Below, piece by piece: positions 1 through 64,000 of a DNA stretch of 64,000 nucleotides (position 1 is its first letter; the number at the start of each line of letters is the position of its first letter). Location of the stretch: contig CAMDEA010000021.1 of the NCBI GenBank assembly GCA_945893045.1, positions 1-64,000 on the forward strand, written 5' to 3'. Source of the DNA: Planctomyces sp. SH-PL62 (GTDB lineage Bacteria > Planctomycetota > Planctomycetia > Planctomycetales > Planctomycetaceae). The position numbers and the translations under genes are program-made. The notes below the pieces were generated by a model. The model saw nothing but the letters and a program-made list of their open reading frames with translations, made no database searches and had not been told where the DNA came from.

Positions 1-60
1 AGTCAGGAAGTTAGTTCCGGCACGGGGCAAGACAAGCACTGGCGGGAAGAGGACTCCACC

Positions 61-142
<82 letters not shown>

Positions 143-259
143 CTGGGTATGTTAGAAAAATCGCGGTGTCGCTCGACCTGAGCGATTAAGAAAACGACAC
201 TCCAAACGATCAAGACAGACGTCCTTTAGAGAACACAGCGTCCAACAAGCCAAGCGTCC

Positions 260-330
260 GCGGGTGTAGCTCAATGGTAGAGCGCCAGCCTTCCAAGCTG
301 GACACGTGGGTTCGATTCCCATCACCCGCT
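260..330 (+). tRNA. tRNA-Gly (TCC anticodon)
   Basis: The acceptor stem GCGGGTG (260-266) pairs with CACCCGC (323-329). The anticodon stem CCAGC/GCTGG encloses CTTCCAA, giving anticodon TCC. The T loop TTCGATT is intact and CCA is not encoded. It lies between tRNA-Tyr and tRNA-Thr in the tRNA cluster upstream of tuf. Confidence 0.95.
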
Positions 331-420
331 CCTGAGAGAAGCGAGTCCCAGTCAGCAATCAAACAGTGAATCAAGCAGCGCAACCAATCTTTGGAAAGGA
401 TTCAGCGCGTTGTCTTCTGT

Positions 421-492
<72 letters not shown>

Positions 493-586
493 CTCCGAGT
501 GAAAGCAGTACGTCGGGGTCGGGGTAATCCGGTTCCCGTTGATGAAATCTTCGTTCCAACCAGAAAGTTCCAGCTAGGGAGTCAAC

Positions 587-1783
587 ATGGCCAAGGCAGT
601 TTTTGAACGCAAGAAACCGCACGTCAACGTGGGAACCATCGGTCACATCGACCACGGCAAAACAACTTTGACTGCCTCGATCCTGGCGGTACAAGCCGGC
701 AAGGGCTTGGCGGTCATGAAGTCGTACAAAGACATCGCCAAGGGCGGTACGGTTCGTGACGAGAACAAGACCGTGACCATCGCAGTCAGTCACGTCGAGT
801 ACGAGTCGCCTAAGCGTCACTACGCTCACATCGACTGTCCCGGTCACGCGGACTACATCAAGAACATGATCACTGGCGCGGCCCAGATGGACGGCGCGAT
901 TCTGGTCGTGTCCGCCGCTGACGGCCCGATGCCGCAAACCCGCGAGCACATCCTGCTGGCTCGTCAGGTCAATGTGCCGGCGCTGGTCGTGTTTCTCAAC
1001 AAGATCGACTTGGTCGATGATCCGGAATTGCTCGAGTTGGTCGAGATGGAAATTCGCGACTTGCTCACCAAGTACGGTTTTCCTGGCGACACGATTCCGA
1101 TCATTCGCGGTCAGTCCAACATGGCATTGAGCGATCCCGGTGATCCTAAGTGGAATGCCTGCATCGGCGAGTTGATGGACGCTCTGGATAACCATATCCC
1201 TGAGCCGGCACGCATCACCGACAAGCCGTTCCTGATGGCCATCGAGGACGTGTTCTCGATCGAAGGTCGCGGGACTGTCGTGACGGGTCGTATCGAACAG
1301 GGTGTCGTGAAGACCGGCGAGAAGATCGAAATCGTCGGTCTCAAGCCGACGATGGAAACGACTTGCACCGGCGTCGAAATGTTCAACAAGACGCTCGACC
1401 GTGGCGAGGCTGGTGACAACGTCGGCATTTTGCTGCGTGGCACGAAGAAAGAAGACGTGCAGCGCGGGCAGGTGCTGTCTGCTCCGAAGGCCATCAAGCC
1501 GCATACGAAGTTTGAGTGCGAAGTGTACGTCCTCAGCAAAGAGGAAGGTGGCCGACACACGCCGTTCTTCAACGGATACAAACCGCAATTCTACTTCCGC
1601 ACGACGGACGTGACCGGTGGCGCGAACCTGCTCGGTGGAGCAGAAATGTGTATGCCGGGCGACAACGTCAAGTTGGCGGTTGAGCTTGGCAAGCCGATCG
1701 CGATGGACACGGGCAGTCGCTTTGCTATTCGCGAAGGTGGCCGCACGGTTGGTTCGGGCATTGTGACCTTGATCACGGAGTAA
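587..1783 (+). CDS. tuf: Elongation factor Tu
   Basis: This 398-residue GTPase delivers aminoacyl-tRNA to the ribosomal A site in the cytoplasm. The GTP-binding motifs are clear: the P loop GHIDHGKTT near residue 20, DCPGH (G3) and NKID (G4). Domain 2 carries the [14 protein letters not shown] signature. The length matches the bacterial family. It starts at ATG after GGGAGTCAAC. It follows three tRNA genes and precedes rpmG, so it belongs to the tRNA-tuf-rpmG-tRNA-Trp-secE-nusG block common in bacteria. The long reading frame on the opposite strand across this gene is a composition shadow. Confidence 0.99.
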
Positions 1784-1789
1784 CTGAAA

Positions 1790-1945
1790 ATGCCTCGCGA
1801 ATACGTGTGGCTGGAATGCACTGAATCGGGCGATCGGAACTATCGCGTCTCGAAAGAGACTCGTGGAACCGAACGTCTGGAGTTGAAGAAATACTGTCCT
1901 CGGCTGCGGAAGCATACTCTGCATAAAGAGTCGCGGAAGAAGTAG
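1790..1945 (+). CDS. rpmG: 50S ribosomal protein L33
   Basis: A 51-residue protein ([10 protein letters not shown]...) begins six bases after the tuf stop. It matches bL33 throughout: an N-terminal [12 protein letters not shown] segment, a central [18 protein letters not shown] segment and a basic C-terminus. In zinc-binding L33 the two motifs read CxxC and CxxC. Here only the first cysteine of each pair remains (CTES, CPRL), so the protein probably does not bind zinc. It is part of the large ribosomal subunit. Its place between tuf and tRNA-Trp/secE is the usual one. Confidence 0.93.
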
Positions 1946-1971
1946 CGACTGCGGCGGCCGTGGTGCGAACT

Positions 1972-2044
1972 ACGGGTGTAGCTCAATTGGCAGAGCACTG
2001 GATTCCAAATCCAGCGGTTGGGGGTTCAAGTCCCTCCGCCCGTG
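1972..2044 (+). tRNA. tRNA-Trp (CCA anticodon)
   Basis: The acceptor strand ACGGGTG (1972-1978) pairs with CGCCCGT (2037-2043), with discriminator G at 2044 as is usual for bacterial tRNA-Trp. The anticodon stem CTGGA/TCCAG encloses TTCCAAA, giving anticodon CCA. It sits between rpmG and secE, a conserved location in many bacteria. Confidence 0.95.
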
Positions 2045-2099
2045 ATTGACCGGTGCGAAGAATGGGCGAACGGTTCGTTGCTGAAGGATTCGATGGTTG

Positions 2100-2519
2100 A
2101 TGGCACTGACGACCTACAAAAAGACGCAAGGCCGGCCGACTCGTCAGATTGCTCTGTGCGTGGTGGTGGTTTGCTTGTCATGGTTGCTCGTGCAGACGGG
2201 AGCGCTGGCTCGTCCGCTGCTCAAAACGACCTTTGAATTTGTTGGAATCGGAGCTTCGATCGGTTGGTTGTTTTTGTGTTTGGTTCTGGTCGGCCTTTCG
2301 GGGTTATTGGCATTTGCGTTGTTGAATCGTCCGCGCTGGGCCGACTTTTTGATTTCCGTGCAGGCCGAAATCGACAAGGTGACTTGGCCGTCAAAGGCCG
2401 AAGTGCGTAAGGCGACTGTCGTGGTGTTAATTCTGCTGGTCTCGATGGCCGTTGTGATTTTCCTGTTTGACGTCATTTGGCAATGGGTGTTCAAGACGAT
2501 TGGGTTCTTGCAGATTTGA
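2100..2519 (+). CDS. secE: Preprotein translocase subunit SecE
   Basis: SecE clamps the SecY channel in the inner membrane. The protein is 139 residues from ATG at 2100; a TTG immediately before it could add one residue. Two hydrophobic segments lie near residues 18-42 and 50-75. After them come the conserved amphipathic stretch AEIDKVTWPSKAEV and a final membrane helix (VVVLILLVSMAVVIFLF). The three-helix form resembles E. coli SecE rather than the short single-helix form. AAGGA at 2084-2088 is the likely ribosome site. Position just before nusG confirms the assignment. Confidence 0.95.
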   Translation: MALTTYKKTQGRPTRQIALCVVVVCLSWLLVQTGALARPLLKTTFEFVGIGASIGWLFLCLVLVGLSGLLAFALLNRPRWADFLISVQAEIDKVTWPSKAEVRKATVVVLILLVSMAVVIFLFDVIWQWVFKTIGFLQI

Positions 2520-2572
2520 AGTTTGAGATTTTGGTTTTGACGGAGTATTGAGCGGTGCCTACGGAGTCTTTC

Positions 2573-3160
2573 ATGACAACCACAACCGATCATACCCTGC
2601 CGGCAAGCCCAGAGCTGAAATGGTACGTCTTGAAGGTTCAGACGAACCGCGAGAAGTCCATTCGAGAAGCATTGCAGCGCCGGATCAATCGCGACGGAAT
2701 GCAGGAGTCTTTCGGGAAAGATGAGAAAGGCGAACTGAAGATCGTCATTGCGACCGAGAAGATCGTGGAGACGAAAAGCGGTAAGCGGAAGGTTGTCGAA
2801 CGGAAGTTGTACCCCGGCTACTTATTCATTCAGATGATCCTGAATGACGAGACTTGGTATTTGGTGCGTGACACAAGTGGCGTGGGCGACTTCACCGGAG
2901 CCGGTGGTGTCCCGACTCCAATGGAAGAAGAAGAGATCAATCGTCTTATCCAACAGGAAGAGGCGGTCAACGAACCAGCGAAAATTAAGATTCCGCTGTC
3001 ACGCGGAGATGTGGTGAAGATCAAGGAGGGGACGTTTGAAAACTTCGAAGGGAGCGTCGATGCGATCGACGAAACCAGCGGCAAGATCAGTGTCTTGATC
3101 GAGATTTTCGGACGTTCAACCCCTGTGGAATTGGAATACTGGCAAGTCGAAAAACCCTAA
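2573..3160 (+). CDS. nusG: Transcription termination/antitermination protein NusG
   Basis: NusG binds RNA polymerase and links it to Rho or to the ribosome. The NGN domain begins at [15 protein letters not shown] and is interrupted by a charged insert of roughly 35 residues ([11 protein letters not shown]... to [13 protein letters not shown]), longer than in E. coli. The C-terminal KOW domain is visible in [23 protein letters not shown]. The start chosen is ATG at 2573, six bases after CGGAG, giving 195 residues; a GTG at 2555 is an in-frame alternative. It follows secE closely and precedes rplK. Confidence 0.95.
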
Positions 3161-3215
3161 CCAGGTTCTCTTGCCGCTTGCTCTTTGATGAATCGTTGCA
3201 GATTGAGAGTTTGAT

Positions 3216-3647
3216 ATGGCCAAAGCGAAGGCGATTGTTGCACAGGTCAAAGTTCAGATCACGGGTGGTCAAGCCACACCGGCACCTCCGGTCGGTACCG
3301 CGCTGGGGCCACACGGCATCAATCTGGGTAAGTTCGTCCAAGAGTTCAACGCCAAGACCAAAGACATCGCGGGAACGATCGTGCCGGTCATCGTGACTGT
3401 CTACAGCGATCGATCCTTCGAGTTCATCGTCAAGACGCCGCCGGCTTCGGTGCTCCTGAAGAAAGTCGCGGGAGTCGCCAAGGGATCGCAGCGACCGAAC
3501 GTGGAAAAAGTGGGCGTGGTCACGAAGGCTCAAGTGGTTTCCATTGCCAAAGAGAAAATGGTGGACCTCAACACGACGGACCTCGGCGCGGCTTGTCGCG
3601 TGATCGAAGGAACGGCGCGGAGCATGGGGATCACGATTGCGGACTAG
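3216..3647 (+). CDS. rplK: 50S ribosomal protein L11
   Basis: A 143-residue protein of the GTPase-associated centre of the large subunit. The L11 signature [16 protein letters not shown] is near residues 22-37, and the rRNA-binding C-terminal domain ends in the conserved [10 protein letters not shown]. The length is normal for the family. It starts at ATG 3216 and is followed by rplA, as in the standard rplKAJL order. Confidence 0.98.
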
Positions 3648-3734
3648 TGAGAACGACGTAGTACGGCTTAGTGCCGGCCACACCGTCTTGCGTGAGACGG
3701 AACTACGAACTGAAACTTTTTCAGGTGATGTGTG

Positions 3735-4445
3735 ATGAGAAGTCCATCGAAACGAATGAAGGCGATGCGTGAGGCGGCCCTGAAGTTGGGCACCGCTCCG
3801 CTCTCGGTCCCCGATGCTGTCAAAGCGCTGAAGGGCCTGGAAACAGGGCTTCCAGCCAATATCAAGAAGAGCAAGTTCGATCAAAGTGTCGAAATTGCGA
3901 TACGGCTCGGCGTTGATCCGAAACAGGCGGACCAGATCGTCCGCGGTTCGATGGTGTTTCCGCATGGAATCGGCAAATCAAAGCGTGTGCTTGTGTTTTG
4001 CCAAGGTGCCAATGTGGAAGTCGCAAACAATGCCGGGGCAGCGTTCGTCGGCGGCAAGGATCTGGCCGATCAGATTAAGGGAGGCTGGCTCGACTTCGAC
4101 GTCGCCATCGCGACACCCGACATGATGGGCGTGGTCGGTCCGCTGGGAAAAGTGCTTGGTCCGCGAGGGTTGATGCCTTCGCCGCGTGCCGGCACCGTCA
4201 CGAACGACATCGCGACCGCAGTCAAAGAGTACAAGGCCGGCAAGGTTGAGTTTCGAGTCGACGCTGCCGGAATCGTGCATTGCGTGGTTGGTAAACTCTC
4301 CTTCGGCGAGCTGCAACTCGCGGAAAATGTTGAGGCGTTCTTGAAACACATCATTGCCATTAAGCCCAACACTTCGAAGGGGATTTACGTTCGTAGCATC
4401 TATCTGACGGCCACGATGATGCCGTCCATTGCGATTTCCGCGTAA
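3735..4445 (+). CDS. rplA: 50S ribosomal protein L1
   Basis: A 236-residue L1-stalk protein. The family signature is present in the [25 protein letters not shown] region near the middle, and the typical N-terminal basic stretch ([11 protein letters not shown] in other species; here [12 protein letters not shown]) is conserved. The start chosen is ATG 3735, six bases after AGGTGA; a GTG at 3732 directly precedes it. In other bacteria L1 binds its own mRNA to repress rplKA; no leader structure was identified here. Confidence 0.97.
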
Positions 4446-4526
4446 CGCATCACAATGCTCGCCCGCGCGATTTTGCCTGGGCCTGGGTATTTTCGGCTCA
4501 CTCGCTTCCAAGACGACGGTGTTGAC

Positions 4527-5042
4527 ATGAGTAAGGCGGTTAAGACGTTGATGATGCAAGACCTTTCCGAGCAGTTTCGGAATGTCTCGGACGTCGTCTT
4601 CGTAGACATTTCAAAGTTGGACGGTGTTTCCAACAACAGGCTGCGAAACGCTTCCAGGCAGCAGTCCATCGGGCTGTTGGCGGCGAAATTCTCCTTGGCT
4701 CGGCGGACGTTGCTCGACCTTGGCTGGAAATTGGAAAGCGCGCAAGGTGGTTCGACCACGATTGCCTGGGGACCGGATGTAGTGGGTCTCGCCAAGCAGG
4801 CAATTAAGTGGGAAAAAGAGTTTCCGGGAACGGTCGTTCGAGGCGGGTATGTCGGCGGGCAAACGGTCACTCCCGAAGAAGTCAAAATTCTCAGTGAGAG
4901 TCCAAGCAAAGAAGAGCTGATCGCTCGCATTATTGGCGGTTTGATGTCGGCCTCGACGGCGGCCTTGAGCGCGATCAATGCTCCGGGTTCGAACCTAGCC
5001 TCTCAGATTAAGCAAATCTCCGAGAAGGAGCAGGCGGCGTAG
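4527..5042 (+). CDS. rplJ: 50S ribosomal protein L10
   Basis: A 171-residue stalk-base protein that anchors L7/L12 dimers. The start chosen is ATG 4527 (MSKAVKTLMMQDL); the frame is open back to 4455 but those 24 extra residues do not resemble L10. The segment FVDISKLDGVSNNRLRNA fits the L10 N-terminal domain. The C-terminal helix, which binds L7/L12, ends in KQISEKEQAA. The family is more divergent than its neighbours, but position between rplA and rplL is decisive. Confidence 0.95.
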   Translation: MSKAVKTLMMQDLSEQFRNVSDVVFVDISKLDGVSNNRLRNASRQQSIGLLAAKFSLARRTLLDLGWKLESAQGGSTTIAWGPDVVGLAKQAIKWEKEFPGTVVRGGYVGGQTVTPEEVKILSESPSKEELIARIIGGLMSASTAALSAINAPGSNLASQIKQISEKEQAA

Positions 5043-5047
5043 TGATT

Positions 5048-5112
5048 CGTGGGGCAGGTTTTCGGCCTGCCAGTGTGGTTTCAGTTTGGGCAGGCCACAA
5101 ACCTGCCCCACG
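5048..5112. repeat. Inverted repeat, GTGGGGCAGG family (copy 1)
   Basis: The left arm CGTGGGGCAGGTTTTCGG pairs with the right arm CCACAAACCTGCCCCACG around a second nested pair (CCTGCC/GGCAGG). It lies between rplJ and rplL. Similar elements occur at 28154 and 42338. Confidence 0.85.
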
Positions 5113-5136
5113 ATCTTCAAGAAAGGGTGAACTCCG

Positions 5137-5535
5137 ATGTCAGCGACAGAAGTGGATCCGGCGATCAAGACGCTGGGGGATAGTTTGGTGGGATTGACCG
5201 TGTTGCAGGCGAAGTCGCTGGCCGACTACCTGGAATCGGCCTATGGCATTAAGCCGGCGGCCGGTGGAGCAGTCATGATGGCGGCGGCTCCGGCTGCTGG
5301 TGGCGAGACTGCCGCAGCCGTGCAGACCGAATTCGATGTTGTGCTTACAAACTTTGGCGAGAACAAGATCGCGGTCATCAAGGTCGTGCGGGCGATCACG
5401 AGTCTTGGGCTGAAGGAAGCCAAGGACTTGGTTGAAAGCGCCCCCAAGTCGATCAAGGCGGGCTTGCCGAGGGAAGAAGCTGAGAAGATCGCGAAGGAAA
5501 TCGAAGGCGCAGGCGGCAAGGCCGAGATTAAGTAG
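5137..5535 (+). CDS. rplL: 50S ribosomal protein L7/L12
   Basis: A 132-residue stalk protein that recruits translational GTPases. The N-terminal dimerisation domain (residues 1-40) is followed by an Ala/Gly/Met-rich hinge containing [12 protein letters not shown] and a C-terminal domain with the conserved [10 protein letters not shown]-like ([21 protein letters not shown]) and VESAPK segments. The start is ATG 5137 after AAGAAAGGGTGA. It is the last gene before the attenuator-like hairpin that separates the ribosomal genes from rpoB. Confidence 0.98.
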
Positions 5536-5750
5536 TTGTCGTGAGTTGAGGCCGGACGTTCGCGTTTCGGTCTGGCCGCTCGCATTTCGTGAGCGGCTGT
5601 GGTATGAGTCCGCCCTCCACGGGGCGGCGGCTCGTGTCATCTGGGTGTCTTGCGTCAGATTGAACCCTTTCCTTCCGCGCCATCGCAGGTGCATTCGATG
5701 CTGGTTGACTGCGCTTCGGTCATTGCCTGTGTCGTCTTTTGCGCGTTCGT

Positions 5751-5782
5751 AGCTCCCTCTTCGCAGGGGAGCTATTTCTTTT
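5751..5782 (+). terminator. Attenuator-like hairpin between rplL and rpoB
   Basis: AGCTCCC and GGGGAGCT form a stem around TCTTCGCA, followed by ATTTCTTTT. In E. coli a partial terminator in the rplL-rpoB gap lowers polymerase expression relative to ribosomal proteins. The position and shape suggest the same role here. The surrounding 450-bp gap (5536-5985) holds no convincing gene. Confidence 0.6.
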
Positions 5783-5985
5783 GATGGTGGATGCTTCGGT
5801 GCCGTCGGAAAAGGCTTCTGCGCTTCGTTTATTCGAGTTTCAGTCAGGACCAAACGCAATTATCCAAAACTCGCTCGTCACAGAGGCCCAAGGCGTATGC
5901 GAGAGACACATTGAGTCTCTCTCGTTGGCGTGTTTGGGCTAATGGAGTTGGTGGGCAGTTTGGCGGGCAAGTCGGAGGGGGGAAG

Positions 5986-8900
5986 ATGGCTATCTCGGAA
6001 CAACGGCGTCTGCAATTGCAAAACGTCCGCAAATTTGGACGCGGGTTGGGTGAGTACGAGATCCCGGATCTGACCAAGATTCAAACCGAATCGTACGTGC
6101 GGTTTCTCCAAGCTGAGGTGGAGTCTGATCGTCGCCTGCCGCTTGGATTGGAAGGCATCTTCAAAGAGATCTTCCCCATTGCGAGCTACGACAGTCAGTT
6201 CGAGTTGGAATACTTGCGCTATGAGTTGGGTAAGCCGCGCTACAGTCCCGACGAATGCCGCCAACTGCGTCTGACTTACGGTCGGCCGCTGCGCGTGTAT
6301 TTTCGGCTGAAGAAAGAGCAGCCGATCGAGGAAGAGGTTTATCTATGCGATCTGCCGATCATGCTCGGCGGCGGCGAGTTCATCATCAACGGTGCGGAGC
6401 GTGTGGTGGTTAGCCAATTGCACCGCTCGCCCGGCGTGGATTTCATGGAGCTGTCAGACACTGTCGGCTATGACGGCTACTCGTGCCGCATCATTCCCGA
6501 GCGTGGAAGCTGGGTGGAGTTGGCAACAACTCGTAAGGATGCTCTGGCGGTCCGAATTGATCAGAGCGGCAAGTTTTCCTCGATGACGTTGCTGCGTGCG
6601 ATGGACGCGAAGTATTCGACAACACCAGCGATCCTGCGACTGTTCTTCGGCGGAATCATTCAGTCGGTGAAGGTCGGCAAGGATGCGGTTGAGGCGCTCA
6701 AGGGGAAGATCTCGGTGGACGATGTCGTTTATCCGCTCAAGCACGCTCGAGTGGGTGAAATCATCGTTGATGCCGCTCAACCGATTGCGCCGGAAGCGGC
6801 ACATGCGATCGGCGAAGCGGGGATCAAGTCGGTCGATGTGTTCGATCTGCCGATTGATCGTTGCGTTCTCAATAGCCTGCGTGATGACACAACTCAGTCG
6901 CATGAAGAGGCATTGCTCAAGATTTACCAACGATTGCGTCCGGGCAACCCGCCGCAGTTGGAAAAAGCGGTGGAGTTGTTCAAGGAACGGTTTTCTGATC
7001 CAAACCGCTATCGTTTGGGGCAGGTCGGCCGCTTTCGCATCAATCGGAAGTTCAATCAAGAAACCGCCGATGATGAGATGGCGTTGCGCGGCGAAGACTA
7101 CATCAATGCGATCAAGTATGTCTTGAGACTGCGCGGCAGCGATTCGACTGCATACACGGATGACATCGACAACCTGGGCAATCGGCGATTGCGCACGATT
7201 GATGAATTGGCGACGGACGAATTCCGCAAGGGCTTTCTCAAGCTCCGCCGCACCGTTCAAGAGCGAATGAGCATCAAGGATGCGGAGGACATCAGCCCGC
7301 GTTCGCTGGTGAATCCCAAGAGCGTTGCGGCAGCGGTCGATTTCTTCTTCGGCCGCAGCGAACTGTCGCAAGTGGTCGATCAGACCAACCCGTTATCGAT
7401 GATCACGCACGAGCGACGTCTGAGTGCTCTCGGTCCCGGTGGATTAAACCGCAAGCGAGCGGGCTTCGAGGTCCGCGACGTACACATTTCGCATTACGGC
7501 CGCATCTGTCCGATCGAAACTCCTGAAGGCACGAATATCGGTTTGATTTCCAGTTTGGCGATCTTTGCCTCGGTGGATGCTTACGGCTTCTTGATCACGC
7601 CCTATCGCCGCCTGAAGAACAGTAAGGTCACCGAGGAAGTTGCGTGGCTGCGGGCGGACGAGGAATCAGATGCGTATGTTGTTCCGGCCGACACTCCGCT
7701 GCATAACGGCAAAATCCCGGATGGTCGCGTGCTGGCTCGGCACCGCAACGACGTGATGTGGATTGATTCAGACGAAGCGGAATTTATCGACATCGCAGCG
7801 TGCCAGATGGTCGGCATTTCGGCGGCGTTGATTCCGTTCCTGGAGCACGACGATGCGAACCGCGCGTTGATGGGTTCGAATATGCAACGTCAAGGTGTGC
7901 CGTTGCTCGTGACGGAACCGCCGATCGTCGGCACCGGCATGGAGACGACAGTCGCGCTGAACTCCGGCATGTTGCTGCGATCAGATCGAACGGGCAAAGT
8001 CACGTATGTCGATGGATCGCGTATCGAAATCGACGGTCGCAAATATCCGCTGCGCAAATTCACTGGGCTCAACGAGCGAACCTGCCTCAATCAGAGGCCG
8101 TTGGTCAGGGTCGGTGATCGCGTCAAGAAAGGTGACTTGCTGGCTGACTCGGCGGCGACGCATAAGGGCGAACTGTCGCTCGGCCGCAATGTTTTTGTCG
8201 CGTTTATGTCGTGGGAGGGGTACAACTACGAAGACGCGATCATCTTGTCGGAACGACTGGTGAAGGAAGACGTTTACACGTCGATTCACATCGACGAGTT
8301 CGACGTGGAGATTCGTGAGACCAAGCTCGGTCGCGAAGAGTTCACGCGAGACATTCCGAACGTCAGCGAGAAGATGCTGCGGCATCTGGATGAGTTGGGC
8401 GTCGTGCAGGTTGGAACGCGAGTTCGATCGGGAGACATCCTGGTCGGCAAAGTGTCACCGAAGGCGAAGACCGAACTGACTCCTGAAGAAAAACTGCTGC
8501 ACGCAATCTTCGGCCGTGCGGGCGAAGACGTGAAGAACGAATCGCTCGAAGTTCCCAGCGGTGTCGAAGGCATCGTGATGCACACGGAACGATTTTCACG
8601 CCGTATGTCTCTGTCGGAGACCGAGCGCAAGCGATTCGATCAAGACGTCAAAGAAACCGAAGCGGCTCAAGCGGCTGGTGTCGCCAATGTCTTCAAGACA
8701 TTTTTGGCCGACTTGGAACAGGCGCTCGAACGCAAGGTGCCTATCGAGGACGGCACGAACATCGGCTCCATTACTGACGACAAACAACTGTGCGAGATCG
8801 CCGCTGGCTTTCCGAAGCTGTGGGAGACGATCGAAATCCGCAGCCCACAGAAGAAAGCAGATTGCGCCAAGGTCTTCAAAGACGGTTGGGGATTGGTCGA

Positions 8901-9708
8901 GGAAGCGCTGGACTCGCGCGAACGTGCGCTCAACTCATTGAAGCGTGGTGACGAGTTACCGACTGGCGTGTTGCAGATGGTGAAAGTTTACGTCGCATCG
9001 AAGCGGCAGATTTCCGTCGGCGACAAGATGGCCGGTCGGCACGGCAACAAGGGCGTCATCTCCAAAGTGCTGCAAGAGGCGGATATGCCATTCCTCGCGG
9101 ACGGGACTCCGGTGGACATCATCCTGAATCCGCTGGGCGTGCCGAGCCGTATGAACGTCGGTCAAATTTTGGAGACCCACTTGGGTTGGGCCGCGTCGAA
9201 GCTCGGCTTCTCAGCGATCTGTCCGGTGTTCGACGGTGCGACTGAAGAAGAGATTCGCGACTGTTTGATCGAAGCTGGTCTGCCGGAGGACGGCAAGACG
9301 GCGCTCTTCGATGGCCGTACTGGCGAGCAGTTCGAACAGAAGGTGACGACCGGGTACATCTACATGCTCAAGCTGCATCACTTGGTGGATGACAAAGTCC
9401 ATGCTCGTGCAACCGGGCCGTACTCGCTCATCACGCAGCAGCCGCTGGGTGGTAAGGCTCGCTTCGGCGGTCAGCGCTTCGGCGAAATGGAAGTGTGGGC
9501 GCTGGAAGCCTACGGGGCGGCGTACATCCTGCAGGAACTGCTGACGGTCAAGAGCGATGACGTTGAAGGCCGCACTAAGATTTACGAGTCGATGGTCAAG
9601 GGCGAGAACACGCTCGAAGCTGGCACGCCTGCCAGCTTTGATGTGCTCACAAATGAAATCCGCGGCCTGGCGCTGAACATGCAATTGGAGAAGGTGGCGA
9701 CGGCGTAA
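5986..9708 (+). CDS. rpoB: DNA-directed RNA polymerase subunit beta
   Basis: The 1240-residue beta subunit forms the catalytic core of RNA polymerase with beta'. The start chosen is ATG 5986 (MAISEQRR) after AGGGGGGAAG; the frame stays open to 5791 but the extra 65 residues do not look like RpoB. The rifampicin region is intact ([14 protein letters not shown]...[13 protein letters not shown]), with the residues equivalent to E. coli Q513, D516, H526 and S531 conserved. The [12 protein letters not shown] segment and the C-terminal [15 protein letters not shown] motif are present. It is followed by rpoC after about 80 bp. Confidence 0.99.
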
Positions 9709-9791
9709 TTCCGAAACCTTGCGTTCCGTCAACTTGTTTCCAACCGGTCGGCTTGAGAAGGCGGACCGATGAACCTCACGGGAGTTTGAAT

Positions 9792-14111
<4,320 letters not shown>

Positions 14112-14199
14112 GTCTGGCATCGTCTGTTGAAGTCATCATTGAGAATTGAAACCTACGTTTTGAAATCCGAAGGTTCCGTCACTGGAAGCGAGTTATTGA

Positions 14200-14571
14200 A
14201 TGCCGACCATCAATCAGTTGGTTCGTAAGCCCCGAACGCCGCAGAAGACGCGATCGAAGACACCTGTGCTCGAAGGTTGCCCGCAGAGACGCGGCGTGTG
14301 CTTGCTGGTCAAGACCGTCACGCCGAAGAAGCCGAACTCGGCGCTGCGAAAGGTGGCTCGTGTCCGCCTCTCGAATGGCAAGGAAATCACCGCTTACATC
14401 CCCGGTGAAGGCCACAACCTGCAAGAGCACTCGATCGTGCTCGTCCGTGGTGGCCGCGTCCGCGACCTTCCCGGTATTCGTTACAAGGTCATCCGCGGCG
14501 TGCTGGATACGCTGGGCGTGACCAACCGCAAACAAGCCCGTAGCCGTTACGGTGCCAAGCGGCCGAAATAG
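14200..14571 (+). CDS. rpsL: 30S ribosomal protein S12
   Basis: A 123-residue decoding-centre protein. It carries the conserved [11 protein letters not shown] and [10 protein letters not shown] motifs. Residue 43 is lysine as in E. coli, but residue 88 (codon 14461-14463, CGC) is arginine where E. coli and Mycobacterium have lysine. K88R is a well-known streptomycin-resistance change in those species. It starts the rpsL-rpsG pair downstream of rpoC, a common bacterial order. Confidence 0.99.
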
Positions 14572-14618
14572 TATTTGCAAATTGAACTTTCAGATTTGAA
14601 CTCAACGAGACCCTTTCA

Positions 14619-15092
14619 ATGGCCAAGCATTTCACGGCAAGCAACAAACAACTCAAGCCCGATCCGCGGTTCGGATCGGTGTTGGCATCCAAGTTCATCA
14701 ACTGCTTGATGCACGACGGCAAGAAGAGCGCCGCCTTGGGCGTTTTCTATTCTTCAATGGACATCATCAAGAAGAAGTTGCCGGAAGAAGAGCCAATCAA
14801 CGTCTTCACGGCGGCGGTTGATAACGTCAAGCCGGCGATCGAAGTCCGCTCTCGCCGTGTCGGCGGTGCGAACTATCAGGTGCCGACTTCGGTCAACCCG
14901 AAGCGCCGGCAGACTCTGGCGATCCGCTGGATTCTGGCGGCAGCTCGCGGCAAGAAGGGCCGCGCGATGGACAGCCGCCTGGCGGAAGAGTTCATCGCCG
15001 CATTCAAGCGTGAAGGCACGGCGATGACGACACGCGAAAACGTCCACCGCATGGCGGATGCGAACAAGGCGTTCGCTCACTTCGCGTGGTAG
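14619..15092 (+). CDS. rpsG: 30S ribosomal protein S7
   Basis: A 157-residue primary assembly protein of the 30S head. The family signature is visible in [17 protein letters not shown] near the N-terminus and in the [16 protein letters not shown]-like segment (residues about 74-90), followed by the basic [15 protein letters not shown] helix. The length is normal. It follows rpsL by 47 bp and ends 18 bp before a strong terminator hairpin. Confidence 0.98.
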
Positions 15093-15109
15093 TTTCTTGA
15101 GAAACACAA

Positions 15110-15151
15110 CAGCGCGTGGAAGCCGGGGTCCGGCAGCCACGCGCTGTTTTT
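15110..15151 (+). terminator. Rho-independent terminator after rpsG
   Basis: CAGCGCGTGG at 15110-15119 pairs perfectly with CCACGCGCTG at 15137-15146, followed by TTTTT and further T-rich sequence. It ends the rpoBC-rpsLG transcript and separates it from fusA, which should then have its own promoter or depend on read-through. Confidence 0.85.
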
Positions 15152-15185
15152 CTTTGGTGCCTGGGTTTTCGGATCGGAGCCGATC

Positions 15186-17279
15186 ATGTCATACGACATC
15201 AAAGCCATTCGCAACATCGGCATCATCGCGCACATCGACGCCGGGAAGACGACGACGACCGAGCGAATTCTGTATTACGCCGGCGCGTCGCATCGGATGG
15301 GAAACGTCGATGACGGGACGACCATCACGGACTTCGATCCCGATGAGGCGAGGCGCGGGATCACGATCTATTCAGCGGCGATCACCTGCCGGTGGAAAGA
15401 CGCGACGATCAACATCATCGACACGCCGGGGCATGTGGACTTCACGGCCGAAGTCGAACGCAGCCTGCGAGTGCTCGACGGGGGCGTGGTAATCTTCAGC
15501 GGCGTGGATGGTGTCGAAGCTCAAAGCGAAACGGTGTGGCGGCAGGCCGACCGGTACGGCGTCCCGCGCATCTGCTTTATTAATAAGATGGATCGCATTG
15601 GGACCAACTTCGAAAAGGTTTTGGACGACATCCAGACCAGATTGCATGCGACACCACTGGCTTTGCAAATCCCAATCGGTGCCGGCTCGCTGCCGGATGA
15701 GAACTGTTTCAAAGGGATCATCGACCTGGTCACGATGAAGGCGCTGTATTGGGACGCGGAATCGCTGGGCTCGAAGTTTGAGGAACGCGACATTCCGGCT
15801 GAACTGGTCGATGAAGCCCAGCTTTGGCGGCACAAGTTGCTCGAAGCGATCGCCGAGATGGACGAGCAGGCGTTGGAGCAATACCTCGATACGCAAGACC
15901 TGCCGGCGGAAACAATCCAACGTCTGGTCCGCAAAGGGACCATTGAGCGGCAGTTCTTCCCGACGTTGTGTGGCACGTCCCTGCGGTACATCGGCGTGCA
16001 AGCGTTGATGGATGCCGTCATCGCCTACTTGCCATGCCCTCTCGATCGGCCGGCCATCGAAGGGATGCCGATGGCGATCAAGAAAGGCTCGCAGCAGACC
16101 AAGATCGAGAAACGCAAGACGTCGGTCGACGAGCCGTTCTGCGGGCTGGTCTTCAAGATCCAGGCGGACAAGCACGGGGACTTGTGCTTCTTGCGGATTT
16201 ATTCCGGGACGCTGAAGAGCGGCTCGAAAGTGCTGAACCCGCGCACGAACGCCAAAGAATTGGTCAGCCAGATTTGGCGCGTGCAGGCGGACTCGCGGGA
16301 GAAGATCGAAGCGGATGAAGCGTATGCCGGCGACATCGTTGGCGCGATTGGGCCGAAGGAAATCGCGACGGGAGACACGTTGTGCGCGACTCAGAATCCA
16401 ATCCTGTTGGAGAAGATCACGTTCCCGGAAACGGTGATCTCGATGGCGATCGAGCCAGACAGCAGTGCGGAGCGAAAGAAACTGGAAGAGACGCTGCGAC
16501 GGCTTGCGAAACAAGACCCGACGTTCAAGGTGCGAATCAATGAAGAGACCGGCGAGACGCTGGTCAGCGGCATGGGCGAGCTACATCTCGAAGTCATCAT
16601 GGACCGCATGCAGCGCGAATTCGGTGTGAAGGCCCGCGTTCACAAGCCGCGCGTCAGTTATCGCGAGACGGTGCGCAAAGCGGTCAATGTCGAGGGAGAA
16701 TTCTCACGGCTAGTCGGTGCGGCGACGCATTCGGCAAAGGTTCGTTTGCGCGTCGAACCGTTCGACGGTGAAGCCGCCGTCAGCGTCGAGAACGACCTAA
16801 AGCCCGGTGTGTTGCCAACCGCCTTGGTTTCGCTCCTCGAACAATCCATTGAAGAAGGAGCTAATGCCGGTGGCATGTACGGCAACCCGTTGATGCGGGT
16901 GCGGTTCACAATCACTGGAGTCGACTACAAAGAGGGTGAATCGAACGATGTCGCGTTGACGGCCGCCGCAGCCAAAGCGGTTGCCGAGGGATTGGAGAAA
17001 GCAGGTTGCGTACTGCTGGAACCGGTGATGAAGCTGGAAGTGGTCACGCCGGAGGAGTTCATCGGCAACGTGCAAGCCGACTTGAATGCGCGCCGCGCGG
17101 CGATTGTGCGGTCGGAGAACCGCGGCCGGCTGTGGGTCATTGAAGCAGAAGTCGCGCTGGCGAAAATGTTCGGCTATTCGACGCAGGTACGTGGCCTCTC
17201 GCAGGGCCGGGCATCTTATTCGATGGAACCGCTCAAGTACGCGGAGGCTCCGCCGGAAGTGCTGGAGTCGATGTGGTGA
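15186..17279 (+). CDS. fusA: Elongation factor G
   Basis: A 697-residue translocation GTPase. The P loop reads [15 protein letters not shown] near residue 16, G3 is DTPGHVDF, G4 is NKMDR, and the domain III/IV signature GMGELHLEV is present. The switch I approach is divergent ([13 protein letters not shown] rather than DWMEQEQERGITI), and the G3-following segment [15 protein letters not shown] also differs slightly from proteobacterial EF-G. The overall length and domain order match EF-G. Position after rpsL-rpsG supports it being the main translational copy, although planctomycetes often carry EF-G paralogues elsewhere. Confidence 0.95.
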
Positions 17280-17282
17280 GTC

Positions 17283-18119
17283 ATGGATCTCATTGCCGAA
17301 CAGTGCCGCCGGAATGTGGTGACCGATGACACCTGGTCGCTGTACTCCGCGCATCGCGAGCGTGTGACACAGACATTGCTGGGGACTGGTACGGCACCGG
17401 CCGAGCGGTTGTGTTTGCTGGGGGCGGGCAACCTCAACGATCTCGATTTGGCCGCGTTGTTGACCGCGTTTCGAGAGATTGTGCTTGTGGATCTGGACGC
17501 CGAAGCGTTGCAGCGCGGGCTGATTCGGCAGGGCTTGGCTGGGGACAATCGCATTCGAATCGTGGCTCCAGTGGATGTCAGCGGTGTGTTCACCGAGTTG
17601 ACGGAGATGGAGAACGCGCAAGCTCGCGAAGCCGCGATTGAGCGTTGCTTGGGGACGTTGGCGCAAACACCTGACTTCGGCTGGAAGGGAAGTTGCGATG
17701 TGGTGGCGTCGGTCGGATTGCTGACGCAGTTGATTGATGGCGTCACGCGGACCATTGACGAGTCACATCCGCGATCCTGGGAAATCGTGTCAGCATTGCG
17801 GACACAACATCTGCGTCTGATGTTGGAATTGGCGGCCTCTGGCGGTGCGGCAGTGTTGGTGACCGAGGTGGTGTCTTCGGATTCTTGTCCGGCGCTGCTG
17901 TCGGTGAGTGACGCTGAATTGCCGGAACTTCTGCGGCGGGAGATCGCGGCTCGGAACTTTTTCACCGGAACGAATCCGGCGGCGTTGCAACGGTTGCTGC
18001 GGACGGAGGTCCGTTTCGCCGGGCAATTGGCGAGCGTGCGGTTTTCGGAGCCGTGGTTGTGGACCTTTCTGGCTCGGACGTATGCGGTTTTCGCGGTGAC
18101 CATGCGGAAGTTCGGATGA
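17283..18119 (+). CDS. Putative Rossmann-fold SAM methyltransferase
   Basis: A 278-residue protein starting three bases after the fusA stop and likely co-transcribed. Residues 42-75 show a Rossmann pattern: LCLLGAGNLNDLDL (glycine loop), then a hydrophobic strand ending in acidic residues (EIVLVDLD) that could bind the SAM ribose. A later CDVVASVGLLTQL segment fits motif IV of class I methyltransferases. No substrate motif was recognised. Function is inferred from fold only; it might also be an inactive relative. Confidence 0.6.
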   Translation: MDLIAEQCRRNVVTDDTWSLYSAHRERVTQTLLGTGTAPAERLCLLGAGNLNDLDLAALLTAFREIVLVDLDAEALQRGLIRQGLAGDNRIRIVAPVDVSGVFTELTEMENAQAREAAIERCLGTLAQTPDFGWKGSCDVVASVGLLTQLIDGVTRTIDESHPRSWEIVSALRTQHLRLMLELAASGGAAVLVTEVVSSDSCPALLSVSDAELPELLRREIAARNFFTGTNPAALQRLLRTEVRFAGQLASVRFSEPWLWTFLARTYAVFAVTMRKFG

Positions 18120-18497
18120 TGCCAGTTTCCGCAGACGGAATAGGCTGGTCGCCGCGTTGAGGCCAACTTCTTGGGTCGCACGGATTGGTCCGGTCGCGAC
18201 GTGTCCCGGTGGCGAGTCAAACCTGGAGGGCGTGGCGGAGCATTCGGTGCCTCCGTTACGACTGCTCGGTTTGCCACATCGTTGCGACTGATCCGGTCTA
18301 CCGAAGCCGTTCTCTTTGAGAAGTCTGCGCAGGCTCGACGATACCTCTTTTAGATTCACGCATGGAAGCGATGTGCGATGGCCCGCTTCGGCAAGACGCC
18401 GAATGATCGTGGTCCGCCTTGCCGCGTTGGTGGCTCGAATCTGATGCCCGGCCCTGCCACTTCCCGTCACTCTAACCAGAAGACATGCAGGACTTTC
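18120..18497. other. Intergenic stretch upstream of the sigma gene
   Basis: About 380 bp between the methyltransferase-like gene and the sigma factor. No RNA gene, long hairpin or convincing promoter was recognised. The sigma frame is open back to 18378, but those 40 residues lack family similarity. Confidence 0.4.
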
Positions 18498-19343
18498 ATG
18501 CCTACTACCGCGACTCCTCGACGCCGTCTCGCGTCCCGTGTTCAGAACCCCTTGGAAACGTATCTCCGTGAGATCAACGAAACCGCGTTGCTCACGGCTC
18601 AAGAAGAAAAGGATTTGTCGAACGCCATCCACGAAGGTGACACCGCCGCTCGTGACCGGATGGTGCGGGCGAACCTGCGATTGGTGGTGAACATCGCGCG
18701 GGCCTACACCAACAAGGGCCTGCCGCTGCAAGACCTCATCGAGGAAGGAAACCTGGGACTGCTCCGAGCGGTCGAGGGCTTCGACCCGAACATGAATACG
18801 CGGTTCAGCACCTACGGCAGCTATTGGATCAAGCAGTCGATCAAACGTGCGTTGGTGAACTCGGCCAAGACGATCCGCGTGCCGGCGTACATGGTCGAGC
18901 TGCTCTCGAAGTGGCGACGCGCGACGGCTCAATTGTCGGATGAACTCGGTCGGCCACCCACCTCGGAAGAGGTCGCGAAGTTGCTCGAAGTGCCGGCAAA
19001 GAAGCTGCGGATCGTCAAGAAGGCGATTCAGCTCTACAACTCGACACCGCAGACCGAACAAGGTGATGGCGGTTGGTCACTGGGCGAGATGGTCGCCGAT
19101 CAACGGCAAAAAAGTCCCGAAGCGGAGATGGTCGAGACCGACAATCTCACCCACGTCTACAAAATGCTGGAGACGATGGACCCCCGCGAAGCCACGATTC
19201 TGCGGATGCGATTCGGCCTCGACGATTCCGAGCCGAAGACACTCAAAGAAATTGGTGAGTCGCTGGGACTGACCCGTGAGCGGGTCCGACAGATCGAGAA
19301 CGAAGCTCTCAATCGTCTCGCCAAGGGTTTGATGGGCGACTGA
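18498..19343 (+). CDS. RNA polymerase sigma factor, RpoD/SigA family
   Basis: A 281-residue sigma-70 factor. The start chosen is ATG 18498 after AGGA. Region 1.2 begins at NPLETYLREINETALL; region 2 contains NLRLVVNIARAY, LPLQDLIEEGNLGL and FSTYGSYWIKQSI; region 3 lies around RRATAQLSDELGRPPT; region 4 ends in TLKEIGESLGLTRERVRQIENEAL. It lacks region 1.1, so it is shorter than a typical primary sigma and may be a group 2 factor, but all core and promoter-binding regions are present. It is followed by a clear terminator. Confidence 0.93.
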   Translation: MPTTATPRRRLASRVQNPLETYLREINETALLTAQEEKDLSNAIHEGDTAARDRMVRANLRLVVNIARAYTNKGLPLQDLIEEGNLGLLRAVEGFDPNMNTRFSTYGSYWIKQSIKRALVNSAKTIRVPAYMVELLSKWRRATAQLSDELGRPPTSEEVAKLLEVPAKKLRIVKKAIQLYNSTPQTEQGDGGWSLGEMVADQRQKSPEAEMVETDNLTHVYKMLETMDPREATILRMRFGLDDSEPKTLKEIGESLGLTRERVRQIENEALNRLAKGLMGD

Positions 19344-19377
19344 TACGGATCGTAAGAATTGATCGCAGGTGAAGTGG

Positions 19378-19415
19378 CCCGGCTTTTCAAAAAAGCCGGG
19401 CTTCTGGTTTTCTGA
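19378..19415 (+). terminator. Rho-independent terminator after the sigma gene
   Basis: CCCGGCTTTT pairs with AAAAGCCGGG at 19391-19400 around a short loop, followed by CTTCTGGTTTTCT. It lies 35 bp after the sigma factor stop. Confidence 0.75.
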
Positions 19416-19532
19416 CGACGCGCAGCATTCCAATGGGAATCCGGATGAGTCGGTCGCTGCTCGTAAGATTCAGCGCCGCTGGCCCGACCGTGTGCTGCGA
19501 ACGATTCGCCAACCGTCGAGCTGGTGGCGGCG

Positions 19533-20028
19533 CTAGGACACCGTCTGCTGGTAGAGGTACTTCTGGAAGCCGACGAACACGGTTCGAATTTGATCGGGCT
19601 GGCCGAGGTCGGCCATCGCGTCGGCAAGGGCGTTGTTGTATTTGAGTTTGAGCAGTGGTGAGAGTTTTTCCTGGTCCAGTTCATGGACTCCGACTTTCAC
19701 ATACTGAGCCAGCACGAAGGCAAGGAATGCCTGTCGCTTGCTGTCGAAGTGAGTGCTGATTTCGAGCTTGGCTCATCGCCTTGTTGTGGTCGATCAGCCC
19801 GTCAGCCCCCTTCGGAGCCGCCCAGCTTTCCCAGCGGTACGGCTTGTCGAGAATGAAGACGTACTTCTTCCCCTCCAACGCGGCTTCGTCCGCCTTGTCC
19901 TGTTCCAGCCCGTCGAGGTACTTCAGGAACAGCAGCCAAGAGGTCTGCTCGGTGTAGTCCAACTCGCTGGAACACCCCGCCTCTTTCCAAAGCACGTCGT
20001 CGATATTCTTGAAGGCTTGCTCAAACAT
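19533..20028 (-). pseudogene. Type I restriction-modification remnant (hsdM start joined to hsdR end)
   Basis: On the minus strand, ATG 20028 opens MFEQAFKNIDDVLWKEAG and continues through WLLFLKYLDGLEQDKA and YRWESWAAPKGADGL. This is the N-terminal helical domain of HsdM methyltransferases. The match ends near residue 85. About 10 bases later a different frame reads KRQAFLAFVLAQYVKVGVHELD to GFQKYLYQ and a stop at 19533, which is the C-terminal tail of HsdR. The HsdM catalytic domain, all of HsdS and most of HsdR are missing. The simplest reading is one large internal deletion that fused the ends out of frame. Confidence 0.8.
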
Positions 20029-20097
20029 GACTGGATGGCATTCTCTGAAGTGGGGCCGAGGAGATGGCGTCTGGTCGCGTGAGGCCCGCCGCGTCAC

Positions 20098-20128
20098 AAA
20101 AAAACTGGCGGCCTAAATTGGCCGCCAG
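20098..20128 (-). terminator. Minus-strand terminator-like hairpin without an upstream gene
   Basis: CTGGCGGCC (20105-20113) pairs perfectly with GGCCGCCAG (20120-20128). On the minus strand the stem is followed by TTTTTTT. No minus-strand gene lies directly upstream, so it may be left from a deleted gene, or it may insulate the hsd remnant. Confidence 0.6.
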
Positions 20129-20316
20129 AAGCTCACGGGGAGATTGTATGTTCTGGGACTGTCACGTTGCCAACTTGCACCTGCGTTTGGCACGCTTGGG
20201 CCGTCTCCTGGTGCCACAGTGAGTCTGGCCAAGTGACTGATCGAGAAGTAGCCTGTCGCCTCGTCAGTGATCCAGCAACTCTTGTCTGGATGCGACGAGT
20301 TGCGAGAGGTTCTGCG

Positions 20317-20700
20317 ATGAAACAAGCCGCGTTGGTTCTCGGTGGTGCGGTGCTTGGCGGAGTGGTTGGTTACTTCGCTTTCTTTTGGATTGCTCAACAG
20401 GGCTTCTACGGCATCGCGTTGCCGGGCGGACTGCTGGGTCTGGGAGCGGGTTGCGTTGCCTGTCGCTGGCGCTGGCCGTCCGTTGTTTGCGGAGTCATGG
20501 CTCTCGCACTGACCCTTTTCACCGAATGGAAACACGCTCCCTTTGCCAAGGATGAGAGCCTGAGCTACTTTTTGATGCATCTCCAAGACAAAGCGACTGT
20601 GAAGCTGCTGATGATCGCTGCCGGCACATTCATTGGATTTTGGGTGCCCTTTCGCCGCGTGGAATCGGATCGCCAGCCCAATCCGAAAACCTCTGCGTGA
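20317..20700 (+). CDS. Small conserved-looking integral membrane protein
   Basis: A 127-residue protein starting at ATG 20317 after GAGAGG. It has four hydrophobic segments: near residues 5-25 (AALVLGGAVLGGVVGYFAFF), 32-48, 53-68 and 95-110, joined by short loops; the segment FTEWKHAPFAKDESLSYF is hydrophilic. No enzyme motif is visible and the function is unknown. The upstream extension of the frame to 20167 lacks a membrane-protein start and was not used. Confidence 0.7.
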   Translation: MKQAALVLGGAVLGGVVGYFAFFWIAQQGFYGIALPGGLLGLGAGCVACRWRWPSVVCGVMALALTLFTEWKHAPFAKDESLSYFLMHLQDKATVKLLMIAAGTFIGFWVPFRRVESDRQPNPKTSA

Positions 20701-20721
20701 TTCTGTGGCGACGATTGAGAG

Positions 20722-21504
20722 ATGATGATGGAATCCAATTCCGCGACCGAGCCAACTCCCTTTGATGATGGCGAATTCTACGACATCCTCATGGGCCAGT
20801 TGGCGGACTACGACCTGGCTTTTTATCGCCAGTTAGCCGGTGAAGCTGGCGGACCTGTGCTGGACCTTCCCTGCGGCACCGGGCGAATCCTTTTGCCGTT
20901 GCTGCAAGAGGGGATCGATATCGAAGGGGTGGACCTGTCCGCCGAGATGTTGGCAAGGCTACGTCAAAAGGCCGAAGCGTTGGGATTGCAGCCGCGAGTG
21001 CATCAAGCCAGCTTCACCAACTTTTGTCTGGAGCGTCAGTTCGCGCTGATCATCAGCCCGTGCAATTCCTTCGTTCACAATCTCACGGCGGATGATCAAA
21101 TTCAATCTTTGCGACTGTGCCGTGAGCACTTGCTGCTCGGCGGCTTGCTCGTAATCGACACGTTCTTTCCTGGCTCACAATTCCTCGCCGCGAACAACCA
21201 GCGAGTGTTGGAAGGAGAGATCACGCATCCCACCACCGGGAATCGCTTGCGAATGTATGACTTGCGCTCGATGGACCGTGTGACGCAGATTTTTCACTCC
21301 GCGAACGAAATCGAGGAACTCGATGCCGATGGTCGGTTGCTGTCGACGCGGCCGTTCTCGACGAGCATCCGCTGGATTTACAAAACCGAAATGGAATTGC
21401 TGCTCCGCATCGCGGGCTTTTCCCGCTGGGAAATCTGCGGCGGGTTTGATCGCCGGCCGTTGGAACTCGAAACCGACGCGATGCTCGCGTTCGCGTGGAA
21501 GTGA
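20722..21504 (+). CDS. Class I SAM-dependent methyltransferase
   Basis: A 260-residue protein with the SAM-binding motif VLDLPCGTGRI near residue 47 and the acidic residue of motif II in IEGVDLS. Motif IV is the SPCNSF region. The C-terminal part has a beta-rich segment typical of methyltransferases whose substrate is not predictable. ATG codons at 20722, 20725 and 20728 are possible starts; the first follows GAGAG. It lies 21 bp after the small membrane protein gene and converges on hemA, with an inverted repeat between them. Confidence 0.85.
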   Translation: MMMESNSATEPTPFDDGEFYDILMGQLADYDLAFYRQLAGEAGGPVLDLPCGTGRILLPLLQEGIDIEGVDLSAEMLARLRQKAEALGLQPRVHQASFTNFCLERQFALIISPCNSFVHNLTADDQIQSLRLCREHLLLGGLLVIDTFFPGSQFLAANNQRVLEGEITHPTTGNRLRMYDLRSMDRVTQIFHSANEIEELDADGRLLSTRPFSTSIRWIYKTEMELLLRIAGFSRWEICGGFDRRPLELETDAMLAFAWK

Positions 21505-21514
21505 CCAACGCGAA

Positions 21515-21600
21515 GGGGTCGGGAGTCTTTTTCAGGCCGCCTGTCCCTGTTGCGATTCGCGTTCTCGCGTCAGGGCGGCCTGAAAAAGACTCCCGACCCC
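21515..21600. repeat. Inverted repeat, GGGGTCGGG family (copy 1)
   Basis: The 27-bp arms 21515-21541 and 21574-21600 are perfect inverted copies, starting GGGGTCGGGAGTCTTTTTC and ending GACTCCCGACCCC. The element lies between the convergent methyltransferase and hemA genes and could also form a strong bidirectional hairpin in RNA. Confidence 0.9.
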
Positions 21601-21607
21601 GTTTGGC

Positions 21608-22894
21608 TCAATCCCGCAAGTGAAACAGCCGCTTGAGCGCGTCGATCAAACCGTGCGGCGTTCCCGATTTCGCCTCGTGTCGTAACGCTTCGAGCGGCGG
21701 GTGCAACAGTTTGTTGACGATGCGTTCCATGCTTCGCTCAACGGTTTCCAGATCAGCGGGCGAAAGATGCGCCAGCTTCGAGCGCAACCGTTCGAGTTCG
21801 TCGCGGCTGACATCGTGCCATTGCTCACGGAGGCGTTTGACGATCGGGCCGGTCGCCATGTGATAGACGTCCTGCATGAATCGTTCAGCCTCTTCGTCAA
21901 CGATCAGTTGCGCCTTCTCGATCTCGCGGTGGCGTGCCTTGCGGTTCTGGTCGCAAGTTTCTTCGAGCGCGTCGATGTCGTAGAGGAAAACGTTGTCATC
22001 CAAGTCGGCAATGGCCGGAGCAAAGTCGCGCGGAGCACCCAGGTCGAGAATGAACACCGGCTTCTCACCCGAACGGCGACGCGCTTCGCGGAAGCGATTC
22101 ACATCGACGACCGGTTCGGACGCGCCCGTCGTGCTGACGATCATGTCCGCGCGAGCAAGTTCTTCGTCGAGAGCATCCCACGAGCGCGGCCGCGCTCCGA
22201 CCGACGCGAATTGTGCGGCGAGCTTCTCCGCATTTTCGAGGCTGCGATTCACGACGGTGACTTGTCGCACCCCTTCTTCACAGAGATACCGCAGCGTTTC
22301 CTCGGCCATCTCGCCGGCTCCGAGAATCAGCACCCGCTTGTCGTCGAAGCGGTCGAAGATGCCGCGGCCGAAATCGCTGACCGCGACGCTGGCGATCGAG
22401 ACGCGGCCCTCGGCCAACCGTGTGTCGGATCGCACGCGCGCCGAAACGCGGATCGCTCCTTGAAACATCGCGTGTGTCAGCGGGCCGCAGGCGTTGTGCT
22501 CTTGAGCGATGCGGTAGGCCTCTTTGACTTGATTCACGATCTGCGGTTCGCCGAGCACCATGCTGTCGAGGCTCGACGCGACGCGGAACAAATGCCGCAC
22601 CGCGTCCGGTCCGGTCTCGGCCAAGAGTTCGTCGGAAAACTCTTCCAGCGGGACGCGATGAAAGTCCGACACGAACTCCGCGATCTGCTTGCGCGTCGGC
22701 GCGGCATCGGGCGATTCCTGCGCCGAATAGACTTCGACCCGATTGCACGTCGAGAGGACCACGAACTCGGCCGAACGGAAACGGCCGGCAAGTTCGCGAT
22801 ACGCCGCTTCGAGTTGGTCTCCCGCGAACGCGAGCCGCTCGCGAATCGACAGGTTCGCTGATTGATGATTGCAGTAGACGACCTGGAGGTTCAT
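21608..22894 (-). CDS. hemA: Glutamyl-tRNA reductase
   Basis: The 428-residue enzyme reduces glutamyl-tRNA to glutamate-1-semialdehyde, the first step of C5 haem biosynthesis. The catalytic cysteine lies in LSTCNRVEVYS near residue 50. The conserved GEPQIVNQVKEAY segment and the NADPH-binding GAGEMAEETLRYL follow. A C-terminal dimerisation helix ends the protein. The start ATG overlaps the stop of the upstream CcsA-like gene as ATGA, and TGGAGG six bases upstream is the ribosome site. This indicates a two-gene operon. Confidence 0.97.
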   Translation of the reverse strand: MNLQVVYCNHQSANLSIRERLAFAGDQLEAAYRELAGRFRSAEFVVLSTCNRVEVYSAQESPDAAPTRKQIAEFVSDFHRVPLEEFSDELLAETGPDAVRHLFRVASSLDSMVLGEPQIVNQVKEAYRIAQEHNACGPLTHAMFQGAIRVSARVRSDTRLAEGRVSIASVAVSDFGRGIFDRFDDKRVLILGAGEMAEETLRYLCEEGVRQVTVVNRSLENAEKLAAQFASVGARPRSWDALDEELARADMIVSTTGASEPVVDVNRFREARRRSGEKPVFILDLGAPRDFAPAIADLDDNVFLYDIDALEETCDQNRKARHREIEKAQLIVDEEAERFMQDVYHMATGPIVKRLREQWHDVSRDELERLRSKLAHLSPADLETVERSMERIVNKLLHPPLEALRHEAKSGTPHGLIDALKRLFHLRD

Positions 22895-23850
22895 GTTGGA
22901 CCTCCAGCGGTCGTGCCACGCAAAGCCGTACCGCGACCGTCAGGGAGCGGCCCGAATGTGAATTGATGCAAGCCGCTCCCTAACGGTCGCGGTACGGCTG
23001 ATGTCTTCGCTCCGCTATGAAACGTGGTCAGCGACAACACCTGCAAGCCAATCAAAATCGCCAGCAGGAATCCGCCGGCCCACAACGTCAGCGCCGCGAC
23101 TTGCCTCCCAGTTGAGCGGCGTGTCGTCAGCAACCAGACAAACAGCGACATCATCGCCATCCAGACAACTCCGTGGCCAATGACGACCGGATCGGTGAAT
23201 GACAGGACGGCTCCAGCCTCTTGCGACGTCAGACCCAACGCGACGCCGCTGCCGAGGCCCAGCGTCAACACCGGCACGCTGACCACCACCGCCCACCAGT
23301 TCCAACGGGCCAGCCGGGATAAACTCGGCAACAGGACTCCTGGTTGCGAAGCGTGATGCCGTTTCAAACGCCGGTGCTGCACGACGTACATCACGCTCAA
23401 CATGACTCCGACAACGACTCCCGTGATCCCAACCGCCAGCAGCGAAGCGTGCAACATCACCAGTCCGCGATTTCCGGCGATCAAAGGATTGGGCTGCTTG
23501 CTGACGAGGTATGACGCGCCCACAAACAGCAACACGACTGGCAGCAGAAACAACCCGACCGCCAACTCGCGGTCCACGGTCGTCAGGAACAGGTACAACA
23601 GCACGACAATCCAGGCGAGCACCAGCAGCCAATCGTGCGGGGAACTGAGCAGCGGCGGGAGGTTTTCTTGCCGGCCACGGATCAGCAGATAGCCCGTCTG
23701 AGCCGCAAAGCCGGCGAGACCAAAGACCAACCCGATCCAGCGTGCCACCGGCCAGCGTTTCAGCAACCGCGCGGCATCCAACACCAACGCCACCACATAG
23801 CTGGCGAGGAAACAGAAGACGCTCACTTTGGCGAAGAATTCGATCGGCAT
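22891..23850 (-). CDS. CcsA/HemX-like cytochrome c assembly membrane protein
   Basis: A 319-residue protein with about eight membrane helices, of the CcmC/CcsA/HemX superfamily. It directly precedes and overlaps hemA, an arrangement seen with HemX-type proteins; in Bacillus HemX affects HemA level. The start chosen is ATG 23850; a GTG at 23880 is an alternative. The last 35 or so residues (from about AVPRPLGSG to the stop) are encoded by an inverted repeat at 22924-22999 and are not membrane-like, so the original C-terminus seems to have been replaced or extended. Confidence 0.8.
   Translation of the reverse strand: MPIEFFAKVSVFCFLASYVVALVLDAARLLKRWPVARWIGLVFGLAGFAAQTGYLLIRGRQENLPPLLSSPHDWLLVLAWIVVLLYLFLTTVDRELAVGLFLLPVVLLFVGASYLVSKQPNPLIAGNRGLVMLHASLLAVGITGVVVGVMLSVMYVVQHRRLKRHHASQPGVLLPSLSRLARWNWWAVVVSVPVLTLGLGSGVALGLTSQEAGAVLSFTDPVVIGHGVVWMAMMSLFVWLLTTRRSTGRQVAALTLWAGGFLLAILIGLQVLSLTTFHSGAKTSAVPRPLGSGLHQFTFGPLPDGRGTALRGTTAGGPT
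22924..22999. repeat. Inverted repeat, AGCCGTACCGCGACCG family
   Basis: The 28-bp arms 22924-22951 and 22972-22999 match except at one or two bases. The element covers the 3' end of the CcsA-like gene, immediately before hemA. A lone half-arm of the same sequence lies at 58493-58518. Confidence 0.88.
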
Positions 23851-23881
23851 GGCCGCAGGATATTGCGGGGACAGTCTCACG

Positions 23882-25198
23882 TCACGGCTTCGCCAGTTCT
23901 TGCACTGTCTTCACGATCTGGTCTTCGAGGCCCGCTTTCCACTTTGACGGCTGCATGTAGACGATCATGGACGTGTCCCCTTCGTAGCCCCCCTCAGTGA
24001 GGACTCGTTCGGAGGGAATGTAGGCCATCACGTCGTTGGCGTAGCCAGTGACCCATGTCTTGCCGGCACCGAGTTCCTGCTTCAGCCGTAGTGAGTAATC
24101 GACGACGACCTCGCCGCCGAGCGCGACCCAATTCACGTTGCCGAGTCTCCAGACCTGCACCGGATACGGGTACGTCGGCGTGAGCGGCTTGCCGGCGTCG
24201 ATGTCTTTGAGGAACAGCTTCGCTCGCGTGCGCTGATAACGATCGGCGGACTCGGCGGTCTTCAGCAGTTCGTCGCGCGACGGGATTGTGTTGAACTCCA
24301 GGGGAATCTCGCGGAAGCGAGTCGTCACCGCGCCGCTGACGGGAGACATCTCGGTCGCCAGAACTTTATCGACGGAGAGCGCGAGCATCCGGCCGTATTG
24401 CTCGGCGAGTTCCACCTTGCGGCGCGGGAGTGGATTTTGATCGGCTCCGCAGCCGCTGAAAAAGAGCGCGGTTGCGCCGGGATGCCGCTCCTCCAAATAC
24501 AATTGCGCGAACCCGGCGTAGTCGCCGCACCACTGATAGAAGCCGAGCACCGTGTTATGGCAGGCGTAGCCGAAGATCACACCACGCACTTGAGTCCCAT
24601 CGGCGGACAGCACGCGCAGGACCGGGACTTCGTGGTCGATTGGGCCGGTGCCGATCGGTGCTCGGCGGTTGGAGGCGAAGCCGCAGTTGCCGATACCTGT
24701 CGCCAATCGAGCCGGCTTGAGGTCGGCCATCGCGGTGTCGATCGCCTCGGTCACGCGGGCGTCGAGCCACTTCTGATTGGCCATGACTTGCTGCCAGTCC
24801 TCGTCCTTCATGTCGAGCATGTGGGTCAGCGATTGATCGAGCGCCGGCCCGCAGTGCGTGTGCGAGCAACAGAACATGAGGTCCGCTCGCTCCAACTTGT
24901 GCTTGGCTTTCGCGGCGGCAGAGACTCGCTCGGACATGACTTTCGGCACGCCGACCAGATCCAGCGACACCATGACGACCCGCTTGCCGCTCGCGTCCTG
25001 CAACGCAGCCGCGCGAGCATACAAGTCGTGGACCTTTCCCTCGGAGGCATGCGTCCGCCCGCCGTAGCCGCTCATCCACATCGGCTGTTCGGGAGTGATG
25101 ACGACTCGTGCAAAGCCGGCCTTCCAACCGGAGTCCTGAGCAACCGCCGTCGTCGCGAGAACGAGCAAGATCGACCAAATCAAACCGCAGCGAAGCAT
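23882..25198 (-). CDS. Neutral ceramidase-like secreted hydrolase
   Basis: A 438-residue protein with a signal peptide (MLRCGLIWSILLVLATTAVAQ). The mature start GWKAGFARVVITP, the GYGGR segment and CSHTHCGP near residue 112 match the N-terminal domain of neutral/alkaline non-lysosomal ceramidases. It is much shorter than true ceramidases (about 650-700 residues). Planctomycetes carry many such short relatives, so the substrate may be something other than ceramide. ATG 25198 follows TTTGGAGACATCACC. It lies 31 bp upstream of the CcsA-like gene and in the same direction. Confidence 0.8.
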   Translation of the reverse strand: MLRCGLIWSILLVLATTAVAQDSGWKAGFARVVITPEQPMWMSGYGGRTHASEGKVHDLYARAAALQDASGKRVVMVSLDLVGVPKVMSERVSAAAKAKHKLERADLMFCCSHTHCGPALDQSLTHMLDMKDEDWQQVMANQKWLDARVTEAIDTAMADLKPARLATGIGNCGFASNRRAPIGTGPIDHEVPVLRVLSADGTQVRGVIFGYACHNTVLGFYQWCGDYAGFAQLYLEERHPGATALFFSGCGADQNPLPRRKVELAEQYGRMLALSVDKVLATEMSPVSGAVTTRFREIPLEFNTIPSRDELLKTAESADRYQRTRAKLFLKDIDAGKPLTPTYPYPVQVWRLGNVNWVALGGEVVVDYSLRLKQELGAGKTWVTGYANDVMAYIPSERVLTEGGYEGDTSMIVYMQPSKWKAGLEDQIVKTVQELAKP

Positions 25199-25232
25199 GG
25201 TGATGTCTCCAAAGTTTGTGGTGATGTCTTGC

Positions 25233-25330
25233 CCGGCTGATGGCTGTTGGCTGAAAGCTGATGGCCGTCATCCCAAATCCAAAAGTGTGAGATCACAGCC
25301 ATCAGCTTTCAGCCAACGGCTTTCGGCCGG
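25233..25330. repeat. Inverted repeat, GGCTGATGGCTGTTGGC family
   Basis: The left arm (25234-25266) reads CCGGCTGATGGCTGTTGG onward; the right arm (25296-25330) is its near-perfect inverse and ends CAACGGCTTTCGGCCGG. The right arm encodes the last residues and stop of the FAD oxidase gene. Confidence 0.85.
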
Positions 25331-26525
25331 ACAAGCGGGCAAGGCTGAGGAAGTCAATTGGTAACTCGGTGCGGCCTGTCGTGGCCAAGTCGGCGAAGAC
25401 GCTGCCGAGCACTGACGTGAACTTGAATCCGTGGCCGGAGAAACCGCAACCGATCACGACGTTGGGAAACTCAGGATGCCGATCGACGACGAAATGCCGG
25501 TCGGGGGTGATGGTGTAGAGGCAGGTCGAATGCCGTGCGGGTTGAGTGCGAACTTCAGGCAGACAAGTTTGCAGAAAGGTTGCGATGGGCTGAACGTCGG
25601 CGTCATTCAGTTGGCGATCGACGAGCAACGGATCGGCAACGATGTCGCCGCCGGAATGCTGAGCGACTTTGAGAACGTGTCCGTCGAGCGAGGGGAAGCC
25701 GTAGAACGTCGAGGCGGCCGGAACCGTAGCCCGGACGCCTACGTCCGGGCGCTCGGACGTAGGCGTCCGAGCTACGAGGTCAGGCGGCATCTCGAAATAG
25801 AACGTGGGCATCGACGCTTCGAGGTTGTACGCCGGCGACGTTGTCTCGAACCAATAGATCGGTTTGCGGAGTACCTGCAACGGCAGCTTGAGATCAGCGA
25901 GCACGGATGCGGCCCATGCACCGGAAGTGATGACGAGTGACGCCGCGACGAACTCACGAGTCGACGTGCGCACCCGAACTTCGCGGCCGGTACTGGACCA
26001 GGAGACGACCGGTTCATCGAACAGCAACGTCGCACCGCGAGCGGTCGCGCGATCGAGATGCGTGCGCACGCAGTCTTCGACTTTCAAGAATCCGGCGTCC
26101 GGTTCAAAGACGGCGTCGAACGCCTCCGGGACTCGAAAGCCGGGCCAGCGCTGCGTCGCTGCGGCAGCCGACAGATTTTCGATGGTCAGTCCATGCTGAC
26201 TCGCGGAGAGTCGCGCCCCGGAGATCGCTTCGCTGTCGGGCAGGCCGGCGAGCATCAGGCCGCACTTCCAGAACAATTGCTGTTGTGATTCGGCTTCGAG
26301 ATCGGACCACAAATCGTAAGCTCGCAGCAGCAGCGGAACGTAATCAGGGTGCTCGAAGTACGCCTTGCGGATGATCCGCGTTTCGCCGTGCGAGCTGCCT
26401 TGGTCATGAACGGGGCCAAAGCGGTCGAGGCCGAGCACTCGCAAACCGCGCCGCGCAAGATGATACACCGCTCCGCTGCCGAAGCCGCCGACTCCCAGTA
26501 CGATCGCGTCGAACACTTCCGTCAT
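25302..26525 (-). CDS. FAD-dependent amine oxidase (sarcosine/N-methyltryptophan oxidase family)
   Basis: A 407-residue flavoprotein of the monomeric sarcosine oxidase / SolA family. The dinucleotide motif reads GVGGFGSGAVYHLARRG at residue 12 with LDRF ending strand 2. The conserved SSHGETRIIRKAYFEHPDY segment follows. The C-terminal CGFSGHGFKFTSVLG contains the family FSGHGFK motif near the flavin. An inverted repeat at 25726-25775 adds an in-frame insert (about ARTPTSERPDVGVRA). Another repeat supplies the last eight or nine residues and the stop. The catalytic landmarks are untouched, so the enzyme may still work. Confidence 0.9.
   Translation of the reverse strand: MTEVFDAIVLGVGGFGSGAVYHLARRGLRVLGLDRFGPVHDQGSSHGETRIIRKAYFEHPDYVPLLLRAYDLWSDLEAESQQQLFWKCGLMLAGLPDSEAISGARLSASQHGLTIENLSAAAATQRWPGFRVPEAFDAVFEPDAGFLKVEDCVRTHLDRATARGATLLFDEPVVSWSSTGREVRVRTSTREFVAASLVITSGAWAASVLADLKLPLQVLRKPIYWFETTSPAYNLEASMPTFYFEMPPDLVARTPTSERPDVGVRATVPAASTFYGFPSLDGHVLKVAQHSGGDIVADPLLVDRQLNDADVQPIATFLQTCLPEVRTQPARHSTCLYTITPDRHFVVDRHPEFPNVVIGCGFSGHGFKFTSVLGSVFADLATTGRTELPIDFLSLARLSGRKPLAES
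25726..25775. repeat. Inverted repeat inside the FAD oxidase gene
   Basis: GTAGCCCGGACGCCTACGTC at 25726 pairs with the inverse ending at 25775 around a short loop. The insert keeps the reading frame and encodes a Thr/Ser/Arg/Pro-rich segment. Confidence 0.85.
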
Positions 26526-26570
26526 GCGGCACCGTTTGTCAGATCGATGGAGCGGTCTTAGTCTGTCGCA

Positions 26571-26635
26571 CTCAACGTAGACGAGTCACTCCGTGACTCG
26601 AATCTTCCGGTCACGGAGTGACCGGTCTACTTGAG
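26571..26635. repeat. Inverted repeat, GTAGACGAGTCACTCCGTGAC family
   Basis: The left arm begins GTAGACGAGTCACTCCGTGA at 26577; the right arm 26610-26630 is its inverse with two mismatches, extended outward by CTCAAC/TTGAG. It lies between the divergently transcribed oxidase and MFS genes, in the region that should hold both promoters. Confidence 0.85.
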
Positions 26636-26674
26636 AGACTAAGGCTTCACGATCAACACCGACAAGGCAGCGAC

Positions 26675-27937
26675 ATGCACCAGGAATCGGACCTGTCACG
26701 AACACGATTGCTGGGGCTTTGCGGAATTCTGCTGTCGGCGACGCTCATCAATTACGCCTGCCGGATGCCGTTCTCGCAGACGGCGGTACAAATCCAAGAG
26801 GCGTTCAACACGGATGATGGCGGCTACGGAGTTGTCGAGGGATTCTTCGGTCTCGGCTTCGCGTGCGGCGGGTTGCTGTTTGGGTTTCTGGCGGACAAGG
26901 TCAATGTGCGTTGGCTGTATCCAGCGGTGATGCTGGCGTGGGCGTTGGCCGGAGCGGCCGTCGCTTGGGTGGACAGCTTGTGGGGCTTGGTCGTCAGCCG
27001 TTATCTGCTGGGTCTGTTCGAGGCGGGGCATTGGCCGTGTGCGCTGCGGACAACACAACGTCTCTTCAAACCGGCTCAGCGGACGTGGGGCAATAGCCTG
27101 CTGCAAAGCGGCGCGTCGGTCGGAGCGATCCTGACTCCGCTGTTGATCGCGGGCGTGCATCGGTTTGATCCGGCCCAGTGGCGGTTGTCGTACATGCTCA
27201 CCGGTCTGCTCAGCCTGCCGTGGGTCGTGGCTTGGTGGCTGACGGTGCGCGACTCCGACTTGCAGCGTCCGGTGATTGCGACTGATGAAACCGCTTCCGG
27301 TGCGGGTGAGGAGCGAGTGCTGGAAACTCGCACGTCGTTGTGGACGATCTTGTTGTCGCGGCGTTGGCTGGTGTTGTTCGTGATCACGATCTCGGTCAAC
27401 ACGACGTGGCAGTTCATTCGCGTCTGGCTGCCCAGCACGCTGGAGAAGCAGCATCATTACGAACATGAATTCGTGCAGTATTTTTCGTCGGCGTATTACG
27501 CGGCGACGTGTGTGGGCAGTCTCGGTGCAGGTTGGCTGGTGGGGCGATTGGCCCAACAAGGTTGGAACGTGCATCGCGCGCGGTTGGCGGTGTTCGCGGG
27601 TTGTGCGTTGTTGGTGGCGTGGCTGGTGCCGACGGCGTTCATGGCTCCCAGTTGGTTGTATTTGGGAAGCTGGCTGGTGATCGGGGTCGGAGCGCTCGGT
27701 GTGTTCCCGGTTTATTACTCGCTGAATCAGGAACTGTCCGCCGAGCATCAAGGTCGAGTGAGCGGCGTGCTGAGTTTCTCGTCGTGGCTGGTCCAGTTCT
27801 TCATACATCCAGCGGTCGGCAACGCCTTCAAAGCGAACCCGGCGACTCGACCGCTGCTGTTCGCGATCATCGGCGTGTTGCCGCTGTTCTCGTTGATCGT
27901 GCTGCTGGCGTTTTGGGGCAAGAGGGAGAAGTCGTGA
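26675..27937 (+). CDS. MFS transporter (ACS-like family)
   Basis: A 420-residue inner-membrane transporter with about 12 hydrophobic helices in two halves joined by a charged central loop (TDETASGAGEERVLETRTS). The first half carries the MFS signature region GLLFGFLADKVNVRW between helices 2 and 3, and the RYLLGLFEAGHWPCALR segment is typical of anion:cation (hexuronate-type) symporters. The start chosen is ATG 26675. The frame is open upstream into a repeat. The stop overlaps the GTG of the next gene, so the two are probably co-translated. Confidence 0.88.
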   Translation: MHQESDLSRTRLLGLCGILLSATLINYACRMPFSQTAVQIQEAFNTDDGGYGVVEGFFGLGFACGGLLFGFLADKVNVRWLYPAVMLAWALAGAAVAWVDSLWGLVVSRYLLGLFEAGHWPCALRTTQRLFKPAQRTWGNSLLQSGASVGAILTPLLIAGVHRFDPAQWRLSYMLTGLLSLPWVVAWWLTVRDSDLQRPVIATDETASGAGEERVLETRTSLWTILLSRRWLVLFVITISVNTTWQFIRVWLPSTLEKQHHYEHEFVQYFSSAYYAATCVGSLGAGWLVGRLAQQGWNVHRARLAVFAGCALLVAWLVPTAFMAPSWLYLGSWLVIGVGALGVFPVYYSLNQELSAEHQGRVSGVLSFSSWLVQFFIHPAVGNAFKANPATRPLLFAIIGVLPLFSLIVLLAFWGKREKS

Positions 27938-28152
27938 AGAAGCGCCGTCGAAAGCGTCGCGAGGTTTCGGTCGAGGCGTCGTATGTCTGCGACAACTGCG
28001 GCGAAGAGATCGTCATCCCGATCGACCGCTCGGCCGGCGAATCGCAAGAGTTCATCGAGGACTGCCCGGTCTGCTGTCATCCGCAGATGATTCGCGTGGA
28101 AGTCGAGGAGAACGGAGAGGCACGGGCCTGGAGTGAAGGCGAAGCGAATTAG
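27934..28152 (+). CDS. CPXCG-motif cysteine-rich protein
   Basis: A 72-residue protein starting at GTG 27934, overlapping the MFS stop by four bases (GTGA), with AGAGGGAGAA upstream. It has a basic N-terminus (KKRRRKRREV), a CDNCGEE pair and an EDCPVCCHP pair, and an acidic tail. The two cysteine pairs fit a zinc ribbon of the CPXCG family (Cys_rich_CPXG), whose function is unknown. The start was chosen because the family begins just before the first cysteine pair; a longer open frame to 27508 is an out-of-frame shadow of the transporter. Confidence 0.88.
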   Translation: MKKRRRKRREVSVEASYVCDNCGEEIVIPIDRSAGESQEFIEDCPVCCHPQMIRVEVEENGEARAWSEGEAN

Positions 28153-28153
28153 C

Positions 28154-28216
28154 CGTGGGGCAGGCTTTCAACTTGCCCGTCAATCTTGGCCGGGCAGGTT
28201 GAAAACCTGTCCCACG
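28154..28216. repeat. Inverted repeat, GTGGGGCAGG family (copy 2)
   Basis: CGTGGGGCAGGCTTTCAAC pairs with the inverse ending in CCTGTCCCACG. It fills the gap between the convergent CPXCG and alpha-E genes almost exactly. Confidence 0.88.
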
Positions 28217-28218
28217 AA

Positions 28219-29214
28219 TCACTCGGCAGTCGATGAGGATTGCGATTGCGACTGTTCGCTGACGTTGGCGACCGGTTGCGTGGCGAAGAAGCTGTTGAAG
28301 ATCGCGGCGTCCACTTCGTTGATGCTGAGCTGGACCCGGTCGATGAATTCGTGCAGGCCGGAATGAATGATGTCGGAGGCTTGAGTGAACTCGAACTCCG
28401 AACGCAGCCGGCCAAGCAGTTTTTCGGCACGGAGTTGGAACGTTCCTTCGGCCGAACCGGTGATGGCTCGCAGCGATTCTTCGGCGCGGCTCAGGCAGTA
28501 ACGGATCGAACGCGGGAAATCGCGGTCGAGCATCAGAAAGCCGACGACGTGATCCGGTGTGATGCGGCCTTGCACTCGGCGATACATCTCCAGCGCGCTG
28601 GCGGACTTCAACAACGCGGCCCACTGGATCACGTCCAGCGGCGTCCCGACTTCGCTGGTCGTCGGCAGCAGAATGAAATACTTCACATCGAGAATGCGTG
28701 ACGTCTTGTCGGCTCGTTCGAGGTTGCGGCCCATGCGGCCGAAGTGCCACGCCTCGTTGCGGGACATCAGCGAATCCATGATGCCGACCAGCAATTGGCT
28801 GTAGCGTTTGACCTCGCCCAAGAAATGAGTCGTGTTCTCCAAAGCGTTGGGAACATCGGCACCGCGGACGAAGAGATAAAACTTGTTGAGTTCTTCCCAA
28901 ACCTCGGATGGCAGGCTGCCGCGAATCGTGCGGGCGTTCTCACGAGCCGAGTACAAACACGACAAGATCGAGTTGGGGTTCTTGCGGTCGAACGTGAGAA
29001 ACTGCCAGACGCTGTCGCGAGTCGCTTGGCCGTGCCGTTCGGTAAACGCTTTGTAATCGCCGGTCGTGGCGACGAGCGGTTCCCACTGCTGGCTGATGCT
29101 GTCGCCAAGGTCCAGCGTCATGTGCATATTGACGTCGAGAAACCGCGCGACGTTCTCCGCCCGCTCGACATAGCGGCTCAACCAGAACACGGAATCAGCC
29201 ACGCGGCTCAGCAT
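28219..29214 (-). CDS. Alpha-E domain protein (DUF403)
   Basis: A 331-residue, almost entirely alpha-helical protein. It starts MLSRVADSVFWLSRYVERAENVAR, the hallmark of the alpha-E family (COG2307). Family members occur beside circularly permuted ATP-grasp ligases and transglutaminase-like peptidases and are thought to act with them in making or modifying a peptide; the reaction is not known. It lies downstream of the ATP-grasp gene with an inverted repeat between them, and is the second gene of that pair. Confidence 0.93.
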   Translation of the reverse strand: MLSRVADSVFWLSRYVERAENVARFLDVNMHMTLDLGDSISQQWEPLVATTGDYKAFTERHGQATRDSVWQFLTFDRKNPNSILSCLYSARENARTIRGSLPSEVWEELNKFYLFVRGADVPNALENTTHFLGEVKRYSQLLVGIMDSLMSRNEAWHFGRMGRNLERADKTSRILDVKYFILLPTTSEVGTPLDVIQWAALLKSASALEMYRRVQGRITPDHVVGFLMLDRDFPRSIRYCLSRAEESLRAITGSAEGTFQLRAEKLLGRLRSEFEFTQASDIIHSGLHEFIDRVQLSINEVDAAIFNSFFATQPVANVSEQSQSQSSSTAE

Positions 29215-29236
29215 TACACGAATCCTTCATCGCGAC

Positions 29237-29328
29237 TAACCCGAAGCGTCAGCGAGGGCGAACGCTCACCCGGCTGCCACCACGGCGACCCGTTGTGAAG
29301 CATTCTCCCTCGCTGACGCTTCGGGTTA
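29237..29328. repeat. Inverted repeat, TAACCCGAAGCGTCAGCGAGG family (copy 1)
   Basis: The left arm at 29237 reads TAACCCGAAGCGTCAGCGAG onward; the right arm ends CGCTGACGCTTCGGGTTA at 29328. It sits between two genes of the same operon. A second copy lies at 48299. Read in frame it gives the SVSEGE/NPKRQRG type peptides familiar as false ORFs in planctomycetes. Confidence 0.9.
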
Positions 29329-29347
29329 CATGAGCACAGCGCTTGCG

Positions 29348-30778
29348 TCATGCCAGCACCCACGTATCTTTGCTGCCGCCGCCTTGCGACGAGTTCACGA
29401 TCAACGAGCCTTTCCGTAACGCGACGCGCGTCAGGCCGCCGGGGAGTACGAAGATGTCTTTGCCATAGAGCATGTACGGTCGCAGATCGACGTGCCGGCC
29501 TTCGAGGTGATCGTCCACGATCGTCGGCACGCGCGACAACGCGAGCATCGGTTGAGCGATGTAGTTGCGCGGGTTGGCTCGGATTTGGTCGGCGCACTTC
29601 GCGAGTTCTTCCGAGGTCGCTCGCGGGCCGATCACGATGCCGTAGCCGCCCGATTCGTTCGTTGGTTTGATGACTAGCTTTGACAAGTTGTGTAGCACGT
29701 ATTGCAGGTCTTCCGGCTCCGAGCAGATGCGCGTCGGCACGTTGTTGAGGATTGGGTCTTCGCCGAGGTAGTACTTGATGATCCTCGGCACGTAGGCATA
29801 GATTGCCTTGTCGTCGGCGACGCCGGTGCCGGGAGCGTTCGCCAGTGTGACTCGCCCTTTGCGGTACACGTCCATCAGACCGGGGACGCCGAGCGCGGAA
29901 TCAGGACGAAAACAATTCGGATCGAGGAATGTGTCGTCGATGCGGCGGTAGATCACATCGACGCGCTGCAAGCCGCGCGTCGTTCTCATGCAGATGTAGC
30001 CGTCGGAGACGACGAGGTCCGAGCCTTCGACCAGCTCCACACCCATCTGTTGTGCGAGGAAGCTGTGCTCAAAGTACGCCGAGTTGTAGATGCCCGGCGT
30101 GAGCACGACGACATTTGGGCTTTGCGTGTTCGGCGGAGCGACGTGTTGCAAAGTCTCAAGCAACCGCTCCGGATAGTCCTCGACCGGCTGGATGCGGAGT
30201 CCGCCGAAGATTTGCGGAAACGTCCGCTTCATCACCTCGCGGTTCTCGATGACGTATGACACGCCTGACGGGCAACGCAGGTTGTCTTCGAGCACATAGA
30301 ACTTGCCGTCGCCATCGCGCACCAAATCGGTGCCGACCACATGGCACCAGACACCACCGGGCGGCTTCAGGCCGACGCATTGCTTCAGATAGCACGAGGC
30401 CGAAAAGACCAACTCGGACGGCACGATGCCATCTTTGAGAATCCGTTGCTCGTTGTAGACGTCGTCGATGAATACGTTGAGCGCGAAGATGCGTTGCCGC
30501 AACCCGCGTTGGATGATCTCGAACTCGTCCCCGTCCACGATGCGCGGCACGATGTCGAACGGCCAGACCTTTTCGGTCCCCGCCTCGTGTCCGTAAACGG
30601 CGAAGGTGATACCCATGTTGAGCAGCGTCAGGTCCGCCGCCTTCTGCCGTCGCACGAGTTCGCCGTCCGATAACGCGCTGAGCCGGCTGGCCAGCACATC
30701 GGCTCGCGAGCGCGGCGTGCCCGACTCATCGAACATCTCGTCGTAGAAACCATCGGTTTGGTAATTGTCCAATCGCAT
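29348..30778 (-). CDS. Circularly permuted type 2 ATP-grasp protein
   Basis: A 476-residue predicted carboxylate-amine ligase (COG2308). Landmarks are GFYDEMF at the start, [34 protein letters not shown], the nucleotide-loop candidate [12 protein letters not shown] and the terminal [11 protein letters not shown]. In this family ATP-grasp motifs are in permuted order. The start chosen is ATG 30778 ([11 protein letters not shown]); ATG 30820 would add 14 residues without similarity. It is followed by alpha-E in the same direction. The substrate is unknown; the family is predicted to form peptide bonds. Confidence 0.92.
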
Positions 30779-31219
30779 GAGCGCACCTTGTCCGCGATTC
30801 GCGAAGAAAGCAACCGGCATACCGAAACGGAATCGCCGATCCCGCTGAGCCTTGGCCTTCGTGAATCACCCGAAAATCGCGGGACAACCACGGTTGCTAC
30901 GGCAAAGTCCGATCTCGCTTGCCAGCGAATGAGGCACTCTGCGTCGAATTCTGTCGCAGGTTGTTTCTGGGCAACGGCTCGCAAAGCATCGGATTTCGCA
31001 GGGTTTTCCGGTGGTGACCGGCCGGATGCGCCCGGCACGACAGTTGCCTTTCATGGCTGGTTGCGCCGCGTCTGTGAGCGGCAAGGCGCTAGCCGCCGGT
31101 ATTTCCGGTCCACCGGCGGCTAGCGCCTTGCCGCTCACGCGCAAACATCAGTCTGAGTCCCTATGAACCATTCGGGTCAGGCTGGAAAGCCTGACCTACG
31201 GCATCAGGAACGCACCGCT
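30779..31219. other. Divergent intergenic region with an inverted repeat
   Basis: About 440 bp between the divergent ATP-grasp and phosphorylase genes; both promoters should lie here but no clear -35/-10 pair was recognised. It contains the long inverted repeat at 31068-31141 and a short hairpin GGTCAGGCT/AGCCTGACC at 31175-31196 upstream of the phosphorylase start. Confidence 0.5.
31068..31141. repeat. Inverted repeat, GTGAGCGGCAAGGCGCTAGC family
   Basis: The 27-bp arms 31074-31100 and 31112-31138 are perfect inverse copies, flanked by CGCG on both sides. Confidence 0.9.
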
Positions 31220-33889
31220 ATGACGAACACCCTCGCCAGTCATCCGACTTCGGACATTGTCCCGTTCAGCCCGGAGGAACTGCGCGAGACGCTCGCCGGT
31301 TCACGCAACCCGGAAGAGACGCTCGCAAAACTGGTGTTTGCCATTCAGCAGCGACTGAAGACCGATGTCTGTTCGGTCTATTTGCTGGAGCAGAACCGCT
31401 CGCATTTGGTGCTGGCCGCGACGGTCGGCTTGCGAGGCGATTGCATCGGCCGAGTCCGCATGGCTTTGCACGAGGGACTTGCCGGCATGGTCGCCGAGCA
31501 ACTGCGGCCGATCGCGGTCGAGGACGCGATGCGGCATCCGCGCTTCAAGTACTTTGCCGAGGCAGGCGAAGACGAATATCACTCGTACCTCGGCGTGCCG
31601 ATTGTCGAGCGGGGGCTGCTGCAAGGGGTGCTCGTCGTGCAATCGGCCGAGGCTCGCAGCTTCACGCGCGAGGAGAGCGAACTGCTCGCCGCGACCGGCA
31701 AGCAACTGGCGAATCTCATCAGCGATTGCCGATCGCTCGACCAATTCATCGCGCCGGTGCAGAAGCGATTGTGGGCGCTCGCGAGCAATCTGCGTTGGTG
31801 CTGGGACGCCGACACGACGGAAATCTTCCGCGACCTCGATCCCGTCCGCTGGCACGATTCCGGGCACAATCCAATCACGCTGCTGTCCGAGTTCACCGTC
31901 GAAAACCTAGACCGGCTCGAAGACCGCGTGCGGCAACTCTCGCTGCAAAGCCGCATCGACCTCGCGTATCGCCGCTTGCAGGACTACCTCAATCCGAAGA
32001 CCAGTTGGGGCGACCGGCACGTCGGCATCCTGCGAGCGAAGCCGGTCGCGTACTTCTCGGCCGAGTTCGGAATCCACGAGTCGCTGCCGATTTATTCCGG
32101 CGGCTTGGGCGTGCTCTCCGGCGACCACATCAAAAGCGCGTCGGACTTGGACATCCCGCTGGTCGGCATCGGACTGTTCTACAACCAAGGCTACTTCCGG
32201 CAGTGGATCGACGCGCAAGGCTGGCAGCGCGAGGATTATCTCTATGTGAATCACAGCCGCTTGCCTCTGCGATTGGCGACGGCGAACGGTGCTCCGATCG
32301 TAGTGGAACTGCCGACACGTACCGGGATGATTTCCGCTCGCGTGTGGCAGTTGGCGGCGGGTCGCATCACGTTGTATCTGCTCGATTCGGACATCCCCGG
32401 CAACGCACCGGAGGATCGGCAACTGACCGCTCGGCTGTACGGCGGCGACACGCGCGTCCGCATTCGCCAAGAGTTGTTGCTGGGTGTCGGCGGCGTGAAG
32501 GCGCTCAAGCAACTCGGCATCGCGCCGAGTGTGCTGCACCTCAACGAAGGACACAGCGCGTTCGCCGCGCTCGAACTGATGCGTCAGAAGATGCACGATG
32601 AAGGAATCGACCTCTGGGAATCTCAACGCCGAGTCGCTCGGCAAATCTGCTTCACGACGCACACGCCGGTGCCGGCCGGTCACGACCGCTTCGAGTCGGG
32701 TCTCATCGAAGAACATCTCGGCCCGTTGCGCGAGCAGATGGGCATGGATCACGAACAACTCATGTCATTCGGCCGAGTCGATCGCCACAACAGCGGCGAA
32801 GCATTCTGCATGACGGTCCTCGCATTGAAGATGTCTCGCCGAGCGAACGCCGTCTCGTCACTACACGGCGAAGTCTCGCGCAGCATGTGGACCTGCCTGT
32901 GGCCCGGTCGCGGCGAAGAAGAGATCCCGATCGGCCACATCACCAACGGAGTTCACACGCCGACATGGCTCGCGCCGCAGATGCGCGACCTCTACAACCA
33001 TTGCCTCGGCACTGAATGGCAGCAGCGAGCGGGCACCCCCGAAGCGTGGGAGAAAGTGGACGACATCGCCGACAGCCAGCTTTGGGAAACGCACCTCGCC
33101 TGCAAGCAAAGTCTGTTCGACTTCGTCCGCCGCCGCGTTTCGTCGGAGGCCGAACACCGCGGCGAGGCTCCCGAAATCGTCTCGCAACTTCGCCGAGTGC
33201 TCAGCACCGACGCGCTGACCATCGGCTTCGCGCGCCGCTTCGCGACATACAAGCGGGCCGACTTAATGTTGCGCGACCTCGACCTGTTGGCAACGCTCGT
33301 GAATGACCCGCAGTTTCCGATCCAGTTTGTCTTCGCCGGCAAAGCGCATCCGCACGACCAACCGGGCAAACGCATCCTGCAAGAGATCTTCAGAATCTCG
33401 CGCCTGCCGGAGTTCTTCGGCAAAGTGGTCTTCATTGAGGACTATGACATCAACGTCGGCCGGCACCTCGTGCAGGGGGTCGATGTGTGGCTGAACAATC
33501 CGCGCAAGCCGCTCGAAGCGTCCGGCACCAGCGGCGAGAAGGTGGTGCTCAACGGCGTGCTGAATTGCTCGGTGCTCGACGGCTGGTGGGCCGAAGCCTA
33601 CGACGGCCGTAACGGTTTCGCGATCGGTCAGGGAGAAACGCACTCCGACACCGGCCGCCACGACGGCCAAGATGCCGAGTCGTTCTACGAAGTCCTGCAG
33701 CGCGAAGTGATCCCGCTGTTCTACGACCGGGACAAAGACGGCCTCCCGCGCGGCTGGATCGGACGTGTGAAGCGCGCGATCCGTGGACTCGGCTGGCGCT
33801 TCAGCGCGGATCGCATGGTCATGGACTACGTCCAGAAGTGCTACATCCCCGCCGCCGGCGGCCTGTCGAGCGACATGACTAGGCTGTGA
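31220..33889 (+). CDS. GAF domain-alpha-glucan phosphorylase fusion
   Basis: An 889-residue protein. Residues about 20-165 form a GAF sensor domain (VCSVYLLEQNRSHLVLAAT, HEGLAGMVAEQLRPIAV, SYLGVPIVERG), resembling the N-terminal GAF of PtsP. Residues from about 190 form a short-type alpha-glucan (glycogen/maltodextrin) phosphorylase: VAYFSAEFGIHESLPIYSGGLG, LHLNEGHSAF, FTTHTPVPAGHD and the pyridoxal-phosphate region EASGTSGEKVVLNG. The reaction releases glucose-1-phosphate from glucan. ATG 31220 is the chosen start. It is transcribed away from the ATP-grasp/alpha-E pair and toward the second ATP-grasp set. The GAF domain suggests ligand control, which is inference. Confidence 0.93.
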   Translation: MTNTLASHPTSDIVPFSPEELRETLAGSRNPEETLAKLVFAIQQRLKTDVCSVYLLEQNRSHLVLAATVGLRGDCIGRVRMALHEGLAGMVAEQLRPIAVEDAMRHPRFKYFAEAGEDEYHSYLGVPIVERGLLQGVLVVQSAEARSFTREESELLAATGKQLANLISDCRSLDQFIAPVQKRLWALASNLRWCWDADTTEIFRDLDPVRWHDSGHNPITLLSEFTVENLDRLEDRVRQLSLQSRIDLAYRRLQDYLNPKTSWGDRHVGILRAKPVAYFSAEFGIHESLPIYSGGLGVLSGDHIKSASDLDIPLVGIGLFYNQGYFRQWIDAQGWQREDYLYVNHSRLPLRLATANGAPIVVELPTRTGMISARVWQLAAGRITLYLLDSDIPGNAPEDRQLTARLYGGDTRVRIRQELLLGVGGVKALKQLGIAPSVLHLNEGHSAFAALELMRQKMHDEGIDLWESQRRVARQICFTTHTPVPAGHDRFESGLIEEHLGPLREQMGMDHEQLMSFGRVDRHNSGEAFCMTVLALKMSRRANAVSSLHGEVSRSMWTCLWPGRGEEEIPIGHITNGVHTPTWLAPQMRDLYNHCLGTEWQQRAGTPEAWEKVDDIADSQLWETHLACKQSLFDFVRRRVSSEAEHRGEAPEIVSQLRRVLSTDALTIGFARRFATYKRADLMLRDLDLLATLVNDPQFPIQFVFAGKAHPHDQPGKRILQEIFRISRLPEFFGKVVFIEDYDINVGRHLVQGVDVWLNNPRKPLEASGTSGEKVVLNGVLNCSVLDGWWAEAYDGRNGFAIGQGETHSDTGRHDGQDAESFYEVLQREVIPLFYDRDKDGLPRGWIGRVKRAIRGLGWRFSADRMVMDYVQKCYIPAAGGLSSDMTRL

Positions 33890-33957
33890 TTCATCGTTCT
33901 GCCCCCATCGTTCTGCCAATCGCATCTTGGCAGAACGATGGGGGCAGAACGATGAAT
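33889..33957. repeat. Inverted repeat between convergent genes (TTCATCGTTCTGCCCCCATCG)
   Basis: The 30-bp arms 33889-33918 and 33928-33957 are perfect inverse copies with a 9-bp loop. Each arm also holds a direct repeat of ATCGTTCTGCC. It fills the gap between the phosphorylase stop and the transglutaminase stop. Confidence 0.92.
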
Positions 33958-33959
33958 TG

Positions 33960-34832
33960 TTATGCCTCCACGACATCCACCGACACGAGCACCGAGTGTT
34001 GTTCGCCTCCCAGAATCACGCCCTTCAGCGGGCTGACGTCCTCGAAGTCGCGGCCCCAGCCGAGCACCAGATGTTTGTCGGACGGCTGTACATTGTTGGT
34101 GGGATCGACGTCCAACCAACCGGCGTCCGGGCAAAAGACTGAGACCCAGGCGTGCGTCGCGTCGGCTCCGATGAGTCGCGGCTTGCCAGGTTGCGGCATC
34201 GTGCGCAGATATCCGCTGACATATCGAGCGGCCAAACCCAGCGATCGCAGGCAAGCGATCTGCAAGTGTGAAAAATCTTGGCAGACGCCGCGCCGCTGTT
34301 TGAACACTTCACTGATCGGCGTCGAGATCGTGGTCGATTTCGGATCGTATTCAAACTCGCGATGAATTCGTTCGGTGAGTTCCAGCACCGCCTCAAACAG
34401 CGGCCGGCCCGGAGCGAATGAGACTCGCGCGTAATCGGCCAGCTCACCGCTGAACGGGACGTGCCGTGACGGGAACGCGAATTGATACGCCTCCAGGTTC
34501 GTGGCGTCGCGGCTGGTTCGCAGCCGATCGCGAACGGCTTCCCATGCGGGGGTCTTTGCGGGATCAACCGCCTCTCGCGGAGAGACTTCGACTTCGTGAC
34601 TGGCGGTGATGCTCAAGGTGCGATGCGGTTCTTGCACGGAGAAGAACGTGAGTTGATTTCCGAAGTAATCCGCACGAGACGACAAAATCGCCGGTTGCGG
34701 CTGAATCACCAGCATCGTCTGCCGACAGTGTTGCTCGGCAGTCTCGCGCGGCGTCAGATGAGCCAGGTTCTGGCACAACGTCACCGACGCGGAATACTCG
34801 TAAGTCGTGGTGTGAGTGATTTGGTAGAGCAT
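33960..34832 (-). CDS. Transglutaminase-like cysteine peptidase family protein
   Basis: A 290-residue protein of the COG1305 type. The N-terminal beta domain starts YQITHTTTYEYSASV. The catalytic triad is visible as Cys in QRRGVCQDFSHL, His in ATHAWVSVF and Asp in LDVDPTNN. Such proteins accompany alpha-E and ATP-grasp proteins and may cleave or transfer the peptide those make. The gene begins 20 bp after the ATP-grasp/alpha-E fusion gene and is the last of a three-gene minus-strand operon. Confidence 0.93.
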   Translation of the reverse strand: MLYQITHTTTYEYSASVTLCQNLAHLTPRETAEQHCRQTMLVIQPQPAILSSRADYFGNQLTFFSVQEPHRTLSITASHEVEVSPREAVDPAKTPAWEAVRDRLRTSRDATNLEAYQFAFPSRHVPFSGELADYARVSFAPGRPLFEAVLELTERIHREFEYDPKSTTISTPISEVFKQRRGVCQDFSHLQIACLRSLGLAARYVSGYLRTMPQPGKPRLIGADATHAWVSVFCPDAGWLDVDPTNNVQPSDKHLVLGWGRDFEDVSPLKGVILGGEQHSVLVSVDVVEA

Positions 34833-34851
34833 GATGGTGTGAACGTAGCCG

Positions 34852-37512
34852 TCATCCTTGATTCGTTCCCAAATGTCGCGAGGTTTGCAAATGACTGAGA
34901 TACGCCTGCGTCAGCGCGTCGGACAACGCCGGCAGGTTGGCGCTCAGGCGGTCGAGTAACTCTTGCAAGAGCGGTCGTTGACCGGACTCGTCAGGCTGAG
35001 CGAGTCGTTCGGCATCGGCTAGCCGCAGCTCCGTGAGCGACGAGAGCATCAGCCTCTGCTCGGGACTACGGCGAGTCTGCACGCTCGTGTCGCGCGGCAG
35101 GAAGTCAACGTCATCGGCAAGCGCCGCAAATTGAAAGACCAGTGAGCGCGGGTTCGTTTCGTCGGCCAGCAGCAAGTCCAAGACGGCGGCGGTCTGAACG
35201 CTCCCTTGATAGCGGCGGCGATAGGTCATCGAACTGTCGGCGACTTGCAGCACCGCTTCCAGCAGCGGGCCTTCGGGATTACTGACCGTGCTCAGCGTGC
35301 TGCGGAGCAATTTGATGGTGTGCCACGCCCGCTCCAACTTGCGGCCCATGTCGAGGAACCGCCAGCCGGCGCTGCGGGTCATGCTCTCGACCGCCAGTCC
35401 GCCGAACGCGGCCAGCGTGATGACCACTCGGTCGAGCAAATCCAGTTCGTCGCTGAGCGTGCGATGAATCGGGCCATCTCCGTCACCAGCACGACGCGCG
35501 AGCGAGTGGTCGGCATTCACCGTCGCAACCCCTCGCTCGCGCGTCGGGCTAGTCTGAGCGAACCGCTGGTCGCCGCGCAACGAGGACAGATCACCAAGCA
35601 CGCGCCACATGTCGTTCGAGATGCGATCGCGTACCGTCGCCGCAAGCTGCCACAGCATGTTGACCGTCGAGGCCAAGCTACCGGCTCGTTGGGTCTCGTG
35701 GATCACTGCCGACAATTCATCCTCGGGCGCGGGGAGATGCAACTCAGCTCCATCACCCACGAAGCCGGGGAAGCAGTCGCTCATGAACGTGACCGCTCGC
35801 AGCAGCGTCGGCATTTCCAGAGCTTCCGCGAGGCCCGTCGTTTCAGTCAGCCGCACGAGCACGCCGCGCAGCAGCCGAGTCAGTCCCTCGGCCCGTTCGA
35901 CGTAGCGACCGAGCCAATACAAGTTGTCGGCCACGCGGCTGGGGAGATCGCTGCCACCGCGAGTGATCTCCAGCGGCGAACCGCCGGGGCCGAGCAACGT
36001 CAACTGATGCACCGGCCCGTCGGACAACACCCAGGTGTCCTTGCTGCCGCCGCCGCGCTGCATCGAGACGACCATCGTGTCGGCCGAAGCGCTCACACGA
36101 GTCAAACCGCCCGGCATCATCGCAAACGAATCCTCGTGCGCGGCGAGGTACGTCCGCAGCACCAAGTGCCGGGGTTGAAGTTGATCCTCCACCAGAACCG
36201 GTGCTGTCGAAAGCCGCAACCGATGCTCGCCGACGTAGTCTTGCGGCCTCGCTCGAATCTTCGCCGCAAGTTCTTCACGCTGCTCACGAGTCAGTTCGTC
36301 GCCGAAGATCGGCTCCATGCGAATGCTGGCCAGCGCCGGCTTGATGACCATGTCACGCAAATGCGAGAGCACATGATCGAGCGAGCGCGGCTCGCCGCAC
36401 CACCACGTCGGCACCGACGACAACTTCAAGTCTTCACCGAGCAAGAACCGGCACAGACCCGGCAAGAACGCGAGCAGCGCGGGCGTTTCGAGCAATCCGG
36501 TGCCGAGCGCATTCGCGACCGCGACGTTCCCCGCATGAACCGCTTGCACGAGTCCTGGCACTCCGAGAAACGAATCGGGCCGCAGTTCGAGCGGATCACA
36601 AAAGTCATCGTCGAGACGCCGCAGAATCACATCCACTGGCTGCAACGCGCCGAGCACCTTCAAGTACACCCGATTGTCCCGCACCGTCAGGTCGCCACCT
36701 TCCACGAGCGTGTAGCCGAGATACCTCGCGAGATAAGCGTGCTCGAAGTACGTCTCGTTGTACGGGCCGGGCGTGAGCAACACGATGCGTGGATTGTCTC
36801 GATTGTGCGGCGCGATCGTTCGCAACGTGTCTTGCAGCGTGCGAAAGAACAACGCCAGCCGCTGCACGCGACAGTCGCGGAACGCATCCGGCAACACGCG
36901 CGAGAGCACCAGCCGATTCTCGAGCGCGTAACCGGCACCCGATGGAGACTGCGTGCGATCGCCGAGCACACAGAACGCGCCGTCCGCTGAGCGTCCGATA
37001 TTCGCCGCATACAAATGCAGTCGCCGATTCAGAGGCCAACGAATCCCATGACACGGCCGTAAGAACGCCGGATTCGGGAAGACCACTTCCGGCGGCAAGT
37101 ACCCTTCGGACAGACATCGCTGCGGGCCATAGAGATCTTGCCCCAACGCTTCCAGCAATCGAGCACGTTGGATCAGCCCCACTTCGAGTGACTTCGCATC
37201 CTCTGACGAAATCAACAGCGGAATCGGATCGAGCTGCCACGGCCGCTCCATGCCGCGCGGGTCGCCGTAGACGTTGTAGGTAACGCCGTTCTCGCGGATC
37301 AGATGCTGAGCCTCTTCCCAACGCCGCGTCAGTTCGGTGAGACCGAGCTGATCGAGCGAGTCGAGAAAGCCTTGCCAGTGCGAATGCACATCGCCGTGCG
37401 GATCGAAGACCTCGTCCGTCGCACCGAGCGCCGGGACATATCCCAACCAGCTCGCCGTCGGAGCACGACGCGAACTTTGAATTGCCGATGGATCCCAACT
37501 CGCCGTCGTCAC
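34852..37512 (-). CDS. Circularly permuted ATP-grasp/alpha-E fusion protein
   Basis: An 886-residue fusion. Residues about 20-510 are a permuted ATP-grasp ([59 protein letters not shown]). From about residue 530 an alpha-E domain follows (SRVADNLYWLGRYVERAEGLTR). At the place where the single-domain paralogue has [12 protein letters not shown] this one has VIKPALASIRMEPIFG, so the glycine loop differs. An inverted repeat adds an in-frame segment (TSPTRERGVATVN...) inside the alpha-E part. The start is GTG 37512 after GGAGAG, or TTG 37515. Confidence 0.9.
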   Translation of the reverse strand: MTTASWDPSAIQSSRRAPTASWLGYVPALGATDEVFDPHGDVHSHWQGFLDSLDQLGLTELTRRWEEAQHLIRENGVTYNVYGDPRGMERPWQLDPIPLLISSEDAKSLEVGLIQRARLLEALGQDLYGPQRCLSEGYLPPEVVFPNPAFLRPCHGIRWPLNRRLHLYAANIGRSADGAFCVLGDRTQSPSGAGYALENRLVLSRVLPDAFRDCRVQRLALFFRTLQDTLRTIAPHNRDNPRIVLLTPGPYNETYFEHAYLARYLGYTLVEGGDLTVRDNRVYLKVLGALQPVDVILRRLDDDFCDPLELRPDSFLGVPGLVQAVHAGNVAVANALGTGLLETPALLAFLPGLCRFLLGEDLKLSSVPTWWCGEPRSLDHVLSHLRDMVIKPALASIRMEPIFGDELTREQREELAAKIRARPQDYVGEHRLRLSTAPVLVEDQLQPRHLVLRTYLAAHEDSFAMMPGGLTRVSASADTMVVSMQRGGGSKDTWVLSDGPVHQLTLLGPGGSPLEITRGGSDLPSRVADNLYWLGRYVERAEGLTRLLRGVLVRLTETTGLAEALEMPTLLRAVTFMSDCFPGFVGDGAELHLPAPEDELSAVIHETQRAGSLASTVNMLWQLAATVRDRISNDMWRVLGDLSSLRGDQRFAQTSPTRERGVATVNADHSLARRAGDGDGPIHRTLSDELDLLDRVVITLAAFGGLAVESMTRSAGWRFLDMGRKLERAWHTIKLLRSTLSTVSNPEGPLLEAVLQVADSSMTYRRRYQGSVQTAAVLDLLLADETNPRSLVFQFAALADDVDFLPRDTSVQTRRSPEQRLMLSSLTELRLADAERLAQPDESGQRPLLQELLDRLSANLPALSDALTQAYLSHLQTSRHLGTNQG
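35485..35553. repeat. Inverted repeat inside the ATP-grasp/alpha-E fusion gene
   Basis: The 26-bp arms 35485-35510 and 35528-35553 are inverse copies with a few mismatches (right arm ends CTCGCGCGTCGGGCTAGT). It is in frame with the gene and encodes a Ser/Thr/Arg-rich insert. Confidence 0.88.
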
Positions 37513-37549
37513 CAAGAGTGCTCTCCGACAGGACGCTCATCCTTCTTGT

Positions 37550-37654
37550 CCGGCCGAATGCCGTCGGCCGATCGCCGAATGCCGTAATACCCTTTTTCCG
37601 GATTTCAAAAACGGTATCACGGCATTCGGCGATCGGCTTACGGCGTTCGGCCGA
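37550..37654. repeat. Inverted repeat, CGGCCGAATGCCGTCGGCCG family
   Basis: The arms, about 40 bp, at 37551-37591 and 37613-37653 are near-perfect inverse copies. The right arm contains the last codons and stop of the DUF2126 gene; the rest lies in the gap before the ATP-grasp/alpha-E gene. Confidence 0.9.
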
Positions 37655-40600
37655 AAGCCAGTCTAGGAGATTTTGGCGGAGACGGAACAGGCGATGTTGC
37701 GGCGAAGACCGAGTCGGCCAGCGACGGTGCGGCAACTTGCGGGATGGGTGGTTTGCGCAGGTCGAGCGTCAACGGAAACTCCGGATGAATCTCCAGCGGC
37801 GGGGCTTTCCAAGCGTTCGGAGTGTGGCCGAACGGGAAGAACCGCGAGTGCCGCCGCGTTTCGGCTTCGGCCCCGTTGATCGGGAACGTCTCATAACCTC
37901 GGCCCCCAGGATGCGAGACATGATATTGGCAACCACCGATCGAGCGGCCGTTCCACGAGTCGTACACATCGAAGATCAACGGCGTGTGAACCGGAATCGT
38001 CGGATGCAGACAGGACGGCGGTTGCCACGCTCGATAACGCACGCCAGCCACGAACTCACCGACCGTTCCCGTCGAACGGAGCGGCACGCGCTGACCGTTG
38101 CAGGTGACGATGTGCCGAGCGTCCGTCAGCCCGCGGACTTTGATCTCGATCCGCTCCAGCGACGAATCGACATACCGCGCCGTGCCGCCGGGACCGGATT
38201 CCTCGCCGAGCACATGCCACGGTTCGATCGCCTGCCGCAGGATCAACTCCACGCCGTGATGATTCACGCTGCCGAGCAACGGACAACGAAACTCGATGTG
38301 CGCGTCGAACCACGCTCGATCGAACGGATAGCCGGCGTCATCCAGCTCGTGCAGCAAGTCGGACAAATCTTGTTCGATGAAATGCGGCAGCAGAAACCGG
38401 TCGTGCAGCTCGGTTCCCCAGCGAGCCAGCTTGTGCTTGTACGGCGTCTCCCAGAAGCGAGCGATCAACGCTCGCAGCAGCAGTTGTTGAACAAGACTCA
38501 TCCGCGCGTGCGGCGGCATCTCGAATGCGCGCAATTCAACGAGACCGCGCCGGCCGTCGTCGCTGTCCGGCGTGTAGAGCTTGTCGATGCAGAACTCGGC
38601 CCGATGCGTGTTGCCGGTCACGTCCGTCAGCAGATGCCGGAAGACGCGATCGACCAACCACGGCGGAGTACCGCCGTCATCGGGTATCTGCTGGAACGCG
38701 ATCTCCATTTCGTAGAGGCTGTCATTGCGAGCCTCGTCAATGCGCGGAGCCTGACTGGTCGGCCCGACGAACATGGACGAAAATAAATACGACAACGACG
38801 GATGATTGTGCCAGCAGGCAATCAAGCTGCGGAGCAAATCCGGTCGCCGCAGGACCGGACTATCCGCAGGAGTCGGCCCGCCGATGACGATGTGATTGCC
38901 GCCTCCCGTGCCGCAGTGTCGGCCATCGAGCATGAATTTTTCCGTGCTCAACCGCGTCAGCCGAGCTTCCTCGTAAACCGTGTTCGTCAGGTCCACGAGT
39001 TCTTGCCAGTTGTGCGACGGCTGCGTATTGACTTCGATCACGCCGGGATCGGGAGTGATCTGAAAATGTTTCAGTCGATGATCCGACGGCGGCTTATACC
39101 CTTCGAGCAACACCGGCATCTTGAGTTCCGCCGCCGTCGCTTCGATGGCCGTGACCAGTTCGAGGTAGTCCTCCAACGCCTCGGCCGGCGGCATGAAGAC
39201 ATGTAGCCGTCCCTCTCGCGTTTCGACACAGAGTGCGGTGCGGACGAGTGCGGGTCGCACGGAGTCAGGCACTTCGGAATTCGGAATTGGCCGAAGCAGA
39301 CTCTGCACCCGAATCACGCTTTGTCCGGTCAATTCCGAATTCCGAAGTGCCTGACCCCTGATCGGTAACGGCTCTCGCGGCGCGAGCGTGCTGCGTTCGA
39401 CGATCTGGCTCCGATCTTCCGGAGCCTCCCACGGCAGCGAGTCGAGCGGCAGCCGATAACCCATCGACGAATCGCCAGGGATCAAAAACAGATGCTCGCG
39501 CCGCAGAAACCATTGGCCACTCTCCCAGCCGGCCTCACCGCGTCGCAGCGGTAGCGTGTAACCGACAACATGCTTCAAGCCTTGCTCAAAAATCTTCGAC
39601 AGCCGTAGTCGCTCTTGCGGATCTTCGAGCTTGTTCTGCAGCGGATCGACATTGACTGGCAATTGCCGCTCGCGCCAGAGGTGATACCAAGCGTCTTCGT
39701 AACCTGGCAGGCAGCACTCGGAATCGACTCCGAGCCGTTCGGCCAGTCGCGTGATGAACGCGCGAGCGGAGTCGGACGAAAATCCGTAATCGCGGTTCAT
39801 GTCGGCGAAGAGCGATTGGTCTTCCCACAGTGGCTCGCCATCGGGCCGCCAGTAGCAGCCGAACGCCCAACGCGGCAGTTGCTCGCCGGGATACCATTTG
39901 CCTTGTCCGTGAAACAGCAACGCACCCGGCGCGAATTTCTTTCGCAACCGCTGCAACAGCTCGCCCGCTTGCTTGCGTTTGGTGGGTCCGAGCGCGGTCA
40001 TGTTCCATTCGGGAGCGTCCCGTTCGTCGATCGACACGAATGTCGGTTCGCCACCCATCGTCAGTCGCACGTCGAGCGTTTCGAGTTCCTCGTCGATGCG
40101 TCGCCCCAAGGCGTTGATCGTCTCCCATTGCTCCTCTGTGTACGGCTTCGTCACGCGTGTGTGTTCGACGATGCGCGTGACCGACATCTCGAACGCGAAC
40201 TCTTCGTGAACCTTCTCGCCGTTGCTCTTCGAGGCGTCCGGCGTAAATGCAAACGAGCCGGTCACGGCTGCGGCCGATGTCGGATCGGCCGCACAGGCCA
40301 GCGGGATGTGCCCTTCGCTGGCCATCAGCCCGGAGGTTGGATCGAGTCCAATCCAACCGGCACCCGGTAGGTAGACCTCGGCCCAAGCATGCAGATCACA
40401 GAAATCGGCCGTCGGTCCCGACGGCCCATCCAGCGCAGGCACGTCGGAGACCAATTGAATCAAGTAGCCAGAGACAAACCTCGCCGCGAGTCCCAGTTGC
40501 CGCAGCACCTGCACCATCAGCCACGCCGAATCGCGACACGATCCGCAACCCAGCGTCAGCGTTTCTTCGGGAGTCTGCACGCCCGGTTCCAGGCGGATGA

Positions 40601-41075
40601 GATATCGAATCTCCTTCTGCAACCGTTGATTGATCCCGACGAGAAAGTCGTTGGTCTGGCACCCTGCTTTCCGCAGGGATTGCACCAACTCCGTGAGCTT
40701 AGGCCCGGCTGGTAGCGTTGCGAGATACGGCACCAACTCGCGAGTCAGCGTCGCGTCGTACACGAACGGGAATTTCTCGGCCGTCGGTTCGATAAAGAAG
40801 TCGAACGGATTGATCGCAGTCATCTCGACGACCAGATCGACTTCCACCTTCAGCGACCGCGCCTCCTGCTGAAACACCAACCGCGCGAGATAGTTGCTGT
40901 ACGGGTCTTGCTGCCAATTCAGAAAGTGCTCGCTCGGTTCGACCCGCAGCGAATAGCTCACGATCGGCGTGCGACAATGCGGAGCCGGTCGCAAGCGGAC
41001 GACGTGCGGCTGCAACGTGACCAAGCGGTCGTAGCGGTATTCGGTCTTGTGATTCAACGCGACTCGGATCGACAT
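37638..41075 (-). CDS. Transglutaminase-DUF2126 fusion protein
   Basis: A 1145-residue protein (COG4196 type). Residues about 1-290 are a transglutaminase-like domain with Cys in LGCGSCRDSAWL, His in DLHAWAEVY and Asp in GLDPTSG. The large C-terminal DUF2126 region begins near MGGEPTFVSIDERDAPEWN and includes LEGYKPPSDHRL and the GTGGGNHIVIGGPTPADSP segment, and has been proposed to be a further amide-ligase-type domain. An inverted repeat adds an in-frame segment near residue 600. The last residues (about FGRTP) come from another repeat. ATG 41075 is the chosen start. First gene of the three-gene operon. Confidence 0.92.
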   Translation of the reverse strand: MSIRVALNHKTEYRYDRLVTLQPHVVRLRPAPHCRTPIVSYSLRVEPSEHFLNWQQDPYSNYLARLVFQQEARSLKVEVDLVVEMTAINPFDFFIEPTAEKFPFVYDATLTRELVPYLATLPAGPKLTELVQSLRKAGCQTNDFLVGINQRLQKEIRYLIRLEPGVQTPEETLTLGCGSCRDSAWLMVQVLRQLGLAARFVSGYLIQLVSDVPALDGPSGPTADFCDLHAWAEVYLPGAGWIGLDPTSGLMASEGHIPLACAADPTSAAAVTGSFAFTPDASKSNGEKVHEEFAFEMSVTRIVEHTRVTKPYTEEQWETINALGRRIDEELETLDVRLTMGGEPTFVSIDERDAPEWNMTALGPTKRKQAGELLQRLRKKFAPGALLFHGQGKWYPGEQLPRWAFGCYWRPDGEPLWEDQSLFADMNRDYGFSSDSARAFITRLAERLGVDSECCLPGYEDAWYHLWRERQLPVNVDPLQNKLEDPQERLRLSKIFEQGLKHVVGYTLPLRRGEAGWESGQWFLRREHLFLIPGDSSMGYRLPLDSLPWEAPEDRSQIVERSTLAPREPLPIRGQALRNSELTGQSVIRVQSLLRPIPNSEVPDSVRPALVRTALCVETREGRLHVFMPPAEALEDYLELVTAIEATAAELKMPVLLEGYKPPSDHRLKHFQITPDPGVIEVNTQPSHNWQELVDLTNTVYEEARLTRLSTEKFMLDGRHCGTGGGNHIVIGGPTPADSPVLRRPDLLRSLIACWHNHPSLSYLFSSMFVGPTSQAPRIDEARNDSLYEMEIAFQQIPDDGGTPPWLVDRVFRHLLTDVTGNTHRAEFCIDKLYTPDSDDGRRGLVELRAFEMPPHARMSLVQQLLLRALIARFWETPYKHKLARWGTELHDRFLLPHFIEQDLSDLLHELDDAGYPFDRAWFDAHIEFRCPLLGSVNHHGVELILRQAIEPWHVLGEESGPGGTARYVDSSLERIEIKVRGLTDARHIVTCNGQRVPLRSTGTVGEFVAGVRYRAWQPPSCLHPTIPVHTPLIFDVYDSWNGRSIGGCQYHVSHPGGRGYETFPINGAEAETRRHSRFFPFGHTPNAWKAPPLEIHPEFPLTLDLRKPPIPQVAAPSLADSVFAATSPVPSPPKSPRLAFGRTP
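39261..39357. repeat. Inverted repeat inside the DUF2126 gene (GGGGTCAGG end type)
   Basis: GTCAGGCACTTCGGAATTCG at 39264 is matched by its inverse ending CCGAAGTGCCTGAC at 39354, about 26-bp arms with a 40-bp centre. It keeps the reading frame and replaces or adds about 32 codons. Confidence 0.9.
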
Positions 41076-41134
41076 GCTTAACCTGCGTGCTGTCTCCAAC
41101 ACGTCCTTCTTCGCGCCCCCAACGTGCGACTAGA

Positions 41135-41246
41135 ACGCCACCGACCTTGTGTCGGTGGTTCCCGCGCTTCTGCACTACGGGCAAAATTGCCAGGCAACTG
41201 ACGTCGTACAGAAGCGCGGGAACCACCGAGATAAACTCGGTGGCGT
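41135..41246. repeat. Inverted repeat, ACGCCACCGA...GTGGTTCCCGCGC family
   Basis: The left arm runs from ACGCCACCGA through GTCGGTGGTTCCCGCGCTTC; the right arm is the inverse, starting CAGAAGCGCGGGAACCACCG and ending CGGTGGCGT at 41246. Each arm contains its own small hairpin. It lies in the 360-bp gap (41076-41437) between two minus-strand genes; the rest of the gap shows nothing recognisable. Confidence 0.88.
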
Positions 41247-41437
41247 GATGGGCAATACGCGCACCGGGTGCGCGGTTGAAAAGTCATCGGGCAATTAGCG
41301 AATGCTGTTCCACGGAATGCCGTCCTTTCGGCACGAGCGAAATACCGCGGATCGGCTTCCATCACCACGGAACCAGCGACAATTCTGCTGCTTTGATTGC
41401 CCCGCGACCGCGCAGCCCTGCGTAATCCGAATGCGAC

Positions 41438-42325
41438 CTACGCGAGGCTCATCCATTCGAGGAATCGCTTGGCGTAACGGTCGAGATTCTCTTCGCTGCC
41501 TCCGCCTCGCAGCGGAGAACACATTTCATAAGCGACCGCCCCTTGATAGCCGACGTCGCGCAGCGCGGCGAAGAACGAACGGTAGTCGATGAAGCCTTCG
41601 CCCATCGGGACCGCGCGGATCGCGTCCGGTTCCGAGACGTAGTTGACAAGGTTCGGCACGTAACTGAATTGCGGCCGGCGCACGTAGTCGGCAACCGTCG
41701 TGTGGACGATTCGCGAACCGAGCCGCTTCACCGCCGCGACCAGATCGGAGCCATGCAGAGCCGGAGACCAAGCGTCGAACGCCGCCTGGCAATTCGGTTC
41801 GTCCACGTCGTCGAGCAGATCGGCGAAGCTCTCGAAGTGAGCAGCGGTGTCGTGATGATTTTGCAGAGCGATCGTCACGCCGAAATCGGCGGCTCGGCGA
41901 GCAGATTCCTTCAACGACTCGACACACCAATTCCAGGCTTGGTCGTAACCGACATTGGCTCGGCTGTAACCGGTGAAGACACGGACCAGCTTGCAGCCCA
42001 ACGTCGCGGCCAGTCTCGCCAACTGCGTGACGTAGAGCACCTGCATCTCGCGCGTCGGAATGTCCGGACGGTCGCTGCCGATCGTGAAGTCGGTGTACCC
42101 GGCGAGACACGCGACCTTCAGGCCAAGTTCGTCAATTCGCCACCGCAAGCGTTCGGTCGCGACGTTTTCAAAGTCGAGCACCGACAAATGCGGTCGCTTG
42201 GCCATGAGCATCACGCCTTCGTATCCCAGCTTCCAGGCGCGAGTCAGAAAGTCATCCAGGCTCAACCGAGCCTGTCCTGGCCAGACTCCGGCGTAGCTGA
42301 CGGAATGCAGAACGGTTTGATTCAT
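41438..42325 (-). CDS. Sugar phosphate isomerase/epimerase-like TIM-barrel protein
   Basis: A 295-residue protein of the xylose-isomerase-like TIM-barrel family. Visible landmarks are an N-terminal SVSYAGVWPGQARLSLDDF, RVFTGYSRAN, the metal-site candidates in ALQNHHDTAAH and EPNCQAAFDAWSP, and a terminal VAYEMCSPLRGGG with the glutamate that usually completes the metal site. The substrate is unknown. The start is ATG 42325 after GAGGAG; the frame extends upstream only into an inverted repeat. Planctomycetes hold many paralogues used in carbohydrate catabolism. Confidence 0.87.
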   Translation of the reverse strand: MNQTVLHSVSYAGVWPGQARLSLDDFLTRAWKLGYEGVMLMAKRPHLSVLDFENVATERLRWRIDELGLKVACLAGYTDFTIGSDRPDIPTREMQVLYVTQLARLAATLGCKLVRVFTGYSRANVGYDQAWNWCVESLKESARRAADFGVTIALQNHHDTAAHFESFADLLDDVDEPNCQAAFDAWSPALHGSDLVAAVKRLGSRIVHTTVADYVRRPQFSYVPNLVNYVSEPDAIRAVPMGEGFIDYRSFFAALRDVGYQGAVAYEMCSPLRGGGSEENLDRYAKRFLEWMSLA

Positions 42326-42337
42326 GTGAGTCTCCTC

Positions 42338-42424
42338 GTGGGGCAGGTTTTCAACCTGCCCGGCCAAATCGGTCTTCTGGCCAACAGTGAATCGAATCAC
42401 GGGCAGGTTGAAAACCTGTCCCAC
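42338..42424. repeat. Inverted repeat, GTGGGGCAGG family (copy 3)
   Basis: GTGGGGCAGGTTTTCAACCT at 42338 pairs with its inverse ending CCTGTCCCAC at 42424; a GGCCA/TGGCC pair lies inside. It ends exactly at the prepilin peptidase stop codon. Confidence 0.9.
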
Positions 42425-43723
42425 TTATCGCGGCCGCCGCCACCGCTCCCATTGAGATTGACCTCGGCCGGAGGACTCGCCCGGCCACGAGTCGCGTCGC
42501 CATGAGCCTTGTTGCCGATCGACCGTCTCGCCAGAGAAGTGTGTCAGTTGATCGGCTGAAGTCCATTCTTCGTAGAGGCCATCGTCGGCAGGCATGAAGC
42601 CGAACCAGCCTTTAATGATTCGAATCAGCAGCAGCAGCACGAACAGGCCGACAGCAAAGAACAGGACCACTCCCGGCAGCATTACTCCCAGCGAGAAATA
42701 CATTTCGACACGCGGCCAAATCCATTTCCAACCGAGCAGCGTGACCAGCGTGCCGATGCTCAGAAACGGTCCGAACGGAATCTCGCGGTTCCAGGCGGCG
42801 AGCCGCGTGCAGAGAATCAACGGGATCGACAGACTCGCTCCCAGAAAGATGGCCACGATCGTCGGTTGCCAACCGAGGAACGCCCCGACCATCGCCATCA
42901 ACACGACATCGCCGAAGCCCATCGCTTCACGCCGCAAGGCCGCGTGGCCGATCAGGCGAATGCTCCAGATCGCGCCGCCGCCAATCAGCAGGCCCGCCAC
43001 GCTGACCGCTAGCGCGTGCCAGTGCGGATGCTCTGTGATCCACACTGGGACCAGTGTCGCCGATCCAATCGGTCTCCAGTGACCGGTGAAGTAGGCGATC
43101 GCGGAACGCAACAAGCTGGGGTCTTGAATCCACACTGGCACCAGCCAGAACTTGCCGAACACTCCGGCACCGATCACCGCCAGCGTCATCGGCGGCAGCG
43201 TCACCGAATCGGGAATGATCATCTCATCCCAGTCGATCAGCGAGGCGACCAGGAGCGCCTCGATCAATACGAGATGATAGACGACTCGCCAATTCACCAG
43301 CGCGGTCCACGACAGACCCAAAACGCTGTCGGCATTCGACGGGCCGAGCGAACAGGTCAGGCAACTGTCGGTGATCGGCGAAAAACGGCCTTGCGGCACT
43401 TCCATCCAATAGACCAGCACGAACAGCAAGCCGTTCGCCAATTCGATCAGCGGGTACTTGCCGGGAATGCCTCGTTTGCAGAAGCGGCAGCGGCCGTGCA
43501 ACCACAACCAACCGATGATCGGCACGTTGTCTTTCGCGGGCAATCGCGTTTTGCAGCAGTCGCAATACGACCAGACAGGTTTCGTGAGCGACTTCCACGC
43601 GGCGAAGACGCTTTCATGCGGCGGAAAGCGATGCACGCAGACAGTCAGAAAACTGCCGAGCACCGCGCCGTACAGAAACATGAAGACGACCATGAACGCC
43701 GGAGGCAGATCGTAGGGAATCAC
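42425..43723 (-). CDS. Prepilin peptidase (A24 family)
   Basis: A 432-residue inner-membrane aspartic peptidase that cleaves and methylates type IV pilin-like precursors. The cytoplasmic cysteine motifs CDCCKT and CRFCKRG are followed by KYPLIELANG. The catalytic aspartates sit in LIDWDEMIIPD and GFGDVVLMAM. A longer than usual loop separates them. The start chosen is GTG 43723, six bases after GGAGG; the open frame continues 69 codons upstream but these are translated repeat sequence. The DUF1559 prepilin-like protein at 48471 is one possible substrate. Confidence 0.92.
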   Translation of the reverse strand: MIPYDLPPAFMVVFMFLYGAVLGSFLTVCVHRFPPHESVFAAWKSLTKPVWSYCDCCKTRLPAKDNVPIIGWLWLHGRCRFCKRGIPGKYPLIELANGLLFVLVYWMEVPQGRFSPITDSCLTCSLGPSNADSVLGLSWTALVNWRVVYHLVLIEALLVASLIDWDEMIIPDSVTLPPMTLAVIGAGVFGKFWLVPVWIQDPSLLRSAIAYFTGHWRPIGSATLVPVWITEHPHWHALAVSVAGLLIGGGAIWSIRLIGHAALRREAMGFGDVVLMAMVGAFLGWQPTIVAIFLGASLSIPLILCTRLAAWNREIPFGPFLSIGTLVTLLGWKWIWPRVEMYFSLGVMLPGVVLFFAVGLFVLLLLIRIIKGWFGFMPADDGLYEEWTSADQLTHFSGETVDRQQGSWRRDSWPGESSGRGQSQWERWRRPR

Positions 43724-43810
43724 GTCGCGCCTCCATCCCGATAGAAATCTGGCGAGCGGGGCGGCGTCAGCCCCCCGGTGGCAGCGGGGGCTTTGCCCCA
43801 ACAGGGCAAC

Positions 43811-43970
43811 ACTCGATAGCCCAGGGCGCAGCCCTGGGTCACGAAACGACGAACAATGGTCAGCCCCAACGGGGCGCGACTCCTCCGAGATGTCGCGCGA
43901 GTTTCGCCCCGTTGGGGCTTGCCTTCGCACACTCGCTCGTCACCCAGGGCTGCGCCCTGGGCTATCGAGT
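43811..43970. repeat. Nested composite inverted repeat, GATAGCCCAGGG family (copy 1)
   Basis: The outer arms (43811-43844 and 43938-43970) read ACTCGATAGCCCAGGGCGCA and inverse; each arm is itself a small palindrome. An inner pair, GCCCCAACGGGGCG (43863-43876) and CGCCCCGTTGGGGC (43905-43918), lies inside. It occupies most of the 326-bp gap between prepilin peptidase and aroK. A second copy lies at 58569. Confidence 0.9.
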
Positions 43971-44049
43971 CTCGACCCTTCGGGCCGAAAAACGCACAAC
44001 ATAATCCGTTCGCTCGATTGTCCATTTCAACCCCAACGATTGATCACAC

Positions 44050-44592
44050 TCAGCAAACGCCCGATGGTCGCTCCAGACACGCTTCAAGTTGCCGCAGGGC
44101 CTCTTCCACAAGTTGATCCGTCGAGGCGTTCTCAGAATCGAGCATGATCGTCGCGCACTCGCGATACAACGGCTCACGCAGTGTGAGCAAGCGTTCGATT
44201 TCGGCTCGACCACCGTTGCTGGTGAGGTTCGGGCGTCGCTGACCTGTGGTGGGATCGGTCGCCAGCCGGCGTTCGATCGTGTCGGCCGATGCTTGCAACC
44301 AGATCACCGGGCCGGCGGCTTTTAGATCGGCGCGAGTCGCCTCGTTTCCGATCGCTCCCCCTCCGGCCGCTAACACCAGGCGATCGCGTCGCAGCAATTC
44401 CGCGAGCAACTCTCTCTCAAGCCGCCGGAATTCTGGTTCGCCATCGGTCGCGAAGATCTGTTGAATCGACCGGCCCGCGCGGCGTTCGAGTTCAACGTCG
44501 GCGTCGAGCCACTCCCAGCCCAGCCGCTGCGCCAACGGAGCCGCCAGCGTGCTCTTACCGGTACCGCGGTATCCGATCAACGTGATGACCAT
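44050..44592 (-). CDS. aroK: Shikimate kinase
   Basis: A 180-residue cytoplasmic enzyme that phosphorylates shikimate in aromatic amino acid synthesis. The P loop is GYRGTGKST near residue 7. The shikimate-binding DADVELERRAG and the LAAGGGAIGNEATR segment follow, with a RRPNLT lid region. ATG 44592 was chosen; the frame upstream consists of repeat sequence. It follows aroDE in the same direction, so two consecutive shikimate-pathway genes are clustered, separated by an inverted repeat. Confidence 0.95.
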   Translation of the reverse strand: MVITLIGYRGTGKSTLAAPLAQRLGWEWLDADVELERRAGRSIQQIFATDGEPEFRRLERELLAELLRRDRLVLAAGGGAIGNEATRADLKAAGPVIWLQASADTIERRLATDPTTGQRRPNLTSNGGRAEIERLLTLREPLYRECATIMLDSENASTDQLVEEALRQLEACLERPSGVC

Positions 44593-44622
44593 TGTGGGGA
44601 AGTTCCAATGTCCAAATTCAAT

Positions 44623-44720
44623 CTCGTTCCCACGCTCTGCGTGGGAACGCGCGTCTTGACGCTCTGCGTCGCGAGCACGCACGGGACGCAGAGCGTGGGA
44701 ACGAGCAGGCGAGACGCCTG
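44623..44720. repeat. Inverted repeat, CGTTCCCACGCTCTGCGTGGG family
   Basis: The arms CTCGTTCCCACGCTCTGCGT (44623) and ACGCAGAGCGTGGGAACGAG (44686-44705) are perfect inverse copies. A further small hairpin CAGGCGAGACGCCTG follows directly. It lies between aroDE and aroK. This family yields the false VPTLCVGT peptides found in many genomes. Confidence 0.9.
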
Positions 44721-44722
44721 TG

Positions 44723-46219
44723 CTACGTTTTCAATCGGACGGGAGAGAGTTCTTGCCGCAAGGTTTCACGCATGTGTTCGATGGGCGCGGGCTGGCCGGT
44801 GAAGAGTTCAAACTGCGCGGCGGCTTGGCGGATGAACATTTCCAGGCCGGAGATCGTGTGGGCCTCGCGCTGCTTGGCTTGTTTGAGCAACAGCGTGTTT
44901 TCGGGATTGTAGATCGTGTCGAAGACGAGCATCCCTTCGCGCAGCCAGTTGTCCGCGAAGGGGGAGTCGTCCACATTCGGGTGCATGCCGACCGGCGTGC
45001 AGTTGATGAGCACGTCGGCGTACTGCGCTCCGCGGTTTTCCCACAGGACATGCTGGCAGCCGAGTCGTTCCGCGAGTTCTTTGGCTCGCGCGTGCGTGCG
45101 GCTGGCGAGCATCAGGATGCCACCGTTCTTGGCCACGCCGGCTCCAATCGCCATCGCGACGCCGCCGGCTCCGAGCATCATCACTCGCTTTCCGGCCAGC
45201 ACGAAATGGTTGTCCGGCTCGGAGTCCAAGCCGATCGCCAGCGTTTGCAGCGCGGCGAGGTAATCGGTGTTCGTCGCGTGCCACTGACCGCCGGCGTCCT
45301 TCCACAGCGTGTTGGCCGCGCCGATGGATTGCACTGCCTCGTCGCTGAGGTCCGCTTTGCCGATCACGTCCTCCTTGTGCGGAATGGTGACGCTGTAACC
45401 CTGCACGTCGAGCCAATCGAAATCCCGCAGCGTCGCTTGCAGTTTGTCCTTCGGCACTCGGAACGGAACGTAGACGGCGTTCATTCCCAAATGCTGAAAC
45501 GCCGCGTTGTGAATCAGCGGGCTGTAGCTGTGAGCCAGCGGATCGCCGAGCACTCCGAAGACCTGCGTGTCGGCGTTGATCTGGTCGAAGCGGTAGATCT
45601 GCTTCATCTCATCAAACGACAACTGCCCCGGAGCCAATTCGCGATCCTTGTTAAACGTCGCATAGGTCAGCGGGCTGCCATACTTGCCGCAGAGGATACG
45701 GCTGGCCGTGCCGAACTCGCCCATGCAGAAGCCGGCGGTCGGCACGCTGCTGTGTTTGACCAGTTGCAGCATCCGCACCATGTCGCCGGGCGAATTCGCC
45801 ATCGTGGTCAGCTTGATGATGTCCGGGTCGAGCTTGGTCATCTTGGCGTGGATGTCGGCCAAGTCCTGCGGCGTCTCGCGGAAGTTGTGAAAGCTGATGA
45901 TCCGCTTCGTCTGGCCATAGCGGCGAATCTGCAAGGCGATGTCCATCTCCAGATCGACGTACTCAGCCCCCTGCACGATCGCCTGCCGGAGCAACGTCTG
46001 CCGCTGCTCTTCGGAATCTCGCCAGCGGCCTTTGTCTTCAGCCCGTCGAATCGTGATGACGATCGGCGTCGGCCGGTCTTTCAGCAGCCGTCCCAGATCG
46101 GGCAAGTGAGACAAATAGTCCAAGCGGTACTCGACCAACTCGGCCCCCTTCTGGGCGAGAGCTTGATGTTCCAGAGTGACCATCTTGTGGCGCGTGCGGC
46201 CGATACTGACGCAAATCAT
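44723..46219 (-). CDS. aroDE: Bifunctional 3-dehydroquinate dehydratase/shikimate dehydrogenase
   Basis: A 498-residue fusion that catalyses two consecutive steps of the shikimate pathway. Residues 1-215 are a type I dehydroquinase with the catalytic histidine in ISFHNF and the Schiff-base lysine in DIIKLTTMA. From about residue 220 the NADP-dependent shikimate dehydrogenase begins: FGVLGDPLAHSYSPLIHN, GYSVTIPHKE, the dinucleotide motif GAGGVAMAI and a terminal GLEMFIRQAAAQFELFTG. The AroD-AroE order matches the plant and chlamydial fusion proteins. It is followed by aroK. Confidence 0.96.
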   Translation of the reverse strand: MICVSIGRTRHKMVTLEHQALAQKGAELVEYRLDYLSHLPDLGRLLKDRPTPIVITIRRAEDKGRWRDSEEQRQTLLRQAIVQGAEYVDLEMDIALQIRRYGQTKRIISFHNFRETPQDLADIHAKMTKLDPDIIKLTTMANSPGDMVRMLQLVKHSSVPTAGFCMGEFGTASRILCGKYGSPLTYATFNKDRELAPGQLSFDEMKQIYRFDQINADTQVFGVLGDPLAHSYSPLIHNAAFQHLGMNAVYVPFRVPKDKLQATLRDFDWLDVQGYSVTIPHKEDVIGKADLSDEAVQSIGAANTLWKDAGGQWHATNTDYLAALQTLAIGLDSEPDNHFVLAGKRVMMLGAGGVAMAIGAGVAKNGGILMLASRTHARAKELAERLGCQHVLWENRGAQYADVLINCTPVGMHPNVDDSPFADNWLREGMLVFDTIYNPENTLLLKQAKQREAHTISGLEMFIRQAAAQFELFTGQPAPIEHMRETLRQELSPVRLKT

Positions 46220-46300
46220 AGGAAGGGGCTGGGGGTTAGGGGCTGGGGAAGAAGACTCTCAGATGTTGATGAAAGAGTTTATTCGGATCGATCAGGCTCG

Positions 46301-48226
46301 TCAGCCCAGCCGTCCGAACTGACGTTCGAGTTCATTCTCCGTCAACACGAGTGCCGTTGGCCGGCCGTGCGGGCAGTGGTGGGCATCGTCGATCAAGTGC
46401 CGCTGGGCGAGCAGGCTGTCGATTTCCTCCGGCGAGAGCCGTTGCCCCGCTTTGATCGCGGCTTTGCAGGACATCATGTGCAGCAGCGAATCGAGCAGAT
46501 CACGGCGGTCGGGCGGCTTCTCCGGCTGATCGAGTTGCTCGGCCAGATCGCGGACCAACTGCGGCAGGTTGGCCTTCTTGAGCATCACCGGATAGCGGTC
46601 GATCAACACTGTCTGCCGGCCGAATTCCTGCACGCCGAGTCCGAGTTGATTCAGTACGTCGGCGTACTCCAGCAGCAGCGCGGTTTCCTTCGGCGTCAGC
46701 TCGACCGGTTCCGGCACGAGCATCCGCTGCGACTCGACCGCATTGTCGAGCACGCGCGGACGCAGGTACTCGTACATGATCCGCTCATGCAGCGCGTGCT
46801 GGTCGATGAGCGTCAGCCCTTCGTCCGTCTCAACGACGATGTACGTGTCGCGGATCTGCATGGCGCGGAGTTCGCCGTGACTGGTCGTGTGGCTCACGCG
46901 GCTCGCGTGAGTCTCCACGGGTGCTGAAGAGGACTCCGCGACCTGTGGTTCGGACACAGCGAATGACGCGAGGTCGGTCGCGGGTTCCGTGGTTTGAGAT
47001 TTGAAATTTGAGATATCAGATTCACCGGACACAGCCGGCGGCTCACTCGCACCGACGCGCGGCAACTCGGACAGCGGGCGCGATGTGTTGTTCCACAGTG
47101 ATGTGTTCGGGGCAGAGCTTGTTGAACCGGGAGCATTCATCGGCGACCACGCCTGAAGCTCGACGCCGCGCGGACGGGGGGCCGCTCCGGCGGAAGAGAA
47201 ACCGCCACCGGCCGGCAGATTCATGGGCGATTCAAAGTTCAAACTCAGGAACTTGGTGCGCAGCATCGACAGCAATTGGCGGAACAGAGCTTGGCCGTCC
47301 GCGAACCGAACCTCGGTCTTTGTCGGATGAACATTGACGTCCACGATGTCAGCGGGAACTTCCAGAAACAGAAACGCGATCGGTTGGCGGCCGATCATCA
47401 GCAGTCCGCGATACGCCTCGGTCAGCGCGTGTTGCAGCGAGCGATCTTGAATCCAGCGGCCGTTGAGGAACAGGTTCTGGCTCTTGCGAGTGCTCTTGCT
47501 GACCGACGGATGCGCAACATAGCCCCACATCCGCACGCCCTGCGATTCCGATTCGACCGGGATCAAGTTGTCAGCCAGTTCGTTGCCCAACAGCAGGCGG
47601 ATACGGTCGAGCAACTGCTGCGTGCCGGGCAATTCGAACACGACTTTGCCGTTGTGCCGCAGCACGAGATGCAGCCGCGGCTGCGCGAGAGCAATGCGTG
47701 AGAAGTGCTCGGCGATGTGCGCGAATTCGGTGCCGGTCGATTTCAAGAATTTGCGGCGTACCGGCGTGTTGGCGAAAAGTTGCCGAACTTCGATCTGCGT
47801 TCCAACAGGACAACCGCACGGCTGCGGCGGCGTGATCTGGCCGCAGTCGGAAAGAATCTCGAAGCCGGTCGTCGAACTGGGCGGTCGGCTGCGCAGCCGC
47901 ATCCGGCTGACTTCGGCGATGGACGCCAGCGCCTCGCCACGGAAGCCCATCGTCTGCACTCGAAAGAGGTCGTCGGCCGTGGCGATCTTGCTGGTGGCGT
48001 GAGCGGTCACGGCCAGTAACAAGTCATCGGGATGAATCCCTTCGCCGTCATCGACGATGCGGATGAGTTCGCCCCCTCCCGCTTCGATGTCGATTTCAAT
48101 GCGAGTCGCGAGTGCGTCGAGGCTGTTTTCGAGCAACTCCTTAACGACATTGGCGGGGCGTTCGATGACCTCGCCGGCGGCGATCTTGTTGACGACCGAA
48201 GAATCGAGCTGATGAATCCGTAACAT
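46301..48226 (-). CDS. mutL: DNA mismatch repair protein MutL
   Basis: A 641-residue protein. The N-terminal GHKL ATPase domain shows KIAAGEVIERPANVVKELLENS, DDGEGI, TMGFRGEALASI and the LFANTPVRRKF motif. A variable Ser/Ala/Pro-rich linker lies near residues 340-450. The C-terminal domain carries the endonuclease motif DQHALHERIMYE (DQHAx2Ex4E), plus SCKAAIKAGQ and CPHGRPTA, so this MutL should nick DNA itself, as in species without MutH. ATG 48226 is preceded by AAGGAAG. It begins a minus-strand run mutL-aroDE-aroK. Confidence 0.97.
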   Translation of the reverse strand: MLRIHQLDSSVVNKIAAGEVIERPANVVKELLENSLDALATRIEIDIEAGGGELIRIVDDGEGIHPDDLLLAVTAHATSKIATADDLFRVQTMGFRGEALASIAEVSRMRLRSRPPSSTTGFEILSDCGQITPPQPCGCPVGTQIEVRQLFANTPVRRKFLKSTGTEFAHIAEHFSRIALAQPRLHLVLRHNGKVVFELPGTQQLLDRIRLLLGNELADNLIPVESESQGVRMWGYVAHPSVSKSTRKSQNLFLNGRWIQDRSLQHALTEAYRGLLMIGRQPIAFLFLEVPADIVDVNVHPTKTEVRFADGQALFRQLLSMLRTKFLSLNFESPMNLPAGGGFSSAGAAPRPRGVELQAWSPMNAPGSTSSAPNTSLWNNTSRPLSELPRVGASEPPAVSGESDISNFKSQTTEPATDLASFAVSEPQVAESSSAPVETHASRVSHTTSHGELRAMQIRDTYIVVETDEGLTLIDQHALHERIMYEYLRPRVLDNAVESQRMLVPEPVELTPKETALLLEYADVLNQLGLGVQEFGRQTVLIDRYPVMLKKANLPQLVRDLAEQLDQPEKPPDRRDLLDSLLHMMSCKAAIKAGQRLSPEEIDSLLAQRHLIDDAHHCPHGRPTALVLTENELERQFGRLG

Positions 48227-48298
48227 CGCGTGCGGTGCTTCCTTTCGAGGGGCATACGTTATCGCATCGCCGTGCGGTCGTCTCGCCTATTACCAAAG

Positions 48299-48388
48299 TA
48301 ACCCGCAGCGTCAGCGAGGGCGAACGCTCACCAGCGTTTTGAATCGACGACCTCGGTGAGTGTTCTCCCTCGCTGACGCTGCGGGTTA
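48299..48388. repeat. Inverted repeat, TAACCCGCAGCGTCAGCGAGG family (copy 2)
   Basis: TAACCCGCAGCGTCAGCGAG at 48299 pairs with the inverse ending CGCTGACGCTGCGGGTTA at 48388. It lies in the divergent gap between mutL and the DUF1559 gene, and differs from copy 1 at 29237 mainly in the centre. Confidence 0.9.
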
Positions 48389-48470
48389 GTTTTGGAGGCG
48401 GCTTCGCCGTCCTGCGTTACCAAAAATTGGCATCGCCGGGTTGTCGCGGCGTCTCCTAGAATCCCGCACC

Positions 48471-49583
48471 ATGTGGGGTTTCGACCAAAAACATCTGAAC
48501 TCGGCGGCTCGCGGCCGAGGCGGCTTCACGCTGATTGAATTGCTGGTCGTGATCGCGATCGTGGCGGTCTTGATGGCTCTGCTGTTGCCGGCCGTGCAGC
48601 AGGCGCGCGAGCGGGCGCGGATGGCTCAGTGTCAGAACAATCTCAAGCAGATCGGCCTGGGGTTGGCCAGTTACGAAGCGAGTCACCGCTGTTTTCCACC
48701 CAGCTTTGTGCGGCAGGAGGACGGCAATCCGCCACCGCCGCCGGGCGGTTCGGCGTTGCAGTACCGCACGCATTGGTCGGGTTTCCATTTGCTGCTGCCG
48801 TATCTCGATCAAGCGCCGTTGCACAAGAAATTCGACTTCCGCAAGACCTGGCTGTCGAGCATGACCGACATGGCCGATCATTCGATGTGGTCGCTCAACG
48901 CGACGGTGATCTCCACACTGATCTGTCCGAGCACGTCGCATCCGGCGCTGTCGCTGGGGAGTCCCAGTCTGTGGATGCAAGGTGCTCCGACCGATTACTC
49001 ATTCAGTCAAGGAACGGACATCATTCGCGCGATTCCCGGTCCGGAGGCGGCCTGTCCGAGCGGGTTGTTGCACTTCTGGCAGCAGGCTCCGGGCAGGACT
49101 CGCGGAGCGTTCGGCTACAACAGCACTTGCCGTCCGCAAGATATTCGCGACGGCACTTCGCAGACCTTTATGCTCGGCGAAAAGTCAGGGGGGCTGTTGA
49201 CCTACAGCGGCCCGAACTCCACTTATCCAACGCTGTCGGTGGAATATCCGTGGGCGATGGCGGCGGTCGTGTACTTTGCTCCGGCGGGCGCGACGTGGGT
49301 GGTCGATCCGTTCGCGGTGACGCGCGACATTCAACTTCCCGATTGCCCGATCTCGCCGCCGGGGACGGGGGTCGCTTTCCCGATGAATCCCCGTCCGCTC
49401 GTGCTGGGAGTGACGACGAGCGAGCGGCCGTTGTTCTCGTTCCAATCCGCGCACGCCAACGGAGCCGAGTTTGTCTTTGCCGACGGCAACGTGCGGTTTC
49501 TGAATCAGAATATCAACCAGGGAATCTTTGAAGCGCTCTCGACGATTGGCGGCCAAGAGACGGTCGCATCGCAAGCGTATTGA
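48471..49583 (+). CDS. DUF1559 prepilin-like protein
   Basis: A 370-residue secreted protein. The class III signal reads RGGFTLIELLVVIAIVAVL near residue 18, to be cleaved after the glycine by a prepilin peptidase such as the one at 42425. The helix continues into LLPAVQQARERAR and CQNNLKQIGLGLASYE, typical of the DUF1559 family that is expanded in planctomycetes. The C-terminal H-x9-DG motif is seen in SAHANGAEFVFADGNVRFL. The function is unknown; these may be surface pseudopilins. The start chosen is ATG 48471. Two lipoprotein genes follow in the same direction. Confidence 0.93.
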   Translation: MWGFDQKHLNSAARGRGGFTLIELLVVIAIVAVLMALLLPAVQQARERARMAQCQNNLKQIGLGLASYEASHRCFPPSFVRQEDGNPPPPPGGSALQYRTHWSGFHLLLPYLDQAPLHKKFDFRKTWLSSMTDMADHSMWSLNATVISTLICPSTSHPALSLGSPSLWMQGAPTDYSFSQGTDIIRAIPGPEAACPSGLLHFWQQAPGRTRGAFGYNSTCRPQDIRDGTSQTFMLGEKSGGLLTYSGPNSTYPTLSVEYPWAMAAVVYFAPAGATWVVDPFAVTRDIQLPDCPISPPGTGVAFPMNPRPLVLGVTTSERPLFSFQSAHANGAEFVFADGNVRFLNQNINQGIFEALSTIGGQETVASQAY

Positions 49584-49603
49584 TGCTCATTACGGATTGA
49601 CGA

Positions 49604-50014
49604 ATGCCTCGACTTCCCTGGCGAACCGCGTGTCTCCTGAGCTGGCTGCTGGCGTTGTCAGCCTGCGGTCAGCACGACGAGTCCGTGGCGGAAGTGCGCG
49701 GCGATGTCACCTTCTGCGGGCTGCCGGCCGTGGCGGAAGTGCTGTTCGAGCCAATGAACAGTTCCGGCCAATCCACGGGGCGAGCCTCCACCGCCACCTC
49801 TGACGAGTCCGGCCGGTTCCGATTGAGATTGGACGACGAGCACACAGGAGCCAAAATCGGCCGTCACCGAGTCACCATTCGCGTTCAACGAATCATTGCC
49901 GCCGGGAAGTCCGGCGACGTGCCCGACGGACTGAGCGGCGCGATCAAGGCGACACATCTGGCGCGCGAAGTTCAATCCGGCGACAACCCATTCCATTTTC
50001 GGCTGACGTTCTGA
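49604..50014 (+). CDS. Small lipoprotein with transthyretin-like beta domain
   Basis: A 136-residue protein with a signal peptide ending in the lipobox LSAC (residue about 21), so it is probably lipid-anchored in the periplasm or outer membrane. The mature part has the pattern VRGDVTFCGLPAVAEVLFEP...SDESGRFRLRL...IGRHRVTIRV, which fits the carboxypeptidase-regulatory-like beta-sandwich lipoproteins that commonly follow DUF1559 genes in planctomycetes. It starts 20 bp after the DUF1559 stop, supporting co-transcription. Confidence 0.8.
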   Translation: MPRLPWRTACLLSWLLALSACGQHDESVAEVRGDVTFCGLPAVAEVLFEPMNSSGQSTGRASTATSDESGRFRLRLDDEHTGAKIGRHRVTIRVQRIIAAGKSGDVPDGLSGAIKATHLAREVQSGDNPFHFRLTF

Positions 50015-50055
50015 AACACAGTGCGTCGCTGACTGACAACGATCGGTGAAAGACA

Positions 50056-51465
50056 ATGGCGATACCGCGATTCCTGACGCTTCTGATTCTCGGCGGAATA
50101 CTCACGCTGCTCTCCGGCTGTGGCGGCGAGCGACTGACTCCGGCGGCGCTGGCCGCGCGGAAGGCTTTGCAGTTTGAACGGCCGCAGAATGCCCTCGACA
50201 AACTGTCGGAAGGCGCGGGCGATCAATCCGTCGAAGGGCATTACTTGCGAGCCTGCGCGCTGGAACAACTGGAACGCCTCACGGCCGCGAAAGCCGAGGC
50301 GGATTTAGCCATTGCCGCCGCGCCGAAGAATCCCAAGTACAAAGGCTATGCGCTGCGGTTGAAGTTGTTTGACGCCGACGAGTCGGCCATCGAACCGCTG
50401 CTGCAATTGCACGACGAGAATCCCTCTTCGGCGGCGGTCTCGCTGTATTCCATCTTCGCCTTCCAGGCCAAGCACGTGAAGCAGCGATCCGAGGGCAAGC
50501 TGCGAGCCGCGCGCGTGCAGTTGGAAAAGGCCCAGACCAGTTTGAAGACCGCCTTGTCGCTCGCCGCCGAAATCCCCGAATGCCAGCGTGAACTGGTGGA
50601 GATGGCGATCTGGTTCGAGCAACCGGCGGATGCTCTGAAGCTGGTCGATGCGCTGCTGCGCGAAGAGCCAGACCGCGTGGAGTTGTTGCAGCAGCGCGTC
50701 CGCGTGCTGCTGTTGTCCAAGCAACCGGCCGAGACGATCTCGACGGCGGTGGCGTTGTACAAACGCAAGGAGCGCACGGAAGCCGCGGCGGTCGAATTCG
50801 CCAACGTGCTCAATCGGTTGCCTCCGTCGCCGGCGGTGATGGAGCAATACGATTCGCTCCGCACAACTTTCCCCGCGAACACGGCGATCCTGTTGCGGCA
50901 CTGCTGGTCGCTCGGCAAAGGGAGCCGCGTCGAGGAGGCTTGTCAGGAATTGGCGAAGTCCTTCGAGCAGCAAACTGAGCCGCGCCGCCGCCAGATTCTC
51001 GCTCAGTCCGCAGTGGCCATTCCCTTGGAAATGCACAACGCCGATATCGCGGCTGTGCAGTTGAAGAAATTCCGCAAAGAAATTGACAACGAGCAGATGC
51101 TGGCTTTCTTCGAGGGACAGTTGGCGGAGCAGCGTCACGACTATGCCCGGTCGGTCGAGAAAATGCAGGACGTCGTCAACGCCTATCGCACCGACAGCTC
51201 CGCCTCGTCCGAATTGGCCCGCGTGGCCTTGAACCGCATTCGCCAGATGTTGTCGGAGCAGAATCTCGCCGAACAAATCCGCAAAGCCGCCGAACTGACG
51301 CTGCGCCGCGCTGGACTCAACCGCTACGACGAAGCCAACGTCCGCGAAGAAGCCCGCTCACTGCTCAATGTGCTGGAAGCCGAAGGTGCCTCGGAGCGAA
51401 CACCACGCGAAGGCCCGGCAGTTCGCATCGACAGCAACGTGCCGACCACCGCCTCCCCAAAGTGA
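50056..51465 (+). CDS. TPR-like helical lipoprotein
   Basis: A 469-residue protein with a lipoprotein signal ending LLSGCGG at residue about 22. The rest is helical, with repeated TPR-like units such as HYLRACALEQLERLTAAKAEADLAIAAAP and PADALKLVDALLREEPDRVELL. TPR lipoproteins usually form scaffolds; the partner is unknown. It is the third gene of the DUF1559 cluster, 41 bp after the previous stop, and converges on the FkbH-type gene with only 15 bp between stops. Confidence 0.8.
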   Translation: MAIPRFLTLLILGGILTLLSGCGGERLTPAALAARKALQFERPQNALDKLSEGAGDQSVEGHYLRACALEQLERLTAAKAEADLAIAAAPKNPKYKGYALRLKLFDADESAIEPLLQLHDENPSSAAVSLYSIFAFQAKHVKQRSEGKLRAARVQLEKAQTSLKTALSLAAEIPECQRELVEMAIWFEQPADALKLVDALLREEPDRVELLQQRVRVLLLSKQPAETISTAVALYKRKERTEAAAVEFANVLNRLPPSPAVMEQYDSLRTTFPANTAILLRHCWSLGKGSRVEEACQELAKSFEQQTEPRRRQILAQSAVAIPLEMHNADIAAVQLKKFRKEIDNEQMLAFFEGQLAEQRHDYARSVEKMQDVVNAYRTDSSASSELARVALNRIRQMLSEQNLAEQIRKAAELTLRRAGLNRYDEANVREEARSLLNVLEAEGASERTPREGPAVRIDSNVPTTASPK

Positions 51466-51480
51466 CGGCAGCTTGGCCAC

Positions 51481-54435
51481 TCACGACTTGGCGAGCGTCG
51501 CGAAGCGATTTGGCGGCACGCCTGGGAAGTTCTCATCATCCGGCCTGGCGAATGCAACGTCGTTCGGGCCGATCCAGGTCACATACGGTGGCAATGGGAA
51601 GCGTTGGCTCGCGTCGAGCGTGAAGCGGCCGCCGGGTTGCTCGGTCCAGCCGCTGCGTCGCAGGCACGTCAGGACGGGTTGGTTGCGTGGTCCGGCGACG
51701 AACGGTGCGATCAGCCAGCGCCCGCCGCGCGCGGTCGTGGCCTGAACCAGACCGTGCAGCACGGCCTCTTCAACCCCGCGGCCAAGCGCCCGGCAACTCA
51801 TCAGCAGCGTGTCGACTTCCACCTGGTCGGGTCGCGATTCGTCCACAATCAGGATGGCGACGCCAACCACACCGTAATCGCCAAACTTGTCGGACGCTTC
51901 GACGACATAGATCGTGTGGTGCCCGCCCAAGGCCTGGATTTCGGTGAGGTCACGGCGGCGAAGCGAGAGGTGGAATTGGCTGGTCTTTTGTGTCAGTTGA
52001 GCCACGCGCGGCAAATCGGCGGGGCCCGCCTCACGCATGCGCACGCGGATTTGCAGCGAGTGAAGATACGAATCCAGGTCAGCGGTTGATTGGCGCTCGT
52101 GTTGCCGCTGTTGTTCCTGCCGGAACATGACCGAGCGGAGCCGGTCTTCGTCGGTGACGCGTGGGGTGTCAAACCGCCACAGTTGTGACAACGTCTGGCA
52201 GTACAAGACGGGATCGGCGGGGAGTGGCAGGACGGTGACCTGCGGCGCGTGCTGGCCAACTTCGAGACGATTGGCCATGTCGTCATCGATGAACACGAAG
52301 CTGTCGAGGCCGAGTCCCAATTCGGCCGCCAGCTCGCGCAGGTTTTCGGATTTCGGCCGCCAATTGATGCGTGCGGCGGCGATATCTTCGCGACGGAGCA
52401 ACATGCCGGGATGTTCGTCCAGAACGCGGAAAACGTCTTCCTCGGCGTTGCGGCTGACGAGCACGAGGAGCACACCGCGTTGTTTGAGTTGCAGGATTTG
52501 CTGCTGGAAGAGTTGGAAGCTTCGACCCGCATGATCGGGTCCAACCTGGATTCCGTCGTGACCGTCCTCGGCCAGTACGCCGCCCCACAGGATTCCATCG
52601 GCATCGAGAGCCAGCACCTTGGCCGGAGGTATCCGGCGGCGGCGCACGAGCCGGGCGAGCGCGATGCCGAGTTCCTGAAAAACCTTCGGCGAGTACGGCG
52701 AGCGGGCGACGACTTCGAGGTCGGCTCGGCTGGCGGCGGCGGTGCCAATCTGTTCGACCACGGCCGCGAAATCCACGATTTCCACGCCGTCGATTTCGGA
52801 CAGTCGCTGACGCCACCGCGCCCGCAAGGTTTCGACGGCGGCTCGGTCGGCCGTGGTGAACTGCGAGACCAGCGGCGGCAGCGTGGCCACGACGAGCGTA
52901 GCCTTCGCGTCGCGGGCGAATCGCTCGATGGCATCCAGCAACATGTCCGCCGCGCCCGCGCCGTCCGCACTCAGGTTGTCCGGCAAGTCTTCCGGACGTG
53001 CCAACACGACGTTGAGCCCGGTCGTGTTCTGACGAAACAAACTGTCCGAGCCGAGCAATTCCTGCGGCACTTGGTTGTATCCCGCAAACTCGACGCGCAC
53101 CGCAACGCCGAACGCCGCACTCCACAGCTTGAGCGACGAGGCCACCGGTTCAGCGGTGAATGTCGCGGCGATGACGATCGGCAGCGGGTCGTGCGCGTCC
53201 GCGTCAGATGTGCTGGAAGCGTCGCGCAGGGCCAGTCCACGCGTCACCGTTTCGTGATCGAGCAACGGCAGCAACTCGGGGTCGGCGGGCAGTTCGATCG
53301 CGTTTTCCCGCCGTTCCGATCCGGCTGTGGCCGCCGCATCCGAAGAGTTGCGGGGGGCCGCTCGCCCGGACTGCACCACCTGCCGCAGATCGCACATCGA
53401 CCGCAAGCGAAAACTTTCGGCGGCCGAGAGCGTGATGCCAAACCGGTCATGCAACCCGGCGGCGATGCTGAGTTGAGCGAGCGAATCCCAAGCTGCACAG
53501 TCGGCCGTGGACAGCGTCGGCGTGATCTCTGCGAGCGGCCGATCCAACGCCTGCGCCACGACCTCGCGCAACATTTGCTCGTGCGTTCCGAGGTCCGCCG
53601 GTTCGACGTCGCGCCGCGGCACGTCGCCGCGATTCGACGGCTGATCGCTGGAGTCCCTGCCGCGCGCGTCACCGGACTCCCGCCGCCGCAGGAATCGAGC
53701 CGGATTGCCACCCCAAACCTCACCCGCGCCAATCGTCGTGAACGGTGTGACATAGCTCATCGGTTCCACGATCACATCGGCTCCGATCCGCACCCCCAGG
53801 TCGATCCGAGTTTCACCGCCGATGACCACTCGCGGGCCGATCACGACGGGGGCGGTGACATACGATTTCGTGCCGTCCAGATTCGCCGTGATACTGTGCG
53901 CCGTCACCGTGCTGCCGGCACCGAGAATGGTTCCGTCCCCAATTTCGGTGAGATCGGCGTCATACAGCCGGCCTAACAGCAGGGTGCGTAGGCCAATCTG
54001 AGTTCTCGTCGCCGTCGCCCATAGCACCAGATGCCGCGGCCCCTCCAAACACATGTACGACCGCGTCAGCGGCAAATGCCACACGATCCGCTCGCGAAGG
54101 TAGCGCATAATCATTAAACGAAAACGAACATTGTCACGGACTCGGGCGGAGGTCGTCATGCGGCGGTGTTTGCGAAAGCCGAACAAAATCGGTGACAGCC
54201 GCGTCTCGAGGGCGCTCGCGATCAAAAATAAATTCAGCCAACTGACATAAATCAACGGCGCAAACACGAGCCAGTGCTTCCACGTCCAAGTCTCGGACAA
54301 CCCCAACCCGTCAATGACAACTTGCATGAGGATGGCCAGCACGACCGCGGCCAACGTGGGGGACAGGCAGAACAACACCGCTCCCACGATCGAAAACATC
54401 AACGCTCGCATTCCGTAAAGAATTACTCCGCGCAT
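51481..54435 (-). CDS. Membrane-anchored LbH transferase-ACP-FkbH-GNAT multidomain protein
   Basis: A 984-residue protein (TTG 54459 would add eight). Residues about 10-70 contain two hydrophobic segments. Residues about 130-250 form a left-handed beta-helix (hexapeptide) acyltransferase (IGDGTILGAGSTVTAHSI, VIGPRVVIGG, GGNPARFL) like the terminal part of Pls-type synthetases. At about 290-360 an acyl carrier domain has WDSLAQLS with the phosphopantetheine serine. Residues about 420-750 are FkbH-like, with HAD motif LALDADGILWGGVLAEDG, LVSRNAEED and VFIDDD. A GNAT-like C-terminus follows. FkbH proteins load glyceryl units from 1,3-bisphosphoglycerate onto an ACP. No PKS or NRPS gene is nearby. 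Confidence 0.85.
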   Translation of the reverse strand: MRGVILYGMRALMFSIVGAVLFCLSPTLAAVVLAILMQVVIDGLGLSETWTWKHWLVFAPLIYVSWLNLFLIASALETRLSPILFGFRKHRRMTTSARVRDNVRFRLMIMRYLRERIVWHLPLTRSYMCLEGPRHLVLWATATRTQIGLRTLLLGRLYDADLTEIGDGTILGAGSTVTAHSITANLDGTKSYVTAPVVIGPRVVIGGETRIDLGVRIGADVIVEPMSYVTPFTTIGAGEVWGGNPARFLRRRESGDARGRDSSDQPSNRGDVPRRDVEPADLGTHEQMLREVVAQALDRPLAEITPTLSTADCAAWDSLAQLSIAAGLHDRFGITLSAAESFRLRSMCDLRQVVQSGRAAPRNSSDAAATAGSERRENAIELPADPELLPLLDHETVTRGLALRDASSTSDADAHDPLPIVIAATFTAEPVASSLKLWSAAFGVAVRVEFAGYNQVPQELLGSDSLFRQNTTGLNVVLARPEDLPDNLSADGAGAADMLLDAIERFARDAKATLVVATLPPLVSQFTTADRAAVETLRARWRQRLSEIDGVEIVDFAAVVEQIGTAAASRADLEVVARSPYSPKVFQELGIALARLVRRRRIPPAKVLALDADGILWGGVLAEDGHDGIQVGPDHAGRSFQLFQQQILQLKQRGVLLVLVSRNAEEDVFRVLDEHPGMLLRREDIAAARINWRPKSENLRELAAELGLGLDSFVFIDDDMANRLEVGQHAPQVTVLPLPADPVLYCQTLSQLWRFDTPRVTDEDRLRSVMFRQEQQRQHERQSTADLDSYLHSLQIRVRMREAGPADLPRVAQLTQKTSQFHLSLRRRDLTEIQALGGHHTIYVVEASDKFGDYGVVGVAILIVDESRPDQVEVDTLLMSCRALGRGVEEAVLHGLVQATTARGGRWLIAPFVAGPRNQPVLTCLRRSGWTEQPGGRFTLDASQRFPLPPYVTWIGPNDVAFARPDDENFPGVPPNRFATLAKS

Positions 54436-54519
54436 ACGACGTCCATTTCTTGATACCAACGGAGCGCGAAGATTCTGACGCAGTTGAGCTGAGATGAGTT
54501 CTCGTTCAGATCAGCGCTG

Positions 54520-57500
54520 TCAGGCCGCGTGTTGCGGAATGCTCCTGCCTCCGCGTTTCGGCAGGCAGCCGATGCCGATGATGACCAGTTGGCTGAACGC
54601 GAACAGCCCCAGGGCCAGCAGCACGCCTTCGGTGAAGCCGTAGCTGTGCAGGCCGACGCCGAGTTCATTCACGCCGAACCACGACCAGCCGGTGAAGATG
54701 TTGCCGGCGATGGCCAGCACGGCCATGCCGCGTCCGCTGACCATGCCGCCCCAGCGCGCGTGCAGGACCACGGCATTCCACAACACGATGATCAGCGCCC
54801 CGTTCTCTTTCGGATCCCAGCCCCAGAAGCGGCCCCAACTATCGTCGGCCCATAAGCCGCCCAGCACCGTCCCCACAAAGCTGAAGAAGATGCCGAAGCA
54901 CAGCGTCCCGTAAATCATTCGCGACAAGTTCTTCTCCAACTCGGGAGTCAGCGGTTCGGCGTCGCGATATTCCGACTGCATGTAGGCCCACGCGGTCGCG
55001 CCCACACCGAACATACCGCCGATGATGCCGAGCAATTTCACCGTCCCGGCCGAGATGCTGATTTCGGCCAGTGTCTCGATCATCTCGGCGATCGGGCTGG
55101 GAAGCTGATAGCAGACGACGGCGAGCAACGCCGACATCGCGAACGCGAACGGCAGCGGCTTGCGGAGGGCGACATACATCAGCCCCAGCATTCCCGACAG
55201 GAAGGTCATCGCATAGCCCATGTTGATCGTGGTGACATGCGTCGCCAGCCAGAACTGAGTGTCGAGCACCGCGACCAGCACTTTGAATGTGTCGCCATCG
55301 CCGCTCAGGAAGTGAGCGATCAACAGCGTTGCGAAACCAGCGCCGGACGCGACCACGTTGCCGATCCCGATCTTGTAGACCTTCTCCAGCACCAGCCCCA
55401 GCGCCACGATGCCCCAGCCGATGAACACCGCCGTCGTATACAAGTTCGTCACCGGCGGCCGGCCGGAAATGATGATGCGGGAAATCAAGGCGAGCGTGTG
55501 CAGACCGAACGTGAAGAGACAAATCCCAAACACCGTCCGGTTCAACGTGCGCGTCCAGCCAAGCATCGCCGCGAACGCCAGCAACAGCCCCAGGAAGTAG
55601 ATCATCGACGCCAGCAGGAACGGCTGAAACGAGTTGAAGGACCACTCGAAGCCGATGCGGCTCATCCCCACGCCATCGAACGATTCGCTCTTCAACGAAT
55701 CGCGATAACCAGCCACCGCGCCGTTGAAGCCCGACACGTTGCCGGATTCATAGTCGGTCAGAAGCGTTCGCCAGGCGGCCACGGCCGGAGCGGCTTTGCG
55801 AGCACCTCCCTTCGTCAGCGCGTCCTCGTCCTTCAAATCCATCTTCTCGACGTCGGGATAACGTCGCTTCAGCCAGTTTCGAGACTCGGTGAGCTGCGCG
55901 TTCTCGTCCATGGAAAGCCGCTGGTCTTCGTCCGCGAGGACTTCGCCGATCTGAGTCATCGCGAATTTGATGATCAGGCGATGATCCGGCTGATCGTCGA
56001 GCGGTTGCATCAGTTCGGCCAACGTGAGGAAGTCCCAGTAGTCGTTGGTGCCGCTGGCCGGCGGCACGACACGTGCGAGTTTGGTTTCGCGCAGCGCCGC
56101 TTCAAAGCCGACCGCTCGCTGAAGGCGTTCCATCGGCGCGCGAGCCTCGATCTCCGGCTGCTCGGCAAAGCGCGACAGCGTTTCGTACAAGCCGAACTTG
56201 CGCTCGAACTCGATCGCCTTGCGATCTTCGACGCTCATGTTGCGAGCACCCTTCTTGCGAGCTTCATCGGTCTTCTGACCAAGCTTCACCAGCCGCCGAT
56301 CACGGGGCATTTTGTCCTTCTCGTCCGGCTGCTCGACGATTTCCGCCATCGAGTACCGATAGCCTTTGCGCGGCTCCAGATTCAGCGCCTTGAGCACTTC
56401 CAGATTCTCGATGCGGATCACCTTGTGATGCTTGGCCTCATTCGGCCGAGCGAACAAATCCATCAACCAGCGAATCGCCGGCTCGGTGCGAGTCTTGGTC
56501 TTGCCGTCTTCCTGGTATTCAAGCTTGAACGTCTCGGTGCCGGAGATGATCCGCAACAAGTTGCGGGCATACGTGTCGAGCGGCTTCACCCGGCCATCCG
56601 CGACGATGGGCAAGTGCCCGACTGCCGCATAGTCAAAAGCCTTCTCTGGAGTCGCCGGTGTCTTCGTCTTGCTGACGACCCACAACGCCAGGAACGCAAC
56701 CGTCACGATGGGCACCCAGCGGGCCGCTCCATCGACGGTGGTTTGCTGGACAACTTTGATCTCGCGGGCGCGGCGATCCAGGAACCGCAGCAGCGTCACC
56801 GAAAACTGAAACAACATGCCGACCGCCACGATCATGCATGCCACATACGGAATCATCCAGCCGCTGTTCGTGACGACTTGCAGCGTCGAGTATTCCTTGG
56901 CACCCGCCTGCGTGTAGCCGCTCTGATAGAAGGTCTCGCCGGCATATCGCAGCGGATTGTTCATCCAGACGTGATGCTCGAAAACCGATGGCTCTCCGCC
57001 GGCATTCAGATGCGAGTAATCCGTCACACGAATGTCCGAGGAGTAATTCCGAGCGGTACTCGTGCCGACGTAATTCGTACCATCCACGTCAATCAGTTCA
57101 ATCGTGTAAGGCTTGTAGTCGCGGCGGAATCGCAGCGAGAGATCGTACTTCTTGCCATCAAACTCCACGGCCTCGGATCGGTCCTGCATCGCAAGCAGCA
57201 CGGCGGTCAGATAGGTGCCGATCTCTTCGCCGCTGCCACGCTTCGTCAGACGGACGATGGCACCCGGCATGTCCACCTTGGTGTCGGTATCGACGCCGGT
57301 CGAACCACCCACGGGGACCAACGCATTCGTCTTGCCGATGCCGTGCGTCGCCTCAATCTGGTGTTCTTCCGTCGGCGGCCGGACGCGCGCGTTGCCGTAA
57401 TACTTCAGCACCTCGATGTCGAACGGCAGCAGTTCATTCGTGATCTTGCCCTTACCGACGCTGCTTTTCAGTCGCGAGCCTTGTACCACGACATGCGTTT

Positions 57501-58476
57501 CGGAATCCGTACCGGCCGACTCGACAAACGCCAGTTCGCTCGACCGGTGATCGCTGGCGAAGTTTGATGTCTGCCCTTCCTCCAACGAAATCTGAGCCTC
57601 GACCGCCGTCAGGCCGACCAGCAGTTCGCTGAGCATCATCAGTCCGATGCCGCCATGCAGCAGCACGATGCCCGCTCGCTTCTTGAAGACCATCACGCAG
57701 CCGATCAGCATCACAACGCCGGCGAACGTCGCTTTCAACAATTGCCACAGGATGCGCATCGACGAATCGTCCAGCCGAGCCGCATCCCCTTTCATCCACA
57801 ACCCGGCGACGATCAGACCCAGTGCCACGCAGAGAATGTCTGCCGCCCAGAACTTCGTCTTGGCGAGCGCATCACCGGGACGGAACCGCGATAACTGGAT
57901 GGCACCATAGACCGATCCGCCCCACAGCGCCGTCAGGCCCAGCTTGAAGAACGACCACAAAGTCTCCCACTTGACCCAGCTTTTGCCTTGTAAGCCGTCC
58001 GCACTCGAACCGCTCACCACGACCAGCCACGTCGTCAGCATCCCCAATCCGATGACTCCGACGCCGGCCCACAACTGAGTTCCCTTCGCTTGGGCTTTGA
58101 ATCGGATGCCGTGAGCCGCCACCAGATTCAAAAACATCAACGTGCCAAGCAGCCGGCCGCCGGGAAATGGAATGACCATCCAGGCCGGCAAGTCCGGCTG
58201 ATGATCGAACACAAAATTCGGAAAGAACGCGGGCGGAAAAAACACTTGCAGATCAATCCACGCGATCTGACAGCGAAAGTATTCATCGACGACCTGCCAG
58301 ATGTCCTTATCGACTTGAGCCAGCGTTCCCGCCATCACCAGCACGACCGCCATCGCCAACAGCGAGACCGTCAGCTTCAACGAGGCCAACGGCCGTAAGA
58401 GTTTTGCAACCATCGGACCCACCGAGATGTCCGAGTCTGATCCGACACGTTCATTGAGGATGTCTGCTGTCGCCAT
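54520..58476 (-). CDS. Cytochrome c biogenesis CcsBA (ResB-ResC fusion)
   Basis: A 1318-residue membrane protein of system II cytochrome c maturation, which exports haem and attaches it to CxxCH motifs. The ResB/CcsB part begins near residue 30 (LASLKLTVSLLAMAVVLVMAGTLAQ) with further helices near 140-260 and a large periplasmic loop. The CcsA part occupies the C-terminal third with WGWDPKENGALI, the haem-handling WWD motif region. The central soluble stretch (about 650-960) is long and charged compared with other CcsBA proteins. ATG 58476 follows AGAGGAG. The large c-type cytochrome gene at 60814 is a likely client. Confidence 0.92.
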   Translation of the reverse strand: MATADILNERVGSDSDISVGPMVAKLLRPLASLKLTVSLLAMAVVLVMAGTLAQVDKDIWQVVDEYFRCQIAWIDLQVFFPPAFFPNFVFDHQPDLPAWMVIPFPGGRLLGTLMFLNLVAAHGIRFKAQAKGTQLWAGVGVIGLGMLTTWLVVVSGSSADGLQGKSWVKWETLWSFFKLGLTALWGGSVYGAIQLSRFRPGDALAKTKFWAADILCVALGLIVAGLWMKGDAARLDDSSMRILWQLLKATFAGVVMLIGCVMVFKKRAGIVLLHGGIGLMMLSELLVGLTAVEAQISLEEGQTSNFASDHRSSELAFVESAGTDSETHVVVQGSRLKSSVGKGKITNELLPFDIEVLKYYGNARVRPPTEEHQIEATHGIGKTNALVPVGGSTGVDTDTKVDMPGAIVRLTKRGSGEEIGTYLTAVLLAMQDRSEAVEFDGKKYDLSLRFRRDYKPYTIELIDVDGTNYVGTSTARNYSSDIRVTDYSHLNAGGEPSVFEHHVWMNNPLRYAGETFYQSGYTQAGAKEYSTLQVVTNSGWMIPYVACMIVAVGMLFQFSVTLLRFLDRRAREIKVVQQTTVDGAARWVPIVTVAFLALWVVSKTKTPATPEKAFDYAAVGHLPIVADGRVKPLDTYARNLLRIISGTETFKLEYQEDGKTKTRTEPAIRWLMDLFARPNEAKHHKVIRIENLEVLKALNLEPRKGYRYSMAEIVEQPDEKDKMPRDRRLVKLGQKTDEARKKGARNMSVEDRKAIEFERKFGLYETLSRFAEQPEIEARAPMERLQRAVGFEAALRETKLARVVPPASGTNDYWDFLTLAELMQPLDDQPDHRLIIKFAMTQIGEVLADEDQRLSMDENAQLTESRNWLKRRYPDVEKMDLKDEDALTKGGARKAAPAVAAWRTLLTDYESGNVSGFNGAVAGYRDSLKSESFDGVGMSRIGFEWSFNSFQPFLLASMIYFLGLLLAFAAMLGWTRTLNRTVFGICLFTFGLHTLALISRIIISGRPPVTNLYTTAVFIGWGIVALGLVLEKVYKIGIGNVVASGAGFATLLIAHFLSGDGDTFKVLVAVLDTQFWLATHVTTINMGYAMTFLSGMLGLMYVALRKPLPFAFAMSALLAVVCYQLPSPIAEMIETLAEISISAGTVKLLGIIGGMFGVGATAWAYMQSEYRDAEPLTPELEKNLSRMIYGTLCFGIFFSFVGTVLGGLWADDSWGRFWGWDPKENGALIIVLWNAVVLHARWGGMVSGRGMAVLAIAGNIFTGWSWFGVNELGVGLHSYGFTEGVLLALGLFAFSQLVIIGIGCLPKRGGRSIPQHAA

Positions 58477-58492
58477 GATGAATGCTCCTCTG

Positions 58493-58518
58493 GGCCGCTC
58501 CCTCTCGGTCGCGGTACG
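58493..58518. repeat. Solitary half of the AGCCGTACCGCGACCG repeat
   Basis: GGCCGCTCCCTCTCGGTCGC and following GGTACG match one arm of the element at 22924-22999. No opposite arm was found nearby. Confidence 0.6.
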
Positions 58519-58568
58519 AACTCATTACGGATGTCAACGACATCCCTGCCTTCAGCCCCAAGGGGGCA

Positions 58569-58732
58569 TGACTCGATAGCCCAGGGCATCGCCCTGGGTG
58601 ACTGAATCGCGAGACCTCATCAAGCCCTGAAGGGGCGTCACTTGCACGGACATCATGCGAGTTACGCCCCGTTGGGGCTAAACGATGGTTGGCGTGTACT
58701 CACCCAGGGCGTTGCCCTGGGCTTTCGAGTCA
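58569..58732. repeat. Nested composite inverted repeat, GATAGCCCAGGG family (copy 2)
   Basis: The outer arms are ACTCGATAGCCCAGGGCATC (from 58571) and the inverse CCCTGGGCTTTCGAGTCA (to 58732). The inner pair AGCCCTGAAGGGGCGT / ACGCCCCGTTGGGGCT lies at 58623-58679. Organisation is the same as at 43811. It fills the gap between CcsBA and the downstream lipoprotein gene. Confidence 0.88.
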
Positions 58733-58774
58733 GTCCCCGTTGGGGCCATGACTTGAAAGCGGCCACACCCGTTG

Positions 58775-59701
58775 TCATTCAAACTTCACCGATTGCACGA
58801 ACGCCTCGAAGTTCTCTTTCTCACGCTGCGCTAGTTCCACATCGCCCGTCAGCTTGAAGAACCACGCCTCGCCATCGCGCGGCACGATCACACCCAGGAT
58901 GCAGCCTGGCTGATTCGTTCGCGCGTCGGTGCCGACAAACTCGACCAGCGTACCGTTGTGGCCATCGACCGACAGGGTCTTCGCGGTCTTCGTCATCTCG
59001 TCCGGCGACCAAGCTTTCAATCCAAGCTGGCCGCGCCAACGATTGAGGTTCTGCAACAAGTCCCCACCCGCGCGGCTGACCGTCGTCTTGATGACTCGTT
59101 CGCCATCCGTGACCGCGAACGCCGCCAGAGAGAATTCGTTTCCGCGATCGGTCTTCCACCCTTCCGGCACTTTCCATTGCGGGAGTCCTTTCGCGGCAAC
59201 AGCAGGGGGCCCGGGAGCCGGTCGGGCAGGGCTCTTCGAGGCCGAAAACTCAAACTTGACCGATTGCACGAACGCCTCGAAGTTCGCTTTTTCGCGCTGT
59301 GCGAGTTCGACATCGCCAGTCAGCTTGAAGAACCACGTCTCGTCGCCGTGAGGCACGATCAGGCCCAGAATGCAGCTTGGTTTTTCCGTCCGCGGATCCT
59401 TGCCGACGAATTCCACCAGGGTGCCGTCATGTCCGTCGATCGAGAGCGTCTTGACGGTCTTCTTCATTTCGTCCGGCGACCAAGCCTTCAGTCCAAGCTG
59501 ACCGCGCCAACGATTGAGGTTCTCCAACAAGTCTCCACCGGCACGGCTGATCGTCGTCTGAATCGAACTCTCTCCCTCTTTGACAGCGAACGCCGCCAGC
59601 GAGAATTGGTTTCCGGGGGCTGGCTGCCAACCGTCCGGCACCTTCCATTGCGGCAGCCCATTCGCAGCGACCGCGGCAGGACCGAGGCCAGTTCGAGCAG
59701 G
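58775..59701 (-). repeat. Tandem 471-bp direct repeat within the lipoprotein gene
   Basis: Sequences around 58790 and 59261 (CGATTGCACGAACGCCTCGA in both) mark the same point in two copies. The copies cover about 58775-59230 and 59246-59701 and remain highly similar at the DNA level, which indicates a recent duplication or ongoing gene conversion. Confidence 0.85.
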
Positions 59702-60385
59702 GCTTTCCGGGGCCAGAAAGTTCACCAACGTGATCGGCGTGCCGGCGACATTCAGATGTTGCACCTCGGCATCTTTGGGCTGCTCTTCGGCATTCAGGTC
59801 CGCGTCCGTCTTCTCCGGCAGACCGAGCTGTTCGCACCACATATTCACAATCATCAACGGCATGCGTTCGACCGGCAGATCATTCGGCAGCGGCAAACGC
59901 AGAACAGCCAGCGACAATTCTTTGTCATCCGTCTTAACCAACACGGTGGAGACTCGCGGGCTTTTCGGATCCTCGTTTTTCTGCTCGGTCCAGCCTTCCG
60001 GGAGCGCCCATTGGGGAGGCTCGGTCGCGTCTTCACCGAATTTCAGAGACTTCATCAATCCCAGGAACTTCGGCATCTGATCGGCGACCACATCCTTCGG
60101 TCCCGCGACTTTGAAGACCCACACCGTCCGCCCCTGCGAGGCAATCGCCCCCAGCATCCGCTCGCTCATCCCCGGCCCATGACCGGCCGGCCGCATTGGC
60201 GAACCCGGCGGTTTGGCCGCTCTGGCAGGCCGCTCCACAGTGGGCATTTTCTTCACGGTGTAGCGGCTGATTTCCTCCTGCTTTTGGCAGCCGGACAACA
60301 GACACACCGCGAGCAGAGCAAACATCCAAACCGGCGCGGCTGCACCAGTGACGCGAACAGACAAGGCGCGAACGCGAAACCTCAT
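58775..60385 (-). CDS. Lipoprotein with tandemly duplicated domain
   Basis: A 536-residue protein with a lipoprotein signal ending in LLSGCQ (residue about 33). The rest is made of related units with the pattern LPQWKVPEGW...FSLAAFAV...SRAGGDLL.NLNRWRGQLGL...WFFKLTGDVELAQRE...FVQSVKF. Units at about 229-385 and 386-536 are nearly identical (157-residue period, 471 bp in DNA), while an N-terminal unit (PPQWALPEGW) is divergent. No catalytic motif was recognised. It is directly upstream of CcsBA in the same direction; a role linked to cytochrome maturation is only a guess from context. Confidence 0.85.
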   Translation of the reverse strand: MRFRVRALSVRVTGAAAPVWMFALLAVCLLSGCQKQEEISRYTVKKMPTVERPARAAKPPGSPMRPAGHGPGMSERMLGAIASQGRTVWVFKVAGPKDVVADQMPKFLGLMKSLKFGEDATEPPQWALPEGWTEQKNEDPKSPRVSTVLVKTDDKELSLAVLRLPLPNDLPVERMPLMIVNMWCEQLGLPEKTDADLNAEEQPKDAEVQHLNVAGTPITLVNFLAPESPARTGLGPAAVAANGLPQWKVPDGWQPAPGNQFSLAAFAVKEGESSIQTTISRAGGDLLENLNRWRGQLGLKAWSPDEMKKTVKTLSIDGHDGTLVEFVGKDPRTEKPSCILGLIVPHGDETWFFKLTGDVELAQREKANFEAFVQSVKFEFSASKSPARPAPGPPAVAAKGLPQWKVPEGWKTDRGNEFSLAAFAVTDGERVIKTTVSRAGGDLLQNLNRWRGQLGLKAWSPDEMTKTAKTLSVDGHNGTLVEFVGTDARTNQPGCILGVIVPRDGEAWFFKLTGDVELAQREKENFEAFVQSVKFE

Positions 60386-60813
60386 GCCATGACCTTAGTG
60401 ATTACGAGGCGGGTCGAACGAGGCAGGACGCCGGCCATCGCCGACGCGGACTCAGGCGGGAAACGGGCCGGAGTGTAGTAGTCCGCACGCCTAAAGCAGA
60501 AGACAGAATTCCGCCAGCTTTTTGCCAGGGCACACTCCGCACTTGGCGATCTTCGGTGCGAGCAGCGACCGTAAGGACTAAGCGGTCGGGTGTGCGAATT
60601 TCAGAAATCGCCGCCCTCAACGCTCCCACTGATTGATGCTGGCAACGGCGATTTCTGAAATTCGCACACCCGACCCCGCGTTCGTCAAACAATCGAGCGG
60701 CGATCTTGTCGTTTGCAGTCAGACGACCTGTGGATAGCATCGGGCACCGCTCAGCTCGGATGACAGCCGAGTGGCGGCAGATTTCCAAACTCTGATTCTT
60801 CGGGAGCATTCCG
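60386..60813. other. Divergent intergenic region upstream of the cytochrome gene
   Basis: About 430 bp between the divergent lipoprotein and cytochrome genes. Apart from the inverted repeat at 60583-60677, nothing was recognised; promoters for both genes should lie here. Confidence 0.45.
60583..60677. repeat. Inverted repeat, GGGGTCGGG family (copy 2)
   Basis: GGTCGGGTGTGCGAATTTCA at 60584 and its perfect inverse (29-bp arms) ending CACACCCGACC at 60675. The outer ends match the element at 21515 (GGTCGGG/CCCGACC) while the inner arms differ. Confidence 0.9.
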
Positions 60814-63800
60814 ATGACTTTGCCAGGATCTGGACCTCGTGGTCGATGGATCGCCAGCGCGTTGATCTGCGTCGTTGTTTTGGGACTCGGTCTCGGCTCA
60901 CGCAGTCATGCGGCCGACGTGTCCGAGACGGCGAAAAAAGCCAAAGCGATTCTGGAACAGCGCTGTTATGTCTGCCACGGTGAAGCGGGTTCGGCCGACG
61001 GCGGGATCAACTTCATGCTGGACCGCAGCCGGCTCGTCAAACGGAAGAAAGTGCTGCCCGGCAAGTCGGCCGAGTCACCGCTGTTTCGGCAAGTCAAAAC
61101 AGGCTCGATGCCCAAAGATGCCGAGCCGCTGTCCAAGGATGAGATCGAGACGTTGAAGACCTGGATTGATTCCGGGGCCGACGACTTCAATCCGCCGACC
61201 AAGTCACGCCCCTTCATTTCGCCACAGGAGGTACTTGGCTTCATCCGTGATGATCTGCGGAAGCTCGAAATAGAGGACGCTGACAAGCTGATGTATTACC
61301 GGTACTTCACCATCGCGGACCTCTACAACGCGGGGCTGTCGGACGACGAATTGGAGAGCTACCGCGTGGCGTTGGCGAAGCTCGCGAATAGTTTGTCATG
61401 GAAGAAACGGATCGTCATTCCGAAACCGATCGATCCGGCGAAGACCGTGATGCGCATCAATTTGTCCGACTTTCGCTGGTCGCCGAAAACCTGGTCGCGG
61501 ATCTTGGAAGAGTATCCTTACGGAGTGAAATCCACGTCGGCCGCGCTGCAGTTCTGCTATACGGCCACGCAAACCGAGGTGCCGATGATCCGCGCGGATT
61601 GGTTTGTCGCCAAAGCAGCGGTGCCGCCGCTGTATCACGAACTCCTGGAGCTACCAAATTCGGTTCGTGAACTGGAACTGCTGCTGCGAGTCGATGTCGC
61701 GCACAACGTCGAGTCGGGTGAGGCGGCTCGTGCCGCGTTCAACGGGTCGGGTGTTTCGAGTCACAATCGTTTGATCGAAAGACACGACTGCGATTTGACC
61801 GGCGGGGCCTATTGGAAGAGCTACGACTTCGGCGACGACAAAGGCCACAAGAACATCTTCACATGGCCGCTCGGCCCCGGCGGCGATCGGGGCTTCGAGC
61901 ATGACGGCGGGGAATTGATCTTCAACCTCCCGAACGGCTTGCAGGCTTATCTGTTGGTGGACGACAAAGGTCTGCGGATCGACAAGGGACCGATCTCGGT
62001 CGTCAGCGATCCACGACGACCGGACAAACAAGTCGTCAACGGCTTGTCGTGCATGTCGTGTCACGCGGAAGGCTTGAAACGGAAGTCGGACGAAGTTCGT
62101 GCCGCGGTGCTGGCGAATCCCAAAGCGTTTTCGCCGATGGAAATTGCTCAAGTCAAAAAGCTCTACAAGACCAAAGAGGAATTCGAGAAGTTATTGGAGA
62201 AGGACTCCGAACTCTTCACGAAAGCGGTCGCCGCGACGGGAGGTAAAGCCAGCGGTGACGAGCCGATCGTGATGCTCGCCCTGCGCTTCGAGGAAGAAAT
62301 GGACGCGGACCTCGCCGCTGCGGAAGTCGGGTTGACCACCGCTCAATTGATGAAAGGACTGGAGAAGTCCGCCCTCTTGGGCCGCATGCTCCCGAATCTG
62401 AATGTCCCCGGCGGAACCATCAAGCGGGACGTGTTCGTCACCGCGTTTTCCGACATGGTCGACGAATTGCTGTCTGGCAGTTTCGTGACCATCACCTCCA
62501 ACGATCGCGTCGAGCCGGGCCTGACAACGACCTCCGTCTCGCCGCTGAAGCCTGCTCCAGTGACAGCTCCCAATCGCAATACGGCACCCGGCGACGCCAA
62601 TGAGAAAGTGCTGACGGCGAGCAACGCTCCGTTGGCGAACCCGTTCCGCCGGCGCGAGAGCCACCCGTGGTTTGAACTCTCCAACATCCGGCCGGGGAAG
62701 TCGCTTCGCGAAGCGATGGACGTGGACTATGCGTTCGAGGGGAAATGGACGGGCCGGATCGCGGTCATCGTCAAAACGGACGGACGGCAATTCCGGTTCG
62801 CGGTGCAGCCGGACGCGTTGAAGCAACACACGGGAACGCTGCATTGCGCGGAAGAAACCCGAGCCGGTTGGAATTCTTGGACTTCTCCACCGGTCGCTCC
62901 GTCGCGGGCTCCCATGAGCTCGCGATCAAAGTTCGGTCCCTCGATCCGATCGAGTTCGCCGTCCATCAGCGCACCGCCGCCGGAGTCTGGCCCCGAGCTC
63001 AAGTTTGGCGCGGACATTGAAGTCTATGTGGAACTGACGGAAGGAACCGGCACCGAGTCTCAGATGTTCAAAGTGTCGAAGTCGGTAACCCGGGGCAAAG
63101 TGGCAAACTTGACCTTCGCTCGTGAGATGCGTGCTCCCGAATTACAGGCATACGAGACGCGCCTGAAGAAAACGGGACCGCCACCGCCACCTCCCAAAGG
63201 AACCACCCTCGCCAGCCAGGCGACGCCTCTCGTTCCGGGAACTCCCGTCTTCGGTGCCTTTGAAGGGGACTGGCTGGCGGCGGAAGTTTTGATGGTCTTC
63301 AAAGAGTCGTCTGACCCGCGGACCAATACTCTGATGCGGTATTTTCAATACCTCCCGAAAAGAACTGCTGGTCCATGGGGACCAACGGACTTAGCCATCC
63401 TACACTGGCCGCAGCGGGGTCATGCCGGGAATCAAGTGGTCACTCGCGATCATGTCGCCGTGGCTGACGACGTTTTGAAGAGGCTCAAAAGCGACCCCAA
63501 GTCGTTTGCCCCCAGCGTCGAGTTGGCGCTGGGTTCCCTGACGCCACCGCCGGAGGGCTTCGTGGTCGTGCCGGACAATGTGAAGCTGCACCCCGGCACT
63601 CCGGTGCAGTTGATGGGGGCGGAACATACCGTGGTCAAAGACAGTCCCACCGAGGTCTCGGCCGTCTCGGATTCTGCGTTTGTCAACGAGACCAAACTCC
63701 CCAGAAGGCAGTTCACGATTGCGAAATCGACGCTCAAAGACCTGGAGAAGCCTGCCAGCGAAAAGACGTTCGCCGAGCGACTCAAAACGATCGAATCCAA

Positions 63801-64000
63801 GAATCCACTGAAGGCACATCGGGAGCACGCCGCTGCCGTCATGGCGGGAGCCGAACCCAACGCCATTGGCTTTTCGAAGCGGTTAACGCCAGCTCGACAA
63901 TATCCCATCACCATCGAACTTCCGAAGAACGCGGTGAAAGTCACCAAAGAGACTCCGCTGGAAGTGGGCACCAAGTTGAAGATCGAATGGGCTCGCTCCT
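60814..64000 (+). CDS. Large c-type cytochrome domain protein (3' end beyond window)
   Basis: The frame opens at ATG 60814 after GGGAGCATTCCG and runs to the window edge, at least 1062 residues. A signal peptide (ALICVVVLGLGLGSRSHAA) exports it. The first haem site is C51YVCH55 in a planctomycete-type cytochrome segment; a second, C413MSCH417, lies downstream. Between them, segments such as NLSDFRWSPKTWSRILEEYPYG and IRADWFVAKAA recur in planctomycete cytochrome-domain proteins. A Pro/Ser/Thr-rich linker follows. Around 62862-62990 coding signals appear to switch to another frame and back (see findings). Haem attachment would need CcsBA. The role is unknown. Confidence 0.85.
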   Translation, partial: MTLPGSGPRGRWIASALICVVVLGLGLGSRSHAADVSETAKKAKAILEQRCYVCHGEAGSADGGINFMLDRSRLVKRKKVLPGKSAESPLFRQVKTGSMPKDAEPLSKDEIETLKTWIDSGADDFNPPTKSRPFISPQEVLGFIRDDLRKLEIEDADKLMYYRYFTIADLYNAGLSDDELESYRVALAKLANSLSWKKRIVIPKPIDPAKTVMRINLSDFRWSPKTWSRILEEYPYGVKSTSAALQFCYTATQTEVPMIRADWFVAKAAVPPLYHELLELPNSVRELELLLRVDVAHNVESGEAARAAFNGSGVSSHNRLIERHDCDLTGGAYWKSYDFGDDKGHKNIFTWPLGPGGDRGFEHDGGELIFNLPNGLQAYLLVDDKGLRIDKGPISVVSDPRRPDKQVVNGLSCMSCHAEGLKRKSDEVRAAVLANPKAFSPMEIAQVKKLYKTKEEFEKLLEKDSELFTKAVAATGGKASGDEPIVMLALRFEEEMDADLAAAEVGLTTAQLMKGLEKSALLGRMLPNLNVPGGTIKRDVFVTAFSDMVDELLSGSFVTITSNDRVEPGLTTTSVSPLKPAPVTAPNRNTAPGDANEKVLTASNAPLANPFRRRESHPWFELSNIRPGKSLREAMDVDYAFEGKWTGRIAVIVKTDGRQFRFAVQPDALKQHTGTLHCAEETRAGWNSWTSPPVAPSRAPMSSRSKFGPSIRSSSPSISAPPPESGPELKFGADIEVYVELTEGTGTESQMFKVSKSVTRGKVANLTFAREMRAPELQAYETRLKKTGPPPPPPKGTTLASQATPLVPGTPVFGAFEGDWLAAEVLMVFKESSDPRTNTLMRYFQYLPKRTAGPWGPTDLAILHWPQRGHAGNQVVTRDHVAVADDVLKRLKSDPKSFAPSVELALGSLTPPPEGFVVVPDNVKLHPGTPVQLMGAEHTVVKDSPTEVSAVSDSAFVNETKLPRRQFTIAKSTLKDLEKPASEKTFAERLKTIESKNPLKAHREHAAAVMAGAEPNAIGFSKRLTPARQYPITIELPKNAVKVTKETPLEVGTKLKIEWARS

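Follow-up and report, generated by a model that had tools for sequence, protein, structure and literature searches.

A membrane-anchored fusion of left-handed beta-helix, acyl carrier and FkbH domains as a candidate glyceryl transferase with its own donor supply

Our results suggest that a single planctomycete gene may encode a membrane-anchored glyceryl transferase with its own donor supply, that is, a protein that would form glyceryl-ACP from 1,3-bisphosphoglycerate on a built-in acyl carrier domain (ACP) and pass the glyceryl unit to a membrane acceptor; based on sequence comparison and structural modelling, we place the probability of this reading at roughly 0.6. The protein joins transmembrane (TM) helices, a left-handed beta-helix (LbH) acyltransferase domain, an ACP and an FkbH half in one chain and, judged from sequence, such TM-LbH-ACP-FkbH proteins are a distinct, patchily spread family with active-site positions intact, which looks like a genuine enzyme family because relatives occur in three phyla. 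The component parts are already known, and their combination is new as far as the literature searched goes. That is, no report of the architecture was found in the literature on FkbH, on glyceryl or glycolyl loading and on poly-lysine synthetases, which consisted mostly of non-subscription sources and in part of incomplete texts, and none was found that joins FkbH, an acyl carrier protein and Planctomycetes.

The gene is a single open reading frame on the minus strand of the window (the whole 64,000-nucleotide stretch of DNA that was analysed), running over 51481-54459 from a TTG start (992 aa) or, equally possible, from an in-frame ATG at 54435 (984 aa), and its homologues include L044, L045 and L053, among others. 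The preliminary description had proposed two hydrophobic segments, an LbH, an ACP-like stretch, an FkbH-type HAD domain and a C-terminal GNAT domain, in this order, and HMM searches and models recovered all of them; the motifs it had quoted (e.g., WDSLAQLS, LVSRNAEED and VFIDDD) are present in the frame. Specifically, hydropathy marks stretches at aa 11-57 and 62-84, and the predicted structure has helices at 4-51 and 60-93 (paired TM helices, aa 4-93; 54181-54450, minus strand, as for all features below). The LbH domain (aa 150-262; 53674-54012), modelled as a beta-helix at about 150-245, matches Hexapep (PF00132, E 6.3e-8) and was further recognised by TIGR02353 (below its cut-off), hhalign and Foldseek, the last placing the model nearest to maltose O-acetyltransferases and the AntD N-acyltransferase. 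These known proteins share with ours the LbH fold and the position of a His, and the THP His of 2ic7, a maltose transacetylase, aligns to His188 (53896-53898); they are soluble enzymes that use CoA donors, whereas the window protein has a fused ACP and TM helices. The ACP (aa 287-363, helical in the models; 53371-53601) scored 19.2 bits for PF00550 (PP-binding) in the whole protein, slightly below the cut-off of 20.8, and 21.6 bits, above it, when the N-terminal half (N-half) was searched alone. It has a modifiable Ser, namely Ser326 (53482-53484) of a WDS motif, the expected phosphopantetheine site, and in the N-half alignment PF00550 is matched at E<=0.01 by 14 of 16 sequences.

The FkbH half consists of an SGNH-like N-terminal domain (aa 423-610; 52630-53193) recognised by structural match, a HAD domain (aa 613-763, with the structural match extending to 763/778; 52171-52623) and a GNAT-like domain (aa 803-952; 51604-52053). 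It scored 272.7 bits for FkbH (TIGR01686, aa 613-938), 126 bits above the cut-off of 146.65, and 51.7 bits for HAD-IIIC (TIGR01681) against a cut-off of 35.75. Pfam returned no GNAT family match in the window protein, so this assignment is based on a structural match (about 803-952) and on the coverage of TIGR01686. Thus, among the profile searches that the preliminary description had recommended, Hexapep and TIGR01686 gave the expected domains, PF00550 was borderline, and Pfam GNAT did not match. The full-length model was moderate (pLDDT 70, pTM 0.38, with about 55-60 in the LbH) and the N-half modelled alone reached 76; the VIA-align structural list was filled by the GNAT domain, and other parts of the protein are therefore barely covered there.

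The positions at which catalytic residues are expected are intact. His188 and W324-D325-S326 are invariant in all 16 sequences of the alignment (14 fusions and two N-halves; L165 is included in the trees and lies outside the residue counts), and D619, D621, S669, K703, D725, D726 and Cys889 (51793-51795), the last in an SCRALGR motif, are invariant in the 14 fusions. We take the DxD, Ser, Lys and DD positions to be the HAD/FkbH catalytic residues and the Cys to be the acyl-carrying residue of FkbH enzymes, and His188 presumably has the catalytic role of the conserved His in LbH acyltransferases. Under the glyceryl transferase reading, and judging from FkbH enzymology, the HAD/GNAT part would dephosphorylate D-1,3-bisphosphoglycerate and hold the glyceryl unit as a thioester, probably on Cys889, from which the unit would move to the phosphopantetheine arm on Ser326; the LbH domain, by homology to LbH and Pls proteins, would then use His188, the candidate base, to move it from the ACP to an acceptor hydroxyl or amine at the membrane face. 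The HAD loop had been called unusual because it reads DADGI where DLDNT is typical, and the sequence does differ, but both Asp are retained and DxDG is typical of the group (11 of 14 fusions, the other three having DxDN), so the loop is a group feature; a dead HAD loop is ruled out by the retention of DxD in 14/14. The Thr of motif I is replaced by Ile or Val in 11 of the 14 fusions which, together with two N-half relatives that seemingly use a different loader (below), would fit the loading of another C3 or C2 unit (e.g., lactyl) instead of glyceryl, or a HAD half that is a plain phosphatase. We consider this very unlikely, given that all the presumed HAD and thioester positions are kept in every fusion and that the fusion clade groups with FkbH domains from large frames and not with the distant FkbH-like proteins. 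A motif scan detected the Cys of the SCR motif also in L056, L059, L062, L066-L069 and L073, and had no match in other FkbH frames.

The survey of homologues with the same domain order, as suggested at the outset, returned 15 distinct fusions from Planctomycetota, Verrucomicrobiota and Cyanobacteriota, namely the window protein, L165 and 13 from a scan of named genomes. The scan, which undercounts because it is based on two exact peptide patterns, gave 151 relatives and 80 of these were retained; the 13 fusions among the 80 come from Cyanobacteriota (eight, in Scytonema, Nostoc, Anabaena, Tolypothrix, Calothrix and Moorena), Verrucomicrobiota (two), Planctomycetota (two) and one source labelled only "bacterium". 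Two loci were encountered twice (L031, from the same-genus relative G006, and L044, from a Planctomyces MAG, are the same contig, and L167 is L064). Among 59 relatives (own genome included), four have the full fusion and one the N-half; across the phylum (392 genomes, two candidates scored per genome), FkbH was matched at E<=1e-60 in 23 genomes, and the match extends over the full length in none but the own genome. In the order, the N-half profile (E<=1e-20) matched 7 genomes out of 170 and in the class, with six candidates scored per genome, 5 out of 397, and the TM-LbH-ACP unit, being this rare in the class, therefore has no core function.

Phylogenetic analysis provided further support for a distinct family. 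In a tree of 54 FkbH domains, all 15 fusions form one clade (support 100/100), which corresponds to a single change, a number that none of 500 shuffles matched, and a node with 98/99 support unites them with 13 FkbH domains that are all in frames of more than 1000 codons (e.g., L034, with an ACP and a thioesterase, and L035, which aligns to a KS region). For this tree, 26 duplicate or short loci had been dropped before the HMM search, and nine of the 63 FkbH domains found (L011-L014, L070, L072, L074, L076 and L077) were omitted. In the N-half tree, for which three outgroup rows were picked by hand and where L166 is cut by a contig end, N-halves without FkbH, which may have lost it from a fusion, nest among the fusions (89/86), although a fusions-only clade is not rejected (AU p 0.124).

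Within its own genome (G000; 7.83 Mb, 251 contigs, 89% complete), the window protein is the sole FkbH match, and it lies between a cytochrome c assembly/ResB fusion upstream (54520-58476) and a convergent gene downstream (50056-51465) for which Pfam gave nothing at E<=1e-4. In G008, a sister species (94% complete), no match to the window protein was found and the two neighbours directly abut, with flanks 85-87% identical and 197 bases in place of window positions 51423-54540 (3118 bases); the gene was therefore gained or lost as a single unit. Consistent with the earlier remark that no PKS, NRPS or adenylation gene is adjacent, no KS or AMP-binding match was found anywhere on the contig (C21). 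The genome does have two large PKS genes elsewhere (on C62 and C108) and a PPTase match (PF01648, in a 136-aa frame). A Condensation-type protein of the same genome (on C112; 27% identity to the one beside L032) was set aside as a partner on its position alone, among genes that look unrelated.

The neighbours of the relatives (tblastn, E<=1e-8, with several short loci such as L165, 6.8 kb, and L032, 7.2 kb) bear on what becomes of the loaded unit. It is conceivable that the protein only makes glyceryl-ACP, that the unit is consumed as a starter, extender or ester partner by a PKS/KS or by a separate condensation-type enzyme, and that the LbH acts elsewhere or as a scaffold. In line with this, a KS-containing PKS adjoins L054, lies about 5 kb from L071 and adjoins one of the three N-half relatives (L064), Condensation/WS-DGAT-like proteins, all below Pfam cut-offs, are found beside L031 and L032, and known systems feed glyceryl-ACP to assembly lines according to the available text of PMC7489565 and PMC8949500. 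However, in the same survey no KS match was detected near 13 of the 15 fusions and no A-domain match near any of the 15, so that homologues are not always embedded in ordinary PKS clusters, a situation named at the outset as one that would refute the initial proposal. Further, 7 of the 8 cyanobacterial genes occupy a recurrent position in the chromosome that lacks a KS match, after a TPR-type gene and with hisF- and ruvB-like genes nearby (names assigned by reading, with the TPR checked by profile for L047 only), and the invariance of His188 also argues against an LbH that takes no part; hence, we regard this alternative as rather unlikely and continue to favor transfer of the glyceryl unit by the LbH domain itself.

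No partner gene is common to all fusion loci among the neighbours surveyed. Pfam-confirmed sulfotransferases are beside L054 and L071 and Pfam-confirmed MMPL proteins beside L054 and L031 (2 of 15 in each case), two loci have a P450 nearby, a third has a P450 fragment, and a UGT is found near two; none of these four types of neighbour was found at the window. For some relatives, the sequence of these neighbours suggests a glycerate-bearing lipid or polyketide, perhaps sulfated and exported. A somewhat similar case may be dysinosin, where the available text of PMC6520454 implicates DysB, an FkbH with a sulfotransferase domain, in making sulfated glyceric acid within an NRPS megasynthase; in our family, by comparison, sulfation is hinted at only by the genes beside L054 and L071. 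The idea of a self-contained pathway, as put forward in the preliminary description, thus agrees with the contig and with the gain or loss of the gene as a unit, but not with the KS, sulfotransferase, MMPL and Condensation/WS-DGAT-like neighbours of some relatives.

The beta-helix had been likened to the terminal domain of Pls-type synthetases, and the likeness could be narrowed to the third TM-LbH repeat. When the N-half profile was aligned to the repeats of L082, a Pls-type protein (658 bits for TIGR02353) whose repeat boundaries are rough thirds cut by hand, hhalign gave 99.15% for the third repeat (E 3.7e-19, 33% identity), 92.4% for the first and 3.2% for the second, and His188 aligned to the His of the CHS motif in the third repeat, a motif of which L082 and L087 each have a single copy. 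The window protein scored only 31.9 bits for TIGR02353, against a cut-off of 423.1, and has one repeat and not the whole three-repeat terminal domain; no adenylation domain was present in its Pfam matches or in the best 25 NCBIfam matches listed. It is therefore like the Pls/PosA synthetases in being membrane-bound and in its TM pair, helices, LbH repeat with the His and carrier domain, but differs from them in the number of repeats, in having FkbH instead of adenylation and in carrying the ACP behind the LbH. The available text of PMC10522769 describes the PosA terminal domain as modelled with three TM-LbH repeats in approximate three-fold symmetry, the Pls polymerisation fold being without an experimental structure, and the layout of our TM-LbH unit fits the third-repeat description given there. 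Because the window protein has one such repeat where Pls/PosA has three, its working form is probably, by analogy, a homotrimer.

The same homology raises the possibility of a Pls-like homopolymer synthase in which FkbH takes the place of adenylation and glyceryl-ACP units are joined via their own hydroxyls to an oligo- or polyglycerate ester. The units that Pls/PosA polymerise bear their own nucleophile, as stated in the accessible part of PMC10522769, and glyceryl has two hydroxyls. The single repeat and the carrier behind instead of before the LbH, however, do not favor polymerisation, and the sulfotransferase and MMPL neighbours are equally compatible with a small lipid. We know of no natural polyglycerate and hold this alternative to be quite improbable relative to the transfer of a glyceryl unit to a membrane acceptor.

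Two of the N-half relatives, L064 and L065, encode TM-LbH-ACP without FkbH and are located behind E1 and lipoyl-E2 genes. These E1 proteins are 57% identical over 494 aa and the E2 proteins 37% over 420 (in L065, the E2 match reads through one TGA and the E1 is truncated at the end of the contig). The L064 E1 scored 204.5 bits against a PDH cut-off of 393.85, and the E2s, at 119.3 and 87.3 bits against 552.1, are divergent extra copies, with 132 and 108 bits vs. 241-275 for the remaining full-length copies in the two genomes concerned. In the Qnc system, a set of this type is responsible for attaching a C2 glycolicacyl unit, and the same was proposed for scleric acid, according to the available text of PMC6335953; L064/L065 resemble these systems (QncN/L/M and SclQ1-4) in the TPP-dependent E1, the lipoyl-E2 and the carrier, whereas the latter have a free ACP in an NRPS-type pathway, the L064/L065 carrier is a TM-LbH-ACP protein, and the window protein uses FkbH. 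By analogy, L064/L065 represent an apparent loader swap, with E1/E2 replacing FkbH, although domain content does not distinguish an E1/E2 pair that forms glycolyl from one that does not. That glyceryl, like glycolyl, is a hydroxyacyl unit agrees with a shared LbH transfer step. The genome of L065 (G031) also has a separate FkbH (L038) on another contig that could act in trans. It is tempting to combine these elements into a homotrimeric, Pls-type polymerase fed from glycolysis without adenylation, which would produce esters of oligo- or polyglycerate (or lipids capped with glyceryl) and in whose relatives a transketolase-like E1/E2 pair would have taken over as loader, with glycolyl as the unit used, but we consider this combination unlikely.

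In conclusion, the FkbH half of the family resembles the glyceryl transferase/phosphatase domains known from other systems (TIGR01686; OzmB, Mad7/Mad14 and the vioprolide FkbH) in its HAD-IIIC and GNAT parts, SGNH-like N-terminal domain, catalytic positions and neighbouring carrier, as far as the available text of the sources describes them. It differs from the usual FkbH in being fused behind TM-LbH-ACP in one membrane protein with its own clade, and from the usual (but not strict) PKS/NRPS assembly-line setting in lying on a contig without a PKS/NRPS match. If the glyceryl transferase reading is true, a single protein of this family would lead from an intermediate of glycolysis to a membrane product modified with glycerate, in three phyla and for the most part away from polyketide clusters, and the family would connect the chemistry of FkbH with the polymerisation fold of Pls. 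The one-repeat form, with either an FkbH or an E1/E2 loader, may also offer a simple system for how the Pls-type LbH uses carrier-bound acyl units.

Proteins combining transmembrane helices with a left-handed beta-helix, and lacking an acyl carrier domain, also occur standing alone, at the loci L079 (9698-10426), L080 (9767-10423) and L091 (9659-10336); against the first two, the Pls terminal domain model (TIGR02353) scored 58 and 63 bits, respectively, far under its cut-off of 423.1 bits. A distant second type of FkbH is present in the same genus and family as the window's genome, at L157 (320-2059; genome G006, of the same genus), L041 (337-2922; G007) and L039 (1335-3303; G017). The L041 gene is adjoined by a VOC/glyoxalase gene and by a small, separate acyl carrier gene scoring just below the cut-off (20.4 vs. 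20.8 bits), and a small gene at L039 reads as putatively ACP-like.

The window's own genome carries two large type I PKS genes, one on contig C62 (L154:8681-16171; KS-AT-DH-ER-KR-ACP-TE) and one on C108 (L042:3204-10556; AMP-binding-ACP-KS-AT-MT-ACP-TE).

FkbH domains also lie within large planctomycete proteins (L034:5771-9079 and L035:8815-18660), near glycosyltransferase-looking genes, and these surroundings are perhaps glycan or glycolipid clusters. In Akkermansiaceae UBA5020 (L054:6127-22625), the fusion gene is grouped with MMPL, GNAT and sulfotransferase genes and one reducing PKS, whose thioester-reductase-like domain lies where the examined sequence stops; this group is perhaps an undescribed lipid cluster.

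What the first reader, a model, noticed from the sequence alone, without database searches (positions are those of the whole stretch)
51481..54435. Stand-alone membrane protein combining LbH transferase, acyl carrier, FkbH-like HAD and GNAT-like domains
Seen: one reading frame carries two N-terminal hydrophobic segments, a hexapeptide beta-helix region, an ACP-like WDSLAQLS, the HAD/FkbH landmarks LALDADGILWGGVLAEDG, LVSRNAEED and VFIDDD, and a further C-terminal domain. Known: FkbH enzymes move a glyceryl unit from 1,3-bisphosphoglycerate to an ACP, normally inside polyketide clusters; the beta-helix resembles the terminal domain of Pls-type synthetases. Inferred: this protein could load a C3 unit onto its own ACP and hand it to a membrane acceptor, a self-contained pathway for a modified lipid or polymer. 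No PKS, NRPS or adenylation gene is adjacent. The HAD loop is unusual (DADGI where DLDNT is typical).
Basis: partly seen in the sequence, partly recalled or inferred. Interest (0 to 1): 0.75.

Follow-up and report, generated by a model that had tools for sequence, protein, structure and literature searches.

The report
Self-loading membrane glyceryl transferase candidate
One bacterial membrane protein appears to take a three-carbon unit from sugar breakdown, load it onto its own carrier arm and pass it to something at the membrane, a chemistry best known from enzymes that build antibiotics.

Summary
A 992-codon minus-strand gene (51481-54459; likely ATG at 54435) encodes a membrane hairpin, a left-handed beta-helix (LbH) acyltransferase domain, an acyl carrier domain, and a complete FkbH unit (SGNH-like N-domain, HAD, GNAT-like). 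The GNAT-like part belongs to FkbH, and the DADGI loop is ordinary for this family. Of 98 homologues found, 85 keep all seven residues checked: LbH His, ACP Ser, four HAD residues, FkbH Cys. Carriers lie in planctomycetes, verrucomicrobia and cyanobacteria. Of 19 family loci, 2 have a PKS ketosynthase in the fetched flanks.

The membrane-LbH part resembles the unit that occurs three times in the membrane domain of Pls/PosA poly-amino-acid synthetases. It also exists as a free membrane-LbH-ACP protein, in two loci beside E1/E2 dehydrogenase genes. A different LbH is fused to FkbH-ACP among glycosyltransferase genes.

Best reading (0.5): a membrane-anchored, probably trimeric, glyceryl transferase that loads itself from 1,3-bisphosphoglycerate; LbH hands the C3 unit, perhaps decorated, to a lipid or glycan. 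Loading is well supported by sequence; transfer and acceptor are inferred. New variant of a known kind.

The parts
51481..54435 (-). whole gene from the likely ATG start (open frame from TTG at 54459)
   Evidence: residue numbers in this report count from the TTG at 54459
54181..54444 (-). N-terminal helical hairpin, probably in the membrane (residues 6-93); basic residues before and after it suggest that the rest is cytoplasmic
   Evidence: hydropathy, AlphaFold2 helices 6-51 and 60-93; orientation read from the sequence
53674..53982 (-). left-handed beta-helix acyltransferase domain (residues 160-262)
53896..53898 (-). H188, the only fully conserved His of the beta-helix region, candidate catalytic base
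   Evidence: 74 of 74 aligned sequences; 28 of 28 stand-alone LbH-ACP proteins
53359..53601 (-). acyl carrier domain (residues 287-367)
   Evidence: PF00550 19.2 bits; four-helix fold
53482..53484 (-). S326, predicted phosphopantetheine attachment serine (WDSL)
   Evidence: 74 of 74
52633..53280 (-). FkbH N-terminal (SGNH-like) domain (residues 394-609)
52159..52623 (-). HAD core of FkbH (residues 613-767) with D619, D621, S669, K703, D725, D726
   Evidence: TIGR01686 and TIGR01681; all six the same in 74 of 74
51610..52053 (-). GNAT-like C-terminal part of FkbH (residues 803-950)
51793..51795 (-). C889 of the SCRxLGRG motif, candidate glyceryl-accepting cysteine
   Evidence: 74 of 74 aligned sequences; 26 of 26 other FkbH proteins

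Best explanation
A membrane-anchored glyceryl transferase that loads itself. Step 1 (strongly inferred from family chemistry): the FkbH unit takes D-glycerate from 1,3-bisphosphoglycerate, removes its phosphate in the HAD site, carries it on C889 and places it on the phosphopantetheine of its own ACP (S326). Step 2 (inferred from the low-confidence, probably flexible linkers of the model): the ACP swings to the membrane-bound beta-helix. Step 3 (inferred): the beta-helix, working as a homotrimer that mimics the three-in-one membrane domain of Pls/PosA, uses H188 to pass the glyceryl group to a hydroxyl or amine of a lipid or lipid-linked glycan at the cytoplasmic face. In some relatives the glyceryl unit is probably first acylated, methylated or sulfated by neighbouring enzymes and the product exported. 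Architecture and residue conservation are shown; activity, acceptor, trimer and product are not.
For: FkbH well over its cut-off with the HAD residues and C889 unvarying; ACP serine and LbH His kept with the whole set in 85 of 98 homologues. The membrane-LbH unit aligns with Pls-type repeats 1, 2 and 3 (97.9, 69.8 and 99.4% probability; repeat 2 across the helical hairpin), and PosA's membrane domain is modelled as six helices under three packed beta-helices (PMC10522769, passages). The same TM-LbH-ACP exists alone (27 proteins, P0100-P0126, besides L027's own), in L027 and L029 beside fused E1 and E2 dehydrogenase genes, so the loader may be exchangeable. Another LbH type is fused to FkbH and an ACP-like end in L036, L039 and P0095, in L039 amid glycosyltransferases. 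A PPTase-family gene is in the genome. 2 of 19 family loci have a KS in the fetched flanks; L002's genome shows no KS frame above 446 aa.
Against: No substrate, acceptor or product is known. H188 could serve acylation of the glyceryl unit rather than its transfer. The own genome has two type I PKSs elsewhere, two relatives sit beside a PKS, and most carrier genomes sampled have a PS-DH PKS (15 of 21), so delivery to a PKS is not excluded. Homotrimerisation was not modelled. Pls repeat profiles were built from only two proteins, and in one of these (P0098) Glu aligns with H188. The ACP match is just under Pfam's cut-off.
Confidence: 0.5

Rival explanations
1. Glyceryl-ACP supplier for a PKS or fatty-acid system encoded elsewhere: the FkbH-ACP part makes glyceryl-ACP as a starter, extender or terminator, and the membrane beta-helix only anchors or trims it.
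For: L018 and L038 lie beside PKS genes; a PS-DH PKS occurs in 15 of 21 carrier genomes against 66 of 294 in the phylum sample (the carriers span other phyla and two carry only the stand-alone LbH-ACP, so the baseline is imperfect); the own genome holds a KS-AT-DH-ER-KR-ACP-TE and an A-ACP-KS-AT-MT-TE type gene.
Against: 6 of 21 carrier genomes have no PS-DH match; of those six, L002, L004 and L012 show no KS frame above 732 aa (G296 is fragmented, and these are draft bins); 17 of 19 family loci have no KS in their fetched flanks. An anchor alone does not explain the unvarying H188.
Confidence: 0.2
2. The glyceryl-ACP is itself acylated: FkbH makes glyceryl-ACP, and an acyl group from CoA or another ACP is put on its hydroxyl by LbH or by the HHxxxDG acyltransferase found near some relatives, giving an acyl-glycerate that is released or exported.
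For: HHxxxDG condensation-like genes beside L002 and L004 (PF00668 27.8 and 22.2 bits, under the cut-off of 30.6) and a 27%-identical one in the own genome; strong matches in 4 of 21 carrier genomes plus the own one, against 7 of 294 in the phylum sample including the own one; MMPL-type genes beside L002 and L018. Vioprolide: an ester-bond-forming condensation domain joins a fatty acid to FkbH-loaded glycerate (PMC8949500, passages).
Against: All four strong matches are in planctomycete bins; no match was found in L029's genome and only one weak hit (L017) among the other carriers. In G121, G205 and G291 it lies, without FkbH nearby, within about 8 kb of a PKS or next to an MMPL gene.
Confidence: 0.18
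3. The beta-helix is only a trimerising membrane scaffold; a separate enzyme takes the glyceryl unit off the ACP.
For: Some LbH proteins are structural (general knowledge); in the two Pls-like proteins looked at, repeats 1 and 2 lack a His aligned with H188.
Against: H188 is the same in 74 of 74 and 28 of 28 sequences, with a strongly kept GExWGGNPA turn; that is not expected of a mere scaffold.
Confidence: 0.1

Closest known systems
FkbH / OzmB-type glyceryl transferase-phosphatase (TIGR01686)
   Same: Same N-domain, HAD and GNAT-like parts, same HAD residues and SCR cysteine.
   Different: Best known as a free protein or a PKS/NRPS domain; here fused to a membrane LbH and its own ACP and encoded outside a PKS cluster.
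Pls/PosA poly-amino-acid synthetases (epsilon-polylysine, delta-polyornithine; TIGR02353)
   Same: Carrier domain joined to membrane helices with beta-helices of a related kind (PMC10522769 passages).
   Different: One unit instead of three, carrier after instead of before it, FkbH instead of an adenylation domain; far under the TIGR02353 cut-off (31.9 of 423.1 bits).
LbH O/N-acyltransferases (maltose O-acetyltransferase, CysE, VioB)
   Same: Fold, hexapeptide repeats, one conserved His.
   Different: Those are soluble and use CoA thioesters (general knowledge); here the donor is likely the tethered ACP and the domain follows a membrane hairpin.
FkbH modules of suomilide, vioprolide and tetronate pathways
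   Same: Glycerate loaded onto a carrier, then proposed to be methylated and sulfonated (suomilide), esterified to a fatty acid (vioprolide) or used to end a chain (tetromadurin).
   Different: Those are NRPS/PKS assembly lines; 17 of the 19 family loci here show no KS nearby.

Membership tests
FkbH (TIGR01686) | Full-length HMM match over the curated cut-off | tested here: met
   272.7 bits against 146.65, model positions 3-319 of 323
FkbH (TIGR01686) | HAD residues D, D, S, K, DD | tested here: met
   the same in 74 of 74; the same in 26 other FkbH proteins save one Thr for the Ser
FkbH (TIGR01686) | Conserved cysteine of the SCR motif | tested here: met
   C889 in 74 of 74 and 26 of 26; that this is the glyceryl-carrying Cys is inference
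FkbH (TIGR01686) | Glyceryl transfer from 1,3-bisphosphoglycerate to an ACP | not testable with these tools
   needs a mass-spectrometric loading assay
Acyl carrier protein (PF00550) | Curated HMM score | tested here: not met
   19.2 bits against 20.8 in this protein; several homologues are listed with PF00550
Acyl carrier protein (PF00550) | DSL serine on a four-helix fold | tested here: met
   S326 in 74 of 74; helices 287-305, 326-340, 346-350, 355-367
LbH acyltransferase | Hexapeptide beta-helix with a conserved His | tested here: met
gamma-carbonic anhydrase | Three metal-binding His on the beta-helix | tested here: not met
   H188 is the only column of residues 120-264 with His in all 74; the next has 21
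Pls/PosA synthetase (TIGR02353) | Adenylation domain and three membrane-LbH units | tested here: not met
   no adenylation match and a single unit; 31.9 of 423.1 bits
Pls/PosA synthetase (TIGR02353) | Homology of the membrane-LbH unit | tested here: met
   hhalign 97.9, 69.8 and 99.4% against the three repeats of P0097/P0098, two-sequence templates

The most novel reading that the evidence does not exclude
TM-LbH-ACP is a general membrane acyl-transfer platform of the Pls kind with exchangeable loaders: adenylation domains load amino acids in Pls/PosA, FkbH loads the C3 glyceryl unit here, and E1/E2 dehydrogenase-like proteins load a C2 unit in L027 and L029. As a homotrimer with three tethered carriers it could even act repeatedly and build a short glycerate polyester or a glycerate-decorated membrane lipid, powered by the acyl phosphate of 1,3-bisphosphoglycerate with no ATP-using adenylation step.
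Probability: 0.15. Interest if true: 0.85.

Novelty: new variant of a known kind. Interest (0 to 1): 0.6.

Why it matters
If right, a glycolytic intermediate feeds membrane or surface chemistry through a single protein, with the acyl phosphate of 1,3-bisphosphoglycerate paying for transfer. It would show that the Pls membrane domain is one case of a broader carrier-fed transferase whose loading enzyme can be swapped, and would give planctomycetes, verrucomicrobia and cyanobacteria a predicted glycerate-bearing lipid or glycan that can be looked for directly by mass spectrometry.

Tried and rejected
Considered and rejected: gamma-carbonic anhydrase (one fully conserved His only); a broken HAD site (six residues unvarying in 74 of 74); loss of a catalytic Cys before SRN, position 668 (Cys in only 12 of 26 other FkbH proteins, so not the conserved one); membership in Pls/PosA (no adenylation domain, score far under cut-off); an obligate PKS partner.

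Led nowhere: promoter and terminator scan (one promoter-like site inside the gene, one terminator-like site, neither informative). Paper searches for FkbH with Planctomycetes, FkbH-like with hexapeptide and FkbH with O-antigen gave no paper; four of five terms on O-antigen and glyceric acid gave none; 'HAD-IIIC family phosphatase' gave one paper, not opened. All 35 papers with FkbH were seen as a listing, others as listings. Passages were read in PMC5318452, PMC7489565, PMC7099621, PMC8949500 and PMC8609519 and in PMC10522769 on PosA; one whole section of PMC7099621. The primary papers on OzmB and on NapB/NapD were not held or not read; what is said of them is recalled or second-hand. The TM-LbH-ACP stand-alone model has moderate confidence (pLDDT 73.2) and was not searched. 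PDB fold search of the 992-residue model covers LbH, HAD and GNAT but barely tests the helical hairpin and the ACP; VIA-align rows mostly span residues 126-265.

Limits: 25 of the 98 homologues (partial, fused or distant) were left out of A2. The genome scan kept the best 80 of 111 relatives. Several loci end within a few kb (L015 and L017 are cut inside the gene), so absence of neighbours there is weak. Two of 27 FkbH loci (L035, L043) dropped out of the comparison. Only selected neighbours were scanned with Pfam; others are named by BLAST clustering. The phylum search scored at most two candidates a genome; one search found no locus among L092-L120 with both halves, but these loci are short.

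Full report
WHAT IS THERE. It encodes 992 (984 from the ATG) residues. The gene starts about 60-85 bases after the stop of a ResB/CcsA-like cytochrome c assembly gene on the same strand (54520-58476) and converges with a gene without a Pfam match at E 1e-5 (50056-51465). A KS search of the own genome finds none on this contig. The contig is C21 of a 7.83 Mb, 251-contig assembly (89% complete), and extends to 69475.

CATALYTIC RESIDUES. Over 74 aligned sequences (query plus 73 of the 98 homologues) H188 (LbH), S326 (ACP), D619, D621, S669, K703, D725, D726 (HAD) and S888-C889-R890 (FkbH end) never vary. Checked by pairwise alignment, 85 of all 98 homologues keep seven of these at once; most of the other 13 are fragments or lack one half. 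In 26 other FkbH proteins C889 is present in 26, whereas the residue before SRN is Cys in only 12. So nothing suggests a dead or altered FkbH, and the 'GNAT-like further domain' is the normal end of FkbH.

FAMILY AND SPREAD. The protein search gave 98 homologues, the best at 71% identity over 95% of the query. In named genomes the family occurs in planctomycetes, verrucomicrobia, cyanobacteria (L007-L011, L013, L019, L038) and single bins of other phyla. In 294 sampled genomes of the phylum only the own one holds a full-length match; the fetched loci of the other genomes hold an FkbH or an LbH match but never both (short loci). So the gene is patchy. A FastTree tree puts the window with P0001 and P0002, next to the clade of L002, and the cyanobacterial members together.

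SURROUNDINGS. Of 19 family loci (L002-L019, L038; L015 and L017 are cut by the contig end) two (L018, L038) have a ketosynthase in the fetched flanks and none has an adenylation domain detectable with the own genome's C108 domain as query (many contigs are short). In seven cyanobacteria (Scytonema, Nostoc, Anabaena, Tolypothrix, Calothrix) the gene lies downstream of a TPR gene, with other frames between in L008, L010 and L011, and in five of them ruvB lies further upstream on the same strand (Pfam on the L007 copies only); among the neighbours examined no biosynthetic cluster was seen, though L009 and L011 share a gene behind it that in L009 is a cytochrome P450. L018 and L038 share a sulfotransferase gene (Pfam on L018's); L038 adds an O-methyltransferase; L018 an MMPL-like protein by BLAST. 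L002 has an acyltransferase-3 gene, an HHxxxDG condensation-like acyltransferase and an MMPL gene, and L004 the HHxxxDG one (PF00668 scores are under its cut-off). A 27%-identical homologue is in the own genome on another contig. Strong matches to it occur in 4 of 21 carrier genomes (L002, L003, L004, L027; one weak in L017), all four planctomycete bins, against 7 of 294 sampled phylum genomes including the own one; within the window's own family the sample has 4 of 17, own included. In three relatives without FkbH nearby it lies within about 8 kb of a PKS (G121, G205) or next to an MMPL gene (G291); in a fourth, G257, neither was seen. This is suggestive of a lipid route, not proof.

PKS DEPENDENCE. 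A PS-DH PKS match occurs in 15 of 21 carrier genomes (19 of the family, two with the stand-alone form), against 66 of 294 in the phylum; six carriers (L002, L004, L008, L010, L011, L012) have none. The three cyanobacteria among them have other PKS-size KS frames, but L002, L004 and L012 have no KS frame above 732 aa (G296 is fragmented). The own genome has two PKS genes on other contigs. So a PKS does not seem to be required, though it may be used by some.

THE MEMBRANE-LbH-ACP CORE. A search with the 345-residue protein of L027 gave 32 proteins: its own record, 27 others (P0100-P0126; most 344-377 aa, three shorter) and four weak ones. The 28 with L027's own record all have the H188 and S326 equivalents. 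In L027 and L029 the gene follows a fused E1 and an E2-type 2-oxoacid dehydrogenase gene (in L027 with a lipoyl domain; L029's E2 by BLAST). From memory, such E1/E2 pairs (NapB/NapD) load a glycolyl C2 unit onto a carrier in naphthyridinomycin-type pathways; this was not read here. Against three repeats of two Pls-like proteins the membrane-LbH unit scores 97.9, 69.8 and 99.4% in hhalign, repeat 2 across the helices. The PosA paper models its membrane domain as six helices under three packed beta-helices (PMC10522769, passages). LbH acyltransferases usually work as trimers (general knowledge), so the single unit here probably trimerises. In P0097 only repeat 3 aligns a His with H188; in P0098 it is Glu.

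FkbH OUTSIDE POLYKETIDES. L036, L039 and P0095 carry an LbH (CysE-like by eye), FkbH and a C-terminal ACP (by eye, WDSLGHL) in one chain; L039 lies among glycosyltransferases and an acyltransferase-3/SGNH gene. L044 fuses an aminoglycoside-acetyltransferase-like domain to FkbH. An FkbH-domain gene, cj1302, lies in the flagellar glycosylation locus of Campylobacter jejuni (PMC7099621, section read). FkbH-loaded glycerate is proposed to be methylated and sulfonated in suomilide (PMC8609519, passage) and is described as esterified to a fatty acid in vioprolide (PMC8949500, passage), which fits the sulfotransferase, methyltransferase and HHxxxDG neighbours seen here.

MECHANISM. The simplest account is a self-loading, membrane-anchored glyceryl transferase (0.5). 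Loading from 1,3-bisphosphoglycerate is what FkbH does elsewhere and all residues checked are kept; the tethered ACP and flexible linkers suit a swinging arm; two LbH types in different domain orders fused to FkbH and ACP argue that LbH acts on the glyceryl thioester. Whether LbH passes glyceryl on, acylates it, or both, and what receives it, is open.

NOVELTY. Each domain is known, and FkbH next to carrier domains in one chain is known. The union with a Pls-type membrane unit, the single-unit form of that membrane domain, and the exchange of loaders were not found in the paper searches named under Tried and rejected; the library holds only openly licensed papers. I file it as a new variant of a known kind.

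Noticed in passing
L027:6403-10888; L029:1-3985: Stand-alone TM-LbH-ACP protein directly after fused E1 and E2-type dehydrogenase genes, suggesting an alternative C2 loader.
   Followed up: partly
L039:7646-10438; L036:9284-12145; P0095: CysE-like LbH, FkbH and ACP-like end fused in one chain (L036 and L039 in Rhodobacterales), in L039 among glycosyltransferase genes.
   Followed up: partly
L044:6483-8948: Aminoglycoside-acetyltransferase-like domain fused to FkbH.
   Followed up: no
P0072; P0075: TM-LbH-ACP-FkbH proteins extended by MaoC-type and SDR domains (P0072) or a methyltransferase (P0075), by the precomputed Pfam list.
   Followed up: no
L122:4681-12171 (G000 C62); L121:3204-10556 (G000 C108): Two type I PKS genes elsewhere in the own genome, one highly reducing with a thioesterase, one with an adenylation domain and a methyltransferase.
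   Followed up: partly
L126:9431-10864 (G000 C112); L002:4995-6386; L004:3890-5350; L129:8878-12545: HHxxxDG condensation-like acyltransferase of planctomycetes, next to an MMPL gene in L002 and L129 and within about 8 kb of PKS genes in G121 and G205.
   Followed up: partly
window 44723-46219: Long frame that reads as a fused 3-dehydroquinase/shikimate dehydrogenase (by eye, no HMM run).
   Followed up: no
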